From Aliiroseovarius sediminilitoris (GTDB taxonomy: Bacteria > Pseudomonadota > Alphaproteobacteria > Rhodobacterales > Rhodobacteraceae): DNA of 64,000 nucleotides. The position numbers were made by a program, and so were the translations under genes. Within the stretch, counting starts at the first letter, position 1. The number at the start of each line of letters is the position of its first letter. Under the pieces are notes generated by a model, which searched no databases, was not told where the DNA came from, and saw only the letters and a list, made by a program, of their open reading frames with translations. The DNA lies in contig NZ_FOJB01000001.1 in assembly GCF_900109955.1 (NCBI RefSeq), forward strand, positions 930,001 through 994,000. Reading direction: 5' to 3'. This document shows positions 1 to 64,000 of the stretch, one piece after another.

Positions 1-2362
1 GATCGAATGACACGAAATTCGAGATCGGCACCAGCCCGGCGCTGGTCGGCACGCGAAGGTTCTGCAATTCGGCCAAGGTGCGGTCAACGGCCGGGAAGCG
101 GACGACAATGTCCACCTCGCCATCCGTGTCTCCGGGGCGGTAGTTTGCCACCGTTATGCCCTGGGTCAGCAGTTGCACGGCTTGCCCCAGAATGGCCACG
201 TCTGCGCCGGCGCGCGCGGCCTCGGACCGGTCGATAGTGATCTGCCATTCCACGCCGGGCGAGGCGCTGGTCTCCACGATATCGGTGAAGCCCCCCAGAC
301 GCTCCATCGCCTCAATCAAAAGCGCGACACCGGCCTGCTGATCTTCAAGCGTGTTGGATGCGACCTCAAGATTAACCGGCTTGCCGCCACCGGGGCCAGC
401 AACGGCGGTCTGCACTTGCACGTCAATACCCGGAATGGTGGCGACGTCCTTTCGGATATCCTCGGCGATGTCGACAACGGGTCTTCGCGTGTCCCATTCC
501 GCCAGTTCCAACTGCAACGAGCCAATGGCGTCGCTGCCATCGCGGCCACCGCCCGAACGGGCATAGATGCTGGCGATCTCGTCATAACCCGACAGTTTGG
601 CTTCGACCTGCCGCACCAATGCGTCCTGTTCATAGACCGAGAAATTGTCTTTCGCGCGCACCTCGACCTGCGCGTAATCCGGCTCGACCTCTGGAAAGAA
701 GGTCAGGCCGTTGCCAAGGGATCCGTAGGCAATGAACGAGGCGACCAATGCGATCACCGCAAAGCTCAGCGTCACGCTTGGTCGCTTGATCGACCTTTTC
801 AACAGGCTGACATATGCGCCCATGACGCCGGTCATCATCCGTGGATCACCGCGTTCGGCAGCATAGTGCTGTGCCTTCGACTTTGCGGATTGCTTTTGTT
901 GTTTGCCAATCAGCCCGCCAACGACAGGGATGAAAACCAGCGCCATGAACAGCGAGGCCGCCAGTGTGATGATCACCGTGATGGGCAGGAATTTCATGAA
1001 CTCACCCACCGTTCCCGACCAGAATAGCAGTGGGAAGAACACACATAGTGTTGTGGCGGTCGAGGCGATGATGGGCCAGGCCATCCGCTTCGCGGCCTCG
1101 GCATATGCCTGTTTCGAGGATTTCCCTTCGTGCAGGTACCGGTCGGCGAGTTCGACGGTCACGATGGCACCATCGACCAGCATCCCGACCACAAGGATCA
1201 GCGAGAACAGGACCACGATATTCATTGTGTAGCCCATGAAATAAAGCCCTGCGACGCCGGTCAGAAACGCCCCCGGAATGGCCAGACCGACCAGCAGGGA
1301 CGAGCGCAAGCCAAGCGCATAAACCACGACAATCATCACCAGAATGATCGCAGCGATCACGTTTGCCTCAAGGTCCGACAGCATGGATTTAACCTGCTCG
1401 CTTTCATCAAGCGTATAGCTGATATGGACGCTGTCAGGCCAATTGGCCTGCGCGGTGCTGATCACATCGCGCACCTCGGCCACGGTTTCGATTATGTTAG
1501 CACCCACACGTTTCTTGATCTCAAGCGCCAAGGCGGGTTGGCCGTCGATCCGGGCAAAACCATCAGGGTCCTTGAAGGTCCGGCGGATGGTGGCGACATC
1601 TGCAAAGGTTACAACGGTTTGACCTCGCACCAGCACCGGAAGCTCCATCACGTCGGACATGTCCTCGATCAAGCCCGGCACTTTCAGGACGAGGCGCCCG
1701 GCTTCGCTTTCGATGGCACCGGCGGCAATCAATTGGTTGTTGCGGTTGATCGAGCTGATCAACTCTTCAAACGTAATATTGTATGTCTCGAACACCGTGG
1801 GGTCGATCAAGACCTCAAGCAATTGTTCGCGTTTGCCGCCAATGTCGACCTCCAGCACACCGCCCAAAGCCTCGATATCGTCCTTCAGATCGTCCGCCAG
1901 ATCGTTCAGCGTGCGTTCGGGCACCGGGCCGGACAGGATCACGGTCAGGATTGGAAACAGCGCGGTGTTAATCTCGGTCACGGTCAGGCGCGCGTCTTGG
2001 GGCAAGTCGTTTTCCGCCTTGTCGGCCGCTTCGCGCACCTTTTGCAGCGCCTCGTCCGCGTCAAACCCCGGTTCGAATTCCAACTGGACGCTGGCATGAC
2101 CTTCGCTGGCTGTCGCTGTCATGGATTTCAGCCCGGTGAGCGAGGCAAACTCCGTCTCCATCGGGCCGATCAGCACGTCCTCGGCATCTTCGGGCGAAAT
2201 GCCATCCAACCCGGTTGAGACATAGACAATCGGGATCGGGATTTCGGGATTGCTTTCCTTTGGGATCGCGTAATAGGCAAACGCGCCGATGATCAGAAGA
2301 AACACCAACAAAAGCTGAACGACCTTGCTGCGATTGAACGCGGCTGTGATCAGGGTTTTCAT
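1..2362 (-). CDS. RND efflux permease, 3' part missing at window edge
   Basis: Inner-membrane, proton-driven subunit of a tripartite RND efflux pump. The protein opens with MKTLITAAFNRSKVV and a first membrane segment, then a porter domain, a block of membrane segments starting near residue 330, and a second porter domain. About 787 residues are visible; RND proteins are usually about 1,020-1,050 long, so roughly 250 C-terminal residues lie outside the window. TM4 carries GMLVDGAIVTVE: the first relay aspartate of AcrB-type pumps is present while the second position is Gly, a form that I recall from a subgroup of the family. The ATG overlaps the stop of the adaptor gene (ATGA), implying co-translation. 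Substrate cannot be read from the sequence; no outer-membrane channel gene is visible. Confidence 0.93.
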   Translation of the reverse strand, partial: MKTLITAAFNRSKVVQLLLVFLLIIGAFAYYAIPKESNPEIPIPIVYVSTGLDGISPEDAEDVLIGPMETEFASLTGLKSMTATASEGHASVQLEFEPGFDADEALQKVREAADKAENDLPQDARLTVTEINTALFPILTVILSGPVPERTLNDLADDLKDDIEALGGVLEVDIGGKREQLLEVLIDPTVFETYNITFEELISSINRNNQLIAAGAIESEAGRLVLKVPGLIEDMSDVMELPVLVRGQTVVTFADVATIRRTFKDPDGFARIDGQPALALEIKKRVGANIIETVAEVRDVISTAQANWPDSVHISYTLDESEQVKSMLSDLEANVIAAIILVMIVVVYALGLRSSLLVGLAIPGAFLTGVAGLYFMGYTMNIVVLFSLILVVGMLVDGAIVTVELADRYLHEGKSSKQAYAEAAKRMAWPIIASTATTLCVFFPLLFWSGTVGEFMKFLPITVIITLAASLFMALVFIPVVGGLIGKQQKQSAKSKAQHYAAERGDPRMMTGVMGAYVSLLKRSIKRPSVTLSFAVIALVASFIAYGSLGNGLTFFPEVEPDYAQVEVRAKDNFSVYEQDALVRQVEAKLSGYDEIASIYARSGGGRDGSDAIGSLQLELAEWDTRRPVVDIAEDIRKDVATIPGIDVQVQTAVAGPGGGKPVNLEVASNTLEDQQAGVALLIEAMERLGGFTDIVETSASPGVEWQITIDRSEAARAGADVAILGQAVQLLTQGITVANYRPGDTDGEVDIVVRFPAVDRTLAELQNLRVPTSAGLVPISNFVSFD

Positions 2363-3501
2363 TGGGCGACCTCGGTTGCGGCGGGGGCGTCAGACGGGCG
2401 CGGATCGACCGTATCGCCAGCATTAACGAACCCTTGGCCCACCGTGATGATGTCTGCACTTTCCGGCAAACCAGTGACCCATATGCCATCGGTTTGGGCG
2501 CGCACGATGGACACCGGGGCGAACTCGACAATATTGTCGTCGGTGACTGTTTTGATCCCCAGTTCGCCATCGGTTCCCAGCGACAGGATCGCCGGAGATA
2601 TAAAATGGCCCCGTGCCTTGCCGGTTGGAATGGCGATACGAGCGCTTAACCCGGCGGGCATTTCGCTGTCGGGGTTGTCAACTGTGACCTCAACCCGGAA
2701 GGTGCGGGTTTGACTGTCGGCGTTGGCCCCGATGAACGCGACGGTGCCATCGCGCACTTCGCCGGTGATAAACGACACCTTGGCCGTTTGGCCCTTCTTG
2801 AGCCGTGACAAAGCCTGTTGGGGCACTTGTACGACAATCGACAGCGGGTTGTTGTCCAGAACCTCGGCCACCACATCGCCGCTGTTCACAAATTCGCCTT
2901 CGTCCAGCGTCATATCGTTCAGCCGTCCGGCAAAGGGCGCGCGGATCACGGTGTTTTCCAATTGCTCTTGCGCAGCCGCCACCGCCGCCTCTGCCGAGGC
3001 TTTGGCAGCGCGGGCTTGCAGCACGCGGTCTTCCGTGGTGATCCCGCTTTTCTGGAGCGAAGTGGATTTTTCAAGATCGCTGGTCGCCTGATCCAACTGC
3101 GTTTGCGCCTGCACCAGTTGTGCTTCGATGGTGGCAGCGTCAAGGCGTCCGATTTCTTGACCGGCGGCAACAAGATCGCCGCGGTCGGCCGACACAGACA
3201 GGACCTCACCCCCGACCTTGGCGGTGACATTGGTCGCGCGGTCCGGGATCGATTGCCCTTCCGAGATCAGGACAAGATCAATGTCCTGTGCGGACGAGGT
3301 CATGACCGCGACCGCCACCGCACGCGCCACCGGCTCGTCAGTGGGTTCGACGTCTGGCTGCGATGGCAGGATGTAGCCACTGCCCATCCATCCGACCAGC
3401 ACAATGGCGAACAATGCGGCCAACCACTTGGAGCGTCCGGCGCCCTTGTCGTCTTCGAATTTCAGGTGCCCGTTCAGATCGGGCAGCTCGTCTTTCGGCA
3501 T
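2359..3501 (-). CDS. RND efflux periplasmic adaptor (membrane fusion protein)
   Basis: HlyD/AcrA-type adaptor, 380 residues, that links the RND permease to an outer-membrane channel. A short cytoplasmic N-terminus is followed by one membrane anchor (about residues 26-46, ALFAIVLVGWMGSGYI); there is no lipobox. The biotinyl-lipoyl half motif lies near residues 85-110 (GGEVLSVSADRGDLVAAGQ), then an alpha-hairpin rich in Ala/Gln, the second lipoyl half (IRAPFAGRLNDMTLDEGEFV), and a beta-barrel region. First gene of a two-gene operon with the RND permease, whose start overlaps its stop. The 185-bp region upstream should hold the promoter. No regulator gene is adjacent. Confidence 0.93.
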   Translation of the reverse strand: MPKDELPDLNGHLKFEDDKGAGRSKWLAALFAIVLVGWMGSGYILPSQPDVEPTDEPVARAVAVAVMTSSAQDIDLVLISEGQSIPDRATNVTAKVGGEVLSVSADRGDLVAAGQEIGRLDAATIEAQLVQAQTQLDQATSDLEKSTSLQKSGITTEDRVLQARAAKASAEAAVAAAQEQLENTVIRAPFAGRLNDMTLDEGEFVNSGDVVAEVLDNNPLSIVVQVPQQALSRLKKGQTAKVSFITGEVRDGTVAFIGANADSQTRTFRVEVTVDNPDSEMPAGLSARIAIPTGKARGHFISPAILSLGTDGELGIKTVTDDNIVEFAPVSIVRAQTDGIWVTGLPESADIITVGQGFVNAGDTVDPRPSDAPAATEVAQ

Positions 3502-3686
3502 TCCACTGTCCTTCGTCAGAAATGTGCACAGGCAGCTGTGTAGGATGATGTAAACATGTTAACTAGGTTCACTTTGATACATTTACCAGCCACATGTGAC
3601 AGAAAGTGATCAATACTATCGGGCTGTGCAGTCAATATGAACGGCTGCCGTGACGTTAAGTTAACGAGTGAAAGCCCATTGCGCGG

Positions 3687-5087
3687 CTAGACCTGACTGG
3701 GCAGCCAAAGGACGATCATTGGAAAGGCCACCAGCAAAGCGATGGTGAACGCATCGGCAATGAAGAAGGGGGTGACGCCTTTGAATACATCCTGCACGCT
3801 CAGATCATCGCGCACGCCCGCAACGACAAAGCAATTCAGACCGATGGGTGGTGTGATCAGGCAAAACTCGGCCATTTTAACCACGAGGATGCCGAACCAG
3901 ATCGCGCACATCGGCCCGGACATTCCAAACGCGCTGTCGGCGGCGGACACGGCCTCGCCTCCGTTCAGGGCCATGACGGCGGGATAGACCACCGGCAGGG
4001 TCAAAAGCAGCATCCCGATGGCATCCATGAACATGCCCAGCACCGCATAGGCCAGCAGGATGCAGATCAGGATCAACATCGGCGACAGGGTCAGCGAGGT
4101 GATCCAATCCGAGAACGCCGAGGGAAGACCCGCGAAGCCCAGAAAGCGGACATAGATCAGCACGCCCCAGATGATCGTGAAGATCATCACCGACAGTTTC
4201 GCCGTTTCCAGCAGTGCGTCTTTCAACTCGGCCCATCGCATCCCGCGATAGAGCGCCATCAAAAACACCACGAACGCCCCGATTGCCCCGCCTTCAGTCG
4301 GGGTGCCCCATGCGTCGCCTCCGAATGGGTTATAGACAAAGAAGATGATCGTGACGACGACGAATACGATGGGCAGGGCCGGGGGCAGCGAGGCGAAGCG
4401 CTGCTTCCACGTAAAGCCGGTGACGGGCGGGCCGAAGCCCTTGATGGTCATCGCCATGCCAATGATCAGAAGGCCATAGATCACGGCTGAAAACGCACCG
4501 GGGATGAAGCCTGCGAGCAAAAGCTTGCCCACATCCTGTTCAACAATGATGGCATAAATGACAAGGATCGCAGACGGCGGGATCAGGGATGCCAGCGTGC
4601 CGCCCGCCGCCACAACACCTGCGGCGAATCGTTTGTCATAGCCAATGGCCAGCATTTCCGGGATGGCGATGCGAGCAAAGACCGCGGATGTGGCGACCGA
4701 CGCGCCAGACACCGCGGCGAACCCTGCCGTTGCAAACACCGTCGATACCGCCAACCCGCCGGGCACCCAGGCCAGCCAGCGTTTTGCGGCCTCGAACAAG
4801 GCTCTGGTTAGCCCTGCGTAATAGGCAAGGTATCCGATCAGGATAAATGTGGGGATCAGGCTCAGCGCCTGGGACGACACTTTCGAATGCGGCACCTGTC
4901 CTGCGGTTTTTACGGCAACGGTCAGCGCTTTGCCGAAACGCGCAGGGTCATAGCCGAACTTGGCCCAGAAGATCCAGATAAGCCCGACCAGCCCGGCCAG
5001 CCCGGCAGCAAACGCAACCCGCATGCCGAACACTACCAGAACGAGCATGCCACCAGATACGATCAGACCAATCTCAATCGGGTCCAT
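3687..5087 (-). CDS. dctM: TRAP transporter large permease (DctM family)
   Basis: Large membrane subunit, 466 residues, of a tripartite ATP-independent importer that uses the sodium gradient to take up a carboxylate delivered by a periplasmic receptor. The sequence is a succession of hydrophobic segments with family signatures such as GASVATSAVFARIAIPEM and the Pro/Gly-rich PPIGLNCFVVAGV near the C-terminus. It is longer than the roughly 425 residues of classical DctM, fitting the longer subclass. Last gene of the operon aminotransferase-BKACE-dctP-dctQ-dctM, two bases after dctQ. The imported compound is probably the substrate of the upstream aminotransferase/BKACE pair (inference). Confidence 0.93.
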   Translation of the reverse strand: MDPIEIGLIVSGGMLVLVVFGMRVAFAAGLAGLVGLIWIFWAKFGYDPARFGKALTVAVKTAGQVPHSKVSSQALSLIPTFILIGYLAYYAGLTRALFEAAKRWLAWVPGGLAVSTVFATAGFAAVSGASVATSAVFARIAIPEMLAIGYDKRFAAGVVAAGGTLASLIPPSAILVIYAIIVEQDVGKLLLAGFIPGAFSAVIYGLLIIGMAMTIKGFGPPVTGFTWKQRFASLPPALPIVFVVVTIIFFVYNPFGGDAWGTPTEGGAIGAFVVFLMALYRGMRWAELKDALLETAKLSVMIFTIIWGVLIYVRFLGFAGLPSAFSDWITSLTLSPMLILICILLAYAVLGMFMDAIGMLLLTLPVVYPAVMALNGGEAVSAADSAFGMSGPMCAIWFGILVVKMAEFCLITPPIGLNCFVVAGVRDDLSVQDVFKGVTPFFIADAFTIALLVAFPMIVLWLPSQV

Positions 5088-5089
5088 GA

Positions 5090-5731
5090 TTACACCGTCC
5101 CGTCGTCACGGCCCGAGACATGCTGGGCTTCGAGGGCCGCCTGGGTGGCGGCATCAGCCACCAGCGGCACGGCGACCGGAGAAGGGTCGTTGCGCACGAA
5201 GGCCCGACCATAGGCATAGATTTGCACCATCAGCCGTATGCACAAGACGCTGAATGCCACCGGTGCCAGAAGTTTGGCAGGCCATAGCGGCAAGGCAATG
5301 TCCATCGAGCTGTCGCGGCTCCACATCGGGGCTGCGAAATCGAAGCTGCGGGCGAAATGCGCCCAACTGCCCCAGACGATCAGTATCATGAAGATCAGGA
5401 TCGCCAAGGTGGTGATGATCTCGACCAGATACAGCGCACGACCGCGCAGTTTGCCGACCAGCATATCCATTCGGATATGTCCGCCATCGCGCTGCGCATA
5501 AGCGACCCCCATGAACGCGATCAGGGGCATGGCCTGTTCGATCCAGTCCACATAGCCCGGCAATGGTTGTTGGAAAAAGTTACGGCCGCTGACTGATGCG
5601 ACCGCCAGGATCATTAGCGAAAACACCGCAAGCCCGCTGACCAGCGCCAGTGCAGATTCCAACCGATACAGCCGTTGGTCAATTTTGCTGAGTGAGCTGT
5701 CGTCTGACAGCACAAGCGATGAACCTGCCAT
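5090..5731 (-). CDS. dctQ: TRAP transporter small permease (DctQ family)
   Basis: Small four-helix membrane subunit of the TRAP importer, 213 residues. Membrane segments are seen at LALVSGLAVFSLMILAVASV, IEQAMPLIAFMGVAYAQ, LVEIITTLAILIFMILIVW and LLAPVAFSVLCIRLMVQIYA; the DctQ signature around GGHIRMDMLVGKL is clear. I chose the ATG at 5731 because an AAAGAGG ribosome site lies just upstream; the in-frame ATG at 5779 would fall inside the inverted repeat separating this gene from dctP. It is followed after two bases by dctM. The C-terminal tail (about 40 residues, hydrophilic) is longer than in the shortest family members. Confidence 0.92.
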   Translation of the reverse strand: MAGSSLVLSDDSSLSKIDQRLYRLESALALVSGLAVFSLMILAVASVSGRNFFQQPLPGYVDWIEQAMPLIAFMGVAYAQRDGGHIRMDMLVGKLRGRALYLVEIITTLAILIFMILIVWGSWAHFARSFDFAAPMWSRDSSMDIALPLWPAKLLAPVAFSVLCIRLMVQIYAYGRAFVRNDPSPVAVPLVADAATQAALEAQHVSGRDDGTV

Positions 5732-5770
5732 GAAAACCTCTTTGTGACTGGGATGAAATGACCGGTCGTT

Positions 5771-5800
5771 GCCCTGCACCCATCAAGACGGATGCAGGGC
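5771..5800 (-). other. Intercistronic hairpin between dctP and dctQ
   Basis: Perfect 8-base arms GCCCTGCA (5771-5778) and TGCAGGGC (5793-5800) with a 14-base loop that can pair two further G-C pairs. It sits just after the dctP stop and before dctQ, with no T tract on the transcribed strand, so an RNA-stabilising or partially terminating element that raises receptor over permease level is more likely than a full terminator (inference). Confidence 0.6.
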
Positions 5801-5808
5801 GCGTTGAT

Positions 5809-6819
5809 TTAGCTTTCGCCAGCAATCATGCCGGTGACAAGGTCATACAGCTCTTGCGCGGGTAAGCCGCGAGCGGTGTTTTCCTCGATCCACGCTGCGG
5901 CAGCAGGCGCTGCGGCAGCCTCTTTGAAGGCAGCAATCTCTTCGTCCGAGAAGGTCACTTGCTCAATCCCACGCTCTTCCAGTGCCGGACCCCAGGCCGC
6001 CATTGTCTGGTTGTTGTAATAGTCGACATAATAGGCGAGTGCCTCGTCCACCGAACCAAGCAGTGCCTCGCGATGGGCTTCGGGCAGACTTTCCAATGCG
6101 GGCGTGTTCACCACGACCGGGCAGTTGACGGTGCCGGGGTTCAGGTTGGTGGTCCACCACTTGCCATTCTCGATCGTGCCGAACGACATGTGGGCATGGG
6201 GCGCAAAGGACACGGCCTTCACGATGCCGCTGTCCATGGCTTGCCGCACTTCGGTCGCGGACATCGAGGTCGGCACCGCGCCGATAGTTTCCATCGCGGC
6301 ACCAATTCCGCCCGTGGCACGCACGCTCAAGCCTTCAAAGTCAGCCAGAGTGGTCGGGGCATCGCCGACACCGACAAGGTTGTATTGCGGCAAGGGCGAC
6401 GGCATCAGAAGCGTCGCATCCCACCGCGCCAGGTCTTCTTGCGTGGCTGGGTGCTGATACACCGCCTTGGACAGCGCGATTTCCTGTTCCAGCGACGTGA
6501 CACCAAGGAACGGCAATTCCAGCACAGTAATCGACGGGTTCTTGTCGCGGTGATAACCCGCGCAGAACTGCGCCATTTCGAACGCGCCGATTGCAATGCC
6601 ATCAAGGTTTTCGGTGTTTTTCGATAAGCCGCCATAGCTGATGTTCAGGGTAAACTCACCATTGGTCTTCTCGCTGACCAGCTCGGCCAGCTTTTCGACA
6701 TGTTCGGTGAAAGCGCGACGTTTGCCCCATAGGGACACGTTCCATTCGGTCGCCATGGCTTCGGTGGCAAAGGCCAGCGAGACGGCCGCAAACGCGGTTC
6801 TGCCAAGTAGTTTGCGCAT
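5809..6819 (-). CDS. dctP: TRAP transporter periplasmic receptor (DctP family)
   Basis: Secreted solute receptor, 336 residues, of the TRAP system encoded by the next two genes. The ATG at 6819 is chosen because GGGAGGAAATC precedes it and because it yields a Sec signal peptide (MRKLLGRTAFAAVSLAFA, cleavage near AMA-TEW). The central FEGLSVRATGG carries the Arg that in DctP proteins makes a salt bridge with the carboxylate of the ligand, so an organic or amino acid anion is expected. It is followed by a hairpin, then dctQ and dctM. About 107 bases separate it from the upstream BKACE gene, the widest gap in this operon, so an additional promoter is possible. Confidence 0.93.
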   Translation of the reverse strand: MRKLLGRTAFAAVSLAFATEAMATEWNVSLWGKRRAFTEHVEKLAELVSEKTNGEFTLNISYGGLSKNTENLDGIAIGAFEMAQFCAGYHRDKNPSITVLELPFLGVTSLEQEIALSKAVYQHPATQEDLARWDATLLMPSPLPQYNLVGVGDAPTTLADFEGLSVRATGGIGAAMETIGAVPTSMSATEVRQAMDSGIVKAVSFAPHAHMSFGTIENGKWWTTNLNPGTVNCPVVVNTPALESLPEAHREALLGSVDEALAYYVDYYNNQTMAAWGPALEERGIEQVTFSDEEIAAFKEAAAAPAAAAWIEENTARGLPAQELYDLVTGMIAGES

Positions 6820-6926
6820 GATTTCCTCCCAGTTGCATGCAGTCTTGTTGCGACACCATGCGATAAAATCCGGGCTTTGGCTATCCGGGAATGTGACCGC
6901 AAACACCTTCGCGTGTTGCGGCAAGG

Positions 6927-7694
6927 TTAGGCGCGCTGGATCGCCTCGCGAACGGCTCTTACACGTTCAGCATTGTCATTTGCCACACGCCCATCTGCAT
7001 GAACGCGCGCATTCTCAAACCCGACGCGGCACTTCCCGCCGCGCTGGGCGGCATAAACCAGAGACGCCGTTTCATTTTGGCCAAAGGCACAGACCGCCCA
7101 GTCGGCTGACAGGTCATGCGTGCCCATCCAGTCAAGAAAATCGTCCAGATCGTGGGGGTCCGAGTTCTGATCTGCCGCATAGCGGCCCAGAACGAACAGC
7201 AGTTGCAGATCGGGCGCGTTCAGCACGGGATCGGGCAGGGTGCGTATCAAAAGCTCCCCGTCCGCGCGGTCGTAGAGGATATGTTGGATCGCAATGTCTT
7301 GCTCCGCACAGTCGGTGTAAAACGCACGGGTGACACCCTCCGGGTCGCGGCACAGTTCGCGGATCGACGCGGATACCATGGATGCGCTCGATTGCAGGGC
7401 GATCTCACGCTGGTGGGGCGGGTCATATTTTCCGACCGCCTCTGTGGTGATCTGGATCGCCATATCGGGCACCTGAGTGGTCAATTCCTGAACCGCCTCG
7501 CGATACGCCCCTGCGTCAAGCAGGTGCCCGCCTTCTGCGTCGCGCAGATGCAGGTGCAGACCATCGGCCCCGGCCGCATGACAGTCGCGTGCGGTGGTGA
7601 CGATTTCGGACAGGGTTATCGGCAGGGCGGGATGATCGGCCTTGGTCAGGCGCGCGCCGTTTGGGGCCACCATCAGTTTCGGAAGGCGGGTCAT
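6927..7694 (-). CDS. BKACE (DUF849) beta-keto acid cleavage enzyme
   Basis: Member of the beta-keto acid cleavage enzyme family, TIM-barrel zinc enzymes that condense a beta-keto acid with acetyl-CoA and split it into acetoacetate and a new acyl-CoA. Seen here: VAPNGARLTKADHPALP at the N-terminus, the zinc motif HLHLRD, and RVGFENARV near the C-terminus, which supplies the third zinc ligand (Glu) and the conserved Arg. The usual GLEDN is GFENA, so the Asp after the metal-binding Glu is replaced. At 255 residues it is shorter than typical members (about 275-310). Its ATG overlaps the aminotransferase stop (ATGA). The exact substrate is not known; a beta-keto acid made by the aminotransferase is the natural guess. 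Confidence 0.88.
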   Translation of the reverse strand: MTRLPKLMVAPNGARLTKADHPALPITLSEIVTTARDCHAAGADGLHLHLRDAEGGHLLDAGAYREAVQELTTQVPDMAIQITTEAVGKYDPPHQREIALQSSASMVSASIRELCRDPEGVTRAFYTDCAEQDIAIQHILYDRADGELLIRTLPDPVLNAPDLQLLFVLGRYAADQNSDPHDLDDFLDWMGTHDLSADWAVCAFGQNETASLVYAAQRGGKCRVGFENARVHADGRVANDNAERVRAVREAIQRA

Positions 7695-9010
7695 ATAACC
7701 TCGGCAATGGATTTGGACAGCTTGGCCACAAGTTCGTCAATCTGGTCATCGGTGATGATAAAGGGCGGGGCCAACATTACATGATCGCCTTGACGACCGT
7801 CGATCGTGCCGCCCATCGGGTAACAGATCAGCCCATTGGCAAAAGCGTGCTTCTTGAGTTTTGCGGCGATGCCTTTCTCGGGGGCGAAGGGGGCTTTGGT
7901 CTCGCGGTCCTCGACGATCTCAAGCCCGCGAAACATCCCGCGTCCGCGAATGTCGCCGATCTGGGGATGCTGGCCGAACGCATCAGTCAGTGCGGTCATC
8001 AGCTTCTCACCCATCTGCGCAGATCGGGCTGCCAAGCCGCCATCCGTCAGCTTTTTCACCACCGCATCGGCGGCGGCGCAGGCCGTCGGGTGGCCGACAT
8101 AGGTGTGGCCGTGCTGGAAAAACCCGCTTCCATTCTCGATCGCTTTGTAAATTTTACCTGAACACAGCATCGCTCCGATGGGCTGATAGCCTGCGCCCAA
8201 CCCCTTGGCGATGGTGATCATGTCCGGCGAAATGCCGTCCTGTTCGCAGGCGAACAGAGTGCCTGTGCGCCCCATGCCGCACATGACTTCGTCAAGGATC
8301 AGCAGAATACCGTATTGATCGCAAATTTCGCGAATGCGTTTGAAATAGCCCGGCACGGCGGGCACCGCGCCGGCGGTCGCGCCCACAACGGGCTCAGCGA
8401 TGAACCCGATGACGTTTTCCGGCCCTTGTCGCAGCAATTCCGCCTCAAGTTCATTGGCGGCGCGCAGGCCGTAGTCTTCCTGCGTCTCGTCGTCCCGGCG
8501 CAGTCGGTATTCGTAACAGGGCGAGATATGCGAGGCGGAAACCATCACCGGCGCAAAGGGTTCACGCCGCCATTCATTGCCCCCGGTGCCAAGCGCGCCC
8601 AGCGTGTTGCCGTGATAGCTTTGCCTGCGCGAGATGAACCTGGTGCGCTGCGGCTGCCCGGTTTCGATCATGTATTGGCGCGCCAGTTTCAGGGCGCTTT
8701 CCACCGCTTCCGACCCGCCGGACACAAAATAAACCCGTTCGATCCCCTCCGGAGCATGGGCGATGAGCCGGTCAGCGAGTGATTCTGCGGGCTCGGATGA
8801 CAGGAAGCCGGTATGCGCAAAGGCCAGCTGATCGACCTGTTTCTTGATCGCCGCGATCACGTCAGGGTCCGAGTGGCCAAGGCAGGACACGGCTGCCCCG
8901 CCCGATCCATCAAGGTATTTATTTCCATTAGAATCAAATATATAGATACCTTCCCCCTTCACAGCGACGGGTGGGATGATCTTGGTGTGACGGGGAAATA
9001 CGTGTGACAT
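7691..9010 (-). CDS. Class III (omega) aminotransferase, PLP-dependent
   Basis: PLP-dependent aminotransferase of fold type I class III, 439 residues. Visible hallmarks: FVSGGSEAVESALKLARQY (phosphate-binding and substrate region), LILDEVMCGMGRTG (cofactor Asp), and ITIAKGLGAGYQPIGAM, with the Schiff-base Lys. Relatives act on omega- or beta-amino groups such as beta-alanine, GABA or taurine, using pyruvate or 2-oxoglutarate as acceptor. It is the first gene of an operon with BKACE and dctPQM. A beta-amino acid would be turned into a beta-keto acid, exactly the BKACE substrate class. Transcribed divergently from the RpiR regulator gene. Confidence 0.93.
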   Translation of the reverse strand: MSHVFPRHTKIIPPVAVKGEGIYIFDSNGNKYLDGSGGAAVSCLGHSDPDVIAAIKKQVDQLAFAHTGFLSSEPAESLADRLIAHAPEGIERVYFVSGGSEAVESALKLARQYMIETGQPQRTRFISRRQSYHGNTLGALGTGGNEWRREPFAPVMVSASHISPCYEYRLRRDDETQEDYGLRAANELEAELLRQGPENVIGFIAEPVVGATAGAVPAVPGYFKRIREICDQYGILLILDEVMCGMGRTGTLFACEQDGISPDMITIAKGLGAGYQPIGAMLCSGKIYKAIENGSGFFQHGHTYVGHPTACAAADAVVKKLTDGGLAARSAQMGEKLMTALTDAFGQHPQIGDIRGRGMFRGLEIVEDRETKAPFAPEKGIAAKLKKHAFANGLICYPMGGTIDGRQGDHVMLAPPFIITDDQIDELVAKLSKSIAEVI

Positions 9011-9035
9011 GGCATCCTCTGAAATTCGATGCTAT

Positions 9036-9086
9036 TGAAACAAAAAAGACGCTATTTGACAATGTGTGAAACAAAGAGAACACTAT
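9036..9086. promoter_or_regulatory. Candidate RpiR operator: tandem 20-bp direct repeats
   Basis: Two copies of a 20-base element, TGAAACAAAAAAGACGCTAT (9036-9055) and TGAAACAAAGAGAACACTAT (9067-9086), agree at 16 of 20 positions and start 31 bases apart, about three helical turns, on the same DNA face. A shorter relative (TGAAA then CTAT 7 bases on) begins at 9020. They lie between the divergent aminotransferase operon and the regulator gene, before the regulator start, so binding by that regulator is likely but is inference. Confidence 0.55.
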
Positions 9087-9109
9087 ATTTGTCCAATCAG
9101 GGGGGCAAT

Positions 9110-9973
9110 TTGGAGAAGCGCTTCGAAAAGAGGCTCGCGTTGGCATATGCCGATCTCAGTGATGCGTTGCGCAACGCTGCGGATTTTCTTGTGGCCAACC
9201 CACTGGATGCCGTGACGCGGCCCTTGCGCACCGTGTCGCGTAACAGTGGTGTGTCGCCTGCTGCGTTCTCACGTTTGGCCAAAGCGTTGGATTACGAAGA
9301 TTTCGAAGAGCTTCGCGAAGAAATGCGCGACAAGATCGACCGCCGCGTCAACAATTTCGCGCAACGGGCCGAGCAGCTTCAAAAGCAGCATGATGATGGC
9401 CAGAACCGATTCATCGACATCCATTTCGCCGCCTGCCAATCCAATCTCAGCAACGCGCTGGCATCGCTGGATGACAAAGACCTTGAAACCTGCGTCGAGG
9501 TGTTGGTCAATGCACGCAAGGTGTTGTTGCTTGGTGCGTTGGGATCGACGGGGATCGTGGAATATATGTCCTATATGGCGAATTTCTGCACGGATAACTG
9601 GCGCCTGGCGAATCGCATGGGGACGTCATTGGGCGGGGCCTTGTCCGGGTTGGACGAGCGTGACGCGCTGTTGATTGTCACAAAACCGCCCTTTGCCTCG
9701 AACGTCATCAAGTCTGCAAAACTGGCTCATCAACTGGGCGTTTTCGTAATAGTCATCACAGATACCCATGCTTGTCCGGCGCTGGAATACGCGTCGATCA
9801 GCTTTGTGGTGGCGGCGGATAGCGCAAATTTTTATTCATCCTACGTGACGACCTTGTTCCTGATCGAAACGATCATCGGAATGGTTGTCGGACGCTCGGG
9901 TGCCGCGGCACAAGAGCGTATTGCAGAAGTCGAACTGCGCAGTCGGCAATTGGCCGAAGTGTGGTCCGAATAA
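9110..9973 (+). CDS. MurR/RpiR-family transcriptional regulator
   Basis: RpiR-type regulator: an N-terminal helix-turn-helix of the HTH_6 type ([20 protein letters not shown] then [20 protein letters not shown]) and a C-terminal SIS sugar-phosphate-binding domain ([20 protein letters not shown] and [20 protein letters not shown]). I prefer the TTG at 9110, 287 residues, since AGGGGGG lies five bases upstream and the family usually begins directly at this helix; ATGs at 9029 and 9062 lack a ribosome site and would cover the repeat operators. Divergent from the aminotransferase-BKACE-TRAP operon and only 31 bases upstream of the TAXI receptor gene, so it may control both. Effector unknown. Confidence 0.85.
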
Positions 9974-10004
9974 CATCAGAACATCAACACAAGGGAGTAT
10001 AGTG

Positions 10005-10973
10005 ATGTTGAACAGGTTCAAACTAGCATTTGTCGGGGTTGCCGCGTCGGCGGTTCTGGCCCCGGCCGCGATGGCCGAGGAGTTCATTACGATCGGCACC
10101 GGTGGTGTGACGGGCGTGTATTACCCGACAGGTGGCGCGATTTGCCGCTTGGTGAACAAGGGACGCAAAGAACACGGCGTGCGCTGCTCGGTCGAGTCGA
10201 CGGGCGGTTCTGTCTACAACATCAACACCATCCGCGAAGGCGAACTGGAATTTGGTGTTGCCCAGTCCGACTGGCAGTACCATGCCTATAACGGCACATC
10301 GCAATTTGAAGAAGCTGGCCCGTTCGAAGGGCTGCGCGCTGTATTCTCGGTTCACCCGGAACCCTTTACCGTCGTTGCGCGCGCGGATTCAGGTATCAAG
10401 ACCTTTGAGGATCTGAAGGGCAAACGCGTCAATATCGGCAACCCAGGTTCCGGCCAGCGTGGCACGATGGAAGTGTTGCTGGAAGCCATGGGCTGGACCA
10501 CCGGCGACTTCGCCCTGGCGACCGAATTGAAAGCGTCCGAGCAATCGGCGGCGCTGTGCGACAACCAGATTGACGCCATGGTCTACACCGTCGGCCACCC
10601 TTCGGGATCAATCCAGGAAGCCACCACCGCATGTGATTCCGTGTTGGTCGAGGTCGCGGGTGATGTTGTGGACAAGCTGGTTGAAGACAACTCGTTCTAT
10701 CGGACCGCCACCATTCCGGGCGGTATGTATCGCGGCAATGATGAGGACACCAAGACCTTCGGCGTCGGCGCGACTTTCGTCAGTTCGGACCAAGTGTCGG
10801 AAGATGCGGTCTATGCTGTGGTGTCGTCCGTCTTTGAAAACTTCGAGGATTTCAAAGGGCTGCACCCCGCCTTCGCCAATCTTGACCCGAAAGAGATGGC
10901 GACGGCTGGTCTGTCGGCCCCTCTGCATCCGGGCGCTGCGAAGTATTACAAAGAAAAAGGTCTGATCGAGTAA
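10005..10973 (+). CDS. TAXI-family TRAP transporter periplasmic receptor
   Basis: Secreted receptor of the TAXI type (TRAP-associated extracytoplasmic immunogenic), 322 residues. The start ATG at 10005 follows AAGGGAG and gives a signal peptide ([20 protein letters not shown], cleavage at AMA-EEF). The family signature [23 protein letters not shown] follows directly; [19 protein letters not shown] and [19 protein letters not shown] are also typical. TAXI receptors studied so far bind glutamate or 2-oxoglutarate-like acids, but ligand cannot be assigned here. A hairpin and then the fused permease gene follow. Confidence 0.93.
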
Positions 10974-10990
10974 CCTGATCTGGACAAATC

Positions 10991-11018
10991 TTTTGGGGGT
11001 GGTGCGCTGCCCCCAAAA
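10991..11018 (+). other. Intercistronic hairpin between TAXI receptor and permease
   Basis: Perfect 9-base arms TTTTGGGGG (10991-10999) and CCCCCAAAA (11010-11018), loop of 10 bases. It stands 17 bases after the receptor stop and about 90 before the permease start. No T tract follows, so it is more likely a 3'-end stabiliser or attenuator for receptor mRNA than a complete terminator. Confidence 0.6.
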
Positions 11019-11109
11019 TCCTGACCCGGCGCAAAGATCGGGCATGTGACGAAGAACGGAACCAGTGTGGGCTGCCGCCAGAAACCCCGTGCAGCCAAGG
11101 GAGGGACAG

Positions 11110-13722
11110 ATGTCCACGAAGGAAGAACGCGCACTCAGCGAAGAAGAGTTACAGGAGCTGGTTGCGGCCAGCGATACCGGCGCCCGCAGCCCGCATGGAC
11201 CGGTTGGCTTGATGATTGCCGCGGTGGCGCTGATCTGGTCGATTTTTCAGGTGCTTCTGGCCTCGCCCGTGGCGCCCTATGTGTTGCCCGGAGATCTGAT
11301 CAACAACGCGCGTCAGATACACTTGGCCTTCGCGATCTTTCTGGCTGCCATGGCTTACCCTTTGTTCAAGTCCAGTCCACGCGATTACATCCCTTGGTAC
11401 GACTGGATCCTAGGCGTCGGCGGCGCGATCCTCGCCATGTATGGATATTTTTTCTATGAGAAGATTGTCGGCAATGGCGGTCTGGCGGACGATACCGATG
11501 CGATGATTTCATTGATCGCGCTGGGTTTCCTGTTCCTTGCCGCCTATCGGACCCTCGGCCCTGTCATGGTGGCGCTGGCTGTCGTTTTCCTTTTCTATGT
11601 CTTCTTTGGTTCGTCCGAGGTTGTGCCCGACCAGATCCGCTGGGCAGGCGCGAGCTTGCGCAAAGCGATGAGCCATATGTGGATCACATCCGAAGGTGTC
11701 TTTGGCATCGCGCTGGGCGTGTCCACCAAGTTCGTGTTCCTGTTTGTCCTGTTTGGTGCGTTGCTCGACCGGGCAGGGGCGGGGAACTACTTCATCAAGA
11801 TGGCGTTCGGCGCACTGGGCCACCTGCGCGGCGGGCCTGCAAAAGCCGCTGTTGTCGGTTCGGCCGCGACCGGTCTTATTTCCGGCTCGTCGATTGCCAA
11901 CGTCGTGACCACCGGCACGTTCACCATCCCGCTGATGAAGCGTGTGGGCTTCTCGGCTGAGAAGGCAGGCGCGGTCGAGGTTGCCTCGTCCGTCAACGGA
12001 CAAATCATGCCGCCCGTCATGGGGGCTGCGGCCTTCCTGATGGTGGAATATGTCGGCATTTCATATGTCGAGGTGATCACACACGCCTTCCTGCCTGCTG
12101 TCATTTCCTACATCGCACTGGTTTACATCGTCCATCTTGAGGCGGTGAAAACCAAGATGCCGACCATTGGCGACCGGGTGGTGTCGATGGGCAAAACCAT
12201 CGGCGGCATGTTCGCCTTCTTCGCGGGCTTTGCCATCCTTTGCTATGCAACCCAATATCCGGTGGGTTGGATCACATCGCTGTTCCCGTCGGGGTCAGGT
12301 TGGGTTTTGTCGATCCTGCTTTTCGCGATCTATATTGCGCTGATCTATCTTGCCTCAAAGGTTCCGGATCTTGAGCTGGATGACCCAAATGCAGCGGTTG
12401 TCGAACTGCCGGACGTGGCAAAGATCTACAAGTCGGGCCTTTACTACATGCTGCCGATCATCGTTCTGGTCTATTTCCTGATGATCGAGCGGAAATCGCC
12501 CGGCCTGTCGGCCTTCTGGGCCACCTTCCTGCTGTTCGGCATTCTGCTGACACAGAAATCGCTGAAAGCCATGTTCCGAGGCGAAAGCGATGTGGTGGCG
12601 CGTTTGCGCGAAGGGGTGAAAGATCTGATCGAAGGCATGATCGACGGTGCGCGCAACATGATCGGCATTGGTCTGGCCACGGCCACGGCGGGTATCATTG
12701 TGGGCACCGTGTCACTGACCGGGATTGGTCAGGTGATGGCAGATTTTGTCGAGTTCCTGTCGGGCGGCAACCTGATCCTGATGCTGGTCTTCGTGGCGAT
12801 CCTGTCGCTGATCCTTGGGATGGGCTTGCCGACGACGGCGAATTATATCGTCGTGTCCTCGTTGATGGTGTCGGTCGTGGTCGAATTGGGCGCGCAGTCC
12901 GGGCTGGTCGTGCCACTGATCGCAGTGCACCTCTTCGTGTTCTACTTCGGGATCATGGCGGATGTGACGCCACCTGTGGGGCTGGCGAGTTTCGCGGCAG
13001 CGGCGGTGTCGGGAGGTGACGCGATCCGCACCGGCTTCACCGCGTTTTTCTATAGCCTTCGGACGGTGGCCCTGCCGTTTGTGTTCATCTTCAACACCGA
13101 CCTTCTGCTGATCGACGTGACGATAACGCAGGGCATTATCGTCTTCATTGTCTCGACCATCGGTATCCTCGTCTTTACGGCAGGCACGATGGGCTGGTTC
13201 CTGACCAAGTCGCGCATCTGGGAGACCGTGGCGCTATTGGTGGTGGCCTTCGCGCTGTTCCGGCCAGGCTTCTTCATGAACCAGATCCAGCCGCCTTTTG
13301 AGAAAATTCCGCCCGCACAGTTCGCAACAGCACTGGAAGATGCGTCGCCGGGTGATCAACTGCGTGCGGTGATCCGTGGCCCGGACTTCGACACGTTGGA
13401 CAGCAAAGACCTGACCGTCGTGTTTGATGTGCCGGACGAGGCTGACGCTCAGGCGCGGTTGGACGGGCTTGGCTTAGTGCTGGTCCCGGAGGGCGATACG
13501 ATCAAGCTGGACGAGCCGATGTTCGGCACCTTCCTGTCCGAAAAGCTCGCATCGTTTGACTTCTATGGCGATGAACCTGTGCAAATCGCGGCGGTTCAAG
13601 CGCCGTCCAACCAACTTCCGAAAGAGCTGATCTTCATTCCGGCGCTGCTGCTGCTGGCCCTTGTGGCCTTCCTGCAATCACGTCGGGCCGAAGATGAAAC
13701 ACCGCAAGGAGAACTGGCATGA
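11110..13722 (+). CDS. Fused TRAP permease (DctQ-DctM type, with DUF3394 tail)
   Basis: Single-chain TRAP permease, 870 residues, in which a four-helix small-subunit region (about residues 30-180) is joined to the large transport domain. The signatures TGLISGSSIANVVTTGTFTI and LILGMGLPTTANYIVVSSL, with ADVTPPVGLASFAAAAVSGG, mark the DctM part. The C-terminal region (about residue 700 on) is a DUF3394-like soluble segment between two last membrane segments. The ATG at 11110 follows GGGAGGGACAG; a start at 11065 lacks this. It works with the TAXI receptor upstream and overlaps the universal stress protein gene by four bases. Confidence 0.93.
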   Translation: MSTKEERALSEEELQELVAASDTGARSPHGPVGLMIAAVALIWSIFQVLLASPVAPYVLPGDLINNARQIHLAFAIFLAAMAYPLFKSSPRDYIPWYDWILGVGGAILAMYGYFFYEKIVGNGGLADDTDAMISLIALGFLFLAAYRTLGPVMVALAVVFLFYVFFGSSEVVPDQIRWAGASLRKAMSHMWITSEGVFGIALGVSTKFVFLFVLFGALLDRAGAGNYFIKMAFGALGHLRGGPAKAAVVGSAATGLISGSSIANVVTTGTFTIPLMKRVGFSAEKAGAVEVASSVNGQIMPPVMGAAAFLMVEYVGISYVEVITHAFLPAVISYIALVYIVHLEAVKTKMPTIGDRVVSMGKTIGGMFAFFAGFAILCYATQYPVGWITSLFPSGSGWVLSILLFAIYIALIYLASKVPDLELDDPNAAVVELPDVAKIYKSGLYYMLPIIVLVYFLMIERKSPGLSAFWATFLLFGILLTQKSLKAMFRGESDVVARLREGVKDLIEGMIDGARNMIGIGLATATAGIIVGTVSLTGIGQVMADFVEFLSGGNLILMLVFVAILSLILGMGLPTTANYIVVSSLMVSVVVELGAQSGLVVPLIAVHLFVFYFGIMADVTPPVGLASFAAAAVSGGDAIRTGFTAFFYSLRTVALPFVFIFNTDLLLIDVTITQGIIVFIVSTIGILVFTAGTMGWFLTKSRIWETVALLVVAFALFRPGFFMNQIQPPFEKIPPAQFATALEDASPGDQLRAVIRGPDFDTLDSKDLTVVFDVPDEADAQARLDGLGLVLVPEGDTIKLDEPMFGTFLSEKLASFDFYGDEPVQIAAVQAPSNQLPKELIFIPALLLLALVAFLQSRRAEDETPQGELA

Positions 13723-14153
13723 TCAAGACAATTCTTTGTGCCGTGGACATCAACCGACCTGATGAAGAAAAAGAGGTGCTGACCACTGCATCCAAACTGG
13801 CCGAGGTGGAAGGGGCGCAACTGGACGTCATCACCGTGGTGCCCGATTTTGGTATGTCGGTCGTGGGGGCTTACTTTCAGGACCATCAGGTTGAGCCTGC
13901 AAAAGAAAGGGCCATTGAGCTTCTGAAAGAGCTGACCAAAGCGACGCTGGGTGCGGAACAGGATGCCAGAGTGCGCCATGTCGTGGCGGTTGGAACGGTA
14001 TATGAAGAAGTTCTGCGCGCCGCCGAATTGGGCGCTGCCGACCTGATCGTGATCGGTGCCCACCGTCCCGATCTGAAGGACTACCTTCTTGGCCCGAACG
14101 CGGCCCGCGTGGTGCGCCACTCGGATTGCTCCGTCTATGTGGTGCGCCACTGA
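13719..14153 (+). CDS. Universal stress protein (UspA family) linked to TRAP
   Basis: Small cytoplasmic UspA-fold protein, 144 residues: N-terminal MIKTILCAVDINRPDEEKEV, C-terminal LIVIGAHRPDLKDYLLGPNA then SDCSVYVVR. The ATP-binding motif of the family (G-2x-G-9x-G-S/T) is imperfect: the first part reads GAHR and the last GP in place of GS, so nucleotide binding is uncertain. Usp genes are often joined to TRAP operons; in Halomonas elongata TeaD, encoded with the ectoine TRAP system TeaABC, regulates that transporter. A similar modulatory role is inferred. Its ATG overlaps the permease stop (ATGA). Confidence 0.9.
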   Translation: MIKTILCAVDINRPDEEKEVLTTASKLAEVEGAQLDVITVVPDFGMSVVGAYFQDHQVEPAKERAIELLKELTKATLGAEQDARVRHVVAVGTVYEEVLRAAELGAADLIVIGAHRPDLKDYLLGPNAARVVRHSDCSVYVVRH

Positions 14154-14162
14154 TACGTGATT

Positions 14163-14195
14163 GGGTTGTCCGGCTCCACTGGTGTCGGGCGACCC
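14163..14195. terminator. Hairpin between convergent usp and kinase genes
   Basis: Arms GGGTTGTCCG (14163-14172) and CGGGCGACCC (14186-14195) form a 10-pair stem with two G-U pairs. It lies between the ends of two convergent genes, the place for a shared terminator, but no clear T tract follows on either strand, so the call is tentative. Confidence 0.35.
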
Positions 14196-14206
14196 CTACA
14201 CCTCGA

Positions 14207-15655
14207 TCAGGTTCGTTGGATGGAAAAAAGCGCCCGCAGCCCTTTTGCCCCGGTTTCGAACCTCAGCGTGCCACCGTGTTGGTTGGCGACCGTTGCGACA
14301 ATCGTCAGCCCCAATCCGAAACCTCCGACGTTAACCGCGTTTTCGCCGCGCTCGAACGGAGCCATCATGCGTTCAATATCCGCGACCGAGTAATCTGATC
14401 CTTCGTCTTCAACGATGATGGTTGCCGTCTCGGCATCTGTTTGCAGCTCGACCATGGCACGCCGTCCGTATTTCAACGCATTGTCGATAAGGTTTGCAAT
14501 CGCCCGCTGAAGCGAGATTGGGCGCGCCGTCACCAACACACGACGTTCGTCGGGCATCTGGCTGTGACCACGACGCGACATAAATACCGATGCGCCACCT
14601 TCGATGACAACCGGATCCTGATGGCGTATCGAGACGGGGCTGCCCGTGTCTTGATAATCCGCCACCAACGCCTCGATTAGCGATGTGAGAGACAGCTGGC
14701 GTGGTTCCTCGGCGTTGATTTCTGACCTTGTATAAGTCAGGACGCTTTCGATCATCCCCGTCATCTGGTCGATATCCGCTTCCAGCTTGCCGCGCAGGGC
14801 AGCGTCAGGGATGAGCGCCGCGCGCAGCCGCAACCGCGTGGCAGGCGTGCCCAGATCGTGGCTGACACCTGACAAGACCATGGCGCGCTGGGCAAGCTGC
14901 GCGCGCTCGGCCTCCAGATAGGAGTTCACAGCGGCCACTATACTGCGCAGTTCGGTCGGCCCCTCGATGTCATAGCTTTCGGGGCCACCGACACGACGGC
15001 GAACACGAAGGGCTTGCGCAAAGTTTTCGAAGCTGGACGTGGTGTTGCCAACATGGGTCAGAAGTGCTGCCAAGGCGATGATTGCAGCAATCGCGGCGGG
15101 CACGCGCAGATCGGCCGGCGCCGTGTTGCAGCCCCAGATGTCAGTGCCATCAATACGCTGCCAAGGTTTGTCGGCGAAGCGGGCAAAGATAACCGGCTCG
15201 CTGCAATAGGTGGCCAGAAGGCGCGTCAGTTGACCAAAACGTCCGGCCGGAATGGGGTCGCTGCTCGCCACGATATCCGAAATCGGATAGACCAGTTCAT
15301 CGGACACAATCCCAAGGGTCAGAACCGCCCGATCCGTCGGTGACGCGGGTCTGGTCAGGATCGACATATTGGTCACGTAGCCGGGCTTTGGCGTGTCGGG
15401 CAGCCGTGTGAAATCGCCCATCGTGGCTGTCGCAGTGTCCTCACGTGACAACGGCGCGATAGAGATCTGATCACCCGGTGGCACGCCAAGCCGCAACGCT
15501 TCATAAACTGTGAACCCTGCCGCATAGGCTTGCGACAGGTGCCGATCCCAGGCGCGCACCGATCCCAGCCAAAGAGTGGCAGAAGCAATACCGGCCAAAA
15601 ACGCCAACGCAACCCACACCCCGCCGACACGCCGCAAGGAAAGACCGCGCGACAT
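14207..15655 (-). CDS. Sensor histidine kinase (EnvZ-like)
   Basis: Membrane sensor kinase, about 482 residues. One membrane segment near residues 13-31 and a second near 186-203 flank a periplasmic domain of about 155 residues, then a HAMP-type linker, and a dimerisation/phosphoacceptor helix SGVSHDLGTPATRLRLR; the His is near residue 266, and the usual SHDLRTPLTRLRL has G in place of R. ATPase motifs follow: N box LIDNALKYG, G1 VEDEGSDYS, and GFGLGLTIVATVANQHGG. The ATG at 15655 overlaps the response regulator stop by one base (TGATG). With that regulator it stands divergent from a sugar ABC importer, an arrangement like GtrS/GltR and gts in Pseudomonas, suggesting sugar or sugar-acid sensing. 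Confidence 0.92.
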   Translation of the reverse strand: MSRGLSLRRVGGVWVALAFLAGIASATLWLGSVRAWDRHLSQAYAAGFTVYEALRLGVPPGDQISIAPLSREDTATATMGDFTRLPDTPKPGYVTNMSILTRPASPTDRAVLTLGIVSDELVYPISDIVASSDPIPAGRFGQLTRLLATYCSEPVIFARFADKPWQRIDGTDIWGCNTAPADLRVPAAIAAIIALAALLTHVGNTTSSFENFAQALRVRRRVGGPESYDIEGPTELRSIVAAVNSYLEAERAQLAQRAMVLSGVSHDLGTPATRLRLRAALIPDAALRGKLEADIDQMTGMIESVLTYTRSEINAEEPRQLSLTSLIEALVADYQDTGSPVSIRHQDPVVIEGGASVFMSRRGHSQMPDERRVLVTARPISLQRAIANLIDNALKYGRRAMVELQTDAETATIIVEDEGSDYSVADIERMMAPFERGENAVNVGGFGLGLTIVATVANQHGGTLRFETGAKGLRALFSIQRT

Positions 15656-16389
15656 CAATTGCCCTTCACAGACACATCGACCGTGAACACATAGCCCGTG
15701 CCTCGTTCGGTGCGCAGCATCAGTGGGTCCTTTGGGTTTTTTTCGATCTTCGACCGAAGCCGCCCGACCAGAACGTCAATGGCGCGCCCGGTGGCTTCGG
15801 GTTGGTTGCCGTCGCCGGTTACGTCCAGGGCCGCGGCGATTTCCTCGCGCGTCAAGGGTATGTGGGGATTTGCGAGCAGCACCTGCAACAGCGCGGTTTC
15901 GCGTTGGGACAAGGCGACCTGAAACCCTTCCGGCGACAGCACTTCGTCGCGCTTGCCATCGTAGATCCACCCCCCGAAATGAAAGACCGACACGCGACGG
16001 CGATAGGCCAGCGACGGCGTGCGATGGGCGCGAAGCAGCACGGCGCGCACCCGCGCCAACAGAAGTTGCGGATTGAACGGTTTGGCGATGTAATCATCCG
16101 CCCCAACCTCGTAGCCGGCCATGCGCTGATGATCGGCGGACAGGGCCGAGACCAGAATGATCGGAACATCCTGTTCGCTGCGCAAGCGGCCACAAATCTC
16201 GACCCCGTTTTCATCACCCAGCATGACGTCCAGAAGGATCAGATCAATCCGTCCGGCTTCAAGATGACCCCGGATTTCCTTTTCGGATGCGGCTGGCAGG
16301 GCGATGAAACCTTGCTGCCGCAGGAACTGAGTCATCATGGATCGCATGTCTGCATCGTCGTCGACAACAAGAAGACGTGGAATGGTCAC
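15655..16389 (-). CDS. OmpR-family response regulator
   Basis: Two-domain response regulator, 244 residues. Receiver: VVDDDADMRSMM acidic pocket, phosphoacceptor Asp in LILLDVMLGDENG, and Lys in YIAKPFNP. Winged-helix DNA-binding domain at about residues 140-240, with recognition region AIDVLVGRLRSKIEKNPKDP and wing RTERGTGYVF. The start is a GTG at 16389 preceded by GGAGGGAGAG; no ATG fits. It is co-translated with the kinase gene. The 221-base region upstream, shared with the sugar ABC receptor gene, contains 10-base-phased GTAACA repeats of the kind OmpR-type proteins bind, so this protein probably controls that importer. Confidence 0.94.
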   Translation of the reverse strand: MTIPRLLVVDDDADMRSMMTQFLRQQGFIALPAASEKEIRGHLEAGRIDLILLDVMLGDENGVEICGRLRSEQDVPIILVSALSADHQRMAGYEVGADDYIAKPFNPQLLLARVRAVLLRAHRTPSLAYRRRVSVFHFGGWIYDGKRDEVLSPEGFQVALSQRETALLQVLLANPHIPLTREEIAAALDVTGDGNQPEATGRAIDVLVGRLRSKIEKNPKDPLMLRTERGTGYVFTVDVSVKGN

Positions 16390-16437
16390 TGGTCAATCTC
16401 TCCCTCCGGTCGGGACCGGCCCCTTGGTGCAGCCATT

Positions 16438-16483
16438 GTAACAACCGGCAACAGAATCAAGAATTAGGTAACAAGCTGTAACA
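16438..16483. promoter_or_regulatory. Phased GTAACA repeats, candidate OmpR-type operator
   Basis: GTAACA at 16438, GCAACA at 16448, GTAACA at 16468 and GTAACA at 16478: four hexamers whose starts all fall on one 10-base register, two adjacent pairs separated by one skipped turn. Tandem direct repeats with 10-11-base phasing are the classic binding layout of OmpR/PhoB-family dimers. They lie between the divergent response regulator and sugar receptor genes. Confidence 0.6.
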
Positions 16484-16610
16484 GATCGGCGGAAAAACTG
16501 CATTGCGGCGCGGATGTGGCTGCGGTTGACCGTTGCCGCGACTCGGCTCTGGGGCGCATGCTGTCGTTATCGCCGCCGAGGAGGGTGGCAGATAATGGGA
16601 GGATTTTAAG

Positions 16611-17855
16611 ATGAAAAGAACCGCTTTCGCGGCCGTATCCGCATTTGCCTTCATGGCAAGTAATTTGGCTCAAGCCGAACCACAAGCCGAAGTGCTGCAC
16701 TGGTGGACTTCGGGTGGCGAAGCCAAGGCCGTTGCTGTCCTGCAGGAAGAATTCGCTTCCAAAGGCGGCACCTGGACGGACATGCCGGTGGCTGGCGGTG
16801 GTGGAGATGCTGCCATGACAGCCCTGCGTGCCCGCGTATTGTCAGGCAATGCACCCACCGCCGTTCAGTTGAAAGGCCCTGCCATCCAGGAATGGTATGA
16901 AGAAGGCGTGCTGGCCGATATTTCGTCGGTGGCTGATGCGAATGGCTGGGCAGATGTGCTGCCTGAATCAATCGCGAACCACATGAAGTGCGAAGGCACA
17001 TGGTGTGCAGCCCCGGTCAACGTGCACCGGATCGACTGGATTTGGGCCAATGCGGATGTGTTGGATGCCAACGGCATCGCCATGCCGACCACGTGGGACG
17101 AATTCAACGCCGCCGCCGACAAGCTGTTGGTCGCCGGTGTCATCCCCCTGGCCCATGGCGGGCAGGCTTGGCAGGACGCAACGGTCTTTGAAGCCGTGGC
17201 GCTTGGCATTCTTGGCCCGGACGGGTTCAAGAAAGCTTTTGTCGATCTGGACACCGACACCCTGACGTCGGATGGCATGATTGCCGTGTTTGACCAGATG
17301 CGCAAAATGCGCGGCTATGTGGACGAGAACTTCTCGGGTCGTGACTGGAACCTTGCCACTGCGATGGTCATGAATGGCGAAGCTGCCTTCCAGATCATGG
17401 GCGACTGGGCCAAGGGCGAATTCCTTGCCGCTGGCAAAGTGCCGGGCGAGGACTTCCTGTGTCAATCCACGCCAGGGGATGGTTTCCTTTACAACGTGGA
17501 CAGCTTTGCCATGTTCAAGGTGGATGGCGACGACAAGAAGGCCGGGCAAGACCTGCTGGCTGAGCTGATCGTCGGGAAGAACTTCCAGAAGGTGTTCAAC
17601 CTGAACAAAGGGTCGATCCCCGCCCGTGTTGACGTCGCGCTTGATGAATTCGACAGTTGTGCGCTGACCTCGTCTGCGGACATGAACGCCAGCGCCGCCA
17701 ATGGCTCGCTTCTGCCCAGCTATGCTCACGGAATGGCGCTGCGCGGTGCGCAGGCCGGTGCGATCACCGACGTTGTGACCGCGCATTTCAACTCGGACAT
17801 GTCGTCTGCTGACGCTGTTCAGATGCTGGCCGACGCTGTCGCCAACAGCATGTAA
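16611..17855 (+). CDS. Sugar ABC transporter substrate-binding protein (glucose-type)
   Basis: Secreted family-1 sugar receptor, 414 residues, with signal peptide MKRTAFAAVSAFAFMASNL and cleavage near AQA-EPQ. The start of the mature protein, EVLHWWTSGGEAKAVAVL, and KCEGTWCAAPVNVHRIDWIW resemble glucose/mannose-binding receptors of the GtsA type; the two Cys in this last stretch probably form a disulfide. GGGAGG lies upstream of the ATG. Followed by a hairpin, two permeases and an ATPase, a complete importer. Divergent from a two-component system. Glucose or a related aldose is the likely ligand (inference from family resemblance and gene order). Confidence 0.9.
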   Translation: MKRTAFAAVSAFAFMASNLAQAEPQAEVLHWWTSGGEAKAVAVLQEEFASKGGTWTDMPVAGGGGDAAMTALRARVLSGNAPTAVQLKGPAIQEWYEEGVLADISSVADANGWADVLPESIANHMKCEGTWCAAPVNVHRIDWIWANADVLDANGIAMPTTWDEFNAAADKLLVAGVIPLAHGGQAWQDATVFEAVALGILGPDGFKKAFVDLDTDTLTSDGMIAVFDQMRKMRGYVDENFSGRDWNLATAMVMNGEAAFQIMGDWAKGEFLAAGKVPGEDFLCQSTPGDGFLYNVDSFAMFKVDGDDKKAGQDLLAELIVGKNFQKVFNLNKGSIPARVDVALDEFDSCALTSSADMNASAANGSLLPSYAHGMALRGAQAGAITDVVTAHFNSDMSSADAVQMLADAVANSM

Positions 17856-17870
17856 AACCGACCACTTCGT

Positions 17871-17893
17871 CCCCTCCCACTTCCGGGCAGGGG
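17871..17893 (+). other. Intercistronic hairpin between sugar receptor and permease
   Basis: CCCCTCCC (17871-17878) pairs with GGGCAGGGG (17885-17893), one bulged base, loop of six. It is placed just after the receptor stop; no T tract follows. Same placement as the hairpins after the other receptor genes in this window. Confidence 0.5.
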
Positions 17894-17918
17894 GCGAAGC
17901 CATCCGGGGATAGATCTG

Positions 17919-18791
17919 ATGACAAAATGGCTGGAAACGCACCTGCCCAAGATGGTGCTGGCACCTTCCTTCATCGCCGTTCTCGTTTTTGTATATGGAT
18001 TTATTGCCTGGACGGCGTGGGTCTCGTTGACCCGTTCGCGTCTGCTGCCCAAATACGAAATCGACGGCTTCATACAATACGAACGCCTGTTTGCCTCGCC
18101 GCGCTGGGATACGGCGATGAACAACCTGTTCATTTTCGGTGCCCTGTTCATCATCATCGCCATGGTTCTCGGGCTGCTTCTTGCCATTCTTCTGGATCAG
18201 AAAATCCGCACCGAGGGCATGATCCGCACCATCTACCTTTACCCCATGGCGCTTTCGATGATCGTGACCGGCACCGCATGGAAATGGATTCTAAACCCCG
18301 GTTTGGGTATTCAGGCGACCGTGCGAAGTTGGGGGTTTGAGACCTTCTCGTTCGACTGGTTGGTCAATCCCGACTACGCGATTTACACAATTGTGCTGGC
18401 TGCCGTCTGGCAAAGCTCTGGCTTCGTTATGGCCTTGTTTCTGGCAGGTCTCCGGTCCGTGGATGAAGAGATTATCAAGGCTGCGCAGGTGGATGGCATC
18501 CCCACATGGCGCATCTATTCGGCGATCATCATCCCGTCGATGGGGCCGATCTTCATGTCCGCTTTCATCGTGCTTGCCCACCTTGCGATCAAGAGCTTCG
18601 ACCTTGTGATCGCCTTGACGGGTGGCGGTCCGGGCTATGCGACGGATCTGCCCGCAACCTACATGTATGCGATGGCGTTTTCGCGCGGTGACATCGGTCA
18701 GGCGGCAAGTTCGGCCATGATCATGATGTTGGTCGTGTTCACCATTGTCGTGCCTTACCTCTATTCGGAACTGCGAGCCAAAAATGACTGA
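17919..18791 (+). CDS. Sugar ABC transporter permease 1 (GtsB-like)
   Basis: MalF-type inner-membrane permease, 290 residues, with six predicted membrane segments beginning at APSFIAVLVFVYGFIAWTAW. The cytoplasmic EAA loop that docks the ATPase reads EIIKAAQVDGIPTWRIYSAI. It forms a heterodimer with the next gene product; the 3' end overlaps that gene by eight bases. Sits between the receptor and the second permease in an importer operon of receptor-permease-permease-ATPase order. Confidence 0.93.
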   Translation: MTKWLETHLPKMVLAPSFIAVLVFVYGFIAWTAWVSLTRSRLLPKYEIDGFIQYERLFASPRWDTAMNNLFIFGALFIIIAMVLGLLLAILLDQKIRTEGMIRTIYLYPMALSMIVTGTAWKWILNPGLGIQATVRSWGFETFSFDWLVNPDYAIYTIVLAAVWQSSGFVMALFLAGLRSVDEEIIKAAQVDGIPTWRIYSAIIIPSMGPIFMSAFIVLAHLAIKSFDLVIALTGGGPGYATDLPATYMYAMAFSRGDIGQAASSAMIMMLVVFTIVVPYLYSELRAKND

Positions 18792-19677
18792 TCTTGCCTA
18801 TCCTTCCGCAAAGAAAAGCGGCGCGCTCGGAAAGATCGTTTTGCGCTGGTTGCTCTACACTCTGCTGGGTCTTTTCGCGCTTTACTATCTGATGCCGCTT
18901 TTCGTGATGGTCACAACCTCGCTGAAAAGCCTCGAAGAAATCCGCACCGGAAGCCTTGTGGCTCTGCCGCGTGAAGTCACGTTCGACGCGTGGAAAACCG
19001 CGTGGTCCGGTGCCTGCACCGGCATCCAGTGCGAGGGGCTGCGCCCGTATTTCTGGAACTCGGTGATGCTGGCTGTGCCAGCCGTCGCGATCTCGACCTT
19101 CATCGGCGCGATCAATGGCTATGTGGTGGCACAGTGGCGGTTTCCCGGCGCGAACATCATCTTCGCGCTGATGTTGTTTGGCTGCTTCATCCCGTTTCAG
19201 GTGGTCTTGCTGCCGATGGCGCGTCTGTTGGGGCTGATGGGGATCGCGGGCACCATTCCGGGGCTGATATTTGTCCACGTGATCTATGGAATCGGCTTCA
19301 CGACGCTGTTTTTCCGCAACTACTATGTCTCGATCCCGTCGGAACTGACAAAGGCGGCCAAGGTGGACGGAGCAGGGTTCTTCCGCATCTTCTGGTCGAT
19401 CTTCCTGCCACTTAGCCTGCCGATCATCGTTGTAACCGTCATCTGGCAGTTCACACAGATCTGGAACGACTTCCTGTTCGGGGTGTCCTTCAGTCAGGCC
19501 GGCACGCAACCCGTGACCGTGGCCCTGAACAACATCGTGAATTCGACCACCGGCGTTAAGGAATACAATGTCGACATGGCCGCCGCGATCATCGCCGCTG
19601 CGCCGACGCTGCTTGTCTATATCGTCGCTGGCAAATACTTCATCCGCGGACTGACCGCGGGCTCTGTAAAGGGATAA
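18784..19677 (+). CDS. Sugar ABC transporter permease 2 (GtsC-like)
   Basis: MalG-type permease, 297 residues, partner of the preceding permease. The ATG at 18784 is chosen since it overlaps the upstream stop closely and gives MTDLAYPSAKKSG, a usual short cytoplasmic tail; a start at 18745 would extend far into the previous gene. Six membrane segments; EAA loop ELTKAAKVDGAGFFRIFWSI. A loop between the first two segments contains CTGIQCEGL with two Cys facing the periplasm, a feature also seen in GtsC-type permeases. Followed after five bases by the ATPase gene. Confidence 0.92.
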   Translation: MTDLAYPSAKKSGALGKIVLRWLLYTLLGLFALYYLMPLFVMVTTSLKSLEEIRTGSLVALPREVTFDAWKTAWSGACTGIQCEGLRPYFWNSVMLAVPAVAISTFIGAINGYVVAQWRFPGANIIFALMLFGCFIPFQVVLLPMARLLGLMGIAGTIPGLIFVHVIYGIGFTTLFFRNYYVSIPSELTKAAKVDGAGFFRIFWSIFLPLSLPIIVVTVIWQFTQIWNDFLFGVSFSQAGTQPVTVALNNIVNSTTGVKEYNVDMAAAIIAAAPTLLVYIVAGKYFIRGLTAGSVKG

Positions 19678-19682
19678 GACCC

Positions 19683-20780
19683 ATGGCACCCATTCTTGAA
19701 ATCAAGAACCTCTATAAGAACTATGGTCCGGTTGAGATCCTGAAGGACATCAACATCGCGATCGAACCCGGCGACTTCCTTGTGCTGGTCGGCCCCTCGG
19801 GCTGCGGAAAATCCACGCTTTTGAACTGCATCGCGGGGCTTGAGCCGATCACCGGCGGCGATCTGATGATAGGCGGTAAAAACATGACTGATGTCAGTCC
19901 CAAGGACCGCGACATCGCGATGGTGTTCCAGTCCTATGCGCTTTACCCGACCATGAGCGTCGCCAAGAACATCACCTTTGGGATGAAGGTGCGCGGTGTC
20001 GATCAGGCAACCCAGACGCGCAAGCTGAACGAAGTGGCCAGTCAGTTGCAAATCGAACAGCTTCTGAACCGCCGTCCCGGTCAGCTGTCCGGTGGTCAGC
20101 GGCAGCGTGTCGCGATGGGCCGGGCGCTGGTGCGTGATCCCAAGCTGTTCCTGTTTGATGAACCCCTGTCGAACCTCGACGCCAAGTTGCGGGTCGAAAT
20201 GCGGTCCGAGATCAAAAAACTTCACCAGACCCTTGGCGCGACGATGGTTTACGTGACCCATGACCAGATCGAGGCGATGACGCTGGCCACCAAGATCGTG
20301 GTCCTGAAAGGCGGGGTGATCCAGCAAATCGGATCGCCCGCCGAGATCTACAACAAGCCTGCGAACCTGTTTGTGGCCGATTTCATGGGCTCGCCTGCGA
20401 TGAACCTGATCCCGGCCAAGGCGCGGGCAGGCGGCGCGGGTGCGCAGATCGAGATTGCGCGCGGCATCGGCGAACCCCTCGTGCTTGTGGACAAGCACGC
20501 GCCTGCTTTGCCTGAAGATGTGATCCTGGGCCTGCGCCCCGAAGACATCGCCGAGGCAGGGTTTCGTGCCGGTGCGGATGTGCAGGACGCCACGTGCCTC
20601 GTGGACATGGTCGAACCCGCCGGGGCGGACACTTACGTCGTGTCGGAACTGGGCGGCAAACAGGTTACGGCACGTCTGCACGCCGAAACCGTCGCGACAC
20701 CGGGCGAGATGCTGAACCTGTCCATCGACATGAGCAAAGTGTCCTATTTCGCACCGGACAGCGGGCAGCGACTGAACTGA
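19683..20780 (+). CDS. Sugar ABC transporter ATPase (MsmK/UgpC/GtsD-like)
   Basis: Cytoplasmic ATPase subunit of the CUT1 class, 365 residues. Walker [11 protein letters not shown]-loop VFQSYALYPTMSV, signature [15 protein letters not shown], Walker [14 protein letters not shown] and H-loop YVTHDQIEAMTLA are all intact. Residues 240-365 form the OB-fold regulatory domain (LGLRPEDIAEAGF). It powers the two permeases upstream. It ends four bases before the convergent galactoside operon. A second, similar ATPase lies at 33934-34995 beside the galactoside importer regulator. Confidence 0.94.
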   Translation: MAPILEIKNLYKNYGPVEILKDINIAIEPGDFLVLVGPSGCGKSTLLNCIAGLEPITGGDLMIGGKNMTDVSPKDRDIAMVFQSYALYPTMSVAKNITFGMKVRGVDQATQTRKLNEVASQLQIEQLLNRRPGQLSGGQRQRVAMGRALVRDPKLFLFDEPLSNLDAKLRVEMRSEIKKLHQTLGATMVYVTHDQIEAMTLATKIVVLKGGVIQQIGSPAEIYNKPANLFVADFMGSPAMNLIPAKARAGGAGAQIEIARGIGEPLVLVDKHAPALPEDVILGLRPEDIAEAGFRAGADVQDATCLVDMVEPAGADTYVVSELGGKQVTARLHAETVATPGEMLNLSIDMSKVSYFAPDSGQRLN

Positions 20781-20784
20781 TGTT

Positions 20785-21762
20785 TCAACGCATCGTGAAG
20801 CCGAAAACCGATTGCGCCCGATAGGTTTTGCCCGGGCGTAAACCGGTTTGTCTGTGCCACGGCTGGTTCGGCGCGTCGATCCAACGATGCGGTTCAAGCG
20901 CGATGCCAGCCCGCCTGCCATAGCTGCGCCCCTCCAGCCCACCTTGTGTCACGCTCAAGCCCGATCCGTCATAGACCTGCACCCCTGGCTCGGTGGTGTC
21001 GACGGACATCGACAGGGTGTCGGTGGACAGCTCGGCCACCCTGCGCAACGGTTGCGCGGCGTCGCCGAGACAGAAGTGGTGATCGAGACCTTCGGGGATC
21101 GTCGCAGCGCGGGTGAGGTCCAGCCCCAGTGTTTGCGCGTGAACGGGGCCTGCAATCGGCAACCCCTTCTTTACTGGTAGCACATGTTTGGTGGCGACCG
21201 ACAGGCGGTGCTGGCCGATGTCAGGCGATCCGTCGAGGTTGAAATAGATATGCGGCGCCAGGCTGCACACGGTCGGGGCATCCGTGGTTGCGGTCAGGGT
21301 CAGCGCCAGACTTGTGCCGCTCAGCCGATAGGCCGCAGTGGCGGTCAACTGCCCCGGAAACCCCATATGCAAATGGGGCGAGGTATGGCTGAGTGTGACG
21401 TGGCCTTGCGAATGATCCATAATCTGCCAGTTCTGGTGACTGAACCCGTCGCGCCCTCCGTGCAGGCAGGTCGTGTCGCCCTCGTTGCGGTCCAGCACGA
21501 AGCGACGCCCGTCAATTGTGATCGCGCCCGCTGACAAGCGGTTGGCCACCCGCCCCACCACCGCGCCCAGATAGGCCGGGTTGGCGAGGTAATCGGCAGG
21601 GTCGTCATAGCCCAAGATCAGCGGATGCTGGACACCATCCAACCGCAGGTCTTGCAGGCTGGCACCAAGGGTCAGTATCCGCGTGCGCAACCCGTCCGAT
21701 TGCAAGGTGACGGCGTGAACAGGCGCGCCGTGCCGATCTATCGTGTTCAGGGTCTCGATCAC
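20785..21762 (-). CDS. galM: Aldose 1-epimerase (galactose mutarotase)
   Basis: Mutarotase that interconverts alpha- and beta-anomers of galactose or glucose, 325 residues. Conserved: ILGYDDPADYLANPAYLGAVVGRVANR, active-site His region NEGDTTCLHGG, SLAPHIYFNLDG with the second His, and GIALEPHRWIDAPN with the catalytic Glu. The start is a GTG at 21762 overlapping the stop of the beta-galactosidase gene (TTGTGA); longer versions would run into that gene. Last gene of the galactoside operon, where it would supply the anomer needed by the galactose dehydrogenase after glycosidase cleavage. Confidence 0.92.
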   Translation of the reverse strand: MIETLNTIDRHGAPVHAVTLQSDGLRTRILTLGASLQDLRLDGVQHPLILGYDDPADYLANPAYLGAVVGRVANRLSAGAITIDGRRFVLDRNEGDTTCLHGGRDGFSHQNWQIMDHSQGHVTLSHTSPHLHMGFPGQLTATAAYRLSGTSLALTLTATTDAPTVCSLAPHIYFNLDGSPDIGQHRLSVATKHVLPVKKGLPIAGPVHAQTLGLDLTRAATIPEGLDHHFCLGDAAQPLRRVAELSTDTLSMSVDTTEPGVQVYDGSGLSVTQGGLEGRSYGRRAGIALEPHRWIDAPNQPWHRQTGLRPGKTYRAQSVFGFTMR

Positions 21763-23660
21763 AACGCGTGTCGCAGCACGCCGGCCGGGCCCAGTGGCCC
21801 GTGCGGAGTGTTGATGGTTTTGGTCGTGTGGTTGAACCAAAACTCCTCGGTCGCGGTTTTGCGACAGCGCAACCCTTCGGGCAGAGATAGAATGTCCAGC
21901 CCGGTGCGATCGGCCAGCAGGGCGGTCAGACGGTCCAGCCCCGTATCGTCCAGCCATCCGCCGCAATAGATCTGCCTCCCTCGAGCCAGCACCACGGCCC
22001 CCCCCGTGTCGGTGATCAAAAGCCGCTCGGCATCGCCTTCGATTTCTTCGAAATAGTGCTGGACGCTACCCCCACCGCTCAGCCCGATGGGCATATCGGG
22101 CCGCAGACTTTCAATGCGTGAAACAGTAAAGCTCAAGCCCGAAATCGCCGGAGGCAAAGGGGTTGGAATGTTGAAAAACTGATCGCGTGCCGCCGTGCGC
22201 GGACCATAGACGACCTGTGCGTCGGTTGTTGACAAGGCGGATGCGAGGTCTGGATCCAGATGGATCAGGCCGGGGGCCAATACCAGGGCATAGCCATCAA
22301 AGTTGCGCGTATCGGGGGACAGAATATCCACCGACAGGCCCGCCCGTCTGAGCGCGCGGTAGTGATCGAACACCAGCCCGAAATAGCTTAGCCCCACCCC
22401 ATGCGGCTGCGTGGCCCACGCCCAATCCGCCTGATAATCGAAGATCAGCGCAACGGGCGCTTGCGAAGGCTGCACGGTTGAAGCGTCATCAAGCTCTTCT
22501 GCGACCTGCCGGGCTTCGGCTAGGCCGGGGGCCTCCTGACTGTCGGGACGCAACAGGCCCGCGTGCAACTGTTCCTGCCCAAACGGGGCCTGCCGCCAGC
22601 GGAAATAACATACGGCTTCGGCTCCGTGGGCGAAGGCCTCCCACGTCCACAGGCGCACCATGCCAGGCAGGGGGGCAGGGTTGTAAGGTGCCCAGTTCAC
22701 CGGGCCCGGCTGTTGCTCCATCACCCACCAGCGTCCACGCCCCACCGCGCGGTAAAGGTCATGGTGGAACGCCTGAAAATCGGGGTCACCTTGCCGGGCA
22801 AAGGCGCGTTGATGGGTGGCGGAGGCCCCCACGCGATCTTCCAGAAAGCCAAGGGGATAGCTGTCCCAGGTGGCGATCTCAAGATCCGCGCCGACCACGA
22901 AATGGTCGAAATCGGTGATCCGCCCCATGTAGTTATGCGAAATCGGCGCGTCCGAGCGGGGCCTGATTTCATCCACTTGCGCCCGATTGAACGCAACCAC
23001 CATGTCAGAGCTATAGCGCCGGAAATCCATCACATGGGCGGGGTTGGGTTCGGTCACGGTCAGGTTGGGCAGGTCGATCTGGTCGAAGCTGGCATATTCC
23101 ATGGACCAGAACACATTGCCCCATGCGCGGTTCAGCGCGTCAACCGACTGATATCGCTGCGCCAGCCAATCGCGAAACCCGGCACGGGCCGCGTCGGAAT
23201 AGGAAATCGTGGTGTCGTGACAGCCATATTCATTGTCGATTTGCCACGCAGCGACATGCGGATTGCGTCCATAGCGGTCGGCCATCAGGCGGGCAATCCT
23301 GCGGCTTTCATCGCGATAGCCGAGATGACTGAAACAGTAATGCCGCCGTGACCCGAACCTGCGTGGGCGGCCATCGGCGTCGACGGCCAGCATGTCGGGG
23401 TGGCGGTCGACCATCCAGCGCGGCGGCGTGGCGGTGGGGGTGCCCAGCACGATGCGCAGTCCGGCCGCGCCCAACACATCAAGCGCGCGGTCCAGCCAAT
23501 CCCAATGCAGATCCCCGGGTGTGGGTTCCAGCCGCGACCACGAAAACTCGCCGATGCGCACCCATGTCAGGCCCGCACCGGCCATGCGCCGGGCGTCGTC
23601 CTCCCACATTTCCGCGGGCCAGTGTTCGGGATAGTAGCAGGTGCCAAGCGTGCGTTTCAT
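21759..23660 (-). CDS. Beta-galactosidase, GH42 family
   Basis: GH42 glycosidase, 633 residues, no signal peptide, so it acts on galactosides already imported. N-terminal MKRTLGTCYYPEHWPAEMWE and AGLTWVRIGEFSWSRLEP are diagnostic; the acid/base Glu is in AAWQIDNEYGCH and the nucleophile Glu probably in RWWVMEQQPGPVNWAP. A trimerisation/amidotransferase-like domain and a C-terminal beta domain follow. The ATG at 23660 has GAGAACCTC upstream and matches the family start. Seven bases after the lactonase gene, overlapping galM. Confidence 0.94.
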   Translation of the reverse strand: MKRTLGTCYYPEHWPAEMWEDDARRMAGAGLTWVRIGEFSWSRLEPTPGDLHWDWLDRALDVLGAAGLRIVLGTPTATPPRWMVDRHPDMLAVDADGRPRRFGSRRHYCFSHLGYRDESRRIARLMADRYGRNPHVAAWQIDNEYGCHDTTISYSDAARAGFRDWLAQRYQSVDALNRAWGNVFWSMEYASFDQIDLPNLTVTEPNPAHVMDFRRYSSDMVVAFNRAQVDEIRPRSDAPISHNYMGRITDFDHFVVGADLEIATWDSYPLGFLEDRVGASATHQRAFARQGDPDFQAFHHDLYRAVGRGRWWVMEQQPGPVNWAPYNPAPLPGMVRLWTWEAFAHGAEAVCYFRWRQAPFGQEQLHAGLLRPDSQEAPGLAEARQVAEELDDASTVQPSQAPVALIFDYQADWAWATQPHGVGLSYFGLVFDHYRALRRAGLSVDILSPDTRNFDGYALVLAPGLIHLDPDLASALSTTDAQVVYGPRTAARDQFFNIPTPLPPAISGLSFTVSRIESLRPDMPIGLSGGGSVQHYFEEIEGDAERLLITDTGGAVVLARGRQIYCGGWLDDTGLDRLTALLADRTGLDILSLPEGLRCRKTATEEFWFNHTTKTINTPHGPLGPAGVLRHAL

Positions 23661-23667
23661 GAGGTTC

Positions 23668-24513
23668 TCACAGAATGACCTGATGCTCAGATTGGCCCTT
23701 GGTCGTGGTCGTGATCGCGAAGGTCTTGCCCGCCATGGCATCTTCGGTCAGCCCATCGGCGGCGGTGGTGACGAATAGCGTGCTCAGGTCTGGGCCACCA
23801 AAGGCCGGGCAGGACGCTTGGGGGGTGGGCAGCGCATAGGTGTCAACCAGGCAGCCATCCGGGTCATAGCAGGCGACCCGGGACGCGCCCCATTGCGCGT
23901 TCCAGAACCGTCCCTGTTGATCGACCACCGCGCCGTCGGGGCCGAAGGGTTCGTCAGACAGGTCCAGAAACACATCCGCTGCACCTTTGGGCCAGCCATC
24001 GCCATCCAGCGGCTGACGTAGGATCCGTCCGTCCATTGTGTCGGTGTAGTATGCGTGTCGCCCGTCTGGCGAGAAGCAAATGGCGTTGGTGATCGTGATA
24101 TTCTCCACCAGCGTATGCAGCGCCCCACGATAATACCGATAGATCGCCCCAGTCCCGGGTTCCGCATTTCGGCCCATCGAGCCGATCCAGAACCCGCCAA
24201 AGGGGTCGGCGCGCCCGTCATTGGAGCGGGTATGCGGCATATCTTCTTCCAGCCCGACCAGCCGCTCGCGCGAACCGCTTTCGATGTCGAACCGCCACAG
24301 CGCCGAGCCATCCGCCAGAACCAGCGTGTCGCGATCCACCCAGCCAGCGGCTGAAACGCAATCGTCGAAATTCCAGTGTCGCTCGCCCTCACTATCGCGG
24401 GTCAAAAGTCGTTTTCCCAGAATGTCGAACCAGAAAAACTGTTCGCGTTCGGGGTGCCAGAACGCGCCCTCGCCCAGTTGGCAAATGGTGCTGGAAAAGA
24501 CGTTAATGGTCAT
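23668..24513 (-). CDS. SMP-30/gluconolactonase-family sugar lactonase
   Basis: Six-bladed beta-propeller lactonase, 281 residues, no signal peptide. The metal-binding Glu is in CQLGEGAFWHPE; the conserved Asn/Asp positions are in TRSNDGRADPFGGFWIGSMG (near residue 100), ITITNAICFSPDG and YYTDTMDGRILR. In this operon it most likely opens D-galactono-lactone (or L-arabinono-lactone) formed by the SDR dehydrogenase. Its ATG overlaps the stop of the aldolase gene (ATGA). Confidence 0.92.
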   Translation of the reverse strand: MTINVFSSTICQLGEGAFWHPEREQFFWFDILGKRLLTRDSEGERHWNFDDCVSAAGWVDRDTLVLADGSALWRFDIESGSRERLVGLEEDMPHTRSNDGRADPFGGFWIGSMGRNAEPGTGAIYRYYRGALHTLVENITITNAICFSPDGRHAYYTDTMDGRILRQPLDGDGWPKGAADVFLDLSDEPFGPDGAVVDQQGRFWNAQWGASRVACYDPDGCLVDTYALPTPQASCPAFGGPDLSTLFVTTAADGLTEDAMAGKTFAITTTTKGQSEHQVIL

Positions 24514-25115
24514 TTGGTAGCCGTGTCATAGGCCGCGACGATCTGGTCGGCGGCTTTGGCAACCTCGTCCGCAGTATGGCCCGGCTGGTAGATATTCGAG
24601 CCAAGGCCAAATCCGGTGATCCCGGCACTGATCCAGTTGACAAAATCCGCAGGGCCAACACCACCCACCGCATATGTGCGCGTGGCCTGGGGTAACACGG
24701 CGGACAGCGCCTTGAACCCGTCCAACCCAAGTTTGAAGGCGGGAAAGAACTTCAGCCCGTCAGCGCCTGCGCGCAGTGCGGCAAACGCCTCGGTCGGGGT
24801 CAGGACACCGGGATAGGACAACATGCCATGCCGTTTCGTGGCGCTGATCACGTCGGGGTTGGCATCGGGTGAAACAACCATGCCTGCACCGAGCCTGGCC
24901 AGTTGGTCCACCGCCTCCACGGTCAGAACAGTGCCCGCCCCGATCAGCGCGCGATCCCCGGCATGAGCGATCATACGGGTGATACTGTCGAAAGGGTTGG
25001 GAGAGTTCAATGGCACCTCGATCTTGGTGATGCCTGCATGGATCAGTGCGTCGGTGATGGCCACGGCCTCGTCCGGTTGGATGCCGCGCAAAATGGCGAT
25101 GATTTCACGGCTCAT
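24510..25115 (-). CDS. dgoA: 2-dehydro-3-deoxy-6-phosphogalactonate aldolase
   Basis: Class I KDPG/KDPGal aldolase, 201 residues, giving pyruvate and glyceraldehyde 3-phosphate. MSREIIAILRGIQPDEAVAI with the Glu/Arg pocket, KIEVPLNSPNPFDSI (DgoA-type rather than Eda), IGAGTVLT, and the Schiff-base Lys in GADGLKFFPA. The start at 25115 overlaps the dgoK stop (ATGA); the frame is open further upstream, but that extension lies in dgoK. The NSPNPF stretch is typical of the galactonate-specific subgroup, which together with dgoK supports galactose catabolism. Confidence 0.93.
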   Translation of the reverse strand: MSREIIAILRGIQPDEAVAITDALIHAGITKIEVPLNSPNPFDSITRMIAHAGDRALIGAGTVLTVEAVDQLARLGAGMVVSPDANPDVISATKRHGMLSYPGVLTPTEAFAALRAGADGLKFFPAFKLGLDGFKALSAVLPQATRTYAVGGVGPADFVNWISAGITGFGLGSNIYQPGHTADEVAKAADQIVAAYDTATK

Positions 25116-26026
25116 TTTGGCCCTCCTGTCAGGTGGTGAAAGGCCGCCGTCAGCCCTTCCAGAGTCAGGTCTCCGACATCGGCAGATCGCACCGCGACGC
25201 CCTGTTGTGCAAGCGCCCCGTGATAGGCATTGGCCAATTGCGTGGTGCCGATGACGACCACCTGTTGCCCAAGCCAATAGGGCTTTGCCGATGCCAGTTC
25301 CGCGCCGATCAACAGCGCAGACAGCCGCGCGCGGGCAGCCGGGGCGGACAGGTCGTGCAGCAATGCCTCGGCCCGCAGTGAAAACAGCTTCGCGGCAAGG
25401 TCGGCGGGCCGGGACAACGTATCGGAAAGGCCGGCGTCGAAGGCGGTTTGGTCCCATTCCGTGGTGTCGACCGAGTGGCGCAGCACGGATTGCTTGCCCA
25501 ACAGCGCAAACATTTCACCCGTCATATAGGTGCGGAAACTGACGATCTCGCCGGCGCTGATATGCACCCATTTGGTATGCGATCCCGGCAGGCACAGGAT
25601 GCCGTCAAAGGTCGGCTCGCGGGCCAGAAACCCGGCGATCTGCGTTTCTTCGCCGCGCATCACGTCGGCGGGGGTATCTTGCTTGATGCCGGGCAGGATG
25701 TGCACCGCCAGCCCGTCCACCTGAAACCGGGTCGCCTGCGCAACACCGGGTGGCGGGCAGGGCACACTGGCATAGGGTGCCTCGGCCCAGCCTTGGCGCG
25801 ACCCGGCCATGCCGCAGATGATCACCGGCAAGGCCTTTGCGCCCGGCACATCCGACAGCATGGCGCGCAGCGTCGGTTCGAATGTGCCACGCGCCAGCAC
25901 GCCCATGCCCTGGTCGCTGCACCGGTGGTCCAGAACCTCACCCCTGTTGTCCATCAACCAGACGCGCAGGTGTGTGGTGCCCCAATCGACAGCGATCCAG
26001 TCGGGTTTGCTGATGGTGTCGTTCAT
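25112..26026 (-). CDS. dgoK: 2-dehydro-3-deoxygalactonokinase
   Basis: DgoK-family kinase, 304 residues, ASKHA fold, phosphorylating 2-keto-3-deoxy-D-galactonate at O6. AVDWGTTHLRVWLMD is the phosphate-1 motif; PVIICGMAGSRQGW, and FLAREPTFDGILCLPGSHTKWVHI, are typical of the family. Acts between the dehydratase and the aldolase, both encoded in the same operon. ATG overlaps the SDR stop; its own stop overlaps dgoA. Confidence 0.94.
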   Translation of the reverse strand: MNDTISKPDWIAVDWGTTHLRVWLMDNRGEVLDHRCSDQGMGVLARGTFEPTLRAMLSDVPGAKALPVIICGMAGSRQGWAEAPYASVPCPPPGVAQATRFQVDGLAVHILPGIKQDTPADVMRGEETQIAGFLAREPTFDGILCLPGSHTKWVHISAGEIVSFRTYMTGEMFALLGKQSVLRHSVDTTEWDQTAFDAGLSDTLSRPADLAAKLFSLRAEALLHDLSAPAARARLSALLIGAELASAKPYWLGQQVVVIGTTQLANAYHGALAQQGVAVRSADVGDLTLEGLTAAFHHLTGGPK

Positions 26027-26790
26027 CCCGACACCACCACGCCGCCATCAACGGCCAGTGATTGCCCAGTGATCATACGGCTTGCGTCAGAGGCCAGAAA
26101 CAGGGTCGGGGTGACGATATCATCCGGGTCCAGATGCTTTTTCAGGCACTGCCGTTCCAAGTGGGCGGCAAGCGCTTCCGGGTCGGCCCAAAGCTCCAGT
26201 TGCTTTTGCGTCAGCACCCAGCCGGGAGCGAGTGCGTTGACGCGGATCTCGTCAGGACCGAATTCCCGCGCAAGGCTGCGGGTCATCCCGTTGATGCCGG
26301 AATTGGCGGTCGTATAGGCTGGATAGCCGGTGTTGCCCATCATGTAGCTGATGGATGTAAAATTTATGATCGCCCCGCCGCCCGCCTGCTTCATGCCGGG
26401 AATGACCGCCTGACAGGCAAAGAAATAGGCCTTCAGGTTGATTGACTGCGACCAATCCCAAAATGCTTCGTCCACGTCCAGTGTGGCATGGCGTTGATCA
26501 TTGGCGGCATTGTTGACCAGCACGGTGATCGGGCCATGCGCCTTGGTGCTGTCGGCGATCGCGGCTTTCAGAGCGGCAATGTCGGTGATGTCACATTGGA
26601 TGAACAAGGGCCGATTGCCGGTATCGGCTTCCATCTGTGTCACAAAATCAGAGGCGTCCGTTCGGCCCACAAAGGCCACTTTCGCGCCTTGCCGCAGGAA
26701 GCCTTCGGTCAGTGCCGCCCCGATGCCGGAGCCGCCCCCAGTGATGAAGACGGATGCGCCGCCAAGGTCGGTAAACGTCGGGTGTGTCAT
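26023..26790 (-). CDS. SDR sugar dehydrogenase-like protein, catalytic Lys replaced by Asn
   Basis: Short-chain dehydrogenase/reductase, 255 residues. NAD(P) motif FITGGGSGIGAAL and NNAAND are intact; C-terminus LFLASDASRMITGQSLAVDG is standard. By operon position it should be the galactose (or arabinose) 1-dehydrogenase making galactonolactone. The catalytic Ser is in NFTSISYMM and the Tyr in GYPAYTTANSGING, spaced as usual, but the Lys of Y-x-x-x-K is Asn (codon AAT at about 26311-26313, reverse strand). Activity may be altered unless another residue compensates. Overlaps the dehydratase stop by one base (TGATG). Confidence 0.9.
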   Translation of the reverse strand: MTHPTFTDLGGASVFITGGGSGIGAALTEGFLRQGAKVAFVGRTDASDFVTQMEADTGNRPLFIQCDITDIAALKAAIADSTKAHGPITVLVNNAANDQRHATLDVDEAFWDWSQSINLKAYFFACQAVIPGMKQAGGGAIINFTSISYMMGNTGYPAYTTANSGINGMTRSLAREFGPDEIRVNALAPGWVLTQKQLELWADPEALAAHLERQCLKKHLDPDDIVTPTLFLASDASRMITGQSLAVDGGVVVSG

Positions 26791-28505
26791 CAGTGGCTCT
26801 CTCGCGTTACAAGGCGGGTGTCTTTCCCCACCAGAAAATCAAGGTCGGCGCCGTGTTCGGCTTGCAGCACCGTGTCGATATAGAGCTTGGCATAGCCGCG
26901 TGTGTAATGCGGTTTGTCCGGGGTCCAGGCCGCGCAACGTGCTTCAAGTTCCGCTTCGTCCACCAACAGATCAAGTTTGCCGTTTGAGGCGCTGACACGG
27001 ATACGGTCGCCGGTCTTGACCAGGGCCAGGGGACCACCGGCCTGACTTTCGGGCGAGACATGCAAGATTACCGTGCCATAGGCCGTGCCCGACATGCGCC
27101 CGTCCGAAATGCGGATCATGTCGCGCACCCCTTCGCGCACCAGCTTGGCCGGGATTGGCATGTTGCCGACCTCGGGCATGCCGGGATAACCTTTCGGACC
27201 CACACCTTTCAGCACAAGGATCGTGTCAGGCGTAACCGGCAGGTCATCGCGGTCAATATTTGCTTTCATGTCTTCGATATTTTCAAACACGAACGCCTCG
27301 CCTTCGTGTTCCAGCAGGCGATCGGTTGCCGCTGAGGGCTTTATGATGGCCCCATTGGGCGCGAGATTGCCGCGCAACACGCGCAGCCCCGCCGCCGACT
27401 TTACCGGATCGGCAAATGGCTTGATCACGTCGTCATTGTAGCATTCGGCCCCGTCCGCATAGGCGTTGATGTCACCGCCCAGAACGGTTCTGGCCGCGCG
27501 CAGATGTCCGGCCTTGGCCAGTTCCTGCATCACCACCGGCATGCCGCCCGCATAGCAGAAATCTTCCATCAGGTATTTGCCGGAAGGCATACAGTTGACC
27601 AACAGGGGAATGTCACTACCCAGCTCGAAATCCGACAGGGACAGATCAACGCCTACGCGCCCAGCCAGCGCCAGAAGGTGAACCACTGCGTTGGTCGACC
27701 CCCCCACTGCGGCGTTTGCCAGGATCGCGTTTTCAAACGCCTCTTTCGTCAGGATATCCGAGGGTTTCAGGCCCTCGTCGACCATTTCAACGATGCGTTT
27801 TCCGGTCAGATGCGCCAGCGCGGCGCGGCGGGCATCGACGGCGGGAAGGGCGGCGTTGGTGGGCAGGGACATGCCCATCGCCTCGACCAACGACGCCATG
27901 GTGGAGGCCGTGCCCATTGTCATGCACACGCCCTTGGACCGGCTCATGCCGGATTCCGCCGCCATGAAATCCTGCAACGTCATGTCGCCTGCGCGCACGG
28001 CTTCGGAGAATTTCCAGACATCTGTGCCGGACCCGATATCCTTGCCCTTCCACTTGCCGTTCAGCATGGGACCGGAGCTGACCACGATCGAGGGCAAATC
28101 GACCGATGCCGCGCCCATCAACTGCCCCGGCGTGGTCTTGTCGCAGCCACCCAAAAGAACAACACCGTCAATGCCATAGGCGCGGATCGATTCCTCGACA
28201 TCCATCGCCAACAGATTGCGAAACAGCATCGCTGTGGGTTTCATCTGGGTTTCGCCCAGCGACATGACGGGGAATTCAACCGGGAAGCCACCCGCCTCCC
28301 ACACGCCGCGTTTCACGGCCTCGGCCAGGTCGCGCAGGCCCGAATTGCAGGGGGTCAGTTCTGACCACGTATTGCAGATGCCGATGATCGGGCGCCCGTC
28401 AAAGGCGTGATCGGGAAAGCCCTGGTTCTTCATCCACGAGCGATGAATGAACCCGTCCTTGTCGAGCTTTCCATACCAGTTCTGACTGCGGCGTTTCTTG
28501 GTCAT
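26790..28505 (-). CDS. IlvD/Edd-family sugar-acid dehydratase (galactonate/arabinonate type)
   Basis: Iron-sulfur dehydratase, 571 residues, removing water from an aldonate to give a 2-keto-3-deoxy acid. Subgroup markers: GICNTWSELTPCNSGLRDL, LLGGCDKTTPG and KGVCMTMGTAST supply the three Cys ligands of a [2Fe-2S] cluster as in L-arabinonate and D-xylonate dehydratases, and EFPVMSLGE is also typical. In this operon it takes the place of the enolase-type DgoD, so D-galactonate is the expected substrate, with L-arabinonate possible. ATG at 28505 overlaps the alpha-galactosidase stop (ATGA). Confidence 0.93.
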   Translation of the reverse strand: MTKKRRSQNWYGKLDKDGFIHRSWMKNQGFPDHAFDGRPIIGICNTWSELTPCNSGLRDLAEAVKRGVWEAGGFPVEFPVMSLGETQMKPTAMLFRNLLAMDVEESIRAYGIDGVVLLGGCDKTTPGQLMGAASVDLPSIVVSSGPMLNGKWKGKDIGSGTDVWKFSEAVRAGDMTLQDFMAAESGMSRSKGVCMTMGTASTMASLVEAMGMSLPTNAALPAVDARRAALAHLTGKRIVEMVDEGLKPSDILTKEAFENAILANAAVGGSTNAVVHLLALAGRVGVDLSLSDFELGSDIPLLVNCMPSGKYLMEDFCYAGGMPVVMQELAKAGHLRAARTVLGGDINAYADGAECYNDDVIKPFADPVKSAAGLRVLRGNLAPNGAIIKPSAATDRLLEHEGEAFVFENIEDMKANIDRDDLPVTPDTILVLKGVGPKGYPGMPEVGNMPIPAKLVREGVRDMIRISDGRMSGTAYGTVILHVSPESQAGGPLALVKTGDRIRVSASNGKLDLLVDEAELEARCAAWTPDKPHYTRGYAKLYIDTVLQAEHGADLDFLVGKDTRLVTRESH

Positions 28506-29845
28506 GCGGCTTTCCTTTTGCGCGCCCATTCGGGGATCCAGTCGCCATGTGCGGCCAGCAGATCATTGACCAGTGACCGGATCTGGCGCAGGTCCAGTTC
28601 GGCGGCGGTGTGGGGGTCCATCATGGCGGCATGGTGCAGATGTTCGGGGTTTTCGTCCAGCAGCGCGCGCACCGTCAATTCCTGCACATTGATCTGGCTG
28701 CGCATCAGCGCGACCAGCTGCGGCGGGATGTCGGTCACGACGCCGGGCTGCACCCCGTTCATGTCAACAAGACAGGGGGTTTCGACAGCCGCCCCCATCG
28801 GAAGTTGCGGGATCTGCCCGGTGTTGGGCAGGTTGCCATAGGCCGTATAGGGCTGGCCGGTGACGATGGCATTCATCATCTCGGCGGCAAACTCGTGGCT
28901 TTTCGGCACGTCGATCCCCGCCGCGGTTTTCAGGGCGACAGCCTGCTCTTTCCACTCTGCCTGCTGTTCGACACAGCGTTTGGGATATTCATCCAGCGGG
29001 ATGCCAAATTCTGAAATCAGATCATCGCGCCCGTCCTTGATGAACCATGGCACGTATTCGGCCAGATGTTCAGAGCTTTCGGTGCAGAAATAGCCCAGAT
29101 GCTCCATCACCTCATAGCGCACCTTGTTGCCACAGCGTGGCATCAGAAGCGGGGGTTTGGGCAGGGTGCCGGACCGATAGCCATTGCGCAGGGCGGGATA
29201 GAGGTTGCTGCCGGCAGCATCCTCAAGCCGCAGGAAGAACGCCACGTGGTTGACGCCTGCGACCTTGAAGCGGATGTCGCCCTCGGTCATGTCCAGATCA
29301 TGGGCCAATTCCTGAACCGTGTTCTGCACGGAATGGCACAGACCCACCTGTTTGATACGCGGGAACCGTTCGGCAATGGCCCAGGTGTTGATCGCCATCG
29401 GGTTCACATATTGCATCAGAAGTGCATCCGGGCAGACCGCTTCCATATCCGCGCAGACAGACCAAAGATGCGGCACGGTGCGCAAACCGCGCATGATGCC
29501 GCCGATGCCCAGCGTGTCGGCGATGGTCTGGCGCAGCCCGTATTGCTTGGGCAGGTCGAAATCGGTGATCGTGCAGGGATCGTAGCCGCCGATCTGGAAC
29601 GCGGTGACGACGAAATCGGCGCCCTCCAATGCGCGGCGCTGATCGGTATAGGTTTCGACCGTGGCGTCGGTGCCCATCGTGGCGACCATCTTTTTCGCCA
29701 CCAGTTCGCTTTCCGCCAAACGCGTGGCGTCAATATCCATCAAAGCAATCGTGGCGTTTTTCAACGCCTCGAAATGCAGCATGTCGCCGACAATGTTCTT
29801 CATGAAGATTGTCGAACCCGCACCTATGAAGGTGAGTTTGGTCAT
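28502..29845 (-). CDS. Alpha-galactosidase, GH4 family (MelA-like)
   Basis: GH4 glycosidase, 447 residues, an NAD- and Mn-dependent enzyme that works by oxidation, elimination and reduction. Rossmann start KLTFIGAGSTIFMKNIV; metal and active-site residues in VGLCHSVQNT (Cys) and GVNHVAFFLRL (His/Asn); YVNPMAINTWA is also typical. It hydrolyses alpha-galactosides such as melibiose, raffinose or algal galactosylglycerols inside the cell. Its ATG overlaps the permease stop; it precedes the oxidative pathway genes. Confidence 0.94.
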   Translation of the reverse strand: MTKLTFIGAGSTIFMKNIVGDMLHFEALKNATIALMDIDATRLAESELVAKKMVATMGTDATVETYTDQRRALEGADFVVTAFQIGGYDPCTITDFDLPKQYGLRQTIADTLGIGGIMRGLRTVPHLWSVCADMEAVCPDALLMQYVNPMAINTWAIAERFPRIKQVGLCHSVQNTVQELAHDLDMTEGDIRFKVAGVNHVAFFLRLEDAAGSNLYPALRNGYRSGTLPKPPLLMPRCGNKVRYEVMEHLGYFCTESSEHLAEYVPWFIKDGRDDLISEFGIPLDEYPKRCVEQQAEWKEQAVALKTAAGIDVPKSHEFAAEMMNAIVTGQPYTAYGNLPNTGQIPQLPMGAAVETPCLVDMNGVQPGVVTDIPPQLVALMRSQINVQELTVRALLDENPEHLHHAAMMDPHTAAELDLRQIRSLVNDLLAAHGDWIPEWARKRKAA

Positions 29846-30690
29846 TTAACGGCTCCGAGTGTTAGACCTGCGATAAAGTGGCGTTGCATCAGGAAGAACA
29901 TCGCCACGGGGGGAAGGGCGGCCACGATGCTGCCCGCGCTCATCAAGTGGTACTGCGCCACGAATTGCGAGTTGAAGGATGTGATGCCCGCCGTCACGGG
30001 TTGTGCATCTGGCCCCTGTGTCAGCACGATGGCCCAGAAATAGTCGTTCCAAATGAAGGTAAAGATCAACACGGCCAGCGCGGCGATGGCGGGCTTCATC
30101 AGGGGCAGAACGACATACCAGAAGATGCGCCATTCGGCGACGCCTTCGACGCGGGCGGCCTCGATCAACTCATAGGGCAGGGCGCGAATGAAGTTGCGCA
30201 TGAACAACGTGCAGAACCCGGTCTGGAACGCGATGTGAAACAGCACCAGGCCCAGTTTGGTGTCGTATAGCCCGGCGGACACCGTCAGGTCGCGCACCGG
30301 CACCATCAGGATCTGGAATGGCACGAAGTTGCCTGCGATGAACATGAAGAAGATCAGCAGATTACCCCGGAAACGATAGATGCCAAGCGCAAAGCCGGTC
30401 ATGCAGGACAGGGCCACCGCGCCGATCACGGTCGGCACCGTGATCAGGATCGAGTTCCACATGTAACGCGGCATGTCCGATTCCAGAAAGACCTTGCCGT
30501 AATTGGTGAAAAACTCGAAGGACGAAGGCATGCCCCAGTAGTTTCCGTTGGAAAAATCCGCAAGCGGCCGGATCGAGAACATGGCCACCGCGATCAGCGG
30601 CAGAAGCCACATGATCAGGGCCAGCGGCACCAGTGTCTGATAGGTGATCTGCACGCCGCGCGACCGTTTATCTATGGGGGTTGGAAACAT
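29842..30690 (-). CDS. Carbohydrate ABC transporter permease 2 (MalG-type)
   Basis: Six-helix permease, 282 residues, of the galactoside importer. ATG at 30690 chosen for AGGTAAG upstream and a five-base gap to the previous gene; a start at 30735 would run into it. EAA loop ELIEAARVEGVAEWRIFWYV; terminal HFIAGLTLGAVK is standard for this family. Pairs with the permease encoded upstream, and probably uses the ATPase encoded at 33934-34995 on the other strand. Confidence 0.93.
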   Translation of the reverse strand: MFPTPIDKRSRGVQITYQTLVPLALIMWLLPLIAVAMFSIRPLADFSNGNYWGMPSSFEFFTNYGKVFLESDMPRYMWNSILITVPTVIGAVALSCMTGFALGIYRFRGNLLIFFMFIAGNFVPFQILMVPVRDLTVSAGLYDTKLGLVLFHIAFQTGFCTLFMRNFIRALPYELIEAARVEGVAEWRIFWYVVLPLMKPAIAALAVLIFTFIWNDYFWAIVLTQGPDAQPVTAGITSFNSQFVAQYHLMSAGSIVAALPPVAMFFLMQRHFIAGLTLGAVK

Positions 30691-30695
30691 CTGTC

Positions 30696-31604
30696 TTACC
30701 TCCGTGCCGCTTTCTCGTCGCGATACATCGACCACAGGAAGTAGCCGATGAAGACGAGCATGATCAGGAACAGCACAACGGCGATGGCCGAGCCATACCC
30801 CATGCGGAAACCGTATTCCGACAAGGCTTTTTCAAACATGTAGAAGCTGAGGACGCGGGTTGACCCGAAGGGCCCGCCATTGGTCATGACCGAGATCAGG
30901 TCGAAGGACCGCAAGGCGCCGATGATGGTGACGACGAACGCGATGAAGGTGGCCGGTTTCAGCTGCGGCAGGATTATATGCCACAACATGCGCCAGCCCT
31001 TCGCGCCGTCCAGCCGCCCGGCCTCGATCTGTTCGGGGTCCACGGCATTCAGCCCGGTCAGATACAGGATCATGCAATAGGCCGTTTGCGGCCAAAGACC
31101 GGCGGCGATGATGCCATAGGTCGCCAGCGTCGGGTCGCCGAGCACGTTGATCGTGTCCAGCCCCACGAAGCTGAGCAGCGCATTCAACAACCCTTCCCGC
31201 GGAAGGTAAAACCATGAGAAAACGAGACCGACAACGACCTGGCTCAGCACAAAGGGGAAGAAGAACAGGGACTTATAAAGCCGCATACCGCGAATAGTCT
31301 GGTTCAGGAACAATGCGATAAACAGACCTGCCGGGATTGCCAGAAGGTAGAGTGCCAGCCATTTCACGTTATTCCACAGCGATGTTTCGAACGCGCGGTC
31401 GGTCATCAATTCCTGATAGTTGCCCAGCCCGATATAGGTTGCTTCTCCCAGCCCGTCCCATTGGTAAAGCGAGATGTTGAAGCTTTGAAGGATCGGGCTG
31501 ATGACATAGATCAGAAAGAACAACACGCCGGGCAAAAGGAACAGCAAGGGTGTCAACGTCATGCGGTTGCGCCTGACCCAGCTCATATCATGTGCGGTGG
31601 ACAT
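30696..31604 (-). CDS. Carbohydrate ABC transporter permease 1 (MalF-type)
   Basis: Inner-membrane permease, 302 residues, with a cytoplasmic N-terminus and about six membrane segments from LLFLLPGVLFFLIYVI. EAA loop QIEAGRLDGAKGWRMLWHII. Partner of the next permease. Separated by a GC-rich hairpin from the receptor gene upstream, which would allow more receptor than permease to be made. Confidence 0.93.
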   Translation of the reverse strand: MSTAHDMSWVRRNRMTLTPLLFLLPGVLFFLIYVISPILQSFNISLYQWDGLGEATYIGLGNYQELMTDRAFETSLWNNVKWLALYLLAIPAGLFIALFLNQTIRGMRLYKSLFFFPFVLSQVVVGLVFSWFYLPREGLLNALLSFVGLDTINVLGDPTLATYGIIAAGLWPQTAYCMILYLTGLNAVDPEQIEAGRLDGAKGWRMLWHIILPQLKPATFIAFVVTIIGALRSFDLISVMTNGGPFGSTRVLSFYMFEKALSEYGFRMGYGSAIAVVLFLIMLVFIGYFLWSMYRDEKAARR

Positions 31605-31684
31605 CGCGTTCCTCCCTTAAACACGTCACGGGAAAAACCTGATGGGGCTTTCCGGTATCGTGCAGGCTGCATGCGGTGGGGTGT

Positions 31685-31718
31685 GTGCGCCCCGCGTGTG
31701 TTAAAACACGGGGCGCAC
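31685..31718 (-). other. Intercistronic hairpin between galactoside receptor and permease
   Basis: Perfect 10-base arms GTGCGCCCCG (31685-31694) and CGGGGCGCAC (31709-31718), extended by GTGT/ACAC pairing across a bulge. Just 13 bases after the receptor stop on the minus strand. Very stable, with no long T tract after it; it fits a processing/attenuation element. Confidence 0.65.
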
Positions 31719-31730
31719 CAACGTGAGTGG

Positions 31731-32984
31731 TTACTTGTAGATACGTTTGCGTGCAGCTTCCAAGCGATTCAGGATGTCCTCAAGATTGTCGGGGAACACC
31801 ATGAACTCCTGAAGACCTTCCATGCCAACCGATGCCATTTCGGCGGGGAAGTCACGGTCAAAGAACTGCGCGATACCACCGGTTGCGTTCTTCGACAGCA
31901 TTTCAAAACCCTGTTGAAGGAACTCGTCATCGCCGACCGATGCGTTTGCATTGACTGGCAGTTGGCCAAGGCCATCAGCGGCGTTGATCTTGGTCTGAAC
32001 ATCAGCCGAGGTCACATATTGCAGGAACGCGCGGGCCGCTTCCTTATTCGTGGCGTTCGAAGCGATGTGGAACGTGTCGGTCGGCGCGTCCTCGCCCATC
32101 GGCACATCGGCGATCTTCGGGAACTGATAGAAGTCGATCTGATCGTCTGTCAGACCCGCTTCGCGCAGGTGCGGCACGGCAAAGTTACCGATCAGGTAAG
32201 CTGTTGCTTCTCCTTTGACCACGAAGGGAAGGGCCTCTTGCCAACTATAGGTCTGGTGGTCTTCGATATAGGCGCCCATGTCGATCAGCTTGCGCCAGTT
32301 GGCAAAGGTTGCGCGCACTTCGTCCGACGTCCAGCTTGCTTCACCGGTGGCCAGCTTCATATGGAAGTCGAAACCGTTGGTGCGCATGTTCAGATAGTCA
32401 AACCAGCCGCCGGCGGTCCACAGGAACTTCGATCCGATCGAGTAACACTTGCGACCCGAATCAAGGATTTTCTGGCAGTTCGCGATTTCTTCGTCGAAGG
32501 TTGTCGGCTCGCTCAGACCCAGCTCGTTGAAGATGTCTTCGCGGTAATAGATGCCCCATTGATAGTAGGTATAGGGCACGCCCCACTGCTTGCCATCCAG
32601 CGTCATCGCGCCTTTGACGCTGTCCAGACCCGGCAGGTCGCCATTTTCATACATGTCCGAGATGTCTTCGAACAACCCGGCGTTTACATAGGGGGCCATG
32701 CGGTTTGCCGCATACCAGTTGATCACGTCAGGTGGATTTGCGGTCAGAGCGTTGCGAATCTGGCTTTTCCACGCCTCGCGGTCCACGACTTCCAATTCGA
32801 CGGTCAGGTCAGGATGCAGTGCATCGAAGTCAGCGGCCAGCCCTTCCATGATCGCCCGCGGTGCGGGATTCGACATGTCAGATATAATGCGCAGCGTGCC
32901 AGACAGGTCTTGAGCCATGGCTGTCGTAGCCAGGCCGACTGTCACCGCAAAACTTGCTGCGGACAATTTCAGAGATTTCAGCAT
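31731..32984 (-). CDS. Carbohydrate ABC transporter substrate-binding protein
   Basis: Secreted family-1 sugar receptor, 417 residues; ATG at 32984 with GGGAGGAACCTC upstream and signal peptide MLKSLKLSAASFAVTVGLAT cut near AMA-QDL. Mature protein starts LSGTLRIISDMSNPAPR. First gene of the galactoside operon, which then encodes two permeases, both galactosidases and the oxidative pathway, so an alpha- or beta-galactoside (oligosaccharide or galactosylglycerol) is the expected ligand. The promoter region upstream carries two palindromes. Confidence 0.93.
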   Translation of the reverse strand: MLKSLKLSAASFAVTVGLATTAMAQDLSGTLRIISDMSNPAPRAIMEGLAADFDALHPDLTVELEVVDREAWKSQIRNALTANPPDVINWYAANRMAPYVNAGLFEDISDMYENGDLPGLDSVKGAMTLDGKQWGVPYTYYQWGIYYREDIFNELGLSEPTTFDEEIANCQKILDSGRKCYSIGSKFLWTAGGWFDYLNMRTNGFDFHMKLATGEASWTSDEVRATFANWRKLIDMGAYIEDHQTYSWQEALPFVVKGEATAYLIGNFAVPHLREAGLTDDQIDFYQFPKIADVPMGEDAPTDTFHIASNATNKEAARAFLQYVTSADVQTKINAADGLGQLPVNANASVGDDEFLQQGFEMLSKNATGGIAQFFDRDFPAEMASVGMEGLQEFMVFPDNLEDILNRLEAARKRIYK

Positions 32985-33019
32985 GAGGTTCCTCCCAAGG
33001 TATTCAGCTGTCATTTATG

Positions 33020-33055
33020 GTTCCATATGGTGGAACTTAATTTCAACAGTTGAAA
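33020..33055. promoter_or_regulatory. Two palindromes, candidate IclR-type operators
   Basis: GTTCCA-N5-TGGAAC at 33020-33036 and TTTCAAC-A-GTTGAAA at 33041-33055 are perfect inverted repeats five bases apart. A partial copy of the second (TCAACAGTTTCA) is at 33081-33092. They lie in the 139-base region shared by the galactoside operon and the divergent IclR regulator gene. IclR-family proteins commonly bind such TGGAA/TTCCA-type sites; that this regulator does so is inference. Confidence 0.6.
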
Positions 33056-33123
33056 CTATGCGCGGAGTCCGTTACAGATGTCAACAGTTTCATCGCAGAG
33101 ACAAATCAAGGGAGGAGGCGAAG

Positions 33124-33915
33124 ATGGGTGCAATGGACAAGTCCACGCAAGCTGCGGACGGAACTGTCGGCAAGGCGCTTCAGGTGCTTGATATGGTCGC
33201 CGAAAAGGCGCGCCCTGTGCGGTTCAATGACGTTCTCGCCGAAAGCCCGTTTCCGAAGGCCACGCTATATCGCCTGCTGCAAACGCTGACCAGCCAGGGG
33301 ATGTTGTCTTATGATGAAGAACGACAGACCTATGCGCCCGGGATTCGGCTGGTTCGTCTGGCGCACGCGGCCTGGAGCCAAAGTTCGCTTGCCCCTGTCG
33401 CCCGCCCGTTTCTGGATGATCTGTCGGCCGAGATCGGTCAGACCATTCACTTGGCCCAACTTGATGGCGGCCAGGTGCTCTATGTTGACAAGCGCAACGC
33501 GGCGACGCCTATTGATATGTTTTCACAGGCCGGGAAGATCGGGCCGGGATATTGCACCGGGGTTGGCAAGGCCATGATCGCCTTTCTGAAACCCGAGGCG
33601 CGCGAAGATGCGATAAAGCGACAATCATTCTTTCGGCATACCGACAACACGCTGACCACCGCCGAGGCATTGCGGACCGAACTGGATACGATCCGTGAAG
33701 ACGGGGTGGCCTTTGACCGCGAAGAACACGAGGTGGGCATCAACTGTATCGCGGCCCCTATTCTGTCCAGCAACGGACGGGTCATTGGGGCGCTGTCCAT
33801 CACCACGTCCAGACAAGATTACAACATGGACGACCTCACGCAGTTGCGCCCGCAGCTTCTGAGCACCGCCGCAAAAATCGCCGAGGCTGCCGAAGCATGG
33901 CAGTTTCCGGGCTAA
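33124..33915 (+). CDS. IclR-family transcriptional regulator
   Basis: IclR-type regulator, 263 residues: winged helix at about residues 14-75 (GKALQVLDMVAEKARPVRFN, FPKATLYRLLQTL), then the effector domain (IGQTIHLAQLDGGQVLYVDK, GPGYCTGVGKAMIAFL, VGINCIAAPILSSNGRVIGALS). ATG at 33124 preceded by GGGAGGAGG. Divergent from the galactoside operon and 18 bases upstream of the ABC ATPase gene with which it must be co-transcribed. Likely the local repressor or activator, responding to a galactose pathway intermediate such as KDGal or galactonate (inference). Confidence 0.93.
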   Translation: MGAMDKSTQAADGTVGKALQVLDMVAEKARPVRFNDVLAESPFPKATLYRLLQTLTSQGMLSYDEERQTYAPGIRLVRLAHAAWSQSSLAPVARPFLDDLSAEIGQTIHLAQLDGGQVLYVDKRNAATPIDMFSQAGKIGPGYCTGVGKAMIAFLKPEAREDAIKRQSFFRHTDNTLTTAEALRTELDTIREDGVAFDREEHEVGINCIAAPILSSNGRVIGALSITTSRQDYNMDDLTQLRPQLLSTAAKIAEAAEAWQFPG

Positions 33916-33933
33916 CAAAGAAGGAATGTCCGC

Positions 33934-34995
33934 ATGTCAGGTGTGACGCTCTCTAACGCCGTCAAGAAATACGGGGATGTTCAGGTCATCCACGATATCG
34001 ACCTGCAAATCGACAATGGCGAGTTCTGTGTGTTCGTTGGGCCTTCTGGATGCGGCAAGTCCACGCTGCTCAGGATGATTGCAGGGCTTGAAGAAACCAC
34101 ATCTGGCCAGATCAGGATTGGGGAACGGGATGTGACGCGGGTCGATGCGTCGGAACGTGGGGTGGCGATGGTGTTCCAGACCTATGCTCTCTATCCGCAT
34201 ATGAGTGTTTCGGAGAACATGGGGTTCGGCTTACGGATGAACGGTCATCCGAAACAGGTGATTGCAGAAAAAGTCGCGGAAGCCAGCCGCATCCTGCAAC
34301 TGGACGACTATCTGGACCGCAAGCCCAAGGCCCTGTCTGGCGGTCAACGCCAGCGGGTCGCCATCGGGCGCGCCATCGTGCGCGGACCCGAGGTGTTCTT
34401 GTTTGACGAACCGCTGTCCAACCTCGATGCCGAGCTGCGGGTCGACATGCGGGTCGAAATCGCCCGGCTTCACAAGGAAATCGGCGCGACGATGATTTAT
34501 GTCACCCACGACCAGGTGGAAGCGATGACGCTGGCCGACAAGATTGTCGTTTTGCGCGCCGGTGTGATCGAACAGGTCGGCAGTCCCATGGACCTGTACA
34601 AAGACCCCGACAACAAGTTCGTAGCGGGCTTCATCGGGTCGCCTGCCATGAATTTCCTGAATGGCACGGTGCGCGGTGGGAAGGTTGTTCTGTCTTCACT
34701 GAACAACCGCGAAGTGACCACGGAAGTGATGCTGCCTGCCGAAGGCTCACGCGTCATCGTGGGCGTCCGCCCGCAGCATCTGAGCATCAGCGCAGGCAAT
34801 GGCGGTGCTGTGTTGGACCTGCGCGAACGGTTGGGCGGGGTGTCATATGATTACCTGATCGCCAAGACCGGCGAGAAGATCATTGTGGAAAACCGGACCG
34901 AAGACACGCTGCCAGAATCCAGCGAGGTGATTGTCGGGTTCGGTGACGGGGATGCCATGTTCTTTGACGCGACCACTGAAAAACGTCTGCGCTAA
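33934..34995 (+). CDS. Carbohydrate ABC transporter ATPase (UgpC/MsmX-like)
   Basis: CUT1 ATPase, 353 residues: Walker [11 protein letters not shown]-loop [13 protein letters not shown], signature [15 protein letters not shown], Walker [15 protein letters not shown]-loop [14 protein letters not shown], and OB-type regulatory domain from about residue 240 ([10 protein letters not shown]). The galactoside operon on the other strand encodes receptor and permeases but no ATPase, so this one is the probable partner, split off with the regulator gene. It may also serve other importers, as MsmX does in Bacillus. Confidence 0.94.
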
Positions 34996-35078
34996 GGGCG
35001 TGACCCGCCCGAAAGGGTTGGCGAACATCAAAGCTCCATCGCATAGTGCTGTGCAAATCGCGTGGCAAGGAAACCGAT

Positions 35079-36272
35079 GTGACCGGCACTCTTTTTCGGA
35101 AAGATATCTCAAGCACCGTGTTGGTGCCTGGCGAGGGGCAGTCTGCTATCGGCACTGAAACAGCGCGGGCGGTGGCAATGGTGGTGGGTCTGCTGCGCCG
35201 TGGCGAAAGCCTGATGATGACGCAAACCGGTGCGGTCACCACGGCCCAAGGCGACGGCCAATGGTTGATGGTGCAAAGTGCAGGGTCCACAGGTGCGCCA
35301 AAGACCATTCGGCGCAGCCCCGCCTCGTGGGTCGCCAGCTTTGACGTAACGCGTCGCCAGTTCGGTATCGGCCCGAACGCGCCCTATGCGGTGCTGGGCG
35401 CGATCACCCATTCCCTGACCCTTTATGCCGTGCTGGAGGCGTTGCATATCGGCTGCGACCTCTCTGTGCTGACCGGTCTAAAGCCCCGCTCGCAGGCGCG
35501 TGCGCTTAAACAGGCCGGGGCGCAGGTGCTCTATGCCACGCCGACCCAGTTGCGCCTGTTGACCGCTGCAACGACCGAGCCCGTTCCCGGAGTGCGCTGG
35601 ATCTTTTGCGGGGGCGGCACGCTCGACCCGCAGACGCGGGCGCAGGTCAGTCAGATGTTTCCCACTGCCACCCTGCACGAGTTTTTTGGCGCGTCCGAGA
35701 CGAGTTTCATGACGATCAGCGATGCGGAAACGCCGTCGGGGTCGGTCGGGCGCGCTTATCCCGGTGTTGATCTGCAGGTTCGCGATGCACAGGACCGCGA
35801 CACGCGCGACATTGGCGAGATTTGGGTGAAAAGCCCGTATCTGTTTGACGGCTATGTTGATGGTGACAGCCCGGACACGAGGTGGAAAAACGGGTATTTG
35901 TCGATCGGTGAAATGGGTCGGTTGGACGATGCGGGAAACCTGACCATTCTGGGGCGAAAAAGCCGGATGGTGACGGTGTCGGACCAGAATGTCTTTCCCG
36001 AAGCGATTGAGGCACAGATGCGCGCGGTGCCCGGCGTCGGACATTGTGCAGCCATCGCGGTGCGTGATGCGCGGCGCGGCCATGTCATCATCGGCGTTCT
36101 TGAAGGTCAGCAAGATGACGCGCTGGCCGCGCGTGTTCGGACCCACTGCCGCGCCACACTGGGCGCGCAGAAGACGCCCCGGCGCATTCTGTTCGTCGAT
36201 CGGATGCCCCTGCTGACCGCCGGAAAACCCGACCTGATCGCCCTGGGCCACCAATTGGAACAGCTTGCATGA
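35079..36272 (+). CDS. AMP-binding acyl-CoA synthetase-like protein, short
   Basis: ANL-superfamily enzyme (adenylates an acid, then passes it to CoA). Core motifs are present: phosphate loop VQSAGSTGAPKTIRR, FFGASETSFM (A5), GYLSIGEMGRL (A7), GRKSRMVTVSDQNVFP (A8) and the catalytic Lys in LTAGKPDLIAL (A10). At about 397 residues it lacks roughly the first 100 residues seen in most family members (usual 500-560). I prefer the GTG at 35079 with AAGGAAA upstream; another GTG lies at 35046. Its 3' end overlaps the thiolase gene (ATGA), so the two probably act in sequence on one acyl group. The acid is unknown. Confidence 0.85.
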   Translation: MTGTLFRKDISSTVLVPGEGQSAIGTETARAVAMVVGLLRRGESLMMTQTGAVTTAQGDGQWLMVQSAGSTGAPKTIRRSPASWVASFDVTRRQFGIGPNAPYAVLGAITHSLTLYAVLEALHIGCDLSVLTGLKPRSQARALKQAGAQVLYATPTQLRLLTAATTEPVPGVRWIFCGGGTLDPQTRAQVSQMFPTATLHEFFGASETSFMTISDAETPSGSVGRAYPGVDLQVRDAQDRDTRDIGEIWVKSPYLFDGYVDGDSPDTRWKNGYLSIGEMGRLDDAGNLTILGRKSRMVTVSDQNVFPEAIEAQMRAVPGVGHCAAIAVRDARRGHVIIGVLEGQQDDALAARVRTHCRATLGAQKTPRRILFVDRMPLLTAGKPDLIALGHQLEQLA

Positions 36273-37381
36273 GCACTGCCTGCATCATCGCCGCCCGACG
36301 CAGCGCAACCGTCCCGCAGGGCGGGGCGTTTGCCGCCGTTGACATCCATGATCTGGCCGCCCCGGTCGTTCAGGCAGTGCTTGCTGATGCCGGGCTTGGG
36401 GAAGACGAGGTTGGCGAGTTGATCCTGTCCAACGCGCTGGGTGCAGGTGGCAATCCGGCGCGACGCGCCGGGTTGGCCGCTGGGTTGCCAGAGCGGGTCT
36501 CGGGGCTGACAATAGATCGTCAATGTTGCGGCGGGCTGGATGCAATCCTGCTCGCGCGTGCACTGGTCGTGTCAGGGCAGCATGACATCGTGCTTGCGGG
36601 CGGGGCCGAAAACTATTCACGCCGCCCACTCAGGTCGCGGACTTTCGCGGATCGACGTCCACCCGAGCCCTATGATCAGGCGCCGTTCACCCCCTGGCCG
36701 GATCGTGACCCGGATATGGCTGACGCGGCGGACGCGTTGGGCCGAAAGCTGGGGGTGTCACGGCGCGAACAGGATGATTGGGCGATGGACAGCCACGCGA
36801 AGGCGATGCGCTGGCAGGATCAAAGTGCAGCGGCAGAGATCATTCCGCTACTTGGCACCACCCGCGATGCCTTCACCCGAAAGTTGACCCCACGCCTGTG
36901 CGCCCGTGCGCCTGTGGTGTCTGGCGACATCACGGCGGCAAACATGGCGGTAGCGGCAGACGGGGCGGCGTTTTGCCTTGTGGTGTCGGAGCGTGTGGCC
37001 AAACGGTTGGCGCGTCCTGCGGTGCAAATCCTGTCCGGCGCAACCGTCGGCGGCGACCCGGTCTTGCCCGGTCTGGCTCCGGTCGCCGCCATTGCCGCAT
37101 CGCTTGAGGAGGCGCGATTGACAGCAGCCGACCTGACACGTGCCGAGATCATGGAAGCCTTCGCGGTTCAGGCCATCGTCTGTCAACAAGGCGCGGGTCT
37201 TGCGCGTGAGATCGTCAACACTGACGGCGGCGCATTGGCGCGCGGTCATCCGGTGGGGGCGTCTGGTGCTATCCTTGCGGTGCGTCTTTATCATCAGTTG
37301 ACCACGCAAGGGGGGGCGGGATTGGCCGCGATTGCGGCTGCGGGTGGATTGGGCACGGCGGTGGTTTTGCGCTCGGTTTAG
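36269..37381 (+). CDS. Thiolase-family protein with altered active site
   Basis: Thiolase-fold protein, 370 residues. The nucleophilic Cys is in TIDRQCCGGLDAI (Cys86) and the His in GGALARGHPVGASGA (His327). The second catalytic Cys, normally in a C-x-G-G-G-x-G stretch, aligns with Ala356 in AAIAAAGGLGTAVV, and the Asn of NEAFA is Met in IMEAFAVQ. So it can probably form an acyl-enzyme but may not carry out standard Claisen condensation or cleavage. Overlaps the AMP-ligase gene; a paired role in loading and transfer of one acyl group is inferred. Confidence 0.85.
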   Translation: MSTACIIAARRSATVPQGGAFAAVDIHDLAAPVVQAVLADAGLGEDEVGELILSNALGAGGNPARRAGLAAGLPERVSGLTIDRQCCGGLDAILLARALVVSGQHDIVLAGGAENYSRRPLRSRTFADRRPPEPYDQAPFTPWPDRDPDMADAADALGRKLGVSRREQDDWAMDSHAKAMRWQDQSAAAEIIPLLGTTRDAFTRKLTPRLCARAPVVSGDITAANMAVAADGAAFCLVVSERVAKRLARPAVQILSGATVGGDPVLPGLAPVAAIAASLEEARLTAADLTRAEIMEAFAVQAIVCQQGAGLAREIVNTDGGALARGHPVGASGAILAVRLYHQLTTQGGAGLAAIAAAGGLGTAVVLRSV

Positions 37382-37388
37382 GGCAGGA

Positions 37389-38066
37389 TCAGTCGAAGCC
37401 GCGAAAACTCGTGAATTCCTCAAGCGTGGCGCGCGCGGTGCGAAACTGGTTTTCGGGCGCGGTTTCATCGGCGACGCCCACCGCAATACCGCACACCACC
37501 ATTTCGTCGTCCGGAAGGTGCAAATGATTGTGCGCAACCGGGCCATAATTGGCCAGGGCACCGATTCCGGTAGCGCCAAATCCCTGATCCTCGGCAGACA
37601 GCAGAAACGACATCAGAGACATGCCAAGGTCCATAAAACAGCCTTTGCCCATATCGCGCCGGATCGTCACCACGATGCCGACGGGGGCATCGAAAAAGGC
37701 ATAGTTGCGGGAAAACTGCGCGCGCCGCGCCTCGATGTCGCGTCGTTCGATGCCAAGGGCTGTATAGAGCGCATAGCCTGCGGCCCGCTGGCGGGCTTTC
37801 AACTCGGCAGGCAAAGGGGTCGGGAAATAGGTGTATTCGGACGCGTGTGGCGTGTTTTTCTTCTGCGCGTCTTGCAATGCTGCGACGAGCTTCCGCAGCG
37901 CCGATCCGGTCAGCACATGAAACCGACCCGGTTGCAGGTTGGCCCCGCTGGGCGCGCGTCGGGCCGCACGGCACATGCGTTCAATGGCACCGCGTGGCAC
38001 CGGGTCGGGGGTGAAAGCGCGGGTTGATCTGCGGCTATCCAGCAGGTTTTCAAATGCACGGGACAT
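37389..38066 (-). CDS. Nitroreductase-family FMN oxidoreductase
   Basis: Nitroreductase-fold flavoprotein, 225 residues from the ATG at 38066 (MSRAFENLLDSRRSTRAFTP). The Arg-Arg-Ser FMN phosphate site is in DSRRSTRAF, and RRAPSGANLQPGRFHVL and GFGATGIGALANYGPV are typical. An upstream ATG at 38093 is possible; neither has a strong ribosome site. Convergent with the thiolase gene, seven bases apart, and facing a 486-base gap. Substrate unknown: quinones, enones and nitro compounds are all used by the family. Confidence 0.87.
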   Translation of the reverse strand: MSRAFENLLDSRRSTRAFTPDPVPRGAIERMCRAARRAPSGANLQPGRFHVLTGSALRKLVAALQDAQKKNTPHASEYTYFPTPLPAELKARQRAAGYALYTALGIERRDIEARRAQFSRNYAFFDAPVGIVVTIRRDMGKGCFMDLGMSLMSFLLSAEDQGFGATGIGALANYGPVAHNHLHLPDDEMVVCGIAVGVADETAPENQFRTARATLEEFTSFRGFD

Positions 38067-38552
38067 GGGGCACCACGAGTTGTTGTCCGGCATTGGTAAA
38101 TGATCCCGCATGCGGCGTCCATGTGGGTGGCTCTTCGATCCAAAATCCGCGCCCGTGCCGACGTGAAAACCTCGCAGAATCTTATAGAACATTCCCTTGC
38201 AACTGGACTGAGGCGCAGGGAGATTCTTTACAGGTTGAGCTGGTTCTGCCCGTTTTGCGGTCATTAATGACTGCGTGCGAAACATTGTTAGCGAAAACCG
38301 GCGGTCAGCTTTACAGATCGTGCGGCGACCTCTTCACAGGCAAACACCAGCGTTTCTATAGAAAATTCACCATTCAAGTAAATTATTTACACTTGTCGGG
38401 TCGCGTAGTTAAACAAGTTTACAAAAAAATTGTTGTTTGCTGAAGGGTTGTCCCACTATTTTCAGCATCAACGGAAATCGGGCTGTTAACACTTGGGTTT
38501 TCGTGGATCGCACGATCAGCGCGATCCGGAGGAATAATTGGGAGGACCTTGC
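38067..38552. promoter_or_regulatory. 486-base intergenic region with acs promoter and palindromes
   Basis: No gene seen. It separates the nitroreductase and acetyl-CoA synthetase genes and is AT-richer on its acs side. It holds three small inverted repeats: GTCATTAATGAC, perfect, at 38260-38271; GTAAAT-T-ATTTAC at 38378-38390; and TGCTGAA (38438-38444) facing TTCAGCA (38461-38467). The last pair may form a leader-RNA hairpin. A strong GGGAGG ribosome site precedes the acs ATG. Which regulator binds is unknown. Confidence 0.5.
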
Positions 38553-40523
38553 ATGTCGTCGGAAAACACGGCCGATAAAACTTATGCTCCGTCAGCTGAG
38601 TTTGTCGCGAACGCTCATATTGATGCTGCGAAATACAAAGAGATGTATGCCGCTTCGGTGAACGACCCGGAAGCGTTCTGGTCCGATCAGATGACACGAC
38701 TGACATGGTCCAAGACCCCCACCAAGATCAAGAATACCACCTTCAAGCATCCGGATGTGTCGATCAAGTGGTTCGAGGACGGCGAGTTGAATGTCTCGGA
38801 AAACTGTATTGACCGCCACCTGGACACACGCGGGGATCAGGTCGCGATCATCTGGGAATCCGACGACCCCACCCTGGACAAGAAAATCACCTATCGCGAA
38901 CTCCACGAAAATGTGTCGAAGCTGGCCAATGTGATGAAGGGGATGGGCGTCAAGAAGGGCGACCGCGTTGTGCTCTATCTTCCCATGATCCCCGAGGCTG
39001 CTTATTCAATGCTGGCCTGCGCGCGGATTGGTGCGATCCACTCGATTGTTTTTGCGGGTTTCTCGCCTGAAGCACTGGCGGCGCGTGTCGCAGGTTGCGA
39101 GGCGTCGTTGGTTATCACAGCCGACGAAGCCCCGCGTGGCGGGCGCAATACGCCCCTGAAAACCAACGTGGATGCGGCACTGGATCATGGCGACCTTGGC
39201 AATACCCCGGTTCTGGTGGTTGAACGCACGGGCGGCGATGTGCCGATGGTTGCCGGGCGCGATCATTCCTATGCCGCGCTGATGGCAGACGCGTCTGCCG
39301 ATTGCCCTGCCGAGCGGATGAATTCAGAAGACCCGCTGTTCATCCTTTACACGTCTGGCTCGACCGGTCAGCCGAAGGGCGTTCAGCATTGTTCCGGCGG
39401 CTATCTGCTGTGGGCCGCGATGACCCATGAGTATGTGTTCGATTATCACGAGGGCGACATCTATTGGTGCACCGCTGATGTGGGCTGGGTCACTGGCCAT
39501 AGCTATATCGTCTATGGCCCGCTGGCCAATGGCGCGACCACGCTGATGTTCGAAGGTGTGCCGACCTATCCTGATGCGGGCCGGTTCTGGGCCGTGTGTG
39601 AAAAGCACAAGGTGAACCAGTTCTATACCGCACCGACAGCCATCCGCGCCTTGATGGCCCGTGGCGAGGATTTCGTCACCAAATACGACCTGTCCGACCT
39701 CAAGGTATTGGGCACTGTGGGCGAGCCGATCAACCCCGAAGCATGGAATTGGTACAATGACGTTGTCGGCAAGGGCAAATGTCCCATCGTTGACACGTGG
39801 TGGCAGACAGAAACCGGCGGTCATTTGTTGACCCCTCTGCCCGGTGCGACTCCGACCAAACCCGGATCGGCCACGACGCCGTTCTTCGGCGTGCAGCCGG
39901 TGATCCTTGAGCCCACCACGGGCGAAGAGATCACCAGCACCGAGGCCGAGGGCGTGTTGTGCATGAAAGACAGCTGGCCCGGCCAGATGCGCACGATTTT
40001 TGGCGATCACAAGCGTTTCGTGGCGACCTATTTCGCCGACTACAAAGGCTATTACTTCACCGGTGACGGTTGCCGCCGCGATGCGGATGGATATTACTGG
40101 ATCACCGGTCGCGTGGACGATGTGATCAACGTCTCCGGCCACCGCATGGGCACCGCCGAGGTCGAAAGCGCGCTGGTGGCGCATCCCAAAGTGTCCGAAG
40201 CGGCCGTGGTCGGCTTCCCGCACGACATCAAGGGGCAGGGTATCTATTGCTACGTCACCCTGATGGACGGCGAGGAATACACCGACGATCTGAAGACCGA
40301 GTTGCGCAACTGGGTGCGTCAGGAGATCGGCCCAATTGCCAGCCCGGATTACATCCAGTGGGCACCGGGCCTGCCGAAAACCCGTTCAGGCAAGATCATG
40401 CGCCGCATTCTGCGCAAGATCGCCGAGGATGATTTTGGCGCGCTGGGCGACACATCGACACTGGCCGATCCGTCGGTGGTGGATGATCTGATCGACAACC
40501 GCATGGCCAAGGACAAAGCATGA
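38553..40523 (+). CDS. acs: Acetyl-CoA synthetase (AMP-forming)
   Basis: Full-length acetate:CoA ligase, 656 residues, making acetyl-CoA, AMP and pyrophosphate. A3 loop [11 protein letters not shown], acetate pocket Trp in [44 protein letters not shown] hinge, and Lys in [13 protein letters not shown], the lysine used for acetylation control. ATG at 38553 has GGGAGG upstream. The stop overlaps the adenylate kinase start (ATGA), coupling production of AMP with its recycling. Followed by a symporter and signalling genes, forming an acetate uptake and activation cluster. Confidence 0.96.
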
Positions 40524-41206
40524 TGGACGCGGCAACGAAAACCGCGGCACCCGTCCTGATCCTGCTTGGACCGCCGGGGGCTGGGAAGGGCACCCAGGCG
40601 CGGATGTTGGAGGAGACATTCGGGCTTGTGCAACTGTCCACGGGTGACTTGCTACGCGCGGCGGTTGCGGCCGGGACCGAGGCCGGGAAAGCCGCGAAAG
40701 CCGTGATGGAAGCGGGCGAACTGGTATCGGACGAGATCGTCATCGCCATTCTGCGCGACCGTTTGACCGATGCGGATTGCGCCAAGGGCGTGATTCTTGA
40801 CGGCTTCCCCCGCACCACCATTCAGGCCGAGGCACTGGACGCACTGTTGGCCGAAGGTGGTCAGAAGATCAATGCCGCCGTCAGCCTTGAGGTTGACGAC
40901 GCTGCCATGGTGAACCGTATTTCGGGTCGCTACACCTGTGGCACTTGTGGCGAAGGATATCACGACGAATTCAAGCAACCTCTGCAAACCGGAGTTTGTG
41001 ACAAATGCGGCGGCACGGACATGAAACGCCGGGCCGACGATAACGCCGAAACCGTGGGCAGCCGTCTTGTGGCTTATCACGAACAAACGGCACCGCTCAT
41101 TGCCTATTACAAGGGCAAGGGCAGCCTGAAAACGGTCAACGCGATGCTGGGCATCGACGAGATCTCGGGCAATCTGAATGCGATCGTTGAGGAGGCGATT
41201 GCATAA
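40520..41206 (+). CDS. adk: Adenylate kinase, zinc-LID type, overlapping acs
   Basis: Adenylate kinase, 228 residues: P-loop [19 protein letters not shown] site [17 protein letters not shown], and a LID with four Cys (CGTC and CDKC) that binds zinc as in some bacterial forms. It converts AMP plus ATP to 2 ADP. Overlap with acs suggests that it serves to remove the AMP made by acetate activation. In related genomes the housekeeping adk lies in the ribosomal protein cluster, so this may be a second, dedicated copy (inference; the rest of the genome is not seen). Confidence 0.94.
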
Positions 41207-41266
41207 GAAAGGGACAGGCCGGTTCGCATAAGCGCCCGGTCAGTGGAACGTTAGGGAGGTGGCTTC

Positions 41267-41527
41267 ATGGCCGAAAACTCATCCAACTCAGCATATTGGT
41301 CTGCCAATGTGCGCATCATTTTGATCAGCCTCGTGATATGGGCGCTGGTTTCCTTCGGGTTCGGCATCCTGCTGCGCCCAATGCTGTCCGGGATCGCCGT
41401 CGGCGGAACCGATTTGGGCTTCTGGTTTGCTCAGCAGGGGTCGATCATCGTCTTCCTCATTCTGATCTTCAACTATGCCTGGCGCATGAACAAGCTCGAC
41501 CGTGAACACGGCGTCGACGAAGAGTAA
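41267..41527 (+). CDS. DUF4212 small symporter subunit
   Basis: Small membrane protein, 86 residues, with two membrane segments (about residues 16-37 and 52-70) and a short charged C-terminus, matching the DUF4212/TIGR03647 family, which is always found directly before a VC_2705-type sodium:solute symporter. GGGAGG precedes the ATG. Fifteen bases separate it from the symporter gene. Thought to be an accessory subunit of that carrier; its role is not established. Confidence 0.92.
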   Translation: MAENSSNSAYWSANVRIILISLVIWALVSFGFGILLRPMLSGIAVGGTDLGFWFAQQGSIIVFLILIFNYAWRMNKLDREHGVDEE

Positions 41528-41542
41528 GGGAGACTGGAATAC

Positions 41543-43330
41543 ATGGATCAGTTTACACTTAACTGGCTGTTTATCGGCGCGAGCTTCGCACTGTATATCG
41601 GCATCGCAATCTGGGCCCGTGCGGGCTCGACATCAGAATTCTATGCCGCAGGGCGTGGCGTTCACCCCGTCACCAACGGGATGGCAACGGCGGCTGACTG
41701 GATGTCGGCGGCCTCGTTCATTTCAATGGCTGGCCTTATCGCCTTCACCGGCTATGACAACTCGACCTATCTGATGGGTTGGACCGGCGGCTATGTGCTT
41801 CTGGCCCTGCTGCTTGCGCCTTACCTGCGCAAGTTCGGCAAATACACCGTGTCGGAATTTATCGGCGATCGCTTCTACAGCCAGACGGCGCGTATCGTGG
41901 CCGTTATCTGTCTGATCGTTGCCTCGACCACATACGTTATCGGTCAGATGACTGGTGTTGGCGTGGCCTTCGGTCGCTTCCTTGAGGTCGACAACACGAC
42001 AGGTCTGCTGATCGGCGCAGCGGTTGTGTTCGCATATGCCGTGTTTGGCGGCATGAAAGGCGTGACCTATACGCAGGTGGCCCAATATGTCGTGTTGATT
42101 ATGGCCTATACCATTCCGGCCATCTTCATCTCGCTGCAACTGACCGGCAACCCGATCCCGGCCCTCGGTCTGTTCGGTGATCACGCAGCATCTGGCGAGC
42201 CTCTGTTGGCCAAGCTGGACGCGATTGTGACAGAACTGGGCTTCAATGAATATACTGCCCACTACGGCGATACGTTCAATATGCTGCTGTTCACACTGTC
42301 GCTGATGATCGGTACGGCTGGTCTGCCGCACGTTATCATGCGCTTCTTCACTGTTCCCAAAGTGTCCGACGCGCGTTGGTCCGCGGGCTGGGCGCTGGTG
42401 TTCATCGCGCTGCTTTACCTGACAGCCCCTGCCGTTGGTGCCATGGCACGTCTGAACATCTCGGAAATGATGTGGCCCAATGGCGGCATCGAAGGTGGCG
42501 CTGTGACCGTTCAGCAGATCGAAGAAGATCAGCGCTATGATTGGATGGAAACCTGGCAGAAAACCGGCCTTCTGGGCTGGGAAGACAAGAACGGCGATGG
42601 TGCGATCCAGTACTATAACGACTCCAACGCTGAACTTCAGGCCATCGCTGCCGAAAAAGGCTGGGCCGGTAACGAACTGACCAACTTCAACCGTGATATC
42701 CTGGTTCTGGCTAACCCTGAGATTGCCAACCTACCCGGTTGGGTGATCGGTCTGGTTGCAGCTGGTGGTCTTGCAGCCGCGCTGTCGACCGCTGCCGGTT
42801 TGCTACTTGCGATCTCGTCGGCTGTATCGCACGATCTGATCAAAGGTTCGTTCAATCCGGGCATCTCGGAAAAAGGTGAGCTATTGTCAGCACGTATTGC
42901 CATGGCCGTTGCGATTGTTGTTGCAACCTATCTGGGTCTTAATCCTCCGGGCTTCGCGGCACAAACCGTGGCACTTGCCTTTGGTCTGGCAGCTGCGTCG
43001 ATTTTCCCGGCGCTGATGATGGGTATCTTCTCGACCAAGGTGAACAACTCCGGCGCGGTTGCCGGTATGTTGGCGGGTCTGACCGTTACCTTGATCTACA
43101 TCTTCATGCACAAAGGTTGGTTCTTCATCCCGGATACGAACAGCTTCACCGATGCTGATCCGCTTCTGGGTACGGTCAAGTCGACTTCGTTCGGCGCGAT
43201 CGGTGCTGCGATCAACTTTGCGGTGGCCTATGTTGTGTCGGGTATGACCAAAGAAACGCCTGCACATATTCAGGAACTGGTTGAATCGGTTCGCGTTCCG
43301 CGCGGCGCCGGTGCGGCACAGAACAAGTAA
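41543..43330 (+). CDS. Sodium:solute symporter, VC_2705/ActP-like
   Basis: SSS-family carrier, 595 residues, about 13 membrane segments. EFYAAGRGVHPVTNGMATAADWMSAASFISMAG is family-typical, as is GLAAALSTAAGLLLAISSAVSHDL. By context with acs it probably imports acetate or another short monocarboxylate with sodium. An unusual hydrophilic loop near residues 310-385 contains DKNGDGAIQYYN (residues 348-359), resembling an EF-hand calcium loop. A strong terminator follows the gene. Confidence 0.92.
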   Translation: MDQFTLNWLFIGASFALYIGIAIWARAGSTSEFYAAGRGVHPVTNGMATAADWMSAASFISMAGLIAFTGYDNSTYLMGWTGGYVLLALLLAPYLRKFGKYTVSEFIGDRFYSQTARIVAVICLIVASTTYVIGQMTGVGVAFGRFLEVDNTTGLLIGAAVVFAYAVFGGMKGVTYTQVAQYVVLIMAYTIPAIFISLQLTGNPIPALGLFGDHAASGEPLLAKLDAIVTELGFNEYTAHYGDTFNMLLFTLSLMIGTAGLPHVIMRFFTVPKVSDARWSAGWALVFIALLYLTAPAVGAMARLNISEMMWPNGGIEGGAVTVQQIEEDQRYDWMETWQKTGLLGWEDKNGDGAIQYYNDSNAELQAIAAEKGWAGNELTNFNRDILVLANPEIANLPGWVIGLVAAGGLAAALSTAAGLLLAISSAVSHDLIKGSFNPGISEKGELLSARIAMAVAIVVATYLGLNPPGFAAQTVALAFGLAAASIFPALMMGIFSTKVNNSGAVAGMLAGLTVTLIYIFMHKGWFFIPDTNSFTDADPLLGTVKSTSFGAIGAAINFAVAYVVSGMTKETPAHIQELVESVRVPRGAGAAQNK

Positions 43331-43337
43331 AAGGCCA

Positions 43338-43366
43338 GGGCGAGGGGTCGATGCGACGCCCCGCCC
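43338..43366 (+). other. Hairpin after the symporter gene
   Basis: Arms GGGCGAGGGGTCG (43338-43350) and CGACGCCCCGCCC (43354-43366), 11 of 13 positions paired, loop ATG, followed by CCTTTC. It stands just before a second, stronger hairpin with a T tract; the pair may be a double terminator. Confidence 0.5.
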
Positions 43367-43377
43367 CCTTTCATTCC

Positions 43378-43411
43378 TGTCCCGTCCGGTGCACACCGGG
43401 CGGGACATTTT
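43378..43411 (+). terminator. Rho-independent terminator after the symporter
   Basis: Arms TGTCCCGTCCGGT (43378-43390) and ACCGGGCGGGACA (43395-43407), 13 pairs with one G-U, loop GCAC, followed by TTTT. Only 23 bases before the next gene on the same strand, so the downstream signalling genes rely on readthrough or on a promoter within or beyond the symporter gene. Confidence 0.8.
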
Positions 43412-43433
43412 AGTTCAGAAAAGGCCCGTTCGA

Positions 43434-45269
43434 ATGCCGTTGACCCAGGACCAGATCCTTCGTTTCTTGCAATCCGTGCACCCCTATGACGTCCTGCCAC
43501 AGGACACGTTGGCTACGCTTGCTGCGCAGATCGAGCCACGTGCCGTTGCATCCGGCGATCCCATTTACGAGCTGGGCGACAAGCTGCCGGGCATCTTCAT
43601 CATTCATGCGGGCGAGGTCGAGGTTACAGACGAAAACGGCGAGACCGTCAGCCAGTTGGGTGTGCGCAATTCATTCGGCGAACGTGGCCTGTTGCGGGAC
43701 GGTCGCGCGGTGACCAAGACGCAGGCGGTGACGGAGGCAATCTTGCTGATCCTGCCCGTTGACGCATTCCGGGACCTGATCAAAACCCATGACCCCGTGC
43801 GCCGGTTCTTTGACCGTTCCCGCGCAGACAGGCAGGGCAAACAAAGTCAGCAAAGCCTTGCCACCACGCAGGTTGATACGTTCATGGCCCGCAATCCGAT
43901 CACCTGCGCGCCGGATGCAACGGTGCGTGATGCCGCCATCCTGATGCGTGACCATCGGGTGTCGTCACTGTGCATGACCGACGGGGACACGCTGACCGGC
44001 ATCCTGACCACCCGTGATATGTCGGGCAAAGTGGTCGCCGAGGCCTTGCCCAGCGACACCCTTGTTTCCGCTGTTATGACGCCCAATCCCATCACGCTGG
44101 CCCCTTCTGCGATCGGGTCGGACGTGTTGCATGTGATGATGGAAAAACGCATCGGACATCTGCCCATCGTCGAAGGTGACAAGCTGGTTGGCATCGTCAG
44201 CCAAACGGATCTGACGCGGTTTCAGGCTGTCAGCTCAGCCGAGTTGGTGCGCGAGTTGGCGCAAGCCGTCGATGCGCTGGAAATGCGCGCCGTGACGAAA
44301 CGCATTCCGCAACTTCTGGTGCAGCTTGTCGCGGGTGGAAGCCCCCATCAGGTCGTGACCCGCCTGATCACCGATATTGCCGACACCGCCACCCGCCGTC
44401 TGGTCGCACTGGCCGAAGAAAAACTCGGCCCTGCCCCCGTGCCTTACCTGTGGCTGGCCTGTGGCAGCCAGGGGCGGCAGGAACAAACCGGCGTGTCAGA
44501 TCAGGACAATTGCCTGATCCTGTCCGATGACGTGAGTGACGCGGATCGCGATGGCTATTTCTCCGAACTGGCGAAGTTCGTCTGTGACGGGCTGGACACT
44601 TGCGGCTATGTCTATTGCCCCGGTGACATGATGGCCAGCAACCCGCGCTGGCGCCAGCCGCTATCGGTTTGGCGTGGTTATTTTGAAGGGTGGGTCGCCA
44701 AGCCCAGCCCGGAAGCGCAAATGCTGGCCTCGGTCATGTTTGATCTGCGTCCGATTGCGGGTGACGCGCGGCTGTTTGGCTCTTTGCAGACGGACACGTT
44801 GGCGATGGCCGCAAAGAATTCGATCTTCGTGGCGCATATGGTGTCAAATGGTCTGAAGCACACGCCTCCGCTGGGGCTGTTGCGCGGGTTTGCAACCATT
44901 CGGACGGGCGAACACAAGAACCGCCTGGACATGAAACACAACGGCGTCGTGCCCATCGTTGATCTGGGCCGTATTTATGCGCTGCAAGGGCAATTGACCG
45001 AGGCTAACACGCGGGCGCGGCTGGTCGCGGCCATGAATGCCGGCGGTCTGAGTCAATCCGGCGGGCAGGACCTGTTGGATGCCTATGACCTGATTGCCGA
45101 AACTCGGCTGGAACATCAGGCCGAGCAGGTGAAAGAAGGGCAGGCGCCTGACAATTATCTGGCACCGTCCGCGCTGTCAGAATTTGATCGCAGCCATCTT
45201 CGTGATGCGTTTGTTGTCGTGAAATCAATGCAAAGTGCCATTGGGCATGGGCGCGGAATGCTAAGCTGA
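43434..45269 (+). CDS. cNMP-binding/CBS/DUF294 nucleotidyltransferase-like signalling protein
   Basis: Cytoplasmic multidomain protein, 611 residues. Order: cyclic-nucleotide-binding-like domain (about 15-130; GDPIYELGDKLPGIFIIHAGEVEV), CBS pair (about 145-265; MARNPITCAPDATVRDAAIL and VMTPNPITLAPS), a DUF294 nucleotidyltransferase-like domain with ACGSQGRQEQTGVSDQDN, where the G-S and D-x-D metal site is intact as in GlnD, and DUF294_C helices. Such proteins accompany SSS symporters and DnaQ-like exonucleases in many proteobacteria; target and ligand are unknown. Start at 43434 with AAAAGG upstream. Confidence 0.9.
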   Translation: MPLTQDQILRFLQSVHPYDVLPQDTLATLAAQIEPRAVASGDPIYELGDKLPGIFIIHAGEVEVTDENGETVSQLGVRNSFGERGLLRDGRAVTKTQAVTEAILLILPVDAFRDLIKTHDPVRRFFDRSRADRQGKQSQQSLATTQVDTFMARNPITCAPDATVRDAAILMRDHRVSSLCMTDGDTLTGILTTRDMSGKVVAEALPSDTLVSAVMTPNPITLAPSAIGSDVLHVMMEKRIGHLPIVEGDKLVGIVSQTDLTRFQAVSSAELVRELAQAVDALEMRAVTKRIPQLLVQLVAGGSPHQVVTRLITDIADTATRRLVALAEEKLGPAPVPYLWLACGSQGRQEQTGVSDQDNCLILSDDVSDADRDGYFSELAKFVCDGLDTCGYVYCPGDMMASNPRWRQPLSVWRGYFEGWVAKPSPEAQMLASVMFDLRPIAGDARLFGSLQTDTLAMAAKNSIFVAHMVSNGLKHTPPLGLLRGFATIRTGEHKNRLDMKHNGVVPIVDLGRIYALQGQLTEANTRARLVAAMNAGGLSQSGGQDLLDAYDLIAETRLEHQAEQVKEGQAPDNYLAPSALSEFDRSHLRDAFVVVKSMQSAIGHGRGMLS

Positions 45270-45299
45270 CGCTTGGCGCGTGCAATGGAAGGAATGTGA

Positions 45300-45830
45300 A
45301 TGTTTTACGAGATTGTCGCCACGCTGGTCTCTGCCTTTGTTGGTGCGGGTTTGGTTCTCGCCCTGAACAAGCTGACCGGGGGCAGGTTGCCGAAATGGGC
45401 GATGCCGGTTGGGGCAGGGCTTGCCATGATTGTGACGACAGTTGCCACCGAATACGCGTGGTACGACCGCACGAAGGAGATTCTGCCCGAAGGGATGACC
45501 GTGGTGATGGAGGTCGAGAACAAATCGCTCTATCGTCCCTGGACTTACGTGGTGCCCTTTGTCGAGCGTTTCGTTGCGCTGGACGAGCAATCATTGCGCA
45601 CGCACCAAGCCCAACCGGCTTTGCGGATGGTCGATCTGCTGTTCATGGGACGATGGTCTGCACCCGAGAGAATGGTGGTCCTGGGAAACTGCGACACCGG
45701 TCAACGGGCGCCACTGATTGACGCGGTCGAATTTGATGCATCGGGACAGGTCAAGGGAGTCGACTGGGTCAAGGTGCCGGAAGACGACGCCATCCTGGCA
45801 GCCATATGCAAACTTGAGGTGACATCATGA
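45300..45830 (+). CDS. Hypothetical protein with N-terminal membrane segments
   Basis: 176 residues, not recognised. Two hydrophobic segments (about residues 4-26 and 33-50) are followed by a soluble part with PLYRPWTYVVPFVERF-like text (exact: NKSLYRPWTYVVPFVERFVA) and FMGRWSAPERMVVLGNCDTG. A GGAAGGA site precedes the ATG. It is placed between the DUF294 signalling gene and the membrane exonuclease gene, overlapping the latter by four bases, which suggests a shared function in this module. No enzymatic motif is visible. Confidence 0.75.
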   Translation: MFYEIVATLVSAFVGAGLVLALNKLTGGRLPKWAMPVGAGLAMIVTTVATEYAWYDRTKEILPEGMTVVMEVENKSLYRPWTYVVPFVERFVALDEQSLRTHQAQPALRMVDLLFMGRWSAPERMVVLGNCDTGQRAPLIDAVEFDASGQVKGVDWVKVPEDDAILAAICKLEVTS

Positions 45831-47242
45831 AAATTCTAACCACCCTGTCTTTGCGCCTGCGGATATTTCTGTTTTTCGCACTTTTGGCTGTCTGTGGGGT
45901 GGGTCTGGTACTGGTGTCGCTGGCAATCGGTTATGCGCGTGCGCAAGCAACCGGGCTGGCATCGGGGTTCGTTTTTGCCGGGGTGTTGTCCGGATTTGGC
46001 CTGCTGGCACTGTCTGTGGGCGTTTGGTTTTTGTTCGATGAGAACGTTGCGCGCCCGATTGAGCGGTTGGCAACAGGCCTGCGATCGCGTGCTCATGCGG
46101 GGGCCGGGGGTGTGGACAAACATGCTGCGCGCTATCTGGGTGATCTGGCCCCGGCGGCGGAAGCGGTGTCCGAGCAGTTGATGAAATCCACCATGGATCA
46201 GGCCAGCATCGTCGCATCGGAAACCGCGCGGCTGTCCGCGGACAAGGCGCGGCTGACCGCGCTTCTGTCTGAAATCCCGGTGGCGATGATCCTGGTGAAC
46301 CCGGCGCACCAGATCGTGCTTTACGACAAGCAGGCGGCTGGCGTGCTGTCACAGGTCTGCCCGCCGCGCTTGAATGCCTCGATCTTCGATTACTTCAAGA
46401 AGGGACCTTTTCTTGCGGCACACAAGAAGATGATGGCGACGGGGCTTGAGCAGAGCTTCACAGATCTTGCCGCCGCCAATGGGTTGGAGTTTGACGCTCG
46501 GCTGAAGCCTCTTGGCCCCGGCGACGGGTATCTGGTCATCATTGACGACGCCCATACCAATATCGCCCCCGATCAAAGCCGCCCCGTGGTGTTCGACTTT
46601 GATCTGATGGAGGGACAGGCCACTGACAACCTGATGGATATGCAGCTAAACGACCTGAGTTACGTCGTGTTCGACACGGAAACCACCGGGCTGTTGCCGC
46701 ACAAGGATGAGGTGGTTCAGATCGGCGCTGTGCGGGTCGTGAAAGGCAAGATCGTGCCGGGTGAGATCGTCAATCAACTTGTCGATCCGGGCATGAAGAT
46801 CCCGCCTGCCTCGACCAAGGTGCATGGCGTGACAAACGCGATGGTGGCAGGGCAGCCGGGTATTGATGTGGCGGGCAAGCACCTGCATGACTTTGCACGC
46901 GGGGCGGTTCTTGTGGCGCATAACGCCCCGTTCGATATGGCCTTCCTGCGGCGACATGCGGAAACCTGCGGGGTGGAATGGACCCATCCGATCCTTGATA
47001 CGGTGCTGTTGTCGGCGGTGCTTTACGGCACGACCGAGGTGCACACACTGGACGCCCTGTGCGAACGGCTGGGCGTGACCATCCCGCCCGAGCTACGCCA
47101 CACGGCGCTGGGCGATGCCCATGCCACTGCCGAAGTTCTGTGCAAGATGCTGGCCATGCTGCATTCGCGTGGGATCGAAACCTTGGCAGGCGCCATTGCC
47201 GAAGCCAAGAAGCACAAGCGATTGTTGGACGATCTGAATTGA
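45827..47242 (+). CDS. Membrane-anchored PAS-DnaQ exonuclease fusion
   Basis: 471 residues joining a sensor-like front to a nuclease. Two membrane segments (about 10-35 and 45-70), a HAMP-like linker (ENVARPIERLATGLRSRAHAG), a coiled region, a PAS-like domain (about 145-245; LLSEIPVAMILVNPAHQIVL), then a DEDDh 3'-5' exonuclease domain (about 278-460). Exonuclease motifs are complete: VVFDTETTGL (Exo I), NAPFDMAFLRRH (Exo II) and HTALGDAHATAEVL (Exo III His and Asp). Relatives near DUF294 proteins are mostly plain soluble exonucleases; here the domain sits where a histidine kinase would be. Substrate, RNA or DNA, is unknown. Confidence 0.9.
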   Translation: MKILTTLSLRLRIFLFFALLAVCGVGLVLVSLAIGYARAQATGLASGFVFAGVLSGFGLLALSVGVWFLFDENVARPIERLATGLRSRAHAGAGGVDKHAARYLGDLAPAAEAVSEQLMKSTMDQASIVASETARLSADKARLTALLSEIPVAMILVNPAHQIVLYDKQAAGVLSQVCPPRLNASIFDYFKKGPFLAAHKKMMATGLEQSFTDLAAANGLEFDARLKPLGPGDGYLVIIDDAHTNIAPDQSRPVVFDFDLMEGQATDNLMDMQLNDLSYVVFDTETTGLLPHKDEVVQIGAVRVVKGKIVPGEIVNQLVDPGMKIPPASTKVHGVTNAMVAGQPGIDVAGKHLHDFARGAVLVAHNAPFDMAFLRRHAETCGVEWTHPILDTVLLSAVLYGTTEVHTLDALCERLGVTIPPELRHTALGDAHATAEVLCKMLAMLHSRGIETLAGAIAEAKKHKRLLDDLN

Positions 47243-47257
47243 CGCGGGCGTCGCTTG

Positions 47258-48028
47258 TCAGCGACTTTCATCCGCATTCATCTTGCGCTCCAACCACCGC
47301 ACACCCGCCGAGATAATCAGGACCAATACCAGATACTCAAGGATCAGCAGCGTATAGATTTCCAGCGGCCGGTATTCGGTGACGACCAATTCATTGGCCC
47401 GGCGGGTCAGTTCTGCCATTCCGATCACGGACGCGAAGGCGGACATTTTTACGATATAGATGAACTGGTTGGCCAACGGCGGCAGGATGCGCCGCACCGC
47501 TTGCGGCAGGATGACATAGCGCATTGCCTGCGCCCGACTCAGCCCGATGGTCTGCGCGGCCTCGGCCTGTCCGCGCGGGACAGCCTGAATGCCGGACCGG
47601 AAGATCTCGGCAGTAAACGCACTGTCCGAGAGGGCCAGCGTGATCACCGCGCCCCAGAACGGGTCGATGTTGAGGTTGACGCCCATGGAGCGCAACACGA
47701 CCGGCAAGCCGTAATATACCCAAAACAGCATCGGCAGCAGGGGGATTGCCCGAATAATCTCGACATAGATGCGGTTGGGCAGGCGCAACCAACGGCTTTG
47801 GGCGAAAGCGGGCAGGGCAACAAGCAGGCCGACGATGATCGACGCGACCGCCGCCAAAACCGAGATCTGGATGGTCGCCGAAAACCCTCGCAGCAGAAAC
47901 TTGATATTGGTCCAACCCGCCGTGGTAGACGGGTCAATCACATACCAGCCCCACGTCCCCGGCGGGGCCGAGCAGGCGACCAAGGTGAAGAGCGAAAGAA
48001 GCGCAAGCGACAGGCGGATTTTGGTCAT
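47258..48028 (-). CDS. Amino-acid-type ABC transporter permease
   Basis: HisM/GlnP-family permease, 256 residues from the ATG at 48028 (AGGGG six bases upstream; another ATG at 48034). Membrane region starts near residue 40 (GFSATIQISVLAAVASIIVG); EAA loop GQAEAAQTIGLSRAQAMRYV. The N-terminus reads LSLFTLVACSAPPGTWGW, which looks like a lipoprotein signal with Cys19, unusual for a permease. Encoded after the ATPase; the receptor gene is divergent. Only one permease gene is present, so a homodimer is expected. Confidence 0.9.
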   Translation of the reverse strand: MTKIRLSLALLSLFTLVACSAPPGTWGWYVIDPSTTAGWTNIKFLLRGFSATIQISVLAAVASIIVGLLVALPAFAQSRWLRLPNRIYVEIIRAIPLLPMLFWVYYGLPVVLRSMGVNLNIDPFWGAVITLALSDSAFTAEIFRSGIQAVPRGQAEAAQTIGLSRAQAMRYVILPQAVRRILPPLANQFIYIVKMSAFASVIGMAELTRRANELVVTEYRPLEIYTLLILEYLVLVLIISAGVRWLERKMNADESR

Positions 48029-48037
48029 CGTCATCCC

Positions 48038-48775
48038 CTAATGCTTCAAAATCTTGTCCAGAAACTGCGCGAACCGGGCAGATTTCGGCGAAGAAAAGGC
48101 GATTTCGGGCGAGTCAACCTCGACCACCTCTCCGGCATCCATGAAGGCGATGCGGTCGGCCACCCGGCGCGCGAACCCCATTTCGTGGGTCACGCAGATC
48201 ATCGTCATACCGTCGCGGGCCAGATCTTCCATTACTTCCAATACTTCGGCGATCATCTCGGGGTCGAGCGCAGATGTGGGTTCGTCAAACAACATCAGTT
48301 TCGGATCCATGCACAGAGAACGGGCAATCGCCACCCGTTGCTGCTGGCCGCCAGACAGTTGGCCGGGACGTTTCATTGCCTGTTCAGGGATGCGGACACG
48401 TTCCAGATAGGCCATGGCACGGTCGCGGGCTTCCAGCTTGGGCATCCCCAAAGCGCGCATCGGGCCAAGGATCAAATTGTCCAGAACGGTCAGGTGGGGA
48501 AACAGGTTAAACTGTTGAAACACCATGCCAATATCGCCGCGTCCTTGTGCATCTACGGGCTGTCCGTAAAGTGTGATGGTGCCTTCCTGATGTTTTTCCA
48601 ATCCGGCCAGAAGCCGCACGACGGTGGACTTCCCCGACCCAGACGGGCCGCAGATCACCAGCTTTTCACCATGGTCCACCTCCAGCGTGATGTCGCGCAA
48701 CACCTGAAAATCGTCGTACCACTTGCTGACATGCGCCATGGTGATCGCGTGCTTGCCTTGGTTAATGTTCGCCAC
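48038..48775 (-). CDS. Amino-acid-type ABC transporter ATPase
   Basis: GlnQ/HisP-type ATPase, about 245 residues. Walker A GPSGSGKST, Q-loop VFQQFNLFPHLTV, signature LSGGQQQRVAIARSL, Walker B LMLFDEPTSALDP, H-loop CVTHEMGFARRVADR. I place the start at the GTG 48775 (ANINQGKHAIT...); a TTG at 48802 and an ATG nearer the domain are alternatives and none has a clear ribosome site. Nine bases before the permease gene. Powers uptake of a polar amino acid or similar ligand bound by the divergently encoded receptor. Confidence 0.92.
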   Translation of the reverse strand: MANINQGKHAITMAHVSKWYDDFQVLRDITLEVDHGEKLVICGPSGSGKSTVVRLLAGLEKHQEGTITLYGQPVDAQGRGDIGMVFQQFNLFPHLTVLDNLILGPMRALGMPKLEARDRAMAYLERVRIPEQAMKRPGQLSGGQQQRVAIARSLCMDPKLMLFDEPTSALDPEMIAEVLEVMEDLARDGMTMICVTHEMGFARRVADRIAFMDAGEVVEVDSPEIAFSSPKSARFAQFLDKILKH

Positions 48776-48906
48776 TTGTTCTATTGCCCGCGATCTGTTC
48801 AACTGATCGTGAGCGGCTCATCCAAGTGCTGCCTCGATCCGTAGTCTGTTTGTTAAGGTATACGGACAAGCAACGAACTTGATAACCACCAAAAGGACAC
48901 CGCGCG

Positions 48907-49680
48907 ATGAAGTTACTGCGAACACTTGGGGCCGGGCTGCTGGCAATGACGATGCTGGCAGGCGGGGCGCAAGCCCAGTCCGCCCTGAATGACATTCTTT
49001 CCGGCGGCGTCCTGAAGGTGGGCACGACCGGAGACTGGAACCCGATGACGATGAAAGACCCAGCCACGGACAGCTACCGCGGCTATGACATCGACATCAT
49101 GACCGAACTGGCCAAGGACCTCGAGGTCAATCTGGAATTTGTTCCCACCGATTGGAAAACACTGGTGAACGGGATCGTGGCGGGCAAGTATCACATGACC
49201 GGCTCTGCCTCGATTTCGCCGTCGAGGATGAAGGTGGCGGGGTATTCCGAACCCTATATTTCGGTGCAAATTCTGCCGTTTACCACGTCTGACAAGGTGG
49301 GGAACTATGACGGCTGGGATGCAATCAACAAGCCTGACGTGAAGGTGGCAACAACGCTTGGCACTTCGTTCGAAGGGATGGTGCGCAGCTGGTTCCCGGA
49401 AGCCGACATCAAGGTGGTCGAAGCGCCCGCCCGTGGCTATCAAGAGGTTCTGGCCGGTCGCGCCGATGTCTTCATCACCTCGAACATCGAAGGTGCCACC
49501 CTGACCGAGAAGTTTCCGCAAGTGGCCGCCATCCCTGTCGACGCGCCGCGCGCGCCGACACCGATTGCGATGCTGTTGCCGCAAGGCGATCAGGTGTGGA
49601 TCAACTATGTGAACAGTTGGGTGAAGCTGAAGAAGGAACAGGGCTTCTTTATGGAAACCGCCGCGAAATGGGGTCTGTGA
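48907..49680 (+). CDS. Family-3 ABC transporter substrate-binding protein
   Basis: Secreted receptor, 257 residues, SBP_bac_3 fold; signal peptide MKLLRTLGAGLLAMTMLAGG, cleavage near AQA-QSA. Mature start LNDILSGGVLKVGTTGDWNP, then DSYRGYDIDIMTELAKDLEV and YHMTGSASISPSRMKVAGYS. These features resemble cyclohexadienyl-dehydratase-like and amino acid receptors. Divergent from the ATPase/permease genes across about 104-130 bases that must contain both promoters. A terminator follows immediately, so it is a one-gene unit. Confidence 0.9.
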   Translation: MKLLRTLGAGLLAMTMLAGGAQAQSALNDILSGGVLKVGTTGDWNPMTMKDPATDSYRGYDIDIMTELAKDLEVNLEFVPTDWKTLVNGIVAGKYHMTGSASISPSRMKVAGYSEPYISVQILPFTTSDKVGNYDGWDAINKPDVKVATTLGTSFEGMVRSWFPEADIKVVEAPARGYQEVLAGRADVFITSNIEGATLTEKFPQVAAIPVDAPRAPTPIAMLLPQGDQVWINYVNSWVKLKKEQGFFMETAAKWGL

Positions 49681-49700
49681 CACGGGCCGTATGATAGCTG

Positions 49701-49734
49701 AAAGGCCGGGTGATGTGTCCGGTCTTTTTCTTTT
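49701..49734 (+). terminator. Rho-independent terminator after receptor gene
   Basis: Arms AAAGGCCGG (49701-49709) and CCGGTCTTT (49719-49727), nine pairs with one G-U, nine-base loop, then a T-rich run (TTTTTCTTTT) to 49734. It lies 20 bases after the receptor stop and just before the end of the convergent methyltransferase gene, so it may act in both directions. Confidence 0.8.
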
Positions 49735-49737
49735 CTG

Positions 49738-50859
49738 TCATGACAGCTTGGCCGTTTGATAGAGTTTCACCTTGGTGCCGCCGTGATCAACTGGCGGGCC
49801 GGGGGGCAAGAAGGGCAGGCCAGTTGCCTTGGCCAAGCCGCCGTCGCTGGTGATGATCGCCACACGCCAGCCCGCAAACCGCTCCAGCAAGACCTTGCCC
49901 AAGGTGCCATAAAGCGCGAACAGAAGCTTCTTGTTGCCGATCCGCCCGCCGTAGGGCGGGTTCACGATGACAAGGCCGGGTGTAATGTTGGGGCGTTGCA
50001 GATCACTGATTGACCCTTCGGTGAATCGGGTCAGCGGTGTGATCCCGGCGGCATCCGCATTCTGCCGGCTGTTGGCAATCGCGCCAGCGTTCCTGTCTGA
50101 TCCAAAAAACCGGGGTGGTCCCTCGGGCGTTGTGCCTTCTGCCGCCGCTTTCATCTTCGCGAAGGTTTCGGCATCAAAACTGGCCAGATGCTCGAATGCA
50201 AAATGGCGCGCGCGACCGGGCAAAAGGCCCACTGACATCTCGGCCGCTTCGATCAGGAAAGTGCCCGATCCGCACATCGGGTCCAGCACGGGTTCGTGCC
50301 CGTCGTATCCTGCTGCTTTCAGGAACAAGGCCGCCAGCGTTTCACGCATCGGGGCCTTGCCGGTGGCGGTCTTGTAACCTCGCTTATGCAGGCTTTCGCC
50401 GGACGTATCCAGGCTGATCGTCACCAGATTGTCGTCGATCCGCACCTTCAGAACCAGGGCGGCGTTTTTCGAGATCGTGGCGCCCAGTTCCTCGGCAATC
50501 GCTTTCTCGACCCGTTGGGCGGCGGCCCTGTGGTGATAGATCTTCGACCGCTTGCACACCGCCTCGACACGCACCGGCATATCTGACCGCAGAACCTCCC
50601 CCCACGGAAATTTTCGTGCACGCTTGTCCAGTTGGGCCAGATGAAATGCCCGGAAACTGCCCAGCCGCACCAGAACGCGGGTTGCGCCGCGCAGTGTCAG
50701 GTTGGCACGCCAGATCTCGGACCAGTCGCCATGGATGGTGACGCCGCCGGGGCAGGTTGTTGGGGTGGCAAAGCCTGCCGCGCGCGCCTCGTCCGCAAGC
50801 ACGGGTTCGAGGCCCGGCGGCGCAACAAGGAAGATTTCAAAGGCGTTGGTGTCAGTCAT
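49738..50859 (-). CDS. THUMP-domain SAM-dependent RNA methyltransferase (RlmL-like)
   Basis: 373 residues: N-terminal ferredoxin-like and THUMP RNA-binding region (about 1-160), then a class I methyltransferase domain. Motifs: DPMCGSGTFLIEAAEM (SAM site), FGSDRNAGAI, and catalytic NPPYGGRIGN. This set defines the RlmL/Trm14-type guanine-N2 methyltransferase group; the likely target is 23S rRNA G2445 by homology, not proven. Single gene, convergent with the ABC receptor gene. Confidence 0.9.
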   Translation of the reverse strand: MTDTNAFEIFLVAPPGLEPVLADEARAAGFATPTTCPGGVTIHGDWSEIWRANLTLRGATRVLVRLGSFRAFHLAQLDKRARKFPWGEVLRSDMPVRVEAVCKRSKIYHHRAAAQRVEKAIAEELGATISKNAALVLKVRIDDNLVTISLDTSGESLHKRGYKTATGKAPMRETLAALFLKAAGYDGHEPVLDPMCGSGTFLIEAAEMSVGLLPGRARHFAFEHLASFDAETFAKMKAAAEGTTPEGPPRFFGSDRNAGAIANSRQNADAAGITPLTRFTEGSISDLQRPNITPGLVIVNPPYGGRIGNKKLLFALYGTLGKVLLERFAGWRVAIITSDGGLAKATGLPFLPPGPPVDHGGTKVKLYQTAKLS

Positions 50860-50902
50860 GGCCTCCCATAGCCCAAAGGCGCATATGGGGCGAGATGTAT
50901 TA

Positions 50903-51523
50903 TTAGACCTTCAATTCTTTGGACGGAATGATGGGGAAGAAGACACCGCCGGACCACAGACCGAACCATTGGTCCCCCTCGTGCTCCTTATGCGTGCCCA
51001 GATCCACCAGACGATAGAAACTCTTGCGATCAATCAGCGCCTCAAGATTGGTGCGCACCAGCACATAGGGCGACGGCTCGCCGGTTTCGGGGTCGCGTTC
51101 GACACGGATGGGCGCATCTGGCCCGGCCACGGTTTCGTCGCCCACATTGGTGGTGAAGGTCAGAACCTGATCGCGCCCTGTGCCTGACGCTTCGAAGTCG
51201 ATGGCGACAAATGGTGCGTCATCCACCGTGATCCCTACTTTTTCGACCGGGGTGACAAGGAAATACTCGTCGCCATCCTTGCGAATGATGGATGAAAACA
51301 ACTTCACCAACTCGTGCCGTCCGATGGGCGTGCCAAGGTAAAACCACGTCCCGTCGCGTGCGATCCGCATGTCAAGATCACCGCAAAAATCAGGATTCCA
51401 AAGATGCACCGGCGGTGGCCCCTTTTTGCCGGCTTTTCGGGCGGCAGTGGCCAGCGTTTCGGTCATGTTTCCGCCGACAGCCGCTTTTTCCGGCGATTTC
51501 CCGTCATTTGGCGCTTTTGTCAT
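50903..51523 (-). CDS. DUF1285 family protein
   Basis: 206 residues, cytoplasmic, conserved alphaproteobacterial family of unknown function. Typical stretches: PPVHLWNPDFCGDLDMRIAR, GTWFYLGTPIGRHELVKLFS, and DGDEYFLVTPVEKVGI. The first 35 residues are variable and low in complexity. Divergent from the MoxR cluster with 59 bases between. Structures of the family show a beta-rich two-domain fold, but no activity can be assigned. Confidence 0.9.
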   Translation of the reverse strand: MTKAPNDGKSPEKAAVGGNMTETLATAARKAGKKGPPPVHLWNPDFCGDLDMRIARDGTWFYLGTPIGRHELVKLFSSIIRKDGDEYFLVTPVEKVGITVDDAPFVAIDFEASGTGRDQVLTFTTNVGDETVAGPDAPIRVERDPETGEPSPYVLVRTNLEALIDRKSFYRLVDLGTHKEHEGDQWFGLWSGGVFFPIIPSKELKV

Positions 51524-51582
51524 TTGTTCCCCCGACGCGTTTGGCCTTTAATGAAATGTAATAGTCGAGCGGAGGAATTTCC

Positions 51583-52587
51583 ATGACCAACGATGCCATT
51601 CTGGACGAGATCGAAGCCCTTGGTGACACGCTGGCGCGGGCGAAATCGGTGATTGCGCGCCGGATTATTGGTCAGGATCAGGTTGTTGAGCTGACACTCT
51701 CGGCGCTTTTGGCTGGCGGCCATGCGCTTTTGATCGGGTTGCCGGGGTTGGGCAAGACACGTCTGGTGGAAACAATGTCCACCGTGATGGGCCTGCGCGA
51801 AGGGCGCATTCAGTTTACGCCAGACCTGATGCCTTCGGACATCCTCGGAGCCGAGGTTCTGGAAGAAAGCGCCGAGGGCGCACGGTCGTTCCGGTTCCTG
51901 AAAGGGCCGATCTTCTGCCAGCTTCTGCTGGCGGACGAGATCAACCGCGCCAGCCCGCGCACCCAATCGGCATTGTTGCAGGCGATGCAGGAACATCAGG
52001 TTTCGATTGCAGGCCAGACCCACCAACTGACCGCGCCCTTCCATGTGCTCGCCACGCAAAACCCGTTGGAGCAGGAAGGCACGTATCCTTTGCCCGAGGC
52101 GCAGTTGGACCGTTTCCTTTTGCAGATTGATGTCGAATACCCTGACCGCGATGCTGAACGCGATATTCTGCTGGCGACCACCGGCACCGAGGATGCGCAG
52201 GCCGAAGCGATTTTCTCGGCGGTGGAGCTGATTGCCGCTCAGAAACTGTTGCGCCGGATGCCGGTTGGCGAAAACGTGGTCGATGCAATCCTTGACCTTG
52301 TGCGCGCCTGTCGTCCTGATGATGAAGCTGCTTCACAGATCGTGCGCGACACGGTCAGTTGGGGGCCGGGGCCGCGCGCGGCGCAGGCCTTGATGCTGCT
52401 GACGCGGGCGCGTGCTTTGATCGACGGGCGATTGGCACCGGGGATCGATGACGTGCAGGCGCTCGCGCGTCCGGTTCTGAGCCACCGTATGGCGCTGAGC
52501 TATGGCGCACGGGCAGCCGGTCACGATCTGGCTGGCGTGATTGACACTGTGGTCGACCAGACCACGCGTGCCGTGGCGGCGGCGTGA
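51583..52587 (+). CDS. MoxR-family AAA+ ATPase
   Basis: AAA+ ATPase, 334 residues: Walker A GLPGLGKTR, Walker B LLLADEINRASPRTQSALLQ, sensor 1 VLATQNPLEQEGTYPLPEAQ, arginine-rich lid region to the C-terminus. MoxR proteins act as chaperones that load cofactors or remodel partners with VWA domains. GGAGG upstream of the ATG. First gene of a four-gene set whose ends all overlap (GTGA, ATGA, ATGA), so the four products are made together. Confidence 0.95.
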   Translation: MTNDAILDEIEALGDTLARAKSVIARRIIGQDQVVELTLSALLAGGHALLIGLPGLGKTRLVETMSTVMGLREGRIQFTPDLMPSDILGAEVLEESAEGARSFRFLKGPIFCQLLLADEINRASPRTQSALLQAMQEHQVSIAGQTHQLTAPFHVLATQNPLEQEGTYPLPEAQLDRFLLQIDVEYPDRDAERDILLATTGTEDAQAEAIFSAVELIAAQKLLRRMPVGENVVDAILDLVRACRPDDEAASQIVRDTVSWGPGPRAAQALMLLTRARALIDGRLAPGIDDVQALARPVLSHRMALSYGARAAGHDLAGVIDTVVDQTTRAVAAA

Positions 52588-53441
52588 CCTCCAACCCCAC
52601 ATTGCGCAGCCGGGCCGAGGCCCTTGCTGAACGGCTGCCCCCGCTTCTGGCCCATGCACGCCATTTGGCGGCAAGTGTGGAGTTGGGCGAGCATGGTCGG
52701 CGCAAACCGGGGCAGGGGGATGCGTTCTGGCAATTTCGCCCCGCCCAGCCCGGTGATCCGGCACACCGGATCGACTGGCGCCGCTCGGCCCGGTCTGACC
52801 ACCACTATGTGCAGGAAAAGGAATGGCAGGCGGCGCAAAGCGTGTTGTTCTGGGTGAATCCGTCGCGTTCGATGGATTTCGCCTCCACGTCCGATCTGGC
52901 AAAGAAAGGTGAAGTGGCACGGCTGATCGCCATGGCGCTGGCGGTGCTTCTGGTGCGCGGCGGCGAACGGGTAGGGCTGGCCACAAGTGCCGCCCCGACT
53001 GGCCGCGGAGAGCTTGCCTTGTCGCGTATGGCGACCGCCCTTCTGACCCCGCAAGAGGCAGAGTTCACAGACCTTCCGGCGCGGTCCCGCGCGGTGTTCC
53101 TGTCCGACTTCCTTGGTGATACGGCCTCTGTGACCCGGGCCGTCACCCGCGCCGCTGATCGCGGCGTGACCGGGGTGCTGTTTCAGATCCTCGACCCTGT
53201 GGAAGAAGGGTTCCCCTTTCACGGGCGTATGATTTTCGAAGACATGTCTGGCCGACTGGAACATGATACGACCGAAGCTCATGATCTGCGCGATCGCTAT
53301 CTGCACCGACTTGCGGCCCGGAAATCAGAGCTTGCCGATCTGGCACGCCGGACCGGCTGGCAGTTTCACACCCATCACAGCGGAGAGGCGGACAGCGCTG
53401 CCTTGTTGTGGCTCTTTCACGCGATTGAGGGGCACAGATGA
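52584..53441 (+). CDS. DUF58 (VWA-like) protein
   Basis: 285 residues; the start is a GTG overlapping the MoxR stop. DUF58 core GDAFWQFRPAQPGDPAHRID WRRSAR (broken here) with the conserved Asp-Trp-Arg is followed by a von Willebrand-like fold: VLFWVNPSRSMDF where the MIDAS D-x-S-x-S is partly kept as NPSRS. No membrane segment, unlike many DUF58 proteins. Known as the regular partner of MoxR ATPases, in a membrane-stress or maturation role that is not well defined. Confidence 0.92.
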   Translation: MTSNPTLRSRAEALAERLPPLLAHARHLAASVELGEHGRRKPGQGDAFWQFRPAQPGDPAHRIDWRRSARSDHHYVQEKEWQAAQSVLFWVNPSRSMDFASTSDLAKKGEVARLIAMALAVLLVRGGERVGLATSAAPTGRGELALSRMATALLTPQEAEFTDLPARSRAVFLSDFLGDTASVTRAVTRAADRGVTGVLFQILDPVEEGFPFHGRMIFEDMSGRLEHDTTEAHDLRDRYLHRLAARKSELADLARRTGWQFHTHHSGEADSAALLWLFHAIEGHR

Positions 53442-56212
53442 TCTTGGGCCTGCCCATCGCCTTCACGACCCCCTGGCTGCTTGCCGGGTTGGTGGCCTTG
53501 CCGGTCCTGTGGTGGCTGTTGCGGGCTATTCCGCCCGCGCCACTTCGCCAACGGTTTCCGGCTGTCACCCTGCTTTTGGACCTGGAAGATCGCGATGCGG
53601 AAAGCGACCGCACGCCTTGGTGGCTTTTATTGCTGCGACTGCTGGCAGTTGCTGCGCTGATCCTTGGGTTTGCGGGGCCGGTGTTGAACCCTGAACAACG
53701 CCAGACAGGACGCGGGCCGCTTTTGATTTTTGTCGACGCACAATGGACCGCCGCCTCGGATTGGCCGCAACGGATGGGCGCGATTGAAGATCAGCTTGAT
53801 GCAGCCGCGCAGGCCGGGCGCACCGTCGCCATCGCCTTGTCGCACGAAGTTACGGAAGCCGGGGCTGACGCACCGCAATGGCAAAGCGCAGGTGATTGGC
53901 GCGCGCGGCTTTCGGGCCTATCCCCCGTGGCGTGGGATGCACCCTATGGGGCGGCGTCCGCCTGGGTTGCTGCGCTTCAGGATGCCGACACGATCTGGAT
54001 CTCGGATGGGGTGGCGCGCACCGGACGGCTTGATCTGCTGGCGGAGTTTGAGGCGAAAGGCCGCGTCGATGTGCTGCAACCCACCACGCCGCGCTTTGGC
54101 CTGTTGCCTGCACGGGCAGAAGATGGCGCACTTGTTTTGGAAGCGCTGCGCAGTGGCGAGACAACCGGGGCTGATCTTGTGGTGCAGGGTATTGGCCCCG
54201 ATCCGTCAGGCGTTGAACGGGTGCTTGCCTCATCGGTGCTGTCGTTCGCCGCAGGTGCCGCCCGCGCCGAGGTGCAGATGCCCCTGCCACCGGAACTGCG
54301 CAACCGGATCACCCGGTTTCAACTGGAAGATCAACGCGCCGCAGGGGCGGTGACGCTGGCTGATGACAGCTTGCGCCGTCGTCGTGTGGCGCTTCTGACC
54401 GGTACCCAGTCGCGGGAGGGGTTGGAGTTGTTGTCACCGCTACACTACCTGCGCGAAGCCCTGGTCCCGTCCGCCGAGGTGATTGAGGATGCAGCCATCG
54501 ACACACTGATCGAAGCCGGGCCAGAGGTGTTGATCCTGCCCGATGTCCCCAGCCTTGTCGAACCCGACCAAAGGGCGTTGGCCGAGTGGGTGGCGCAAGG
54601 CGGGTTGCTTCTGCGCTTTGCCGGACCACGTCTGGCTGCGGCGGATACCGGGCGCGGGGTCGAGGATATTTTATTGCCCGTGCGGCTTCGTTCGGGCGGG
54701 CGCGTCGTGGGCGGCGCGATGAGCTGGGGTGCCCCGCGTGCTTTGGCGCCGTTCCCCGAAACCTCGCCCTTCTTTGGGTTGCGCGTGCCGGATGATGTGC
54801 TGGTCCGGGCGCAAATTCTGGCGGAACCCAGCCCAAATCTCGCCGACCGCACATTGGCGTCGCTGGCAGATGGCACACCGCTTGTGACCCGCAAGGCATT
54901 GGGGCAGGGACAGGTTGTGTTGTTCCACGTTTCGGCCAATGCCGAATGGTCATCGCTGGCACTGTCCGGCCTGTTCGTGCAGATGCTCGAGCGGCTCGCG
55001 ATATCGACCCGCCCCGGTCAGGTCGAGGCACAAACGCTGGAAGGCACACAATGGGTTGCCGAGCGTGTGCTGGACCCGTTTGGCCAGCTTGGGCCTGCCG
55101 GGGCGCAGGCCGGGGTGGACGGGCCGCGGCTTCTGGACGGTGCGCGCGCCGAGGTGCCTCCGGGGCTTTATGCTGACGGCGATCGCCGGTTGGCGGTGAA
55201 CACATTGGGGCCGGACGCGCAAATGACCCCCGCAAACTGGCCCGCACGTATCGCCCCAAGATGGGAGGACCGCAGTGCTGCCCGCAGTTTTGCGCCCTAT
55301 TTGCTGGCCGCGGCCCTGATCCTTGGAATGCTGGACATTCTGGCCAGCCTTTGGATTTCCGGGCGGCTTCGCAGGAGGGCGGTTGCGACCGGGCTGCGGG
55401 TGAGTGCACTTGTTGTGACGGCGCTGCTCGCCTTGCCGAACCAAGGTGTCTCGCAGGACGCCGATACACATGAGGCAGTGATCGGCGCGGCCAGTACCGT
55501 GACGCTGGCGCATGTTCTGTCTGGCGATCCGGCCACGGATGAAATTGCCAAAGCCGGGCTTATGGGCTTGTCGGATCAGTTGTTTTCCCGCACCTCGGTC
55601 GAACCTGCGCCACCTGTCGGTCTGGATATCGAACGCGACGAGTTGTCGGTTTATCCGTTTCTCTATTGGCCCATTGGTGACACGACCCGCCAACCCAGCC
55701 CTGCCGCCTATGCCCGGCTGAAAACCTATCTTGCGGCGGGCGGGTTCATCCTGTTTGACACCCGCGACGCCGGGTTTGGCGGGGAAAGCGCCGCCGCCCG
55801 TCGACTGCGGACCATAGCTCTGCCGCTTGGCCTGCCACCGTTGGAGCAGGTGCCGCATGACCATGTTCTGACCCGCGCGTTCTATCTGCTGGAAGAATTT
55901 CCCGGCCGAGCGCGTGGTCCTGCCTGGGTCGAAGCCGCCCCACCCAACGCCGAACGCGCTGAAGGGATGCCGTTTCGCAACCTGAACGACGGTGTCAGCC
56001 CGGTGATCATTGGCGGCAATGACTGGGCAGGCGCTTGGGCAATTCGGGCAGACGGCGCACCTATGTTTCCGGTGGGTCGTGGTCAGGCAGGTGAGCGTCA
56101 GCGCGAAATGGCGGTGCGCTTTGGGGTGAACCTCGTGATGCATGTGCTGACCGGGAACTACAAATCCGATCAGGTTCACGTGCCTGCGCTGCTGGAAAGG
56201 TTGGGGGAATGA
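53438..56212 (+). CDS. BatA-like membrane protein with DUF4159 domain
   Basis: 924 residues. N-terminal BatA signature (TPWLLAGLVALPVLWWLLRA, then a second membrane helix LLRLLAVAALILGFAGPVL); a long periplasmic part with a beta/VWA-like section; a membrane segment near residues 625-645 (LLAAALILGMLDILASLWI); then a C-terminal DUF4159 domain from about 680 (LSVYPFLYWPIGDTTRQPSP, GGFILFDTRDAG). Fusion of BatA-type and DUF4159 regions is usual in alphaproteobacteria. Overlaps both neighbours by four bases. Confidence 0.9.
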   Translation: MILGLPIAFTTPWLLAGLVALPVLWWLLRAIPPAPLRQRFPAVTLLLDLEDRDAESDRTPWWLLLLRLLAVAALILGFAGPVLNPEQRQTGRGPLLIFVDAQWTAASDWPQRMGAIEDQLDAAAQAGRTVAIALSHEVTEAGADAPQWQSAGDWRARLSGLSPVAWDAPYGAASAWVAALQDADTIWISDGVARTGRLDLLAEFEAKGRVDVLQPTTPRFGLLPARAEDGALVLEALRSGETTGADLVVQGIGPDPSGVERVLASSVLSFAAGAARAEVQMPLPPELRNRITRFQLEDQRAAGAVTLADDSLRRRRVALLTGTQSREGLELLSPLHYLREALVPSAEVIEDAAIDTLIEAGPEVLILPDVPSLVEPDQRALAEWVAQGGLLLRFAGPRLAAADTGRGVEDILLPVRLRSGGRVVGGAMSWGAPRALAPFPETSPFFGLRVPDDVLVRAQILAEPSPNLADRTLASLADGTPLVTRKALGQGQVVLFHVSANAEWSSLALSGLFVQMLERLAISTRPGQVEAQTLEGTQWVAERVLDPFGQLGPAGAQAGVDGPRLLDGARAEVPPGLYADGDRRLAVNTLGPDAQMTPANWPARIAPRWEDRSAARSFAPYLLAAALILGMLDILASLWISGRLRRRAVATGLRVSALVVTALLALPNQGVSQDADTHEAVIGAASTVTLAHVLSGDPATDEIAKAGLMGLSDQLFSRTSVEPAPPVGLDIERDELSVYPFLYWPIGDTTRQPSPAAYARLKTYLAAGGFILFDTRDAGFGGESAAARRLRTIALPLGLPPLEQVPHDHVLTRAFYLLEEFPGRARGPAWVEAAPPNAERAEGMPFRNLNDGVSPVIIGGNDWAGAWAIRADGAPMFPVGRGQAGERQREMAVRFGVNLVMHVLTGNYKSDQVHVPALLERLGE

Positions 56213-58305
56213 ATGCCTCGGGGCTGATATTCTCGCCGGGTTTGCCCTGGCCGGTGATTGGCGTCCTCGCGGCGCTGGCGGTTGTGGCGCTGATGGTGGC
56301 GCTGTGGCGCGGCCTGTCAGGCTGGGCGCTTCGGACAGTGGCCGCATTGGCTGTTTTGACTGCTCTGATGGGGCCATCCTTGCAGCAGGAAGATCGCGAT
56401 CCGTTGGCCGACATTCTTCTGGCCATCGTGGATGACAGCGCGTCGCAAACCCTGTCTGACCGACCTGACCAGAACGCCGCTGCCTTGGCGTCACTGGAGG
56501 CTCAGGTCGCCGCCCGTCAGGGGCTTGAGCTGACCACGCGCCGCCTGTCCGAATTTACCGACCCGGCAATCACTGACGGCACCCATATGATGCGCGCGAT
56601 CACCGCCGCGATGGCCGATCTGCCAAGGGATCGCGTGGCTGGCGTCGTCGCGATCACCGACGGTGTGGTCCATGATGCCGAGCTTGCGCCAAACCTGCCG
56701 GCCCCATTTCAAGCCCTTCTGACCGGACGCGCGGCGGACTGGGATCTGCGCCTGTCTGTCACGGAGGCGCCCGCCTTTGCCATTCTGGGTGAGCAAACTG
56801 AAATCCGTCTACGTGTGGACGCGTTGGGCGCACCGCAGGAAACCAGTCGTCTGGTCGAGCTTTCGGTGTCGCGCGATGGTGCTGACCCAGAACCTGTGTT
56901 GGCGCAGATTGGGGCTGAAATCGTGTTGCCGCTGACCCTGACCCATGCGGGTCGCAATCTGATCCACGTGACCTTGCCCGCGGCCCCGGGCGAACTGACC
57001 GACCGCAACAATGCCGTGGTGATCGAGATCAACGGCGTGCGCGACCGGTTGCGGGTGCTGCTGGTCTCCGGCACTCCCCATCCCGGCACACGCACATGGC
57101 GTAACCTGCTGAAATCTGACAGTGCGGTCGATCTAGTGCATTTCACCATCCTGCGCCCACCAGAAAAACAGGACGGCGTACCGGTCAACGAACTCAGCTT
57201 GATTGCTTTTCCGACGCAGGAACTTTTCGTCGACAAGATCGACGAATTTGACCTGATCATCTTCGATCGCTACCGGCTACGCGGCATTCTGCCCGGCGGC
57301 TATCTGGACAGTGTGCGGTCTTATGTGGATCGGGGAGGGGCGGTTCTGATCGCAGCTGGTCCCGCGCTGGCCGGGGCCGAAAGCATCGCGCGGTCGGCTC
57401 TGGCGGGTATGTTGCCGGCTTTCCCGACAGGGCGTCTGATCGAAGACGCGTTTCGACCCGAAATCAGCGACGCGGGCGGGCGCCATCCAATTACGCGCGA
57501 TTTGGAAAGTTTTGCACCGGAAGGCGGCTGGGGCCCATGGCTGCGCCGGGTCGAGCTTGAGCCGACCAGTGGCTACACGATTCTGAGCGGGCCGGATGAC
57601 GCGGCGCTTTTGACTGTCGATCGCGTAGGCGATGGACGTGTGGCGCTGTTGGGGTCTGACCAAGCCTGGCTGTGGGCGCGTGGGTATGAAGGCGGTGGGC
57701 CACAATTGGAACTTTTGCGGCGACTGGCCCATTGGTTGATGCGTGAGCCCGAGCTTGAAGAAGAGGCGCTTTCGGCAACCGCCACTGAAACTGGACTGCG
57801 GATCGAGCGGCGCACAATGGACGACACTGCCCCGGATGCGACCGTGATGTTCCCGGATGGAACCGAGGCAGGGGTTGCCTTGTCTGAACGTGCGCCCGGA
57901 CTGTTTGAAGGTGTGATCGTGGCAGCCGATCAAGGGCTGTATCGCATCGCGCAAGACGATCTGACAACGGTTGTGGTGCGCGGGCTTGCAGCGTTGCGCG
58001 AGTTTGAGCAACCCATCGCGAATGCAGCACTTCTGGCACCTTTGGGCCATGCCACCAACGGCGCCGTGACCCGGATCGAAGATGGTCTGCCCGGCCTGCG
58101 CCCTGTGCGCATGGGGCAATTGGCGCATGGTCGGGGATGGATCGGGTACACGCCCCGCAACGCCTATGTGACACAAGCAATCCGGCTCATCCCGCTTGCC
58201 CCGGCTTGGTTGATGCTGGCGGTTGCCGCGCTGTCGCTGATCGGTGCTTGGCTGATTGAAGGGCGCGGCGGTGCGCGGCGAACAGGCCAGCCATCTGTGC
58301 CTTGA
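56209..58305 (+). CDS. Large membrane protein with glutamine-amidotransferase-like fold
   Basis: 698 residues with two N-terminal helices (WPVIGVLAALAVVALMVALW and GWALRTVAALAVLTALMG), a long periplasmic region and a last helix (LAPAWLMLAVAALSLIGAWL). The region at about 275-400, VLLVSGTPHPGTRTWRNLLK and DLIIFDRYRLRGILPGGYLD, resembles class I glutamine amidotransferase-like domains but I see no catalytic Cys-His-Glu set, so it is likely structural. Last gene of the MoxR cluster; probably forms a membrane complex with the preceding protein. Confidence 0.88.
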   Translation: MNASGLIFSPGLPWPVIGVLAALAVVALMVALWRGLSGWALRTVAALAVLTALMGPSLQQEDRDPLADILLAIVDDSASQTLSDRPDQNAAALASLEAQVAARQGLELTTRRLSEFTDPAITDGTHMMRAITAAMADLPRDRVAGVVAITDGVVHDAELAPNLPAPFQALLTGRAADWDLRLSVTEAPAFAILGEQTEIRLRVDALGAPQETSRLVELSVSRDGADPEPVLAQIGAEIVLPLTLTHAGRNLIHVTLPAAPGELTDRNNAVVIEINGVRDRLRVLLVSGTPHPGTRTWRNLLKSDSAVDLVHFTILRPPEKQDGVPVNELSLIAFPTQELFVDKIDEFDLIIFDRYRLRGILPGGYLDSVRSYVDRGGAVLIAAGPALAGAESIARSALAGMLPAFPTGRLIEDAFRPEISDAGGRHPITRDLESFAPEGGWGPWLRRVELEPTSGYTILSGPDDAALLTVDRVGDGRVALLGSDQAWLWARGYEGGGPQLELLRRLAHWLMREPELEEEALSATATETGLRIERRTMDDTAPDATVMFPDGTEAGVALSERAPGLFEGVIVAADQGLYRIAQDDLTTVVVRGLAALREFEQPIANAALLAPLGHATNGAVTRIEDGLPGLRPVRMGQLAHGRGWIGYTPRNAYVTQAIRLIPLAPAWLMLAVAALSLIGAWLIEGRGGARRTGQPSVP

Positions 58306-58308
58306 TGC

Positions 58309-59007
58309 TTAGCTGTCGGGCTGCATAAGCACAGACCGTGAATGTGACGCAAATTCGCGCCGATACAGGACGAACACGGTCAGCAGGGTTGCGACGATCA
58401 AGCTGATGGGGCCAAGCAACCAGGCCAGCGCCCCCAAGGCGAAATAGACCGACCGTAGCCCACGATTAAAACTGCGCGCCGCCGATATGTTGATGTCTCC
58501 GGCCTTGCGGGCGCGGGGCAGGGCGGTAGGATCGTTTGGGTCATTGGGCACCGAGGCCATGACAACCGCGCAATAGCCGAACAATCGGTGCGACCAGACG
58601 AACTTTAGAAAGGCATTGGCGAGAAACAGCACCACCAGCAGGATCTTGACCTCCCACACCAGTTCAGGGGCGCTGCTTTGGGTCAGGTCTTGGGCGACGC
58701 CGCGCAGCCGCTCGGTATTGCCCAACAGGGCCATGCCGCCACCGATGGCAATCATTGACGCCGAAGCGAAGAAACTTGCCCCTTGGCGCAGGGTGGCCAG
58801 GATGGCGCTGTCGAAGATGCGCGGGTCGCGGGCGACGAACTGGACCATCCAGTCACGCCGGTATTGGGCGACAAGCCCTGACACCGAGGGTCTGGCGGGC
58901 GACGCGAATTCTATCCGCCAGCCAATTACGGCCCAGGCAAGAATGATCAGGCAGACGGCGACACCGTCCAGGGGTGAAAACAGGGAAAGGCGTTCGGTCA
59001 GGGACAT
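58309..59007 (-). CDS. DUF599 membrane protein
   Basis: 232 residues, four membrane segments (LDGVAVCLIILAWAVIGW, FFASASMIAIGGGMALLG, WEVKILLVVLFLANAFLKFV, LGALAWLLGPISLIVATLL). SHRLFGYCAVVMASVPN and ISAARSFNRGLRSVYFALGA are typical of the DUF599 family, whose function is unknown. Convergent with the MoxR cluster, three bases apart, and divergent from glcD with 88 bases between. Confidence 0.9.
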   Translation of the reverse strand: MSLTERLSLFSPLDGVAVCLIILAWAVIGWRIEFASPARPSVSGLVAQYRRDWMVQFVARDPRIFDSAILATLRQGASFFASASMIAIGGGMALLGNTERLRGVAQDLTQSSAPELVWEVKILLVVLFLANAFLKFVWSHRLFGYCAVVMASVPNDPNDPTALPRARKAGDINISAARSFNRGLRSVYFALGALAWLLGPISLIVATLLTVFVLYRREFASHSRSVLMQPDS

Positions 59008-59049
59008 GGGCGCACGCTATGCGCATTCCTTTCGGTTGCCAAACCGGAA

Positions 59050-59074
59050 AATTGGTAATATATTTTTACCAATT
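59050..59074. promoter_or_regulatory. 25-base inverted repeat before glcD, candidate GntR operator
   Basis: Perfect 9-base arms AATTGGTAA (59050-59058) and TTACCAATT (59066-59074), center TATATTT. TGGT/ACCA half-sites are the recognition unit of FadR-subfamily GntR regulators such as PdhR, LldR and GlcC, although their usual half-site spacing is shorter. It lies 22 bases before the glcD start, so it could also fold in the leader RNA. Confidence 0.55.
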
Positions 59075-59095
59075 GCAGAATCTGGAGGGCTACCG

Positions 59096-60529
59096 ATGCA
59101 GATGCCGACCCCCGACGCCACCATTCTTGCGCGCAAAGATCAGATCGTGAAGCGTCTGCAAGCCGTGCTGCCCGATGGCGCCGTGGTGCATGACCCGTTC
59201 GAGACCCGCGCCTATGAATGCGACGCGCTGACCGCCTACAAATGCCCACCGCTCTGTGCCGTTCTGCCCGCATCAACCGCCGAGGTGTCGGCGGTCATGC
59301 GTGTCTGTCACGAAGAAGGCGTGCCGGTGGTGCCACGTGGGGCGGGCACGTCGCTGGCGGGCGGGGCGCTGCCCACGGCCGACAGTGTGATCCTTGGCGT
59401 GGCCCGGTTGAATGATGTGCTTGAAACCGATTTTGCCAACCGGATCATCCGGGTGCAATCGGGCCGCACGAACCTGTCGGTCACTGGCGCGGTCGAGGAG
59501 GAAGGCTTTTTTTATGCGCCTGATCCGTCATCTCAGTTGGCCTGTGCGATTGCTGGCAATATCGCGATGAATTCCGGCGGGGCGCATTGCCTGAAATACG
59601 GTGTGACCACCAACAACCTGATGGGTGTGACCATGGTCATGGCCGATGGAGAAGTCGTGGAAATTGGCGGGGCGCACCTGGACGCAGGCGGGTTGGACCT
59701 GTTGGGGCTGATCTGTGGGTCCGAGGGCCAATTGGGCATCGTGACCGAGGCGACCCTGCGCATCCTTGCCAAACCCGAAGGCGCGCGTCCCGTGTTGGTC
59801 GGCTTTGACAGCAACGAGGTTGCGGGGGCCTGTGTGTCCGACATCATCAAATCCGGCATCCTGCCCGTCGCGATCGAATTCATGGACCGCCCTTGCATTC
59901 GTGCCACCGAGGCGTTTGCAGGCGCGGGCTATCCCGATTGCGAGGCGTTGTTGATCATCGAGGTCGAAGGCTCGGATGCTGAGATTGACGATCAATTGTC
60001 GCGCATTACCAAGATTGCCCGCGCCCACAACCCGGTCGAGCTGCGCGAGAGCACCTCGGCCGAGGAAAGCGCGAAGATCTGGTTGGGGCGCAAATCGGCG
60101 TTCGGCGCGATGGGGCAGATCAACGATTACATGTGCTTGGATGGCACGATCCCGGTGTCGGAATTGCCCTTGGTGTTGCGGCGCATTGGCGAGATGTCGA
60201 AGGACTATGGGTTGGACGTGGGCAACGTGTTTCACGCGGGCGATGGCAACATGCACCCGCTGATCCTGTTTGACGCCAACAAACCCGGTGATCTTGAGAA
60301 ATGCGAGGCATTTGGGGCGGACATACTGAAGCTCTGTGTCGAGGTGGGCGGCTGTTTGACTGGCGAACACGGCGTTGGAGTAGAAAAAAGAGACTTGATG
60401 GTTTCACAATACAACCAAAGTGATCTGGAGATTCAATTGGCGGTAAAGGATGTGTTCGATCCAAACTGGCTTTTGAACCCGGCAAAGGTGTTCCCCTTGT
60501 CGTCCACGGAAACAAGGCGCGCGTCATGA
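59096..60529 (+). CDS. glcD: Glycolate oxidase FAD subunit GlcD
   Basis: FAD-binding subunit, 477 residues, of glycolate oxidase, which oxidises glycolate (and D-lactate) to glyoxylate (pyruvate) and passes electrons to the quinone pool. PCMH-type FAD domain VPVVPRGAGTSLAGGALPTA, CAIAGNIAMNSGGAHCLKYG; C-terminal cap GNVFHAGDGNMHPLILFD and TGEHGVGVEKRDLM with conserved His. ATG at 59096 after GGAGGGC. Overlaps glcE (ATGA). A 25-base palindrome lies in its promoter region; no regulator gene is adjacent. Confidence 0.95.
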   Translation: MQMPTPDATILARKDQIVKRLQAVLPDGAVVHDPFETRAYECDALTAYKCPPLCAVLPASTAEVSAVMRVCHEEGVPVVPRGAGTSLAGGALPTADSVILGVARLNDVLETDFANRIIRVQSGRTNLSVTGAVEEEGFFYAPDPSSQLACAIAGNIAMNSGGAHCLKYGVTTNNLMGVTMVMADGEVVEIGGAHLDAGGLDLLGLICGSEGQLGIVTEATLRILAKPEGARPVLVGFDSNEVAGACVSDIIKSGILPVAIEFMDRPCIRATEAFAGAGYPDCEALLIIEVEGSDAEIDDQLSRITKIARAHNPVELRESTSAEESAKIWLGRKSAFGAMGQINDYMCLDGTIPVSELPLVLRRIGEMSKDYGLDVGNVFHAGDGNMHPLILFDANKPGDLEKCEAFGADILKLCVEVGGCLTGEHGVGVEKRDLMVSQYNQSDLEIQLAVKDVFDPNWLLNPAKVFPLSSTETRRAS

Positions 60530-61650
60530 CCCCTACAACAGAAGCAGAACTGGCCGAAGCGATTGCGGCGGCCAACGGTCCCTTGCGGATAGCCGGTGGC
60601 GGGACGCGTGACATCGGTGTGCCGGTCGAAGGAGCGTCGTTGTCAACCTTGGGCTTGACTGGTGTCACGCTTTATGAACCCGGCGCACTGACCTTGGTGG
60701 CGCGCGCTGGCACCCCGCTTGCCGATATCGAGGCGCTACTGGCCAGGGAAGGCCAGCGTCTGGCCTTTGAACCCGGCGACATGCGTGCGCTTCTGGGCAC
60801 CAAAGGCGGGTCGACCATCGGCGGAGTTATCGCCACCAACGCTTCTGGTCCCCGGCGCATTCAGGTTGGGGCAGCCCGTGATTTCTGTCTTGGGGTCCGT
60901 TTTGTTGACGGGCAGGGGCAGGTCCTGAAAAACGGCGGGCGCGTGATGAAGAACGTGACCGGCTATGACCTTGTAAAGCTGATGGCGGGCAGTTGGGGCA
61001 CGTTGGGCGTCATGACCGAGGTCAGCCTGAAAGTGCTGGCCATTCCCGAAACCGAGGCGACGCTGGTCTGCAACGATGAATCTGCTGAAACCGCCGTGGC
61101 GTCCATGGCCGCCGCCTTGGGGTCGCCCTTCGATGTGACAGGTGCGGCTATGATTAACGGGCAGACGATGATCCGGGTCGAAGGCTTGGCAAAATCCGTC
61201 GCCTATCGCGCGAAGGCCTTGCAGGACGGTGTCTTGCAGGGGTTCGATATTGTCGAAGGCGCGGCCTCGGCCAAGCTGTGGGCCGACCTGCGCGACCTGA
61301 CACCCTTTGCGGGCAGGGATGGCGCAGTCTGGCGCATCTCGGTCAAGCCGTCTGACGGACCGGCTCTGGTGCGTGAACTGAGCGCGCTGTCGCCCGAGGC
61401 AATTTTTGACTGGGGCGGCGGGCTGGTCTGGCTGCGCGTGGCCGATGAAGTCGATGCGGGTGCCCAGATGATCCGCGAGGATCTTGCTTCAATCGGCGGC
61501 CATGCCACTTTGGTTCGGGCAACCACCGAAACCCGTGCCTCTGTGCCGGTCTTCCATCCGGAGCCCGCGCCCATTGCGGCCCTCAGCCGTGGCCTGCGCG
61601 CGAAATTTGACCCGCGCGGTATCCTGAACCCCGGCCTGATGGGAGCCTGA
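60526..61650 (+). CDS. glcE: Glycolate oxidase subunit GlcE
   Basis: Second FAD-domain subunit, 374 residues, shorter than GlcD. FAD motif LALLGTKGGSTIGGVIATNA (exact: RALLGTKGGSTIGGVIATN) and GGRVMKNVTGYDLVKLMAGS are family marks. C-terminus KFDPRGILNPGLM is typical. Needed for oxidase activity with GlcD and GlcF in E. coli. Overlaps glcD and lies one base before glcF. Confidence 0.95.
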   Translation: MTPTTEAELAEAIAAANGPLRIAGGGTRDIGVPVEGASLSTLGLTGVTLYEPGALTLVARAGTPLADIEALLAREGQRLAFEPGDMRALLGTKGGSTIGGVIATNASGPRRIQVGAARDFCLGVRFVDGQGQVLKNGGRVMKNVTGYDLVKLMAGSWGTLGVMTEVSLKVLAIPETEATLVCNDESAETAVASMAAALGSPFDVTGAAMINGQTMIRVEGLAKSVAYRAKALQDGVLQGFDIVEGAASAKLWADLRDLTPFAGRDGAVWRISVKPSDGPALVRELSALSPEAIFDWGGGLVWLRVADEVDAGAQMIREDLASIGGHATLVRATTETRASVPVFHPEPAPIAALSRGLRAKFDPRGILNPGLMGA

Positions 61651-61651
61651 C

Positions 61652-62932
61652 ATGCAAACGCATTTTACTGACGAGCAGTTGAAAGACCCTGCGATCAAGC
61701 GCGCCAATGAAATCCTGCGTTCTTGCGTGCATTGCGGGTTTTGCACGGCGACCTGCCCCAGCTATCAGGTGCTGGGGGATGAGCTCGACAGCCCGCGCGG
61801 ACGCATCTATCTGATCAAGGACATGTTGGAGGCCGGGCGGCCTGCCGACAAGAAAACAGTCGAGCATGTGGATAAATGCCTGTCCTGCCTTGCCTGCATG
61901 ACCACCTGTCCGTCCGGCGTGCATTACATGCATCTGATCGACCACGCCCGCGCGCATATCGAAAAAACCTATAAGCGCCCGCTGTTTGACCGGCTGCTGC
62001 GCTGGACACTGGCGCAGATCATCCCCTATCCGGGCCGGTTCCGGCTGGCGATGCAAGCGGCCCGATTGGGTCGCCCGCTGCGCAAATTCATGCCAGACCC
62101 GCGACTGGAGGCGATGCTGGAAATGGCACCGCCCAAGTTGCCAAAACCCAGCCCGAACGATAAGCCGCAAACCTTTCCGGCCAAGGGTGCGCGCAAGAAA
62201 CGCGTGGCGCTGTTGACCGGTTGCGCGCAGAAGGCACTGGACACGGACATCAATGACGCAACGATCCGCCTGCTGACGCGACTGGGCTGTGACGTGGTGG
62301 TGGCCAAGGGCATGGGGTGTTGCGGGGCGCTGACCCATCACATGGGCAAAGAGCGTGAGAGCCACGCCCAGGCTGGTGCAAATATCACCGCCTGGATCGC
62401 CGAGAAAAACGGCGCGGGGCTGGACGCCATCGTCATCAACACTTCAGGGTGCGGCACGACCGTCAAGGATTACGGGCACATGTTCCGCAATGACGCGTTG
62501 GCCGAAGATGCTGCGACGGTGTCGGCATTGGCCATGGATGTCAGCGAACTTCTGATGAAACTCGATCTGCCCGAAGCGCAGATGAACAAGCGGGTGGCCT
62601 ATCATTCGGCCTGTAGTTTGCAACACGGCCAGCAGGTCAAAACCCACCCCAAAACGCTTTTGAAACGCGCAGGATTCGAGGTCGTCGAACCCGTCGATGC
62701 CCATCTATGCTGCGGGTCCGCCGGGACGTATAACCTGATGCAGCCCGCGATCTCGCAAGAGTTGAAACGCCGCAAGGTCGCTAATCTGGAAGCCAAAACG
62801 CCCGAGATCATCGCAGCCGGTAATATTGGCTGCATGATGCAGATCGGATCGGGCACAGGTGTCCCGGTGGTTCACACGGTCGAGTTGTTGGATTGGGCAA
62901 CCGGGGGGCCACAGCCACGCAAATTGACCTGA
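61652..62932 (+). CDS. glcF: Glycolate oxidase iron-sulfur subunit GlcF
   Basis: Iron-sulfur subunit, 426 residues: two [4Fe-4S] motifs, CVHCGFCTATCPSY and CLSCLACMTTCPSG, and two CCG domains (GMGCCGALTHHMGKE and HLCCGSAGTYNLMQP). It carries electrons from GlcD/GlcE towards quinone at the membrane. Completes glcDEF, which lets the cell feed on glycolate, a major algal exudate. Confidence 0.95.
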   Translation: MQTHFTDEQLKDPAIKRANEILRSCVHCGFCTATCPSYQVLGDELDSPRGRIYLIKDMLEAGRPADKKTVEHVDKCLSCLACMTTCPSGVHYMHLIDHARAHIEKTYKRPLFDRLLRWTLAQIIPYPGRFRLAMQAARLGRPLRKFMPDPRLEAMLEMAPPKLPKPSPNDKPQTFPAKGARKKRVALLTGCAQKALDTDINDATIRLLTRLGCDVVVAKGMGCCGALTHHMGKERESHAQAGANITAWIAEKNGAGLDAIVINTSGCGTTVKDYGHMFRNDALAEDAATVSALAMDVSELLMKLDLPEAQMNKRVAYHSACSLQHGQQVKTHPKTLLKRAGFEVVEPVDAHLCCGSAGTYNLMQPAISQELKRRKVANLEAKTPEIIAAGNIGCMMQIGSGTGVPVVHTVELLDWATGGPQPRKLT

Positions 62933-62953
62933 CCATGGCAGTTTTTTCTTTTT
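62929..62953 (+). terminator. Weak terminator-like site after glcF
   Basis: A short imperfect hairpin around CCATGG (62929-62941, CTG/CAG ends with one bulged base) is followed by TTTTTTCTTTTT. The stem is weak, so this is a tentative terminator. Confidence 0.35.
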
Positions 62954-63021
62954 CCTGTCCCCATTTTCGCCCTAAACATATGGTGAGAGGGTGGAAGAAC
63001 CGCCCCACCAGAGGCAGAGAA

Positions 63022-63849
63022 ATGAAGAAACTAATCGCTATGATGGCGGTGGGCCTATGGCTTGCCAGCCCTTTGGTCGCATCCGATCCGTCACCGCTGC
63101 GAACCTTGATGACAGGGGATGAAAGCCGGGGATGGGAAGGCGTAGGGCGGTTGAACATCGGCGCAGGTGGCTTATGCACTGGCGCGATGATTGGCGAAAA
63201 CCTGGTGCTGACTGCTGCGCATTGCATGTTTGACAAAACCACGGGCGAACGTGTTCAACCCAAAGACATTCAGTTTCTGGCGGGCTGGCGCAACGGTCGG
63301 GCGTCGGCCTATCGCGGGGTGCGCCGGGCGGTTGTGCATCCTGATTTCACCTTTTCAGGCGATGACAAGGCTGCCCGCGTTGTGAACGATCTGGCGGTGC
63401 TGGAGTTGGATCAGCCGATCCGCAAAAGCTCGGTCAAGCCGTTCGCCATTCATTCCCGCCCGCGCAAGGGGGCCGAGGTCGGCGTCGTGTCCTATGCGCA
63501 TGATCGCGCAGAAAGTCCGGCATTGCAGGAAATGTGTAAGGTGCTCGCGCGTCAAAGCGGGGCGCTGGTGCTGAGTTGCTCAGTCGATTTCGGCTCGTCC
63601 GGTGCGCCGGTTTTTGTGGTGCAGGATGGAAAGCCCGCGATTGTGTCGGTGATTTCGGCAAAGGCAATGGTGCGGAACATTCCTGTGTCGCTGGGCACCA
63701 GCCTTGAAAAACCGCTGGCGGACCTCATGGATATGCTTGCCAATGGCGATGGCGTCTTTGCGCGCGTGCAGCCCGTGTCGCGCCCACCGGTAAGCAACTT
63801 CGGAACCGGTGCCGCCGGCCCGGGCGGCGCAAAATTCCTGCGCCCGTAA
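63022..63849 (+). CDS. Secreted trypsin-like serine protease
   Basis: 275 residues, S1 family, with signal peptide MKKLIAMMAVGLWLASPLVA. His in LTAAHCMFD, Asp in VVNDLAVLEL, Ser in SVDFGSSGAPVFV: the usual GDSGGP is GSSGAP, so the residue before the Ser and the following Gly differ from trypsin; this form occurs in secreted V8/Glu-endopeptidase-like members. ATG at 63022 has GAGGCAGAG upstream. A similar gene starts at the next stop with a one-base overlap. Substrate unknown. Confidence 0.85.
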   Translation: MKKLIAMMAVGLWLASPLVASDPSPLRTLMTGDESRGWEGVGRLNIGAGGLCTGAMIGENLVLTAAHCMFDKTTGERVQPKDIQFLAGWRNGRASAYRGVRRAVVHPDFTFSGDDKAARVVNDLAVLELDQPIRKSSVKPFAIHSRPRKGAEVGVVSYAHDRAESPALQEMCKVLARQSGALVLSCSVDFGSSGAPVFVVQDGKPAIVSVISAKAMVRNIPVSLGTSLEKPLADLMDMLANGDGVFARVQPVSRPPVSNFGTGAAGPGGAKFLRP

Positions 63850-64000
63850 TGCTAAGGTTGCGCTGCTTTTTCCTTTGTTTCTCGGCACTTCTTCTAACGC
63901 TTCCCGCCGCGATGGCGGAAGAGTCCACGAGCCTGCGCCGCTTGACCAAACGTGAAGACTTGTTTGGATACGAGGCTGTTGGGCGTCTGGATTTCGGGCA
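63849..64000 (+). CDS. Second secreted protease-like gene, 3' part beyond window
   Basis: The first 50 codons are visible. ATG at 63849 overlaps the previous stop (TAATG). A signal peptide (MLRLRCFFLCFSALLLTLPA, cleavage near AMA-EES) is followed by LRRLTKREDLFGYEAVGRLD, which parallels LRTLMTGDESRGWEGVGRLN in the previous protein, so this is a tandem paralog. Catalytic residues lie outside the window. Confidence 0.75.
   Translation, partial: MLRLRCFFLCFSALLLTLPAAMAEESTSLRRLTKREDLFGYEAVGRLDFG

Follow-up and report, generated by a model that had tools for sequence, protein, structure and literature searches.

A DUF294 nucleotidyltransferase-like protein and a DEDDh exonuclease are coupled across genomes. 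In the marine bacterium Aliiroseovarius sediminilitoris, their genes and that of a small membrane protein form a conserved module adjoining acetate-use genes in the window (the whole stretch of 64 kb that was analysed), and the exonuclease is joined to a putative membrane sensor. We tentatively propose, somewhat short of considering it probable, that the DUF294 protein is a nucleotidylation writer and the exonuclease the corresponding eraser, acting on carbon-acid uptake or use.

Gene order and conservation

The three open reading frames of the initial annotation were confirmed (Table 1). The exonuclease gene and the middle gene share a 4-base overlap. All 80 of 80 close relatives kept the order DUF294–small membrane protein–sensor-exonuclease. 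The symporter and its small subunit lay upstream of the triplet in all close loci with room (74/74), and the full series acs–adk–DUF4212–symporter in 47 of 48, in agreement with the description of the locus as an acs-linked, signalling-type module. The terminator said to precede the module was also found, as a hairpin in the gap between the symporter and DUF294 genes. It recurred in 11/11 relatives folded, and in Shimia (L044) one pair was altered on both sides. Two adk genes were found in the genome; the other copy (G000:C1:597334-597978) had 51% identity. The ABC transporter genes at 47258-49680 were rejected as part of the module, since a permease with >60% identity adjoined it in just 6/80 relatives.

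Against ActP equivalog or subfamily models, the symporter scored 188 bits where the cut-off is 750 and 156 bits where it is 1099, far too low in both cases, and was assigned to the VC_2705 family instead of being called an ActP acetate symporter. With this assignment, acetate is a presumed substrate of the symporter, suggested by acs.

Table 1. Features of the locus, with positions in the 64-kb window
Feature	Position	Strand	Basis
acs, acetyl-CoA synthetase (AMP-forming)	38553..40523	+	Pfam ACAS_N, AMP-binding, AMP-binding_C
adk, adenylate kinase	40520..41206	+	Pfam ADK, ADK_lid
DUF4212 small symporter subunit	41267..41527	+	PF13937 E 1.6e-34; TIGR03647 114 bits, cut-off 26
Sodium/solute symporter, VC_2705 family	41543..43330	+	TIGR03648 818.7 bits, cut-off 320.75
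Terminator-like hairpin, symporter/DUF294 intergenic	43378..43407	+	13-pair stem
cNMP-CBS-CBS-DUF294-DUF294_C nucleotidyltransferase-like protein, proposed writer	43434..45269	+	Pfam; 611 aa
Small membrane protein, proposed periplasmic partner	45300..45830	+	176 aa; two helices + beta domain
Membrane sensor-exonuclease, proposed eraser	45827..47242	+	471 aa
Two predicted membrane helices of the sensor-exonuclease, about residues 9-70	45851..46036	+	Model; composition
PAS-like domain of the sensor-exonuclease, residues 151-245	46277..46561	+	Model secondary structure; PAS profile matches of relatives
DEDDh exonuclease domain, RNase_T, residues 280-438	46664..47140	+	PF00929 E 5.8e-33, 115.2 bits, cut-off 24

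DUF294 protein and middle membrane protein

In Pfam, the DUF294 protein matched cNMP_binding (50.6 bits, cut-off 27.5), two CBS domains, DUF294 (161 bits) and DUF294_C (154 bits). The nucleotidyltransferase metal site had been described as intact, and its motif GSxxRxE...DQDN (compare the GlnD/GlnE-like GSxxRxE...DxD metal site) was kept in all 77 full-length orthologues drawn from the 80 close loci. The motif was also matched by 35/38 more distant DUF294 ORFs; D replaces E of GSxxRxE in L118, and the motif was not seen in L138 and in one of the two L147 ORFs.

Such a protein might make a short nucleotide messenger, the linear form of which the exonuclease would degrade. The pair would then combine synthesis with breakdown, with the receptor on the breakdown side. 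Dinucleotide-cutting DEDDh enzymes exist, and the exonuclease had a profile match to an entry named 'ancestor of diDNase' (E 0.0023). However, the DUF294 protein gave no Pfam or NCBIfam match to a messenger-synthase family, and a messenger seems unlikely to us.

The window sequence of the middle protein had no Pfam match, and no convincing Pfam family was found over 45 members of its family. PsbJ was matched in 16/45 (best E 0.003), which was taken as mere membrane-helix likeness. The structural model (pLDDT 94.2) combined two helices with a beta domain, and C131 and C170 were invariant in the 45 sequences. Profile searches for a solved homologue gave weak matches only (best E 0.41). By Foldseek, the model was faintly similar to Haemophilus influenzae protein E (best E 8.6e-3, TM <0.5). 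These resemblances were not used to classify the protein. The middle protein is probably a periplasmic partner of the sensor-exonuclease.

Sensor-exonuclease

Judged by its sequence, the nuclease domain is a complete DEDDh exonuclease, as initially annotated, with an RNase_T match and all five catalytic residues (D283, E285, D370, H425 and D430) in place. Among 71 full-length close orthologues, D-x-E and HNAPFD were each retained in 71/71 and the strict RHTA[LMI]GD in 67/71. The domain sits among DnaQ-type families. Foldseek placed it with the exonucleases PolC and epsilon (best E 1.4e-13). Together with DinG and RNase T, these have the nearest folds, and all four act on DNA or RNA ends. Another exonuclease-like gene (33% identity) was present in the same genome.

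In a single genus, three exonuclease copies located away from DUF294 carry D283S, D370R, H425R and D430Q; both DUF294-adjacent copies of the genus keep intact catalytic residues. This paralogue, with 4/5 catalytic residues gone, was kept across three species, and its identity was 60-72% in the exonuclease domain versus 49-57% in the front part. Retention of a dead but better conserved domain would suit a protein that functions through its sensor, with the nuclease fold serving chiefly to bind a nucleotide or protein, in pseudo-enzyme style. The catalytic motifs retained in the close orthologues argue against this reading, which we regard as very unlikely. The dead paralogue probably arose only once, and in G615, one of the three genomes that carry it, DUF294 is present at another place.

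The front part had initially been annotated as HAMP-like and PAS-like, of which the PAS-like part was upheld through relatives and the model, and the HAMP-like part was not. The model contained helices at residues 9-42 and 44-91, and their composition suggests that they span the membrane. At residues 153-244, its strands and helices followed a PAS-like order. The window protein itself gave no PAS profile match at E<=1 in Pfam. PF00989 matched 12 of the 18 proteins of set A2, in which the window protein is included, and PAS_8 matched 10/14 proteins of set A1. In addition, residues 5-208 of the window protein had 46% identity to a relative whose residues 152-255 exceed the PAS_4 cut-off. Together, relatives and model support a PAS-like domain. 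A HAMP domain was not confirmed: neither the window protein nor any of 31 relatives (with it, the 14 proteins of A1 and 18 of A2) matched one in Pfam at E<=1; the corresponding region of the model was helix-gap-helix alone, in a low-confidence stretch.

Neither a DHp domain with a phospho-acceptor His nor an ATPase domain was present in the window protein according to Pfam and the model. Fourteen longer relatives contained a histidine-kinase-like core inserted between PAS and exonuclease. Its profile matched solved kinases (E 1.2e-8), and its catalytic residues were missing in 14/14 long relatives tested. The proposed occurrence of a nuclease where a kinase is expected was thereby upheld, with relatives that still keep a dead kinase-like core. 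Trees suggest that the window lineage lost this core. Very strong exonuclease matches of ~700 aa were suspected to be acs, but on checking they proved to be true exonuclease matches, with 14 further kinase-core exonucleases among them. The DHp motif was detected by script in 10 of these 14.

Co-occurrence of DUF294 and the exonuclease

Co-occurrence in other genomes had been set beforehand as a test of the module, and was strongly confirmed. Among 149 genomes of the family, 72 contained both genes, 1 the exonuclease only, 3 DUF294 only and 73 neither, as counts uncorrected for shared ancestry; DUF294 was thus present in 72/73 exonuclease-bearing genomes. In two of the three DUF294-only genomes, the exonuclease was fused within the same ORF. 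The exonuclease census yielded 80/149 genomes at E<=1e-20. The 73 with a best E <=1.1e-46 were counted as orthologues; the 7 weaker matches were left out, and G014 and G059 among these turned out to be fusions. For DUF294, 83 genomes matched, of which the 75 scoring >96 bits entered the count and the 8 weak matches did not. Two genomes of the family contained DUF4212 without DUF294. Outside the family, the exonuclease was nearby in 77 of 83 DUF294 regions and was not found in 6, counting the best-ranked places and the examined stretch. These 83 regions comprised 27 among 30 loci plus the next 56 by E-value, one of them holding two places. The exonuclease and DUF294 were fused as a single ORF in six loci (L143, L146, L151, L152, L199 and L200).

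If the exonuclease were simply a DnaQ-type enzyme of DNA repair or proofreading, in the operon by chance, this would be in keeping with the families around the nuclease domain, and solo copies of the exonuclease are frequently annotated as DNA polymerase epsilon-like. The membrane and PAS-like front, the synteny, the fusions with DUF294 and the second exonuclease-like gene of the genome all argue otherwise, as does the pyruvate phenotype of a solo homologue in the available text of PMC9927547, and we consider chance placement highly improbable.

Relation to known systems

The system had been put forward as a candidate for an undescribed one, but the DUF294-exonuclease pair is already known from the MxtR/ErdR operon of Pseudomonas putida. 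In strain KT2440, pp_0354 and pp_0353 encode a CBS-domain protein and then an RNase_T protein in one operon, controlled by the acetate two-component system MxtR/ErdR (= CrbS/CrbR). According to the available text (PMC9927547), growth on 20 mM acetate was unimpaired in both the exonuclease and DUF294 deletions; on pyruvate, the exonuclease mutant was impaired and the DUF294 mutant unimpaired. The same source contains its authors' speculation on mRNA decay. Pflu5625 of P. fluorescens, a cAMP-binding/CBS/nucleotidyltransferase protein, is also under CrbS/R (PMC5715377), and the pflu5625 (DUF294) mutant reportedly had no phenotype (PMC5715377, PMC9927547). As in P. putida, a CBS-domain DUF294 gene is near an RNase_T gene in the window, with one small gene between. 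Unlike pp_0353, the exonuclease of the window has a membrane/PAS-like sensor fused to it, and the module, with its extra membrane protein, is in an acs-adk-DUF4212-symporter cluster. No paper on the seven-gene cluster was found in the literature search, and there was no PAS- or kinase-fused exonuclease of this type among the literature matches listed.

The window protein resembles sensor histidine kinases in its two membrane helices and PAS-like domain, but lacks the kinase core and would have an exonuclease as its output. It shares the fold and five catalytic residues with the PolC exonuclease domain, DnaQ epsilon, DinG and RNase T, and is distinguished from them by its membrane-anchored receptor and operon context. 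The GlnD nucleotidyltransferase motif is of the polymerase-beta type (GS...D-x-D), which the DUF294 protein has as well, and reversible marking would be the common logic; the DUF294 protein is distinguished by its cNMP and CBS sensing domains. In GlnD/GlnE systems, an HD domain serves as remover of the nucleotide mark. Removal by a second transferase domain is also described there (PMC12663964, in part), whereas the proposed remover for DUF294 is a DEDDh exonuclease, as a separate polypeptide or fused. As far as the available excerpts go, the DUF294 C-terminal domain has been grouped with GlnD/GlnE (PMC3710099), and RNase Z, a ribonuclease, strips AMP from proteins as the deAMPylase of the SelO system (PMC12663964). 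The latter is a precedent for the logic only, with a different nuclease and a different writer (the pseudokinase SelO).

Proposed function

We hypothesize that the DUF294 protein and the exonuclease work oppositely on one shared substrate. Triggered by cNMP and CBS domains reporting nucleotide or energy state, the DUF294 protein would add a nucleotide, most likely NMP, to some protein involved in taking up or activating acetate/pyruvate. The DEDDh domain would strip this mark through hydrolysis of the 5'-NMP phosphodiester. The eraser of the window lineage would be a membrane receptor, in which the exonuclease is controlled by a front part of histidine-kinase-type sensor origin, made up of the membrane helix pair and the PAS-like domain, and writer and eraser together may switch carbon uptake on or off.

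The domains, the gene order, the co-occurrence, the fusions, the kinase-like core of relatives and the dead paralogue are seen in the sequences; a common substrate, the reaction directions, the target and the signal are inferred. This proposal is favoured by the co-occurrence, the fusions and the dead exonuclease copies away from DUF294, and the conserved symporter and small subunit upstream link it to uptake. If the mark is inhibitory, a pyruvate defect of the P. putida exonuclease mutant alone would be expected, as only the eraser would be missed. The unimpaired acetate growth of the P. putida deletions and the silent pflu5625 mutant count against it, as do the outside regions without an exonuclease, the two DUF4212 genomes without DUF294, the probably single origin of the dead paralogue and the DUF294 of G615.

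RNA ends could serve equally well as the substrate of the pair. In membrane-tethered RNA decay or 3'-end editing, the exonuclease would trim particular carbon-metabolism transcripts, whether mRNAs or small RNAs, and the DUF294 protein would extend the same 3' ends. The nearest folds act on DNA or RNA ends, coupling to a nucleotidyltransferase suits tailing and trimming equally well, and the P. putida authors' speculation (PMC9927547, available text) points the same way. Conversely, the cNMP/CBS architecture of DUF294, with a C-terminal domain grouped with GlnD/GlnE in the available part of PMC3710099, appears nearer to protein nucleotidylation than to tailing enzymes, and besides the nuclease itself no Pfam RNA-binding domain was found in the three window proteins. 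We regard this specific RNA route as doubtful.

Taken as a whole, reversible nucleotidylation would represent a new architecture: a histidine-kinase-descended receptor that first lost its kinase activity and later the kinase itself, with an exonuclease output that erases DUF294 marks, in a cycle gating acetate/pyruvate uptake or activation across Pseudomonadota. We give this full scenario a modest chance of being correct. An uncharacterised pair that is frequent beside acetate/pyruvate genes of Pseudomonadota is a tightly coupled transferase-exonuclease pair, and many members have a dead-kinase receptor joined to the nuclease. Should the exonuclease indeed remove a nucleotide mark, it would constitute a new class of eraser and, in its membrane form, a receptor acting via nucleotide removal rather than phosphorylation. 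The pyruvate defect seen in P. putida, as yet unexplained, would also lend itself to a one-step genetic test.

Conservation and neighbourhood of the module

On the plus strand of the window, acs, adk, a DUF4212 gene and a VC_2705-family symporter gene were followed by a hairpin and then by the genes for the DUF294 protein, a small membrane protein (the middle protein) and the sensor-exonuclease. A search with the exonuclease protein gave at least 579 matches, and the best 80 contigs are thus a sample of the nearest clade. The seven best (six Aliiroseovarius, one MAG) matched at 77–94%. The three-gene module was present as initially annotated, with DUF294, middle and exonuclease genes consecutive on one strand in 80/80 contigs. 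DUF4212 and the symporter preceded the triplet in all 74 contigs with room, and acs and adk were also upstream in 47 of the 48 where all seven genes would fit; the sole exception (locus L113) was without acs and adk at that place. An ABC permease resembling that of the window adjoined the module in only 6 of the 80.

The adk between acs and the symporter shared 51% identity with a further genomic copy, and may recycle AMP produced by Acs. The hairpin, 3' of the symporter, was matched by hairpins in other genera, and the one in Shimia (L044) showed a compensatory change; a second GC-rich hairpin lay directly upstream. A 529-aa open frame antisense to two ABC transporter genes looks spurious.

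Coordinates of the module genes and of further features in the window and in loci of relatives
Feature	Location	Strand
adk	window 40520-41206	+
Hairpin	window 43378-43407	
DUF294 gene	window 43434-45269	+
Middle gene	window 45300-45830	+
Sensor-exonuclease gene	window 45827-47242	+
529-aa open frame	window 47255-48844	+
Transporter–exonuclease fusion	L142:8274-9782	
First DUF294-like gene	L147:5769-7271	
Second DUF294-like gene	L147:9649-11148	

Coupling of DUF294 and the exonuclease

The co-occurrence on which the initial annotation depended was borne out in other genomes. In the family sample (149 genomes), 72 genomes encoded both proteins, 1 only the exonuclease, 3 only DUF294 and 73 neither (Fisher p = 1e-37, kinship ignored). 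Of the three genomes counted as DUF294-only, G014 and G059 encoded exonuclease and DUF294 in a single ORF, and G087 had just a piece of DUF294 where a contig ends. The pair was not always adjacent, being about 5 kb apart in G023 and on different contigs in G118. DUF4212 was found in 74/149 genomes, 72 of these among the 75 with DUF294.

The best 30 matches included 27 DUF294_C places outside the family; an exonuclease was near 26 of these, and within 1.5 kb of 25. For one genome (L180) it was found on a wider stretch (L198), and for another (L163) none was found even on 10 kb (L197). The next 56 DUF294 regions contained an exonuclease in 51 cases within the fetched stretch, mostly 8.5 kb (in L253 about 3 kb away on the opposite strand), giving 77/83 regions. 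The chance rate is estimated at a few percent at most, a rough figure from 1–3 matches per genome. Exonuclease, two CBS domains and DUF294 formed one ORF in L143, L146, L151 and L152 (Pfam, 4/4), and own profiles identified exonuclease–DUF294 ORFs in L199 and L200.

Other arrangements were also observed. In L142, an EamA-type transporter was apparently fused to the same exonuclease type, with a DUF294 gene adjoining on the other strand. In L147, two DUF294-like genes flanked one sensor-exonuclease gene, the second without a recognisable DQDN motif. In six loci outside the family (L222, L230, L243, L248, L250, L252), a kinase-core exonuclease and DUF294 adjoined acs, together with a distant symporter-like protein (31–33% identical), possibly a CrbS-type sensor.

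Architecture of the sensor-exonuclease and the middle protein

In the window protein, Pfam matched the exonuclease domain only (E 5.8e-33). An AlphaFold model built from 44 sequences reached a mean pLDDT of 78.9, with about 90 over the exonuclease and 55–75 in the linker. It predicted a pair of long helices followed by a helical linker, a PAS-like strand-helix-strand order at 153–244, and the exonuclease, which grouped with PolC and epsilon in Foldseek. Over residues 5–208 the window protein shared 46% identity with the front part of a longer protein of the family (G007), residues 152–255 of which (L116) matched PAS_4 at 23.8 bits, above the cut-off of 23.1. PF00989 (PAS) matched 12/18 and 9/14 proteins in two sets of relatives. 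The annotated PAS-like domain is thus backed by relatives and by the model, without a Pfam match in the window protein itself; the HAMP-like domain was not recovered, since no HAMP profile matched the window protein or either set.

The family and class samples supplied 14 longer relatives (670–773 aa), in which some 212–241 residues separated PAS from the exonuclease. Searched singly with Pfam, these proteins gave little there, with HisKA in 2/14 (best E 5e-4) and HATPase_c in 1/14 (E 0.15), and their joint profile matched solved histidine kinases across the DHp and ATPase parts (best E 1.2e-8). Kinase positions were taken from the alignment of this profile to ZraS and given their customary roles. 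The phospho-acceptor histidine and the N-box asparagine were missing, and tryptophan replaced the ATPase-site aspartate, in 14/14. A phylum sample yielded 14 further kinase-core exonucleases from three families outside the class, all with tryptophan in the matching motif; the 10 with a script-detected DHp motif had glutamate at the histidine position. The annotated "nuclease in the place of a kinase" is supported, and longer relatives keep a kinase-like core without catalytic residues between PAS and exonuclease; the window protein is without this core.

In exonuclease-domain trees (73 and 87 rows), all 18 short proteins, which lack the kinase core, fell into one starred clade with 7 kinase-core proteins, nested in a broader group with many such proteins, and the short label required 2 changes. 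On the simplest reading of these sequences, the dead kinase was present first and was later lost in the short lineage. The ancestor may instead have had no kinase core: 10 other tree rows bore the label PAS-exonuclease without core, and 5–6 changes are required for the kinase-core label.

In its model (pLDDT 94.2), the middle protein combined two predicted membrane helices with a beta domain; neither it nor its family members matched a convincing Pfam family. Two cysteines were invariant. The loop joining the helices is basic, which suggests a periplasmic location for the beta domain. Outside the family, four loci (L197, L203, L208, L211) had middle-protein homologues (31–35% identity) near DUF294 and a symporter 72–73% identical. 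Since a short exonuclease was present in three and none nearby in one, the partners of the middle protein seem to be the symporter and DUF294, not the sensor fusion.

An exonuclease paralogue with an altered active site

The only family-sample genome with a sensor-exonuclease but no DUF294 (G067) had an altered active site. Among five genomes of its genus, three species (G067, G612, G615; loci L190, L191, L192) carried such a copy directly after acs-adk, and in the stretch examined the symporter, DUF294 and middle genes were all absent. All three copies had D283S, D370R, H425R and D430Q and retained E285, probably reflecting one evolutionary event. No DUF294 was found anywhere in G067 or G612; G615 (78% complete) encoded one elsewhere, beside a second exonuclease. 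Both copies adjoining DUF294 (G613 and the second of G615) were intact, and G614 had neither gene. Judged from sequence, an intact catalytic site goes with an adjoining DUF294 in this genus. The altered domains were 60–72% identical among the three genomes, versus 49–57% for the front parts, and therefore seem to be kept as a pseudo-enzyme.

Possible function

The initial observation is confirmed, and its interpretation partly so. Its description as an undescribed system does not extend to the bare DUF294–exonuclease pair, which is already known, yet unexplained: according to extracts of PMC9927547, pp_0354 (DUF294-type) and pp_0353 (exonuclease) of Pseudomonas putida form one operon, the pp_0354 promoter is bound by ErdR, neither mutant was impaired on acetate, and on pyruvate the pp_0353 mutant was impaired and the pp_0354 mutant was not. 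In extracts of PMC5715377, CrbS/R controls Pflu5625, the mutant of which was without phenotype; PMC5436829 contained none of six terms looked for. Among the papers listed by the literature searches, none dealt with a dead-kinase receptor with exonuclease output, with kinase loss in the window lineage or with a conserved pseudo-exonuclease.

Three observations, namely the coupling, the ORF fusions and the dead paralogue, speak for a common substrate of DUF294 and the exonuclease. The main rival to a protein-bound mark as that substrate is RNA ends; mRNA decay was the speculation of the pp_0354/pp_0353 authors (PMC9927547, in extract). Extracts of other papers group the C-terminal domains of GlnD/GlnE with DUF294_C (PMC3710099) and report deAMPylase activity for RNase Z (PMC12663964). 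Chemically, a protein hydroxyl carrying a 5'-NMP has the type of phosphodiester that DEDDh enzymes cleave at a 3' end, so the exonuclease could be an eraser. We propose that DUF294 would write a nucleotide mark and the exonuclease would erase it; the mark would be inhibitory, which fits the one-sided P. putida phenotype.
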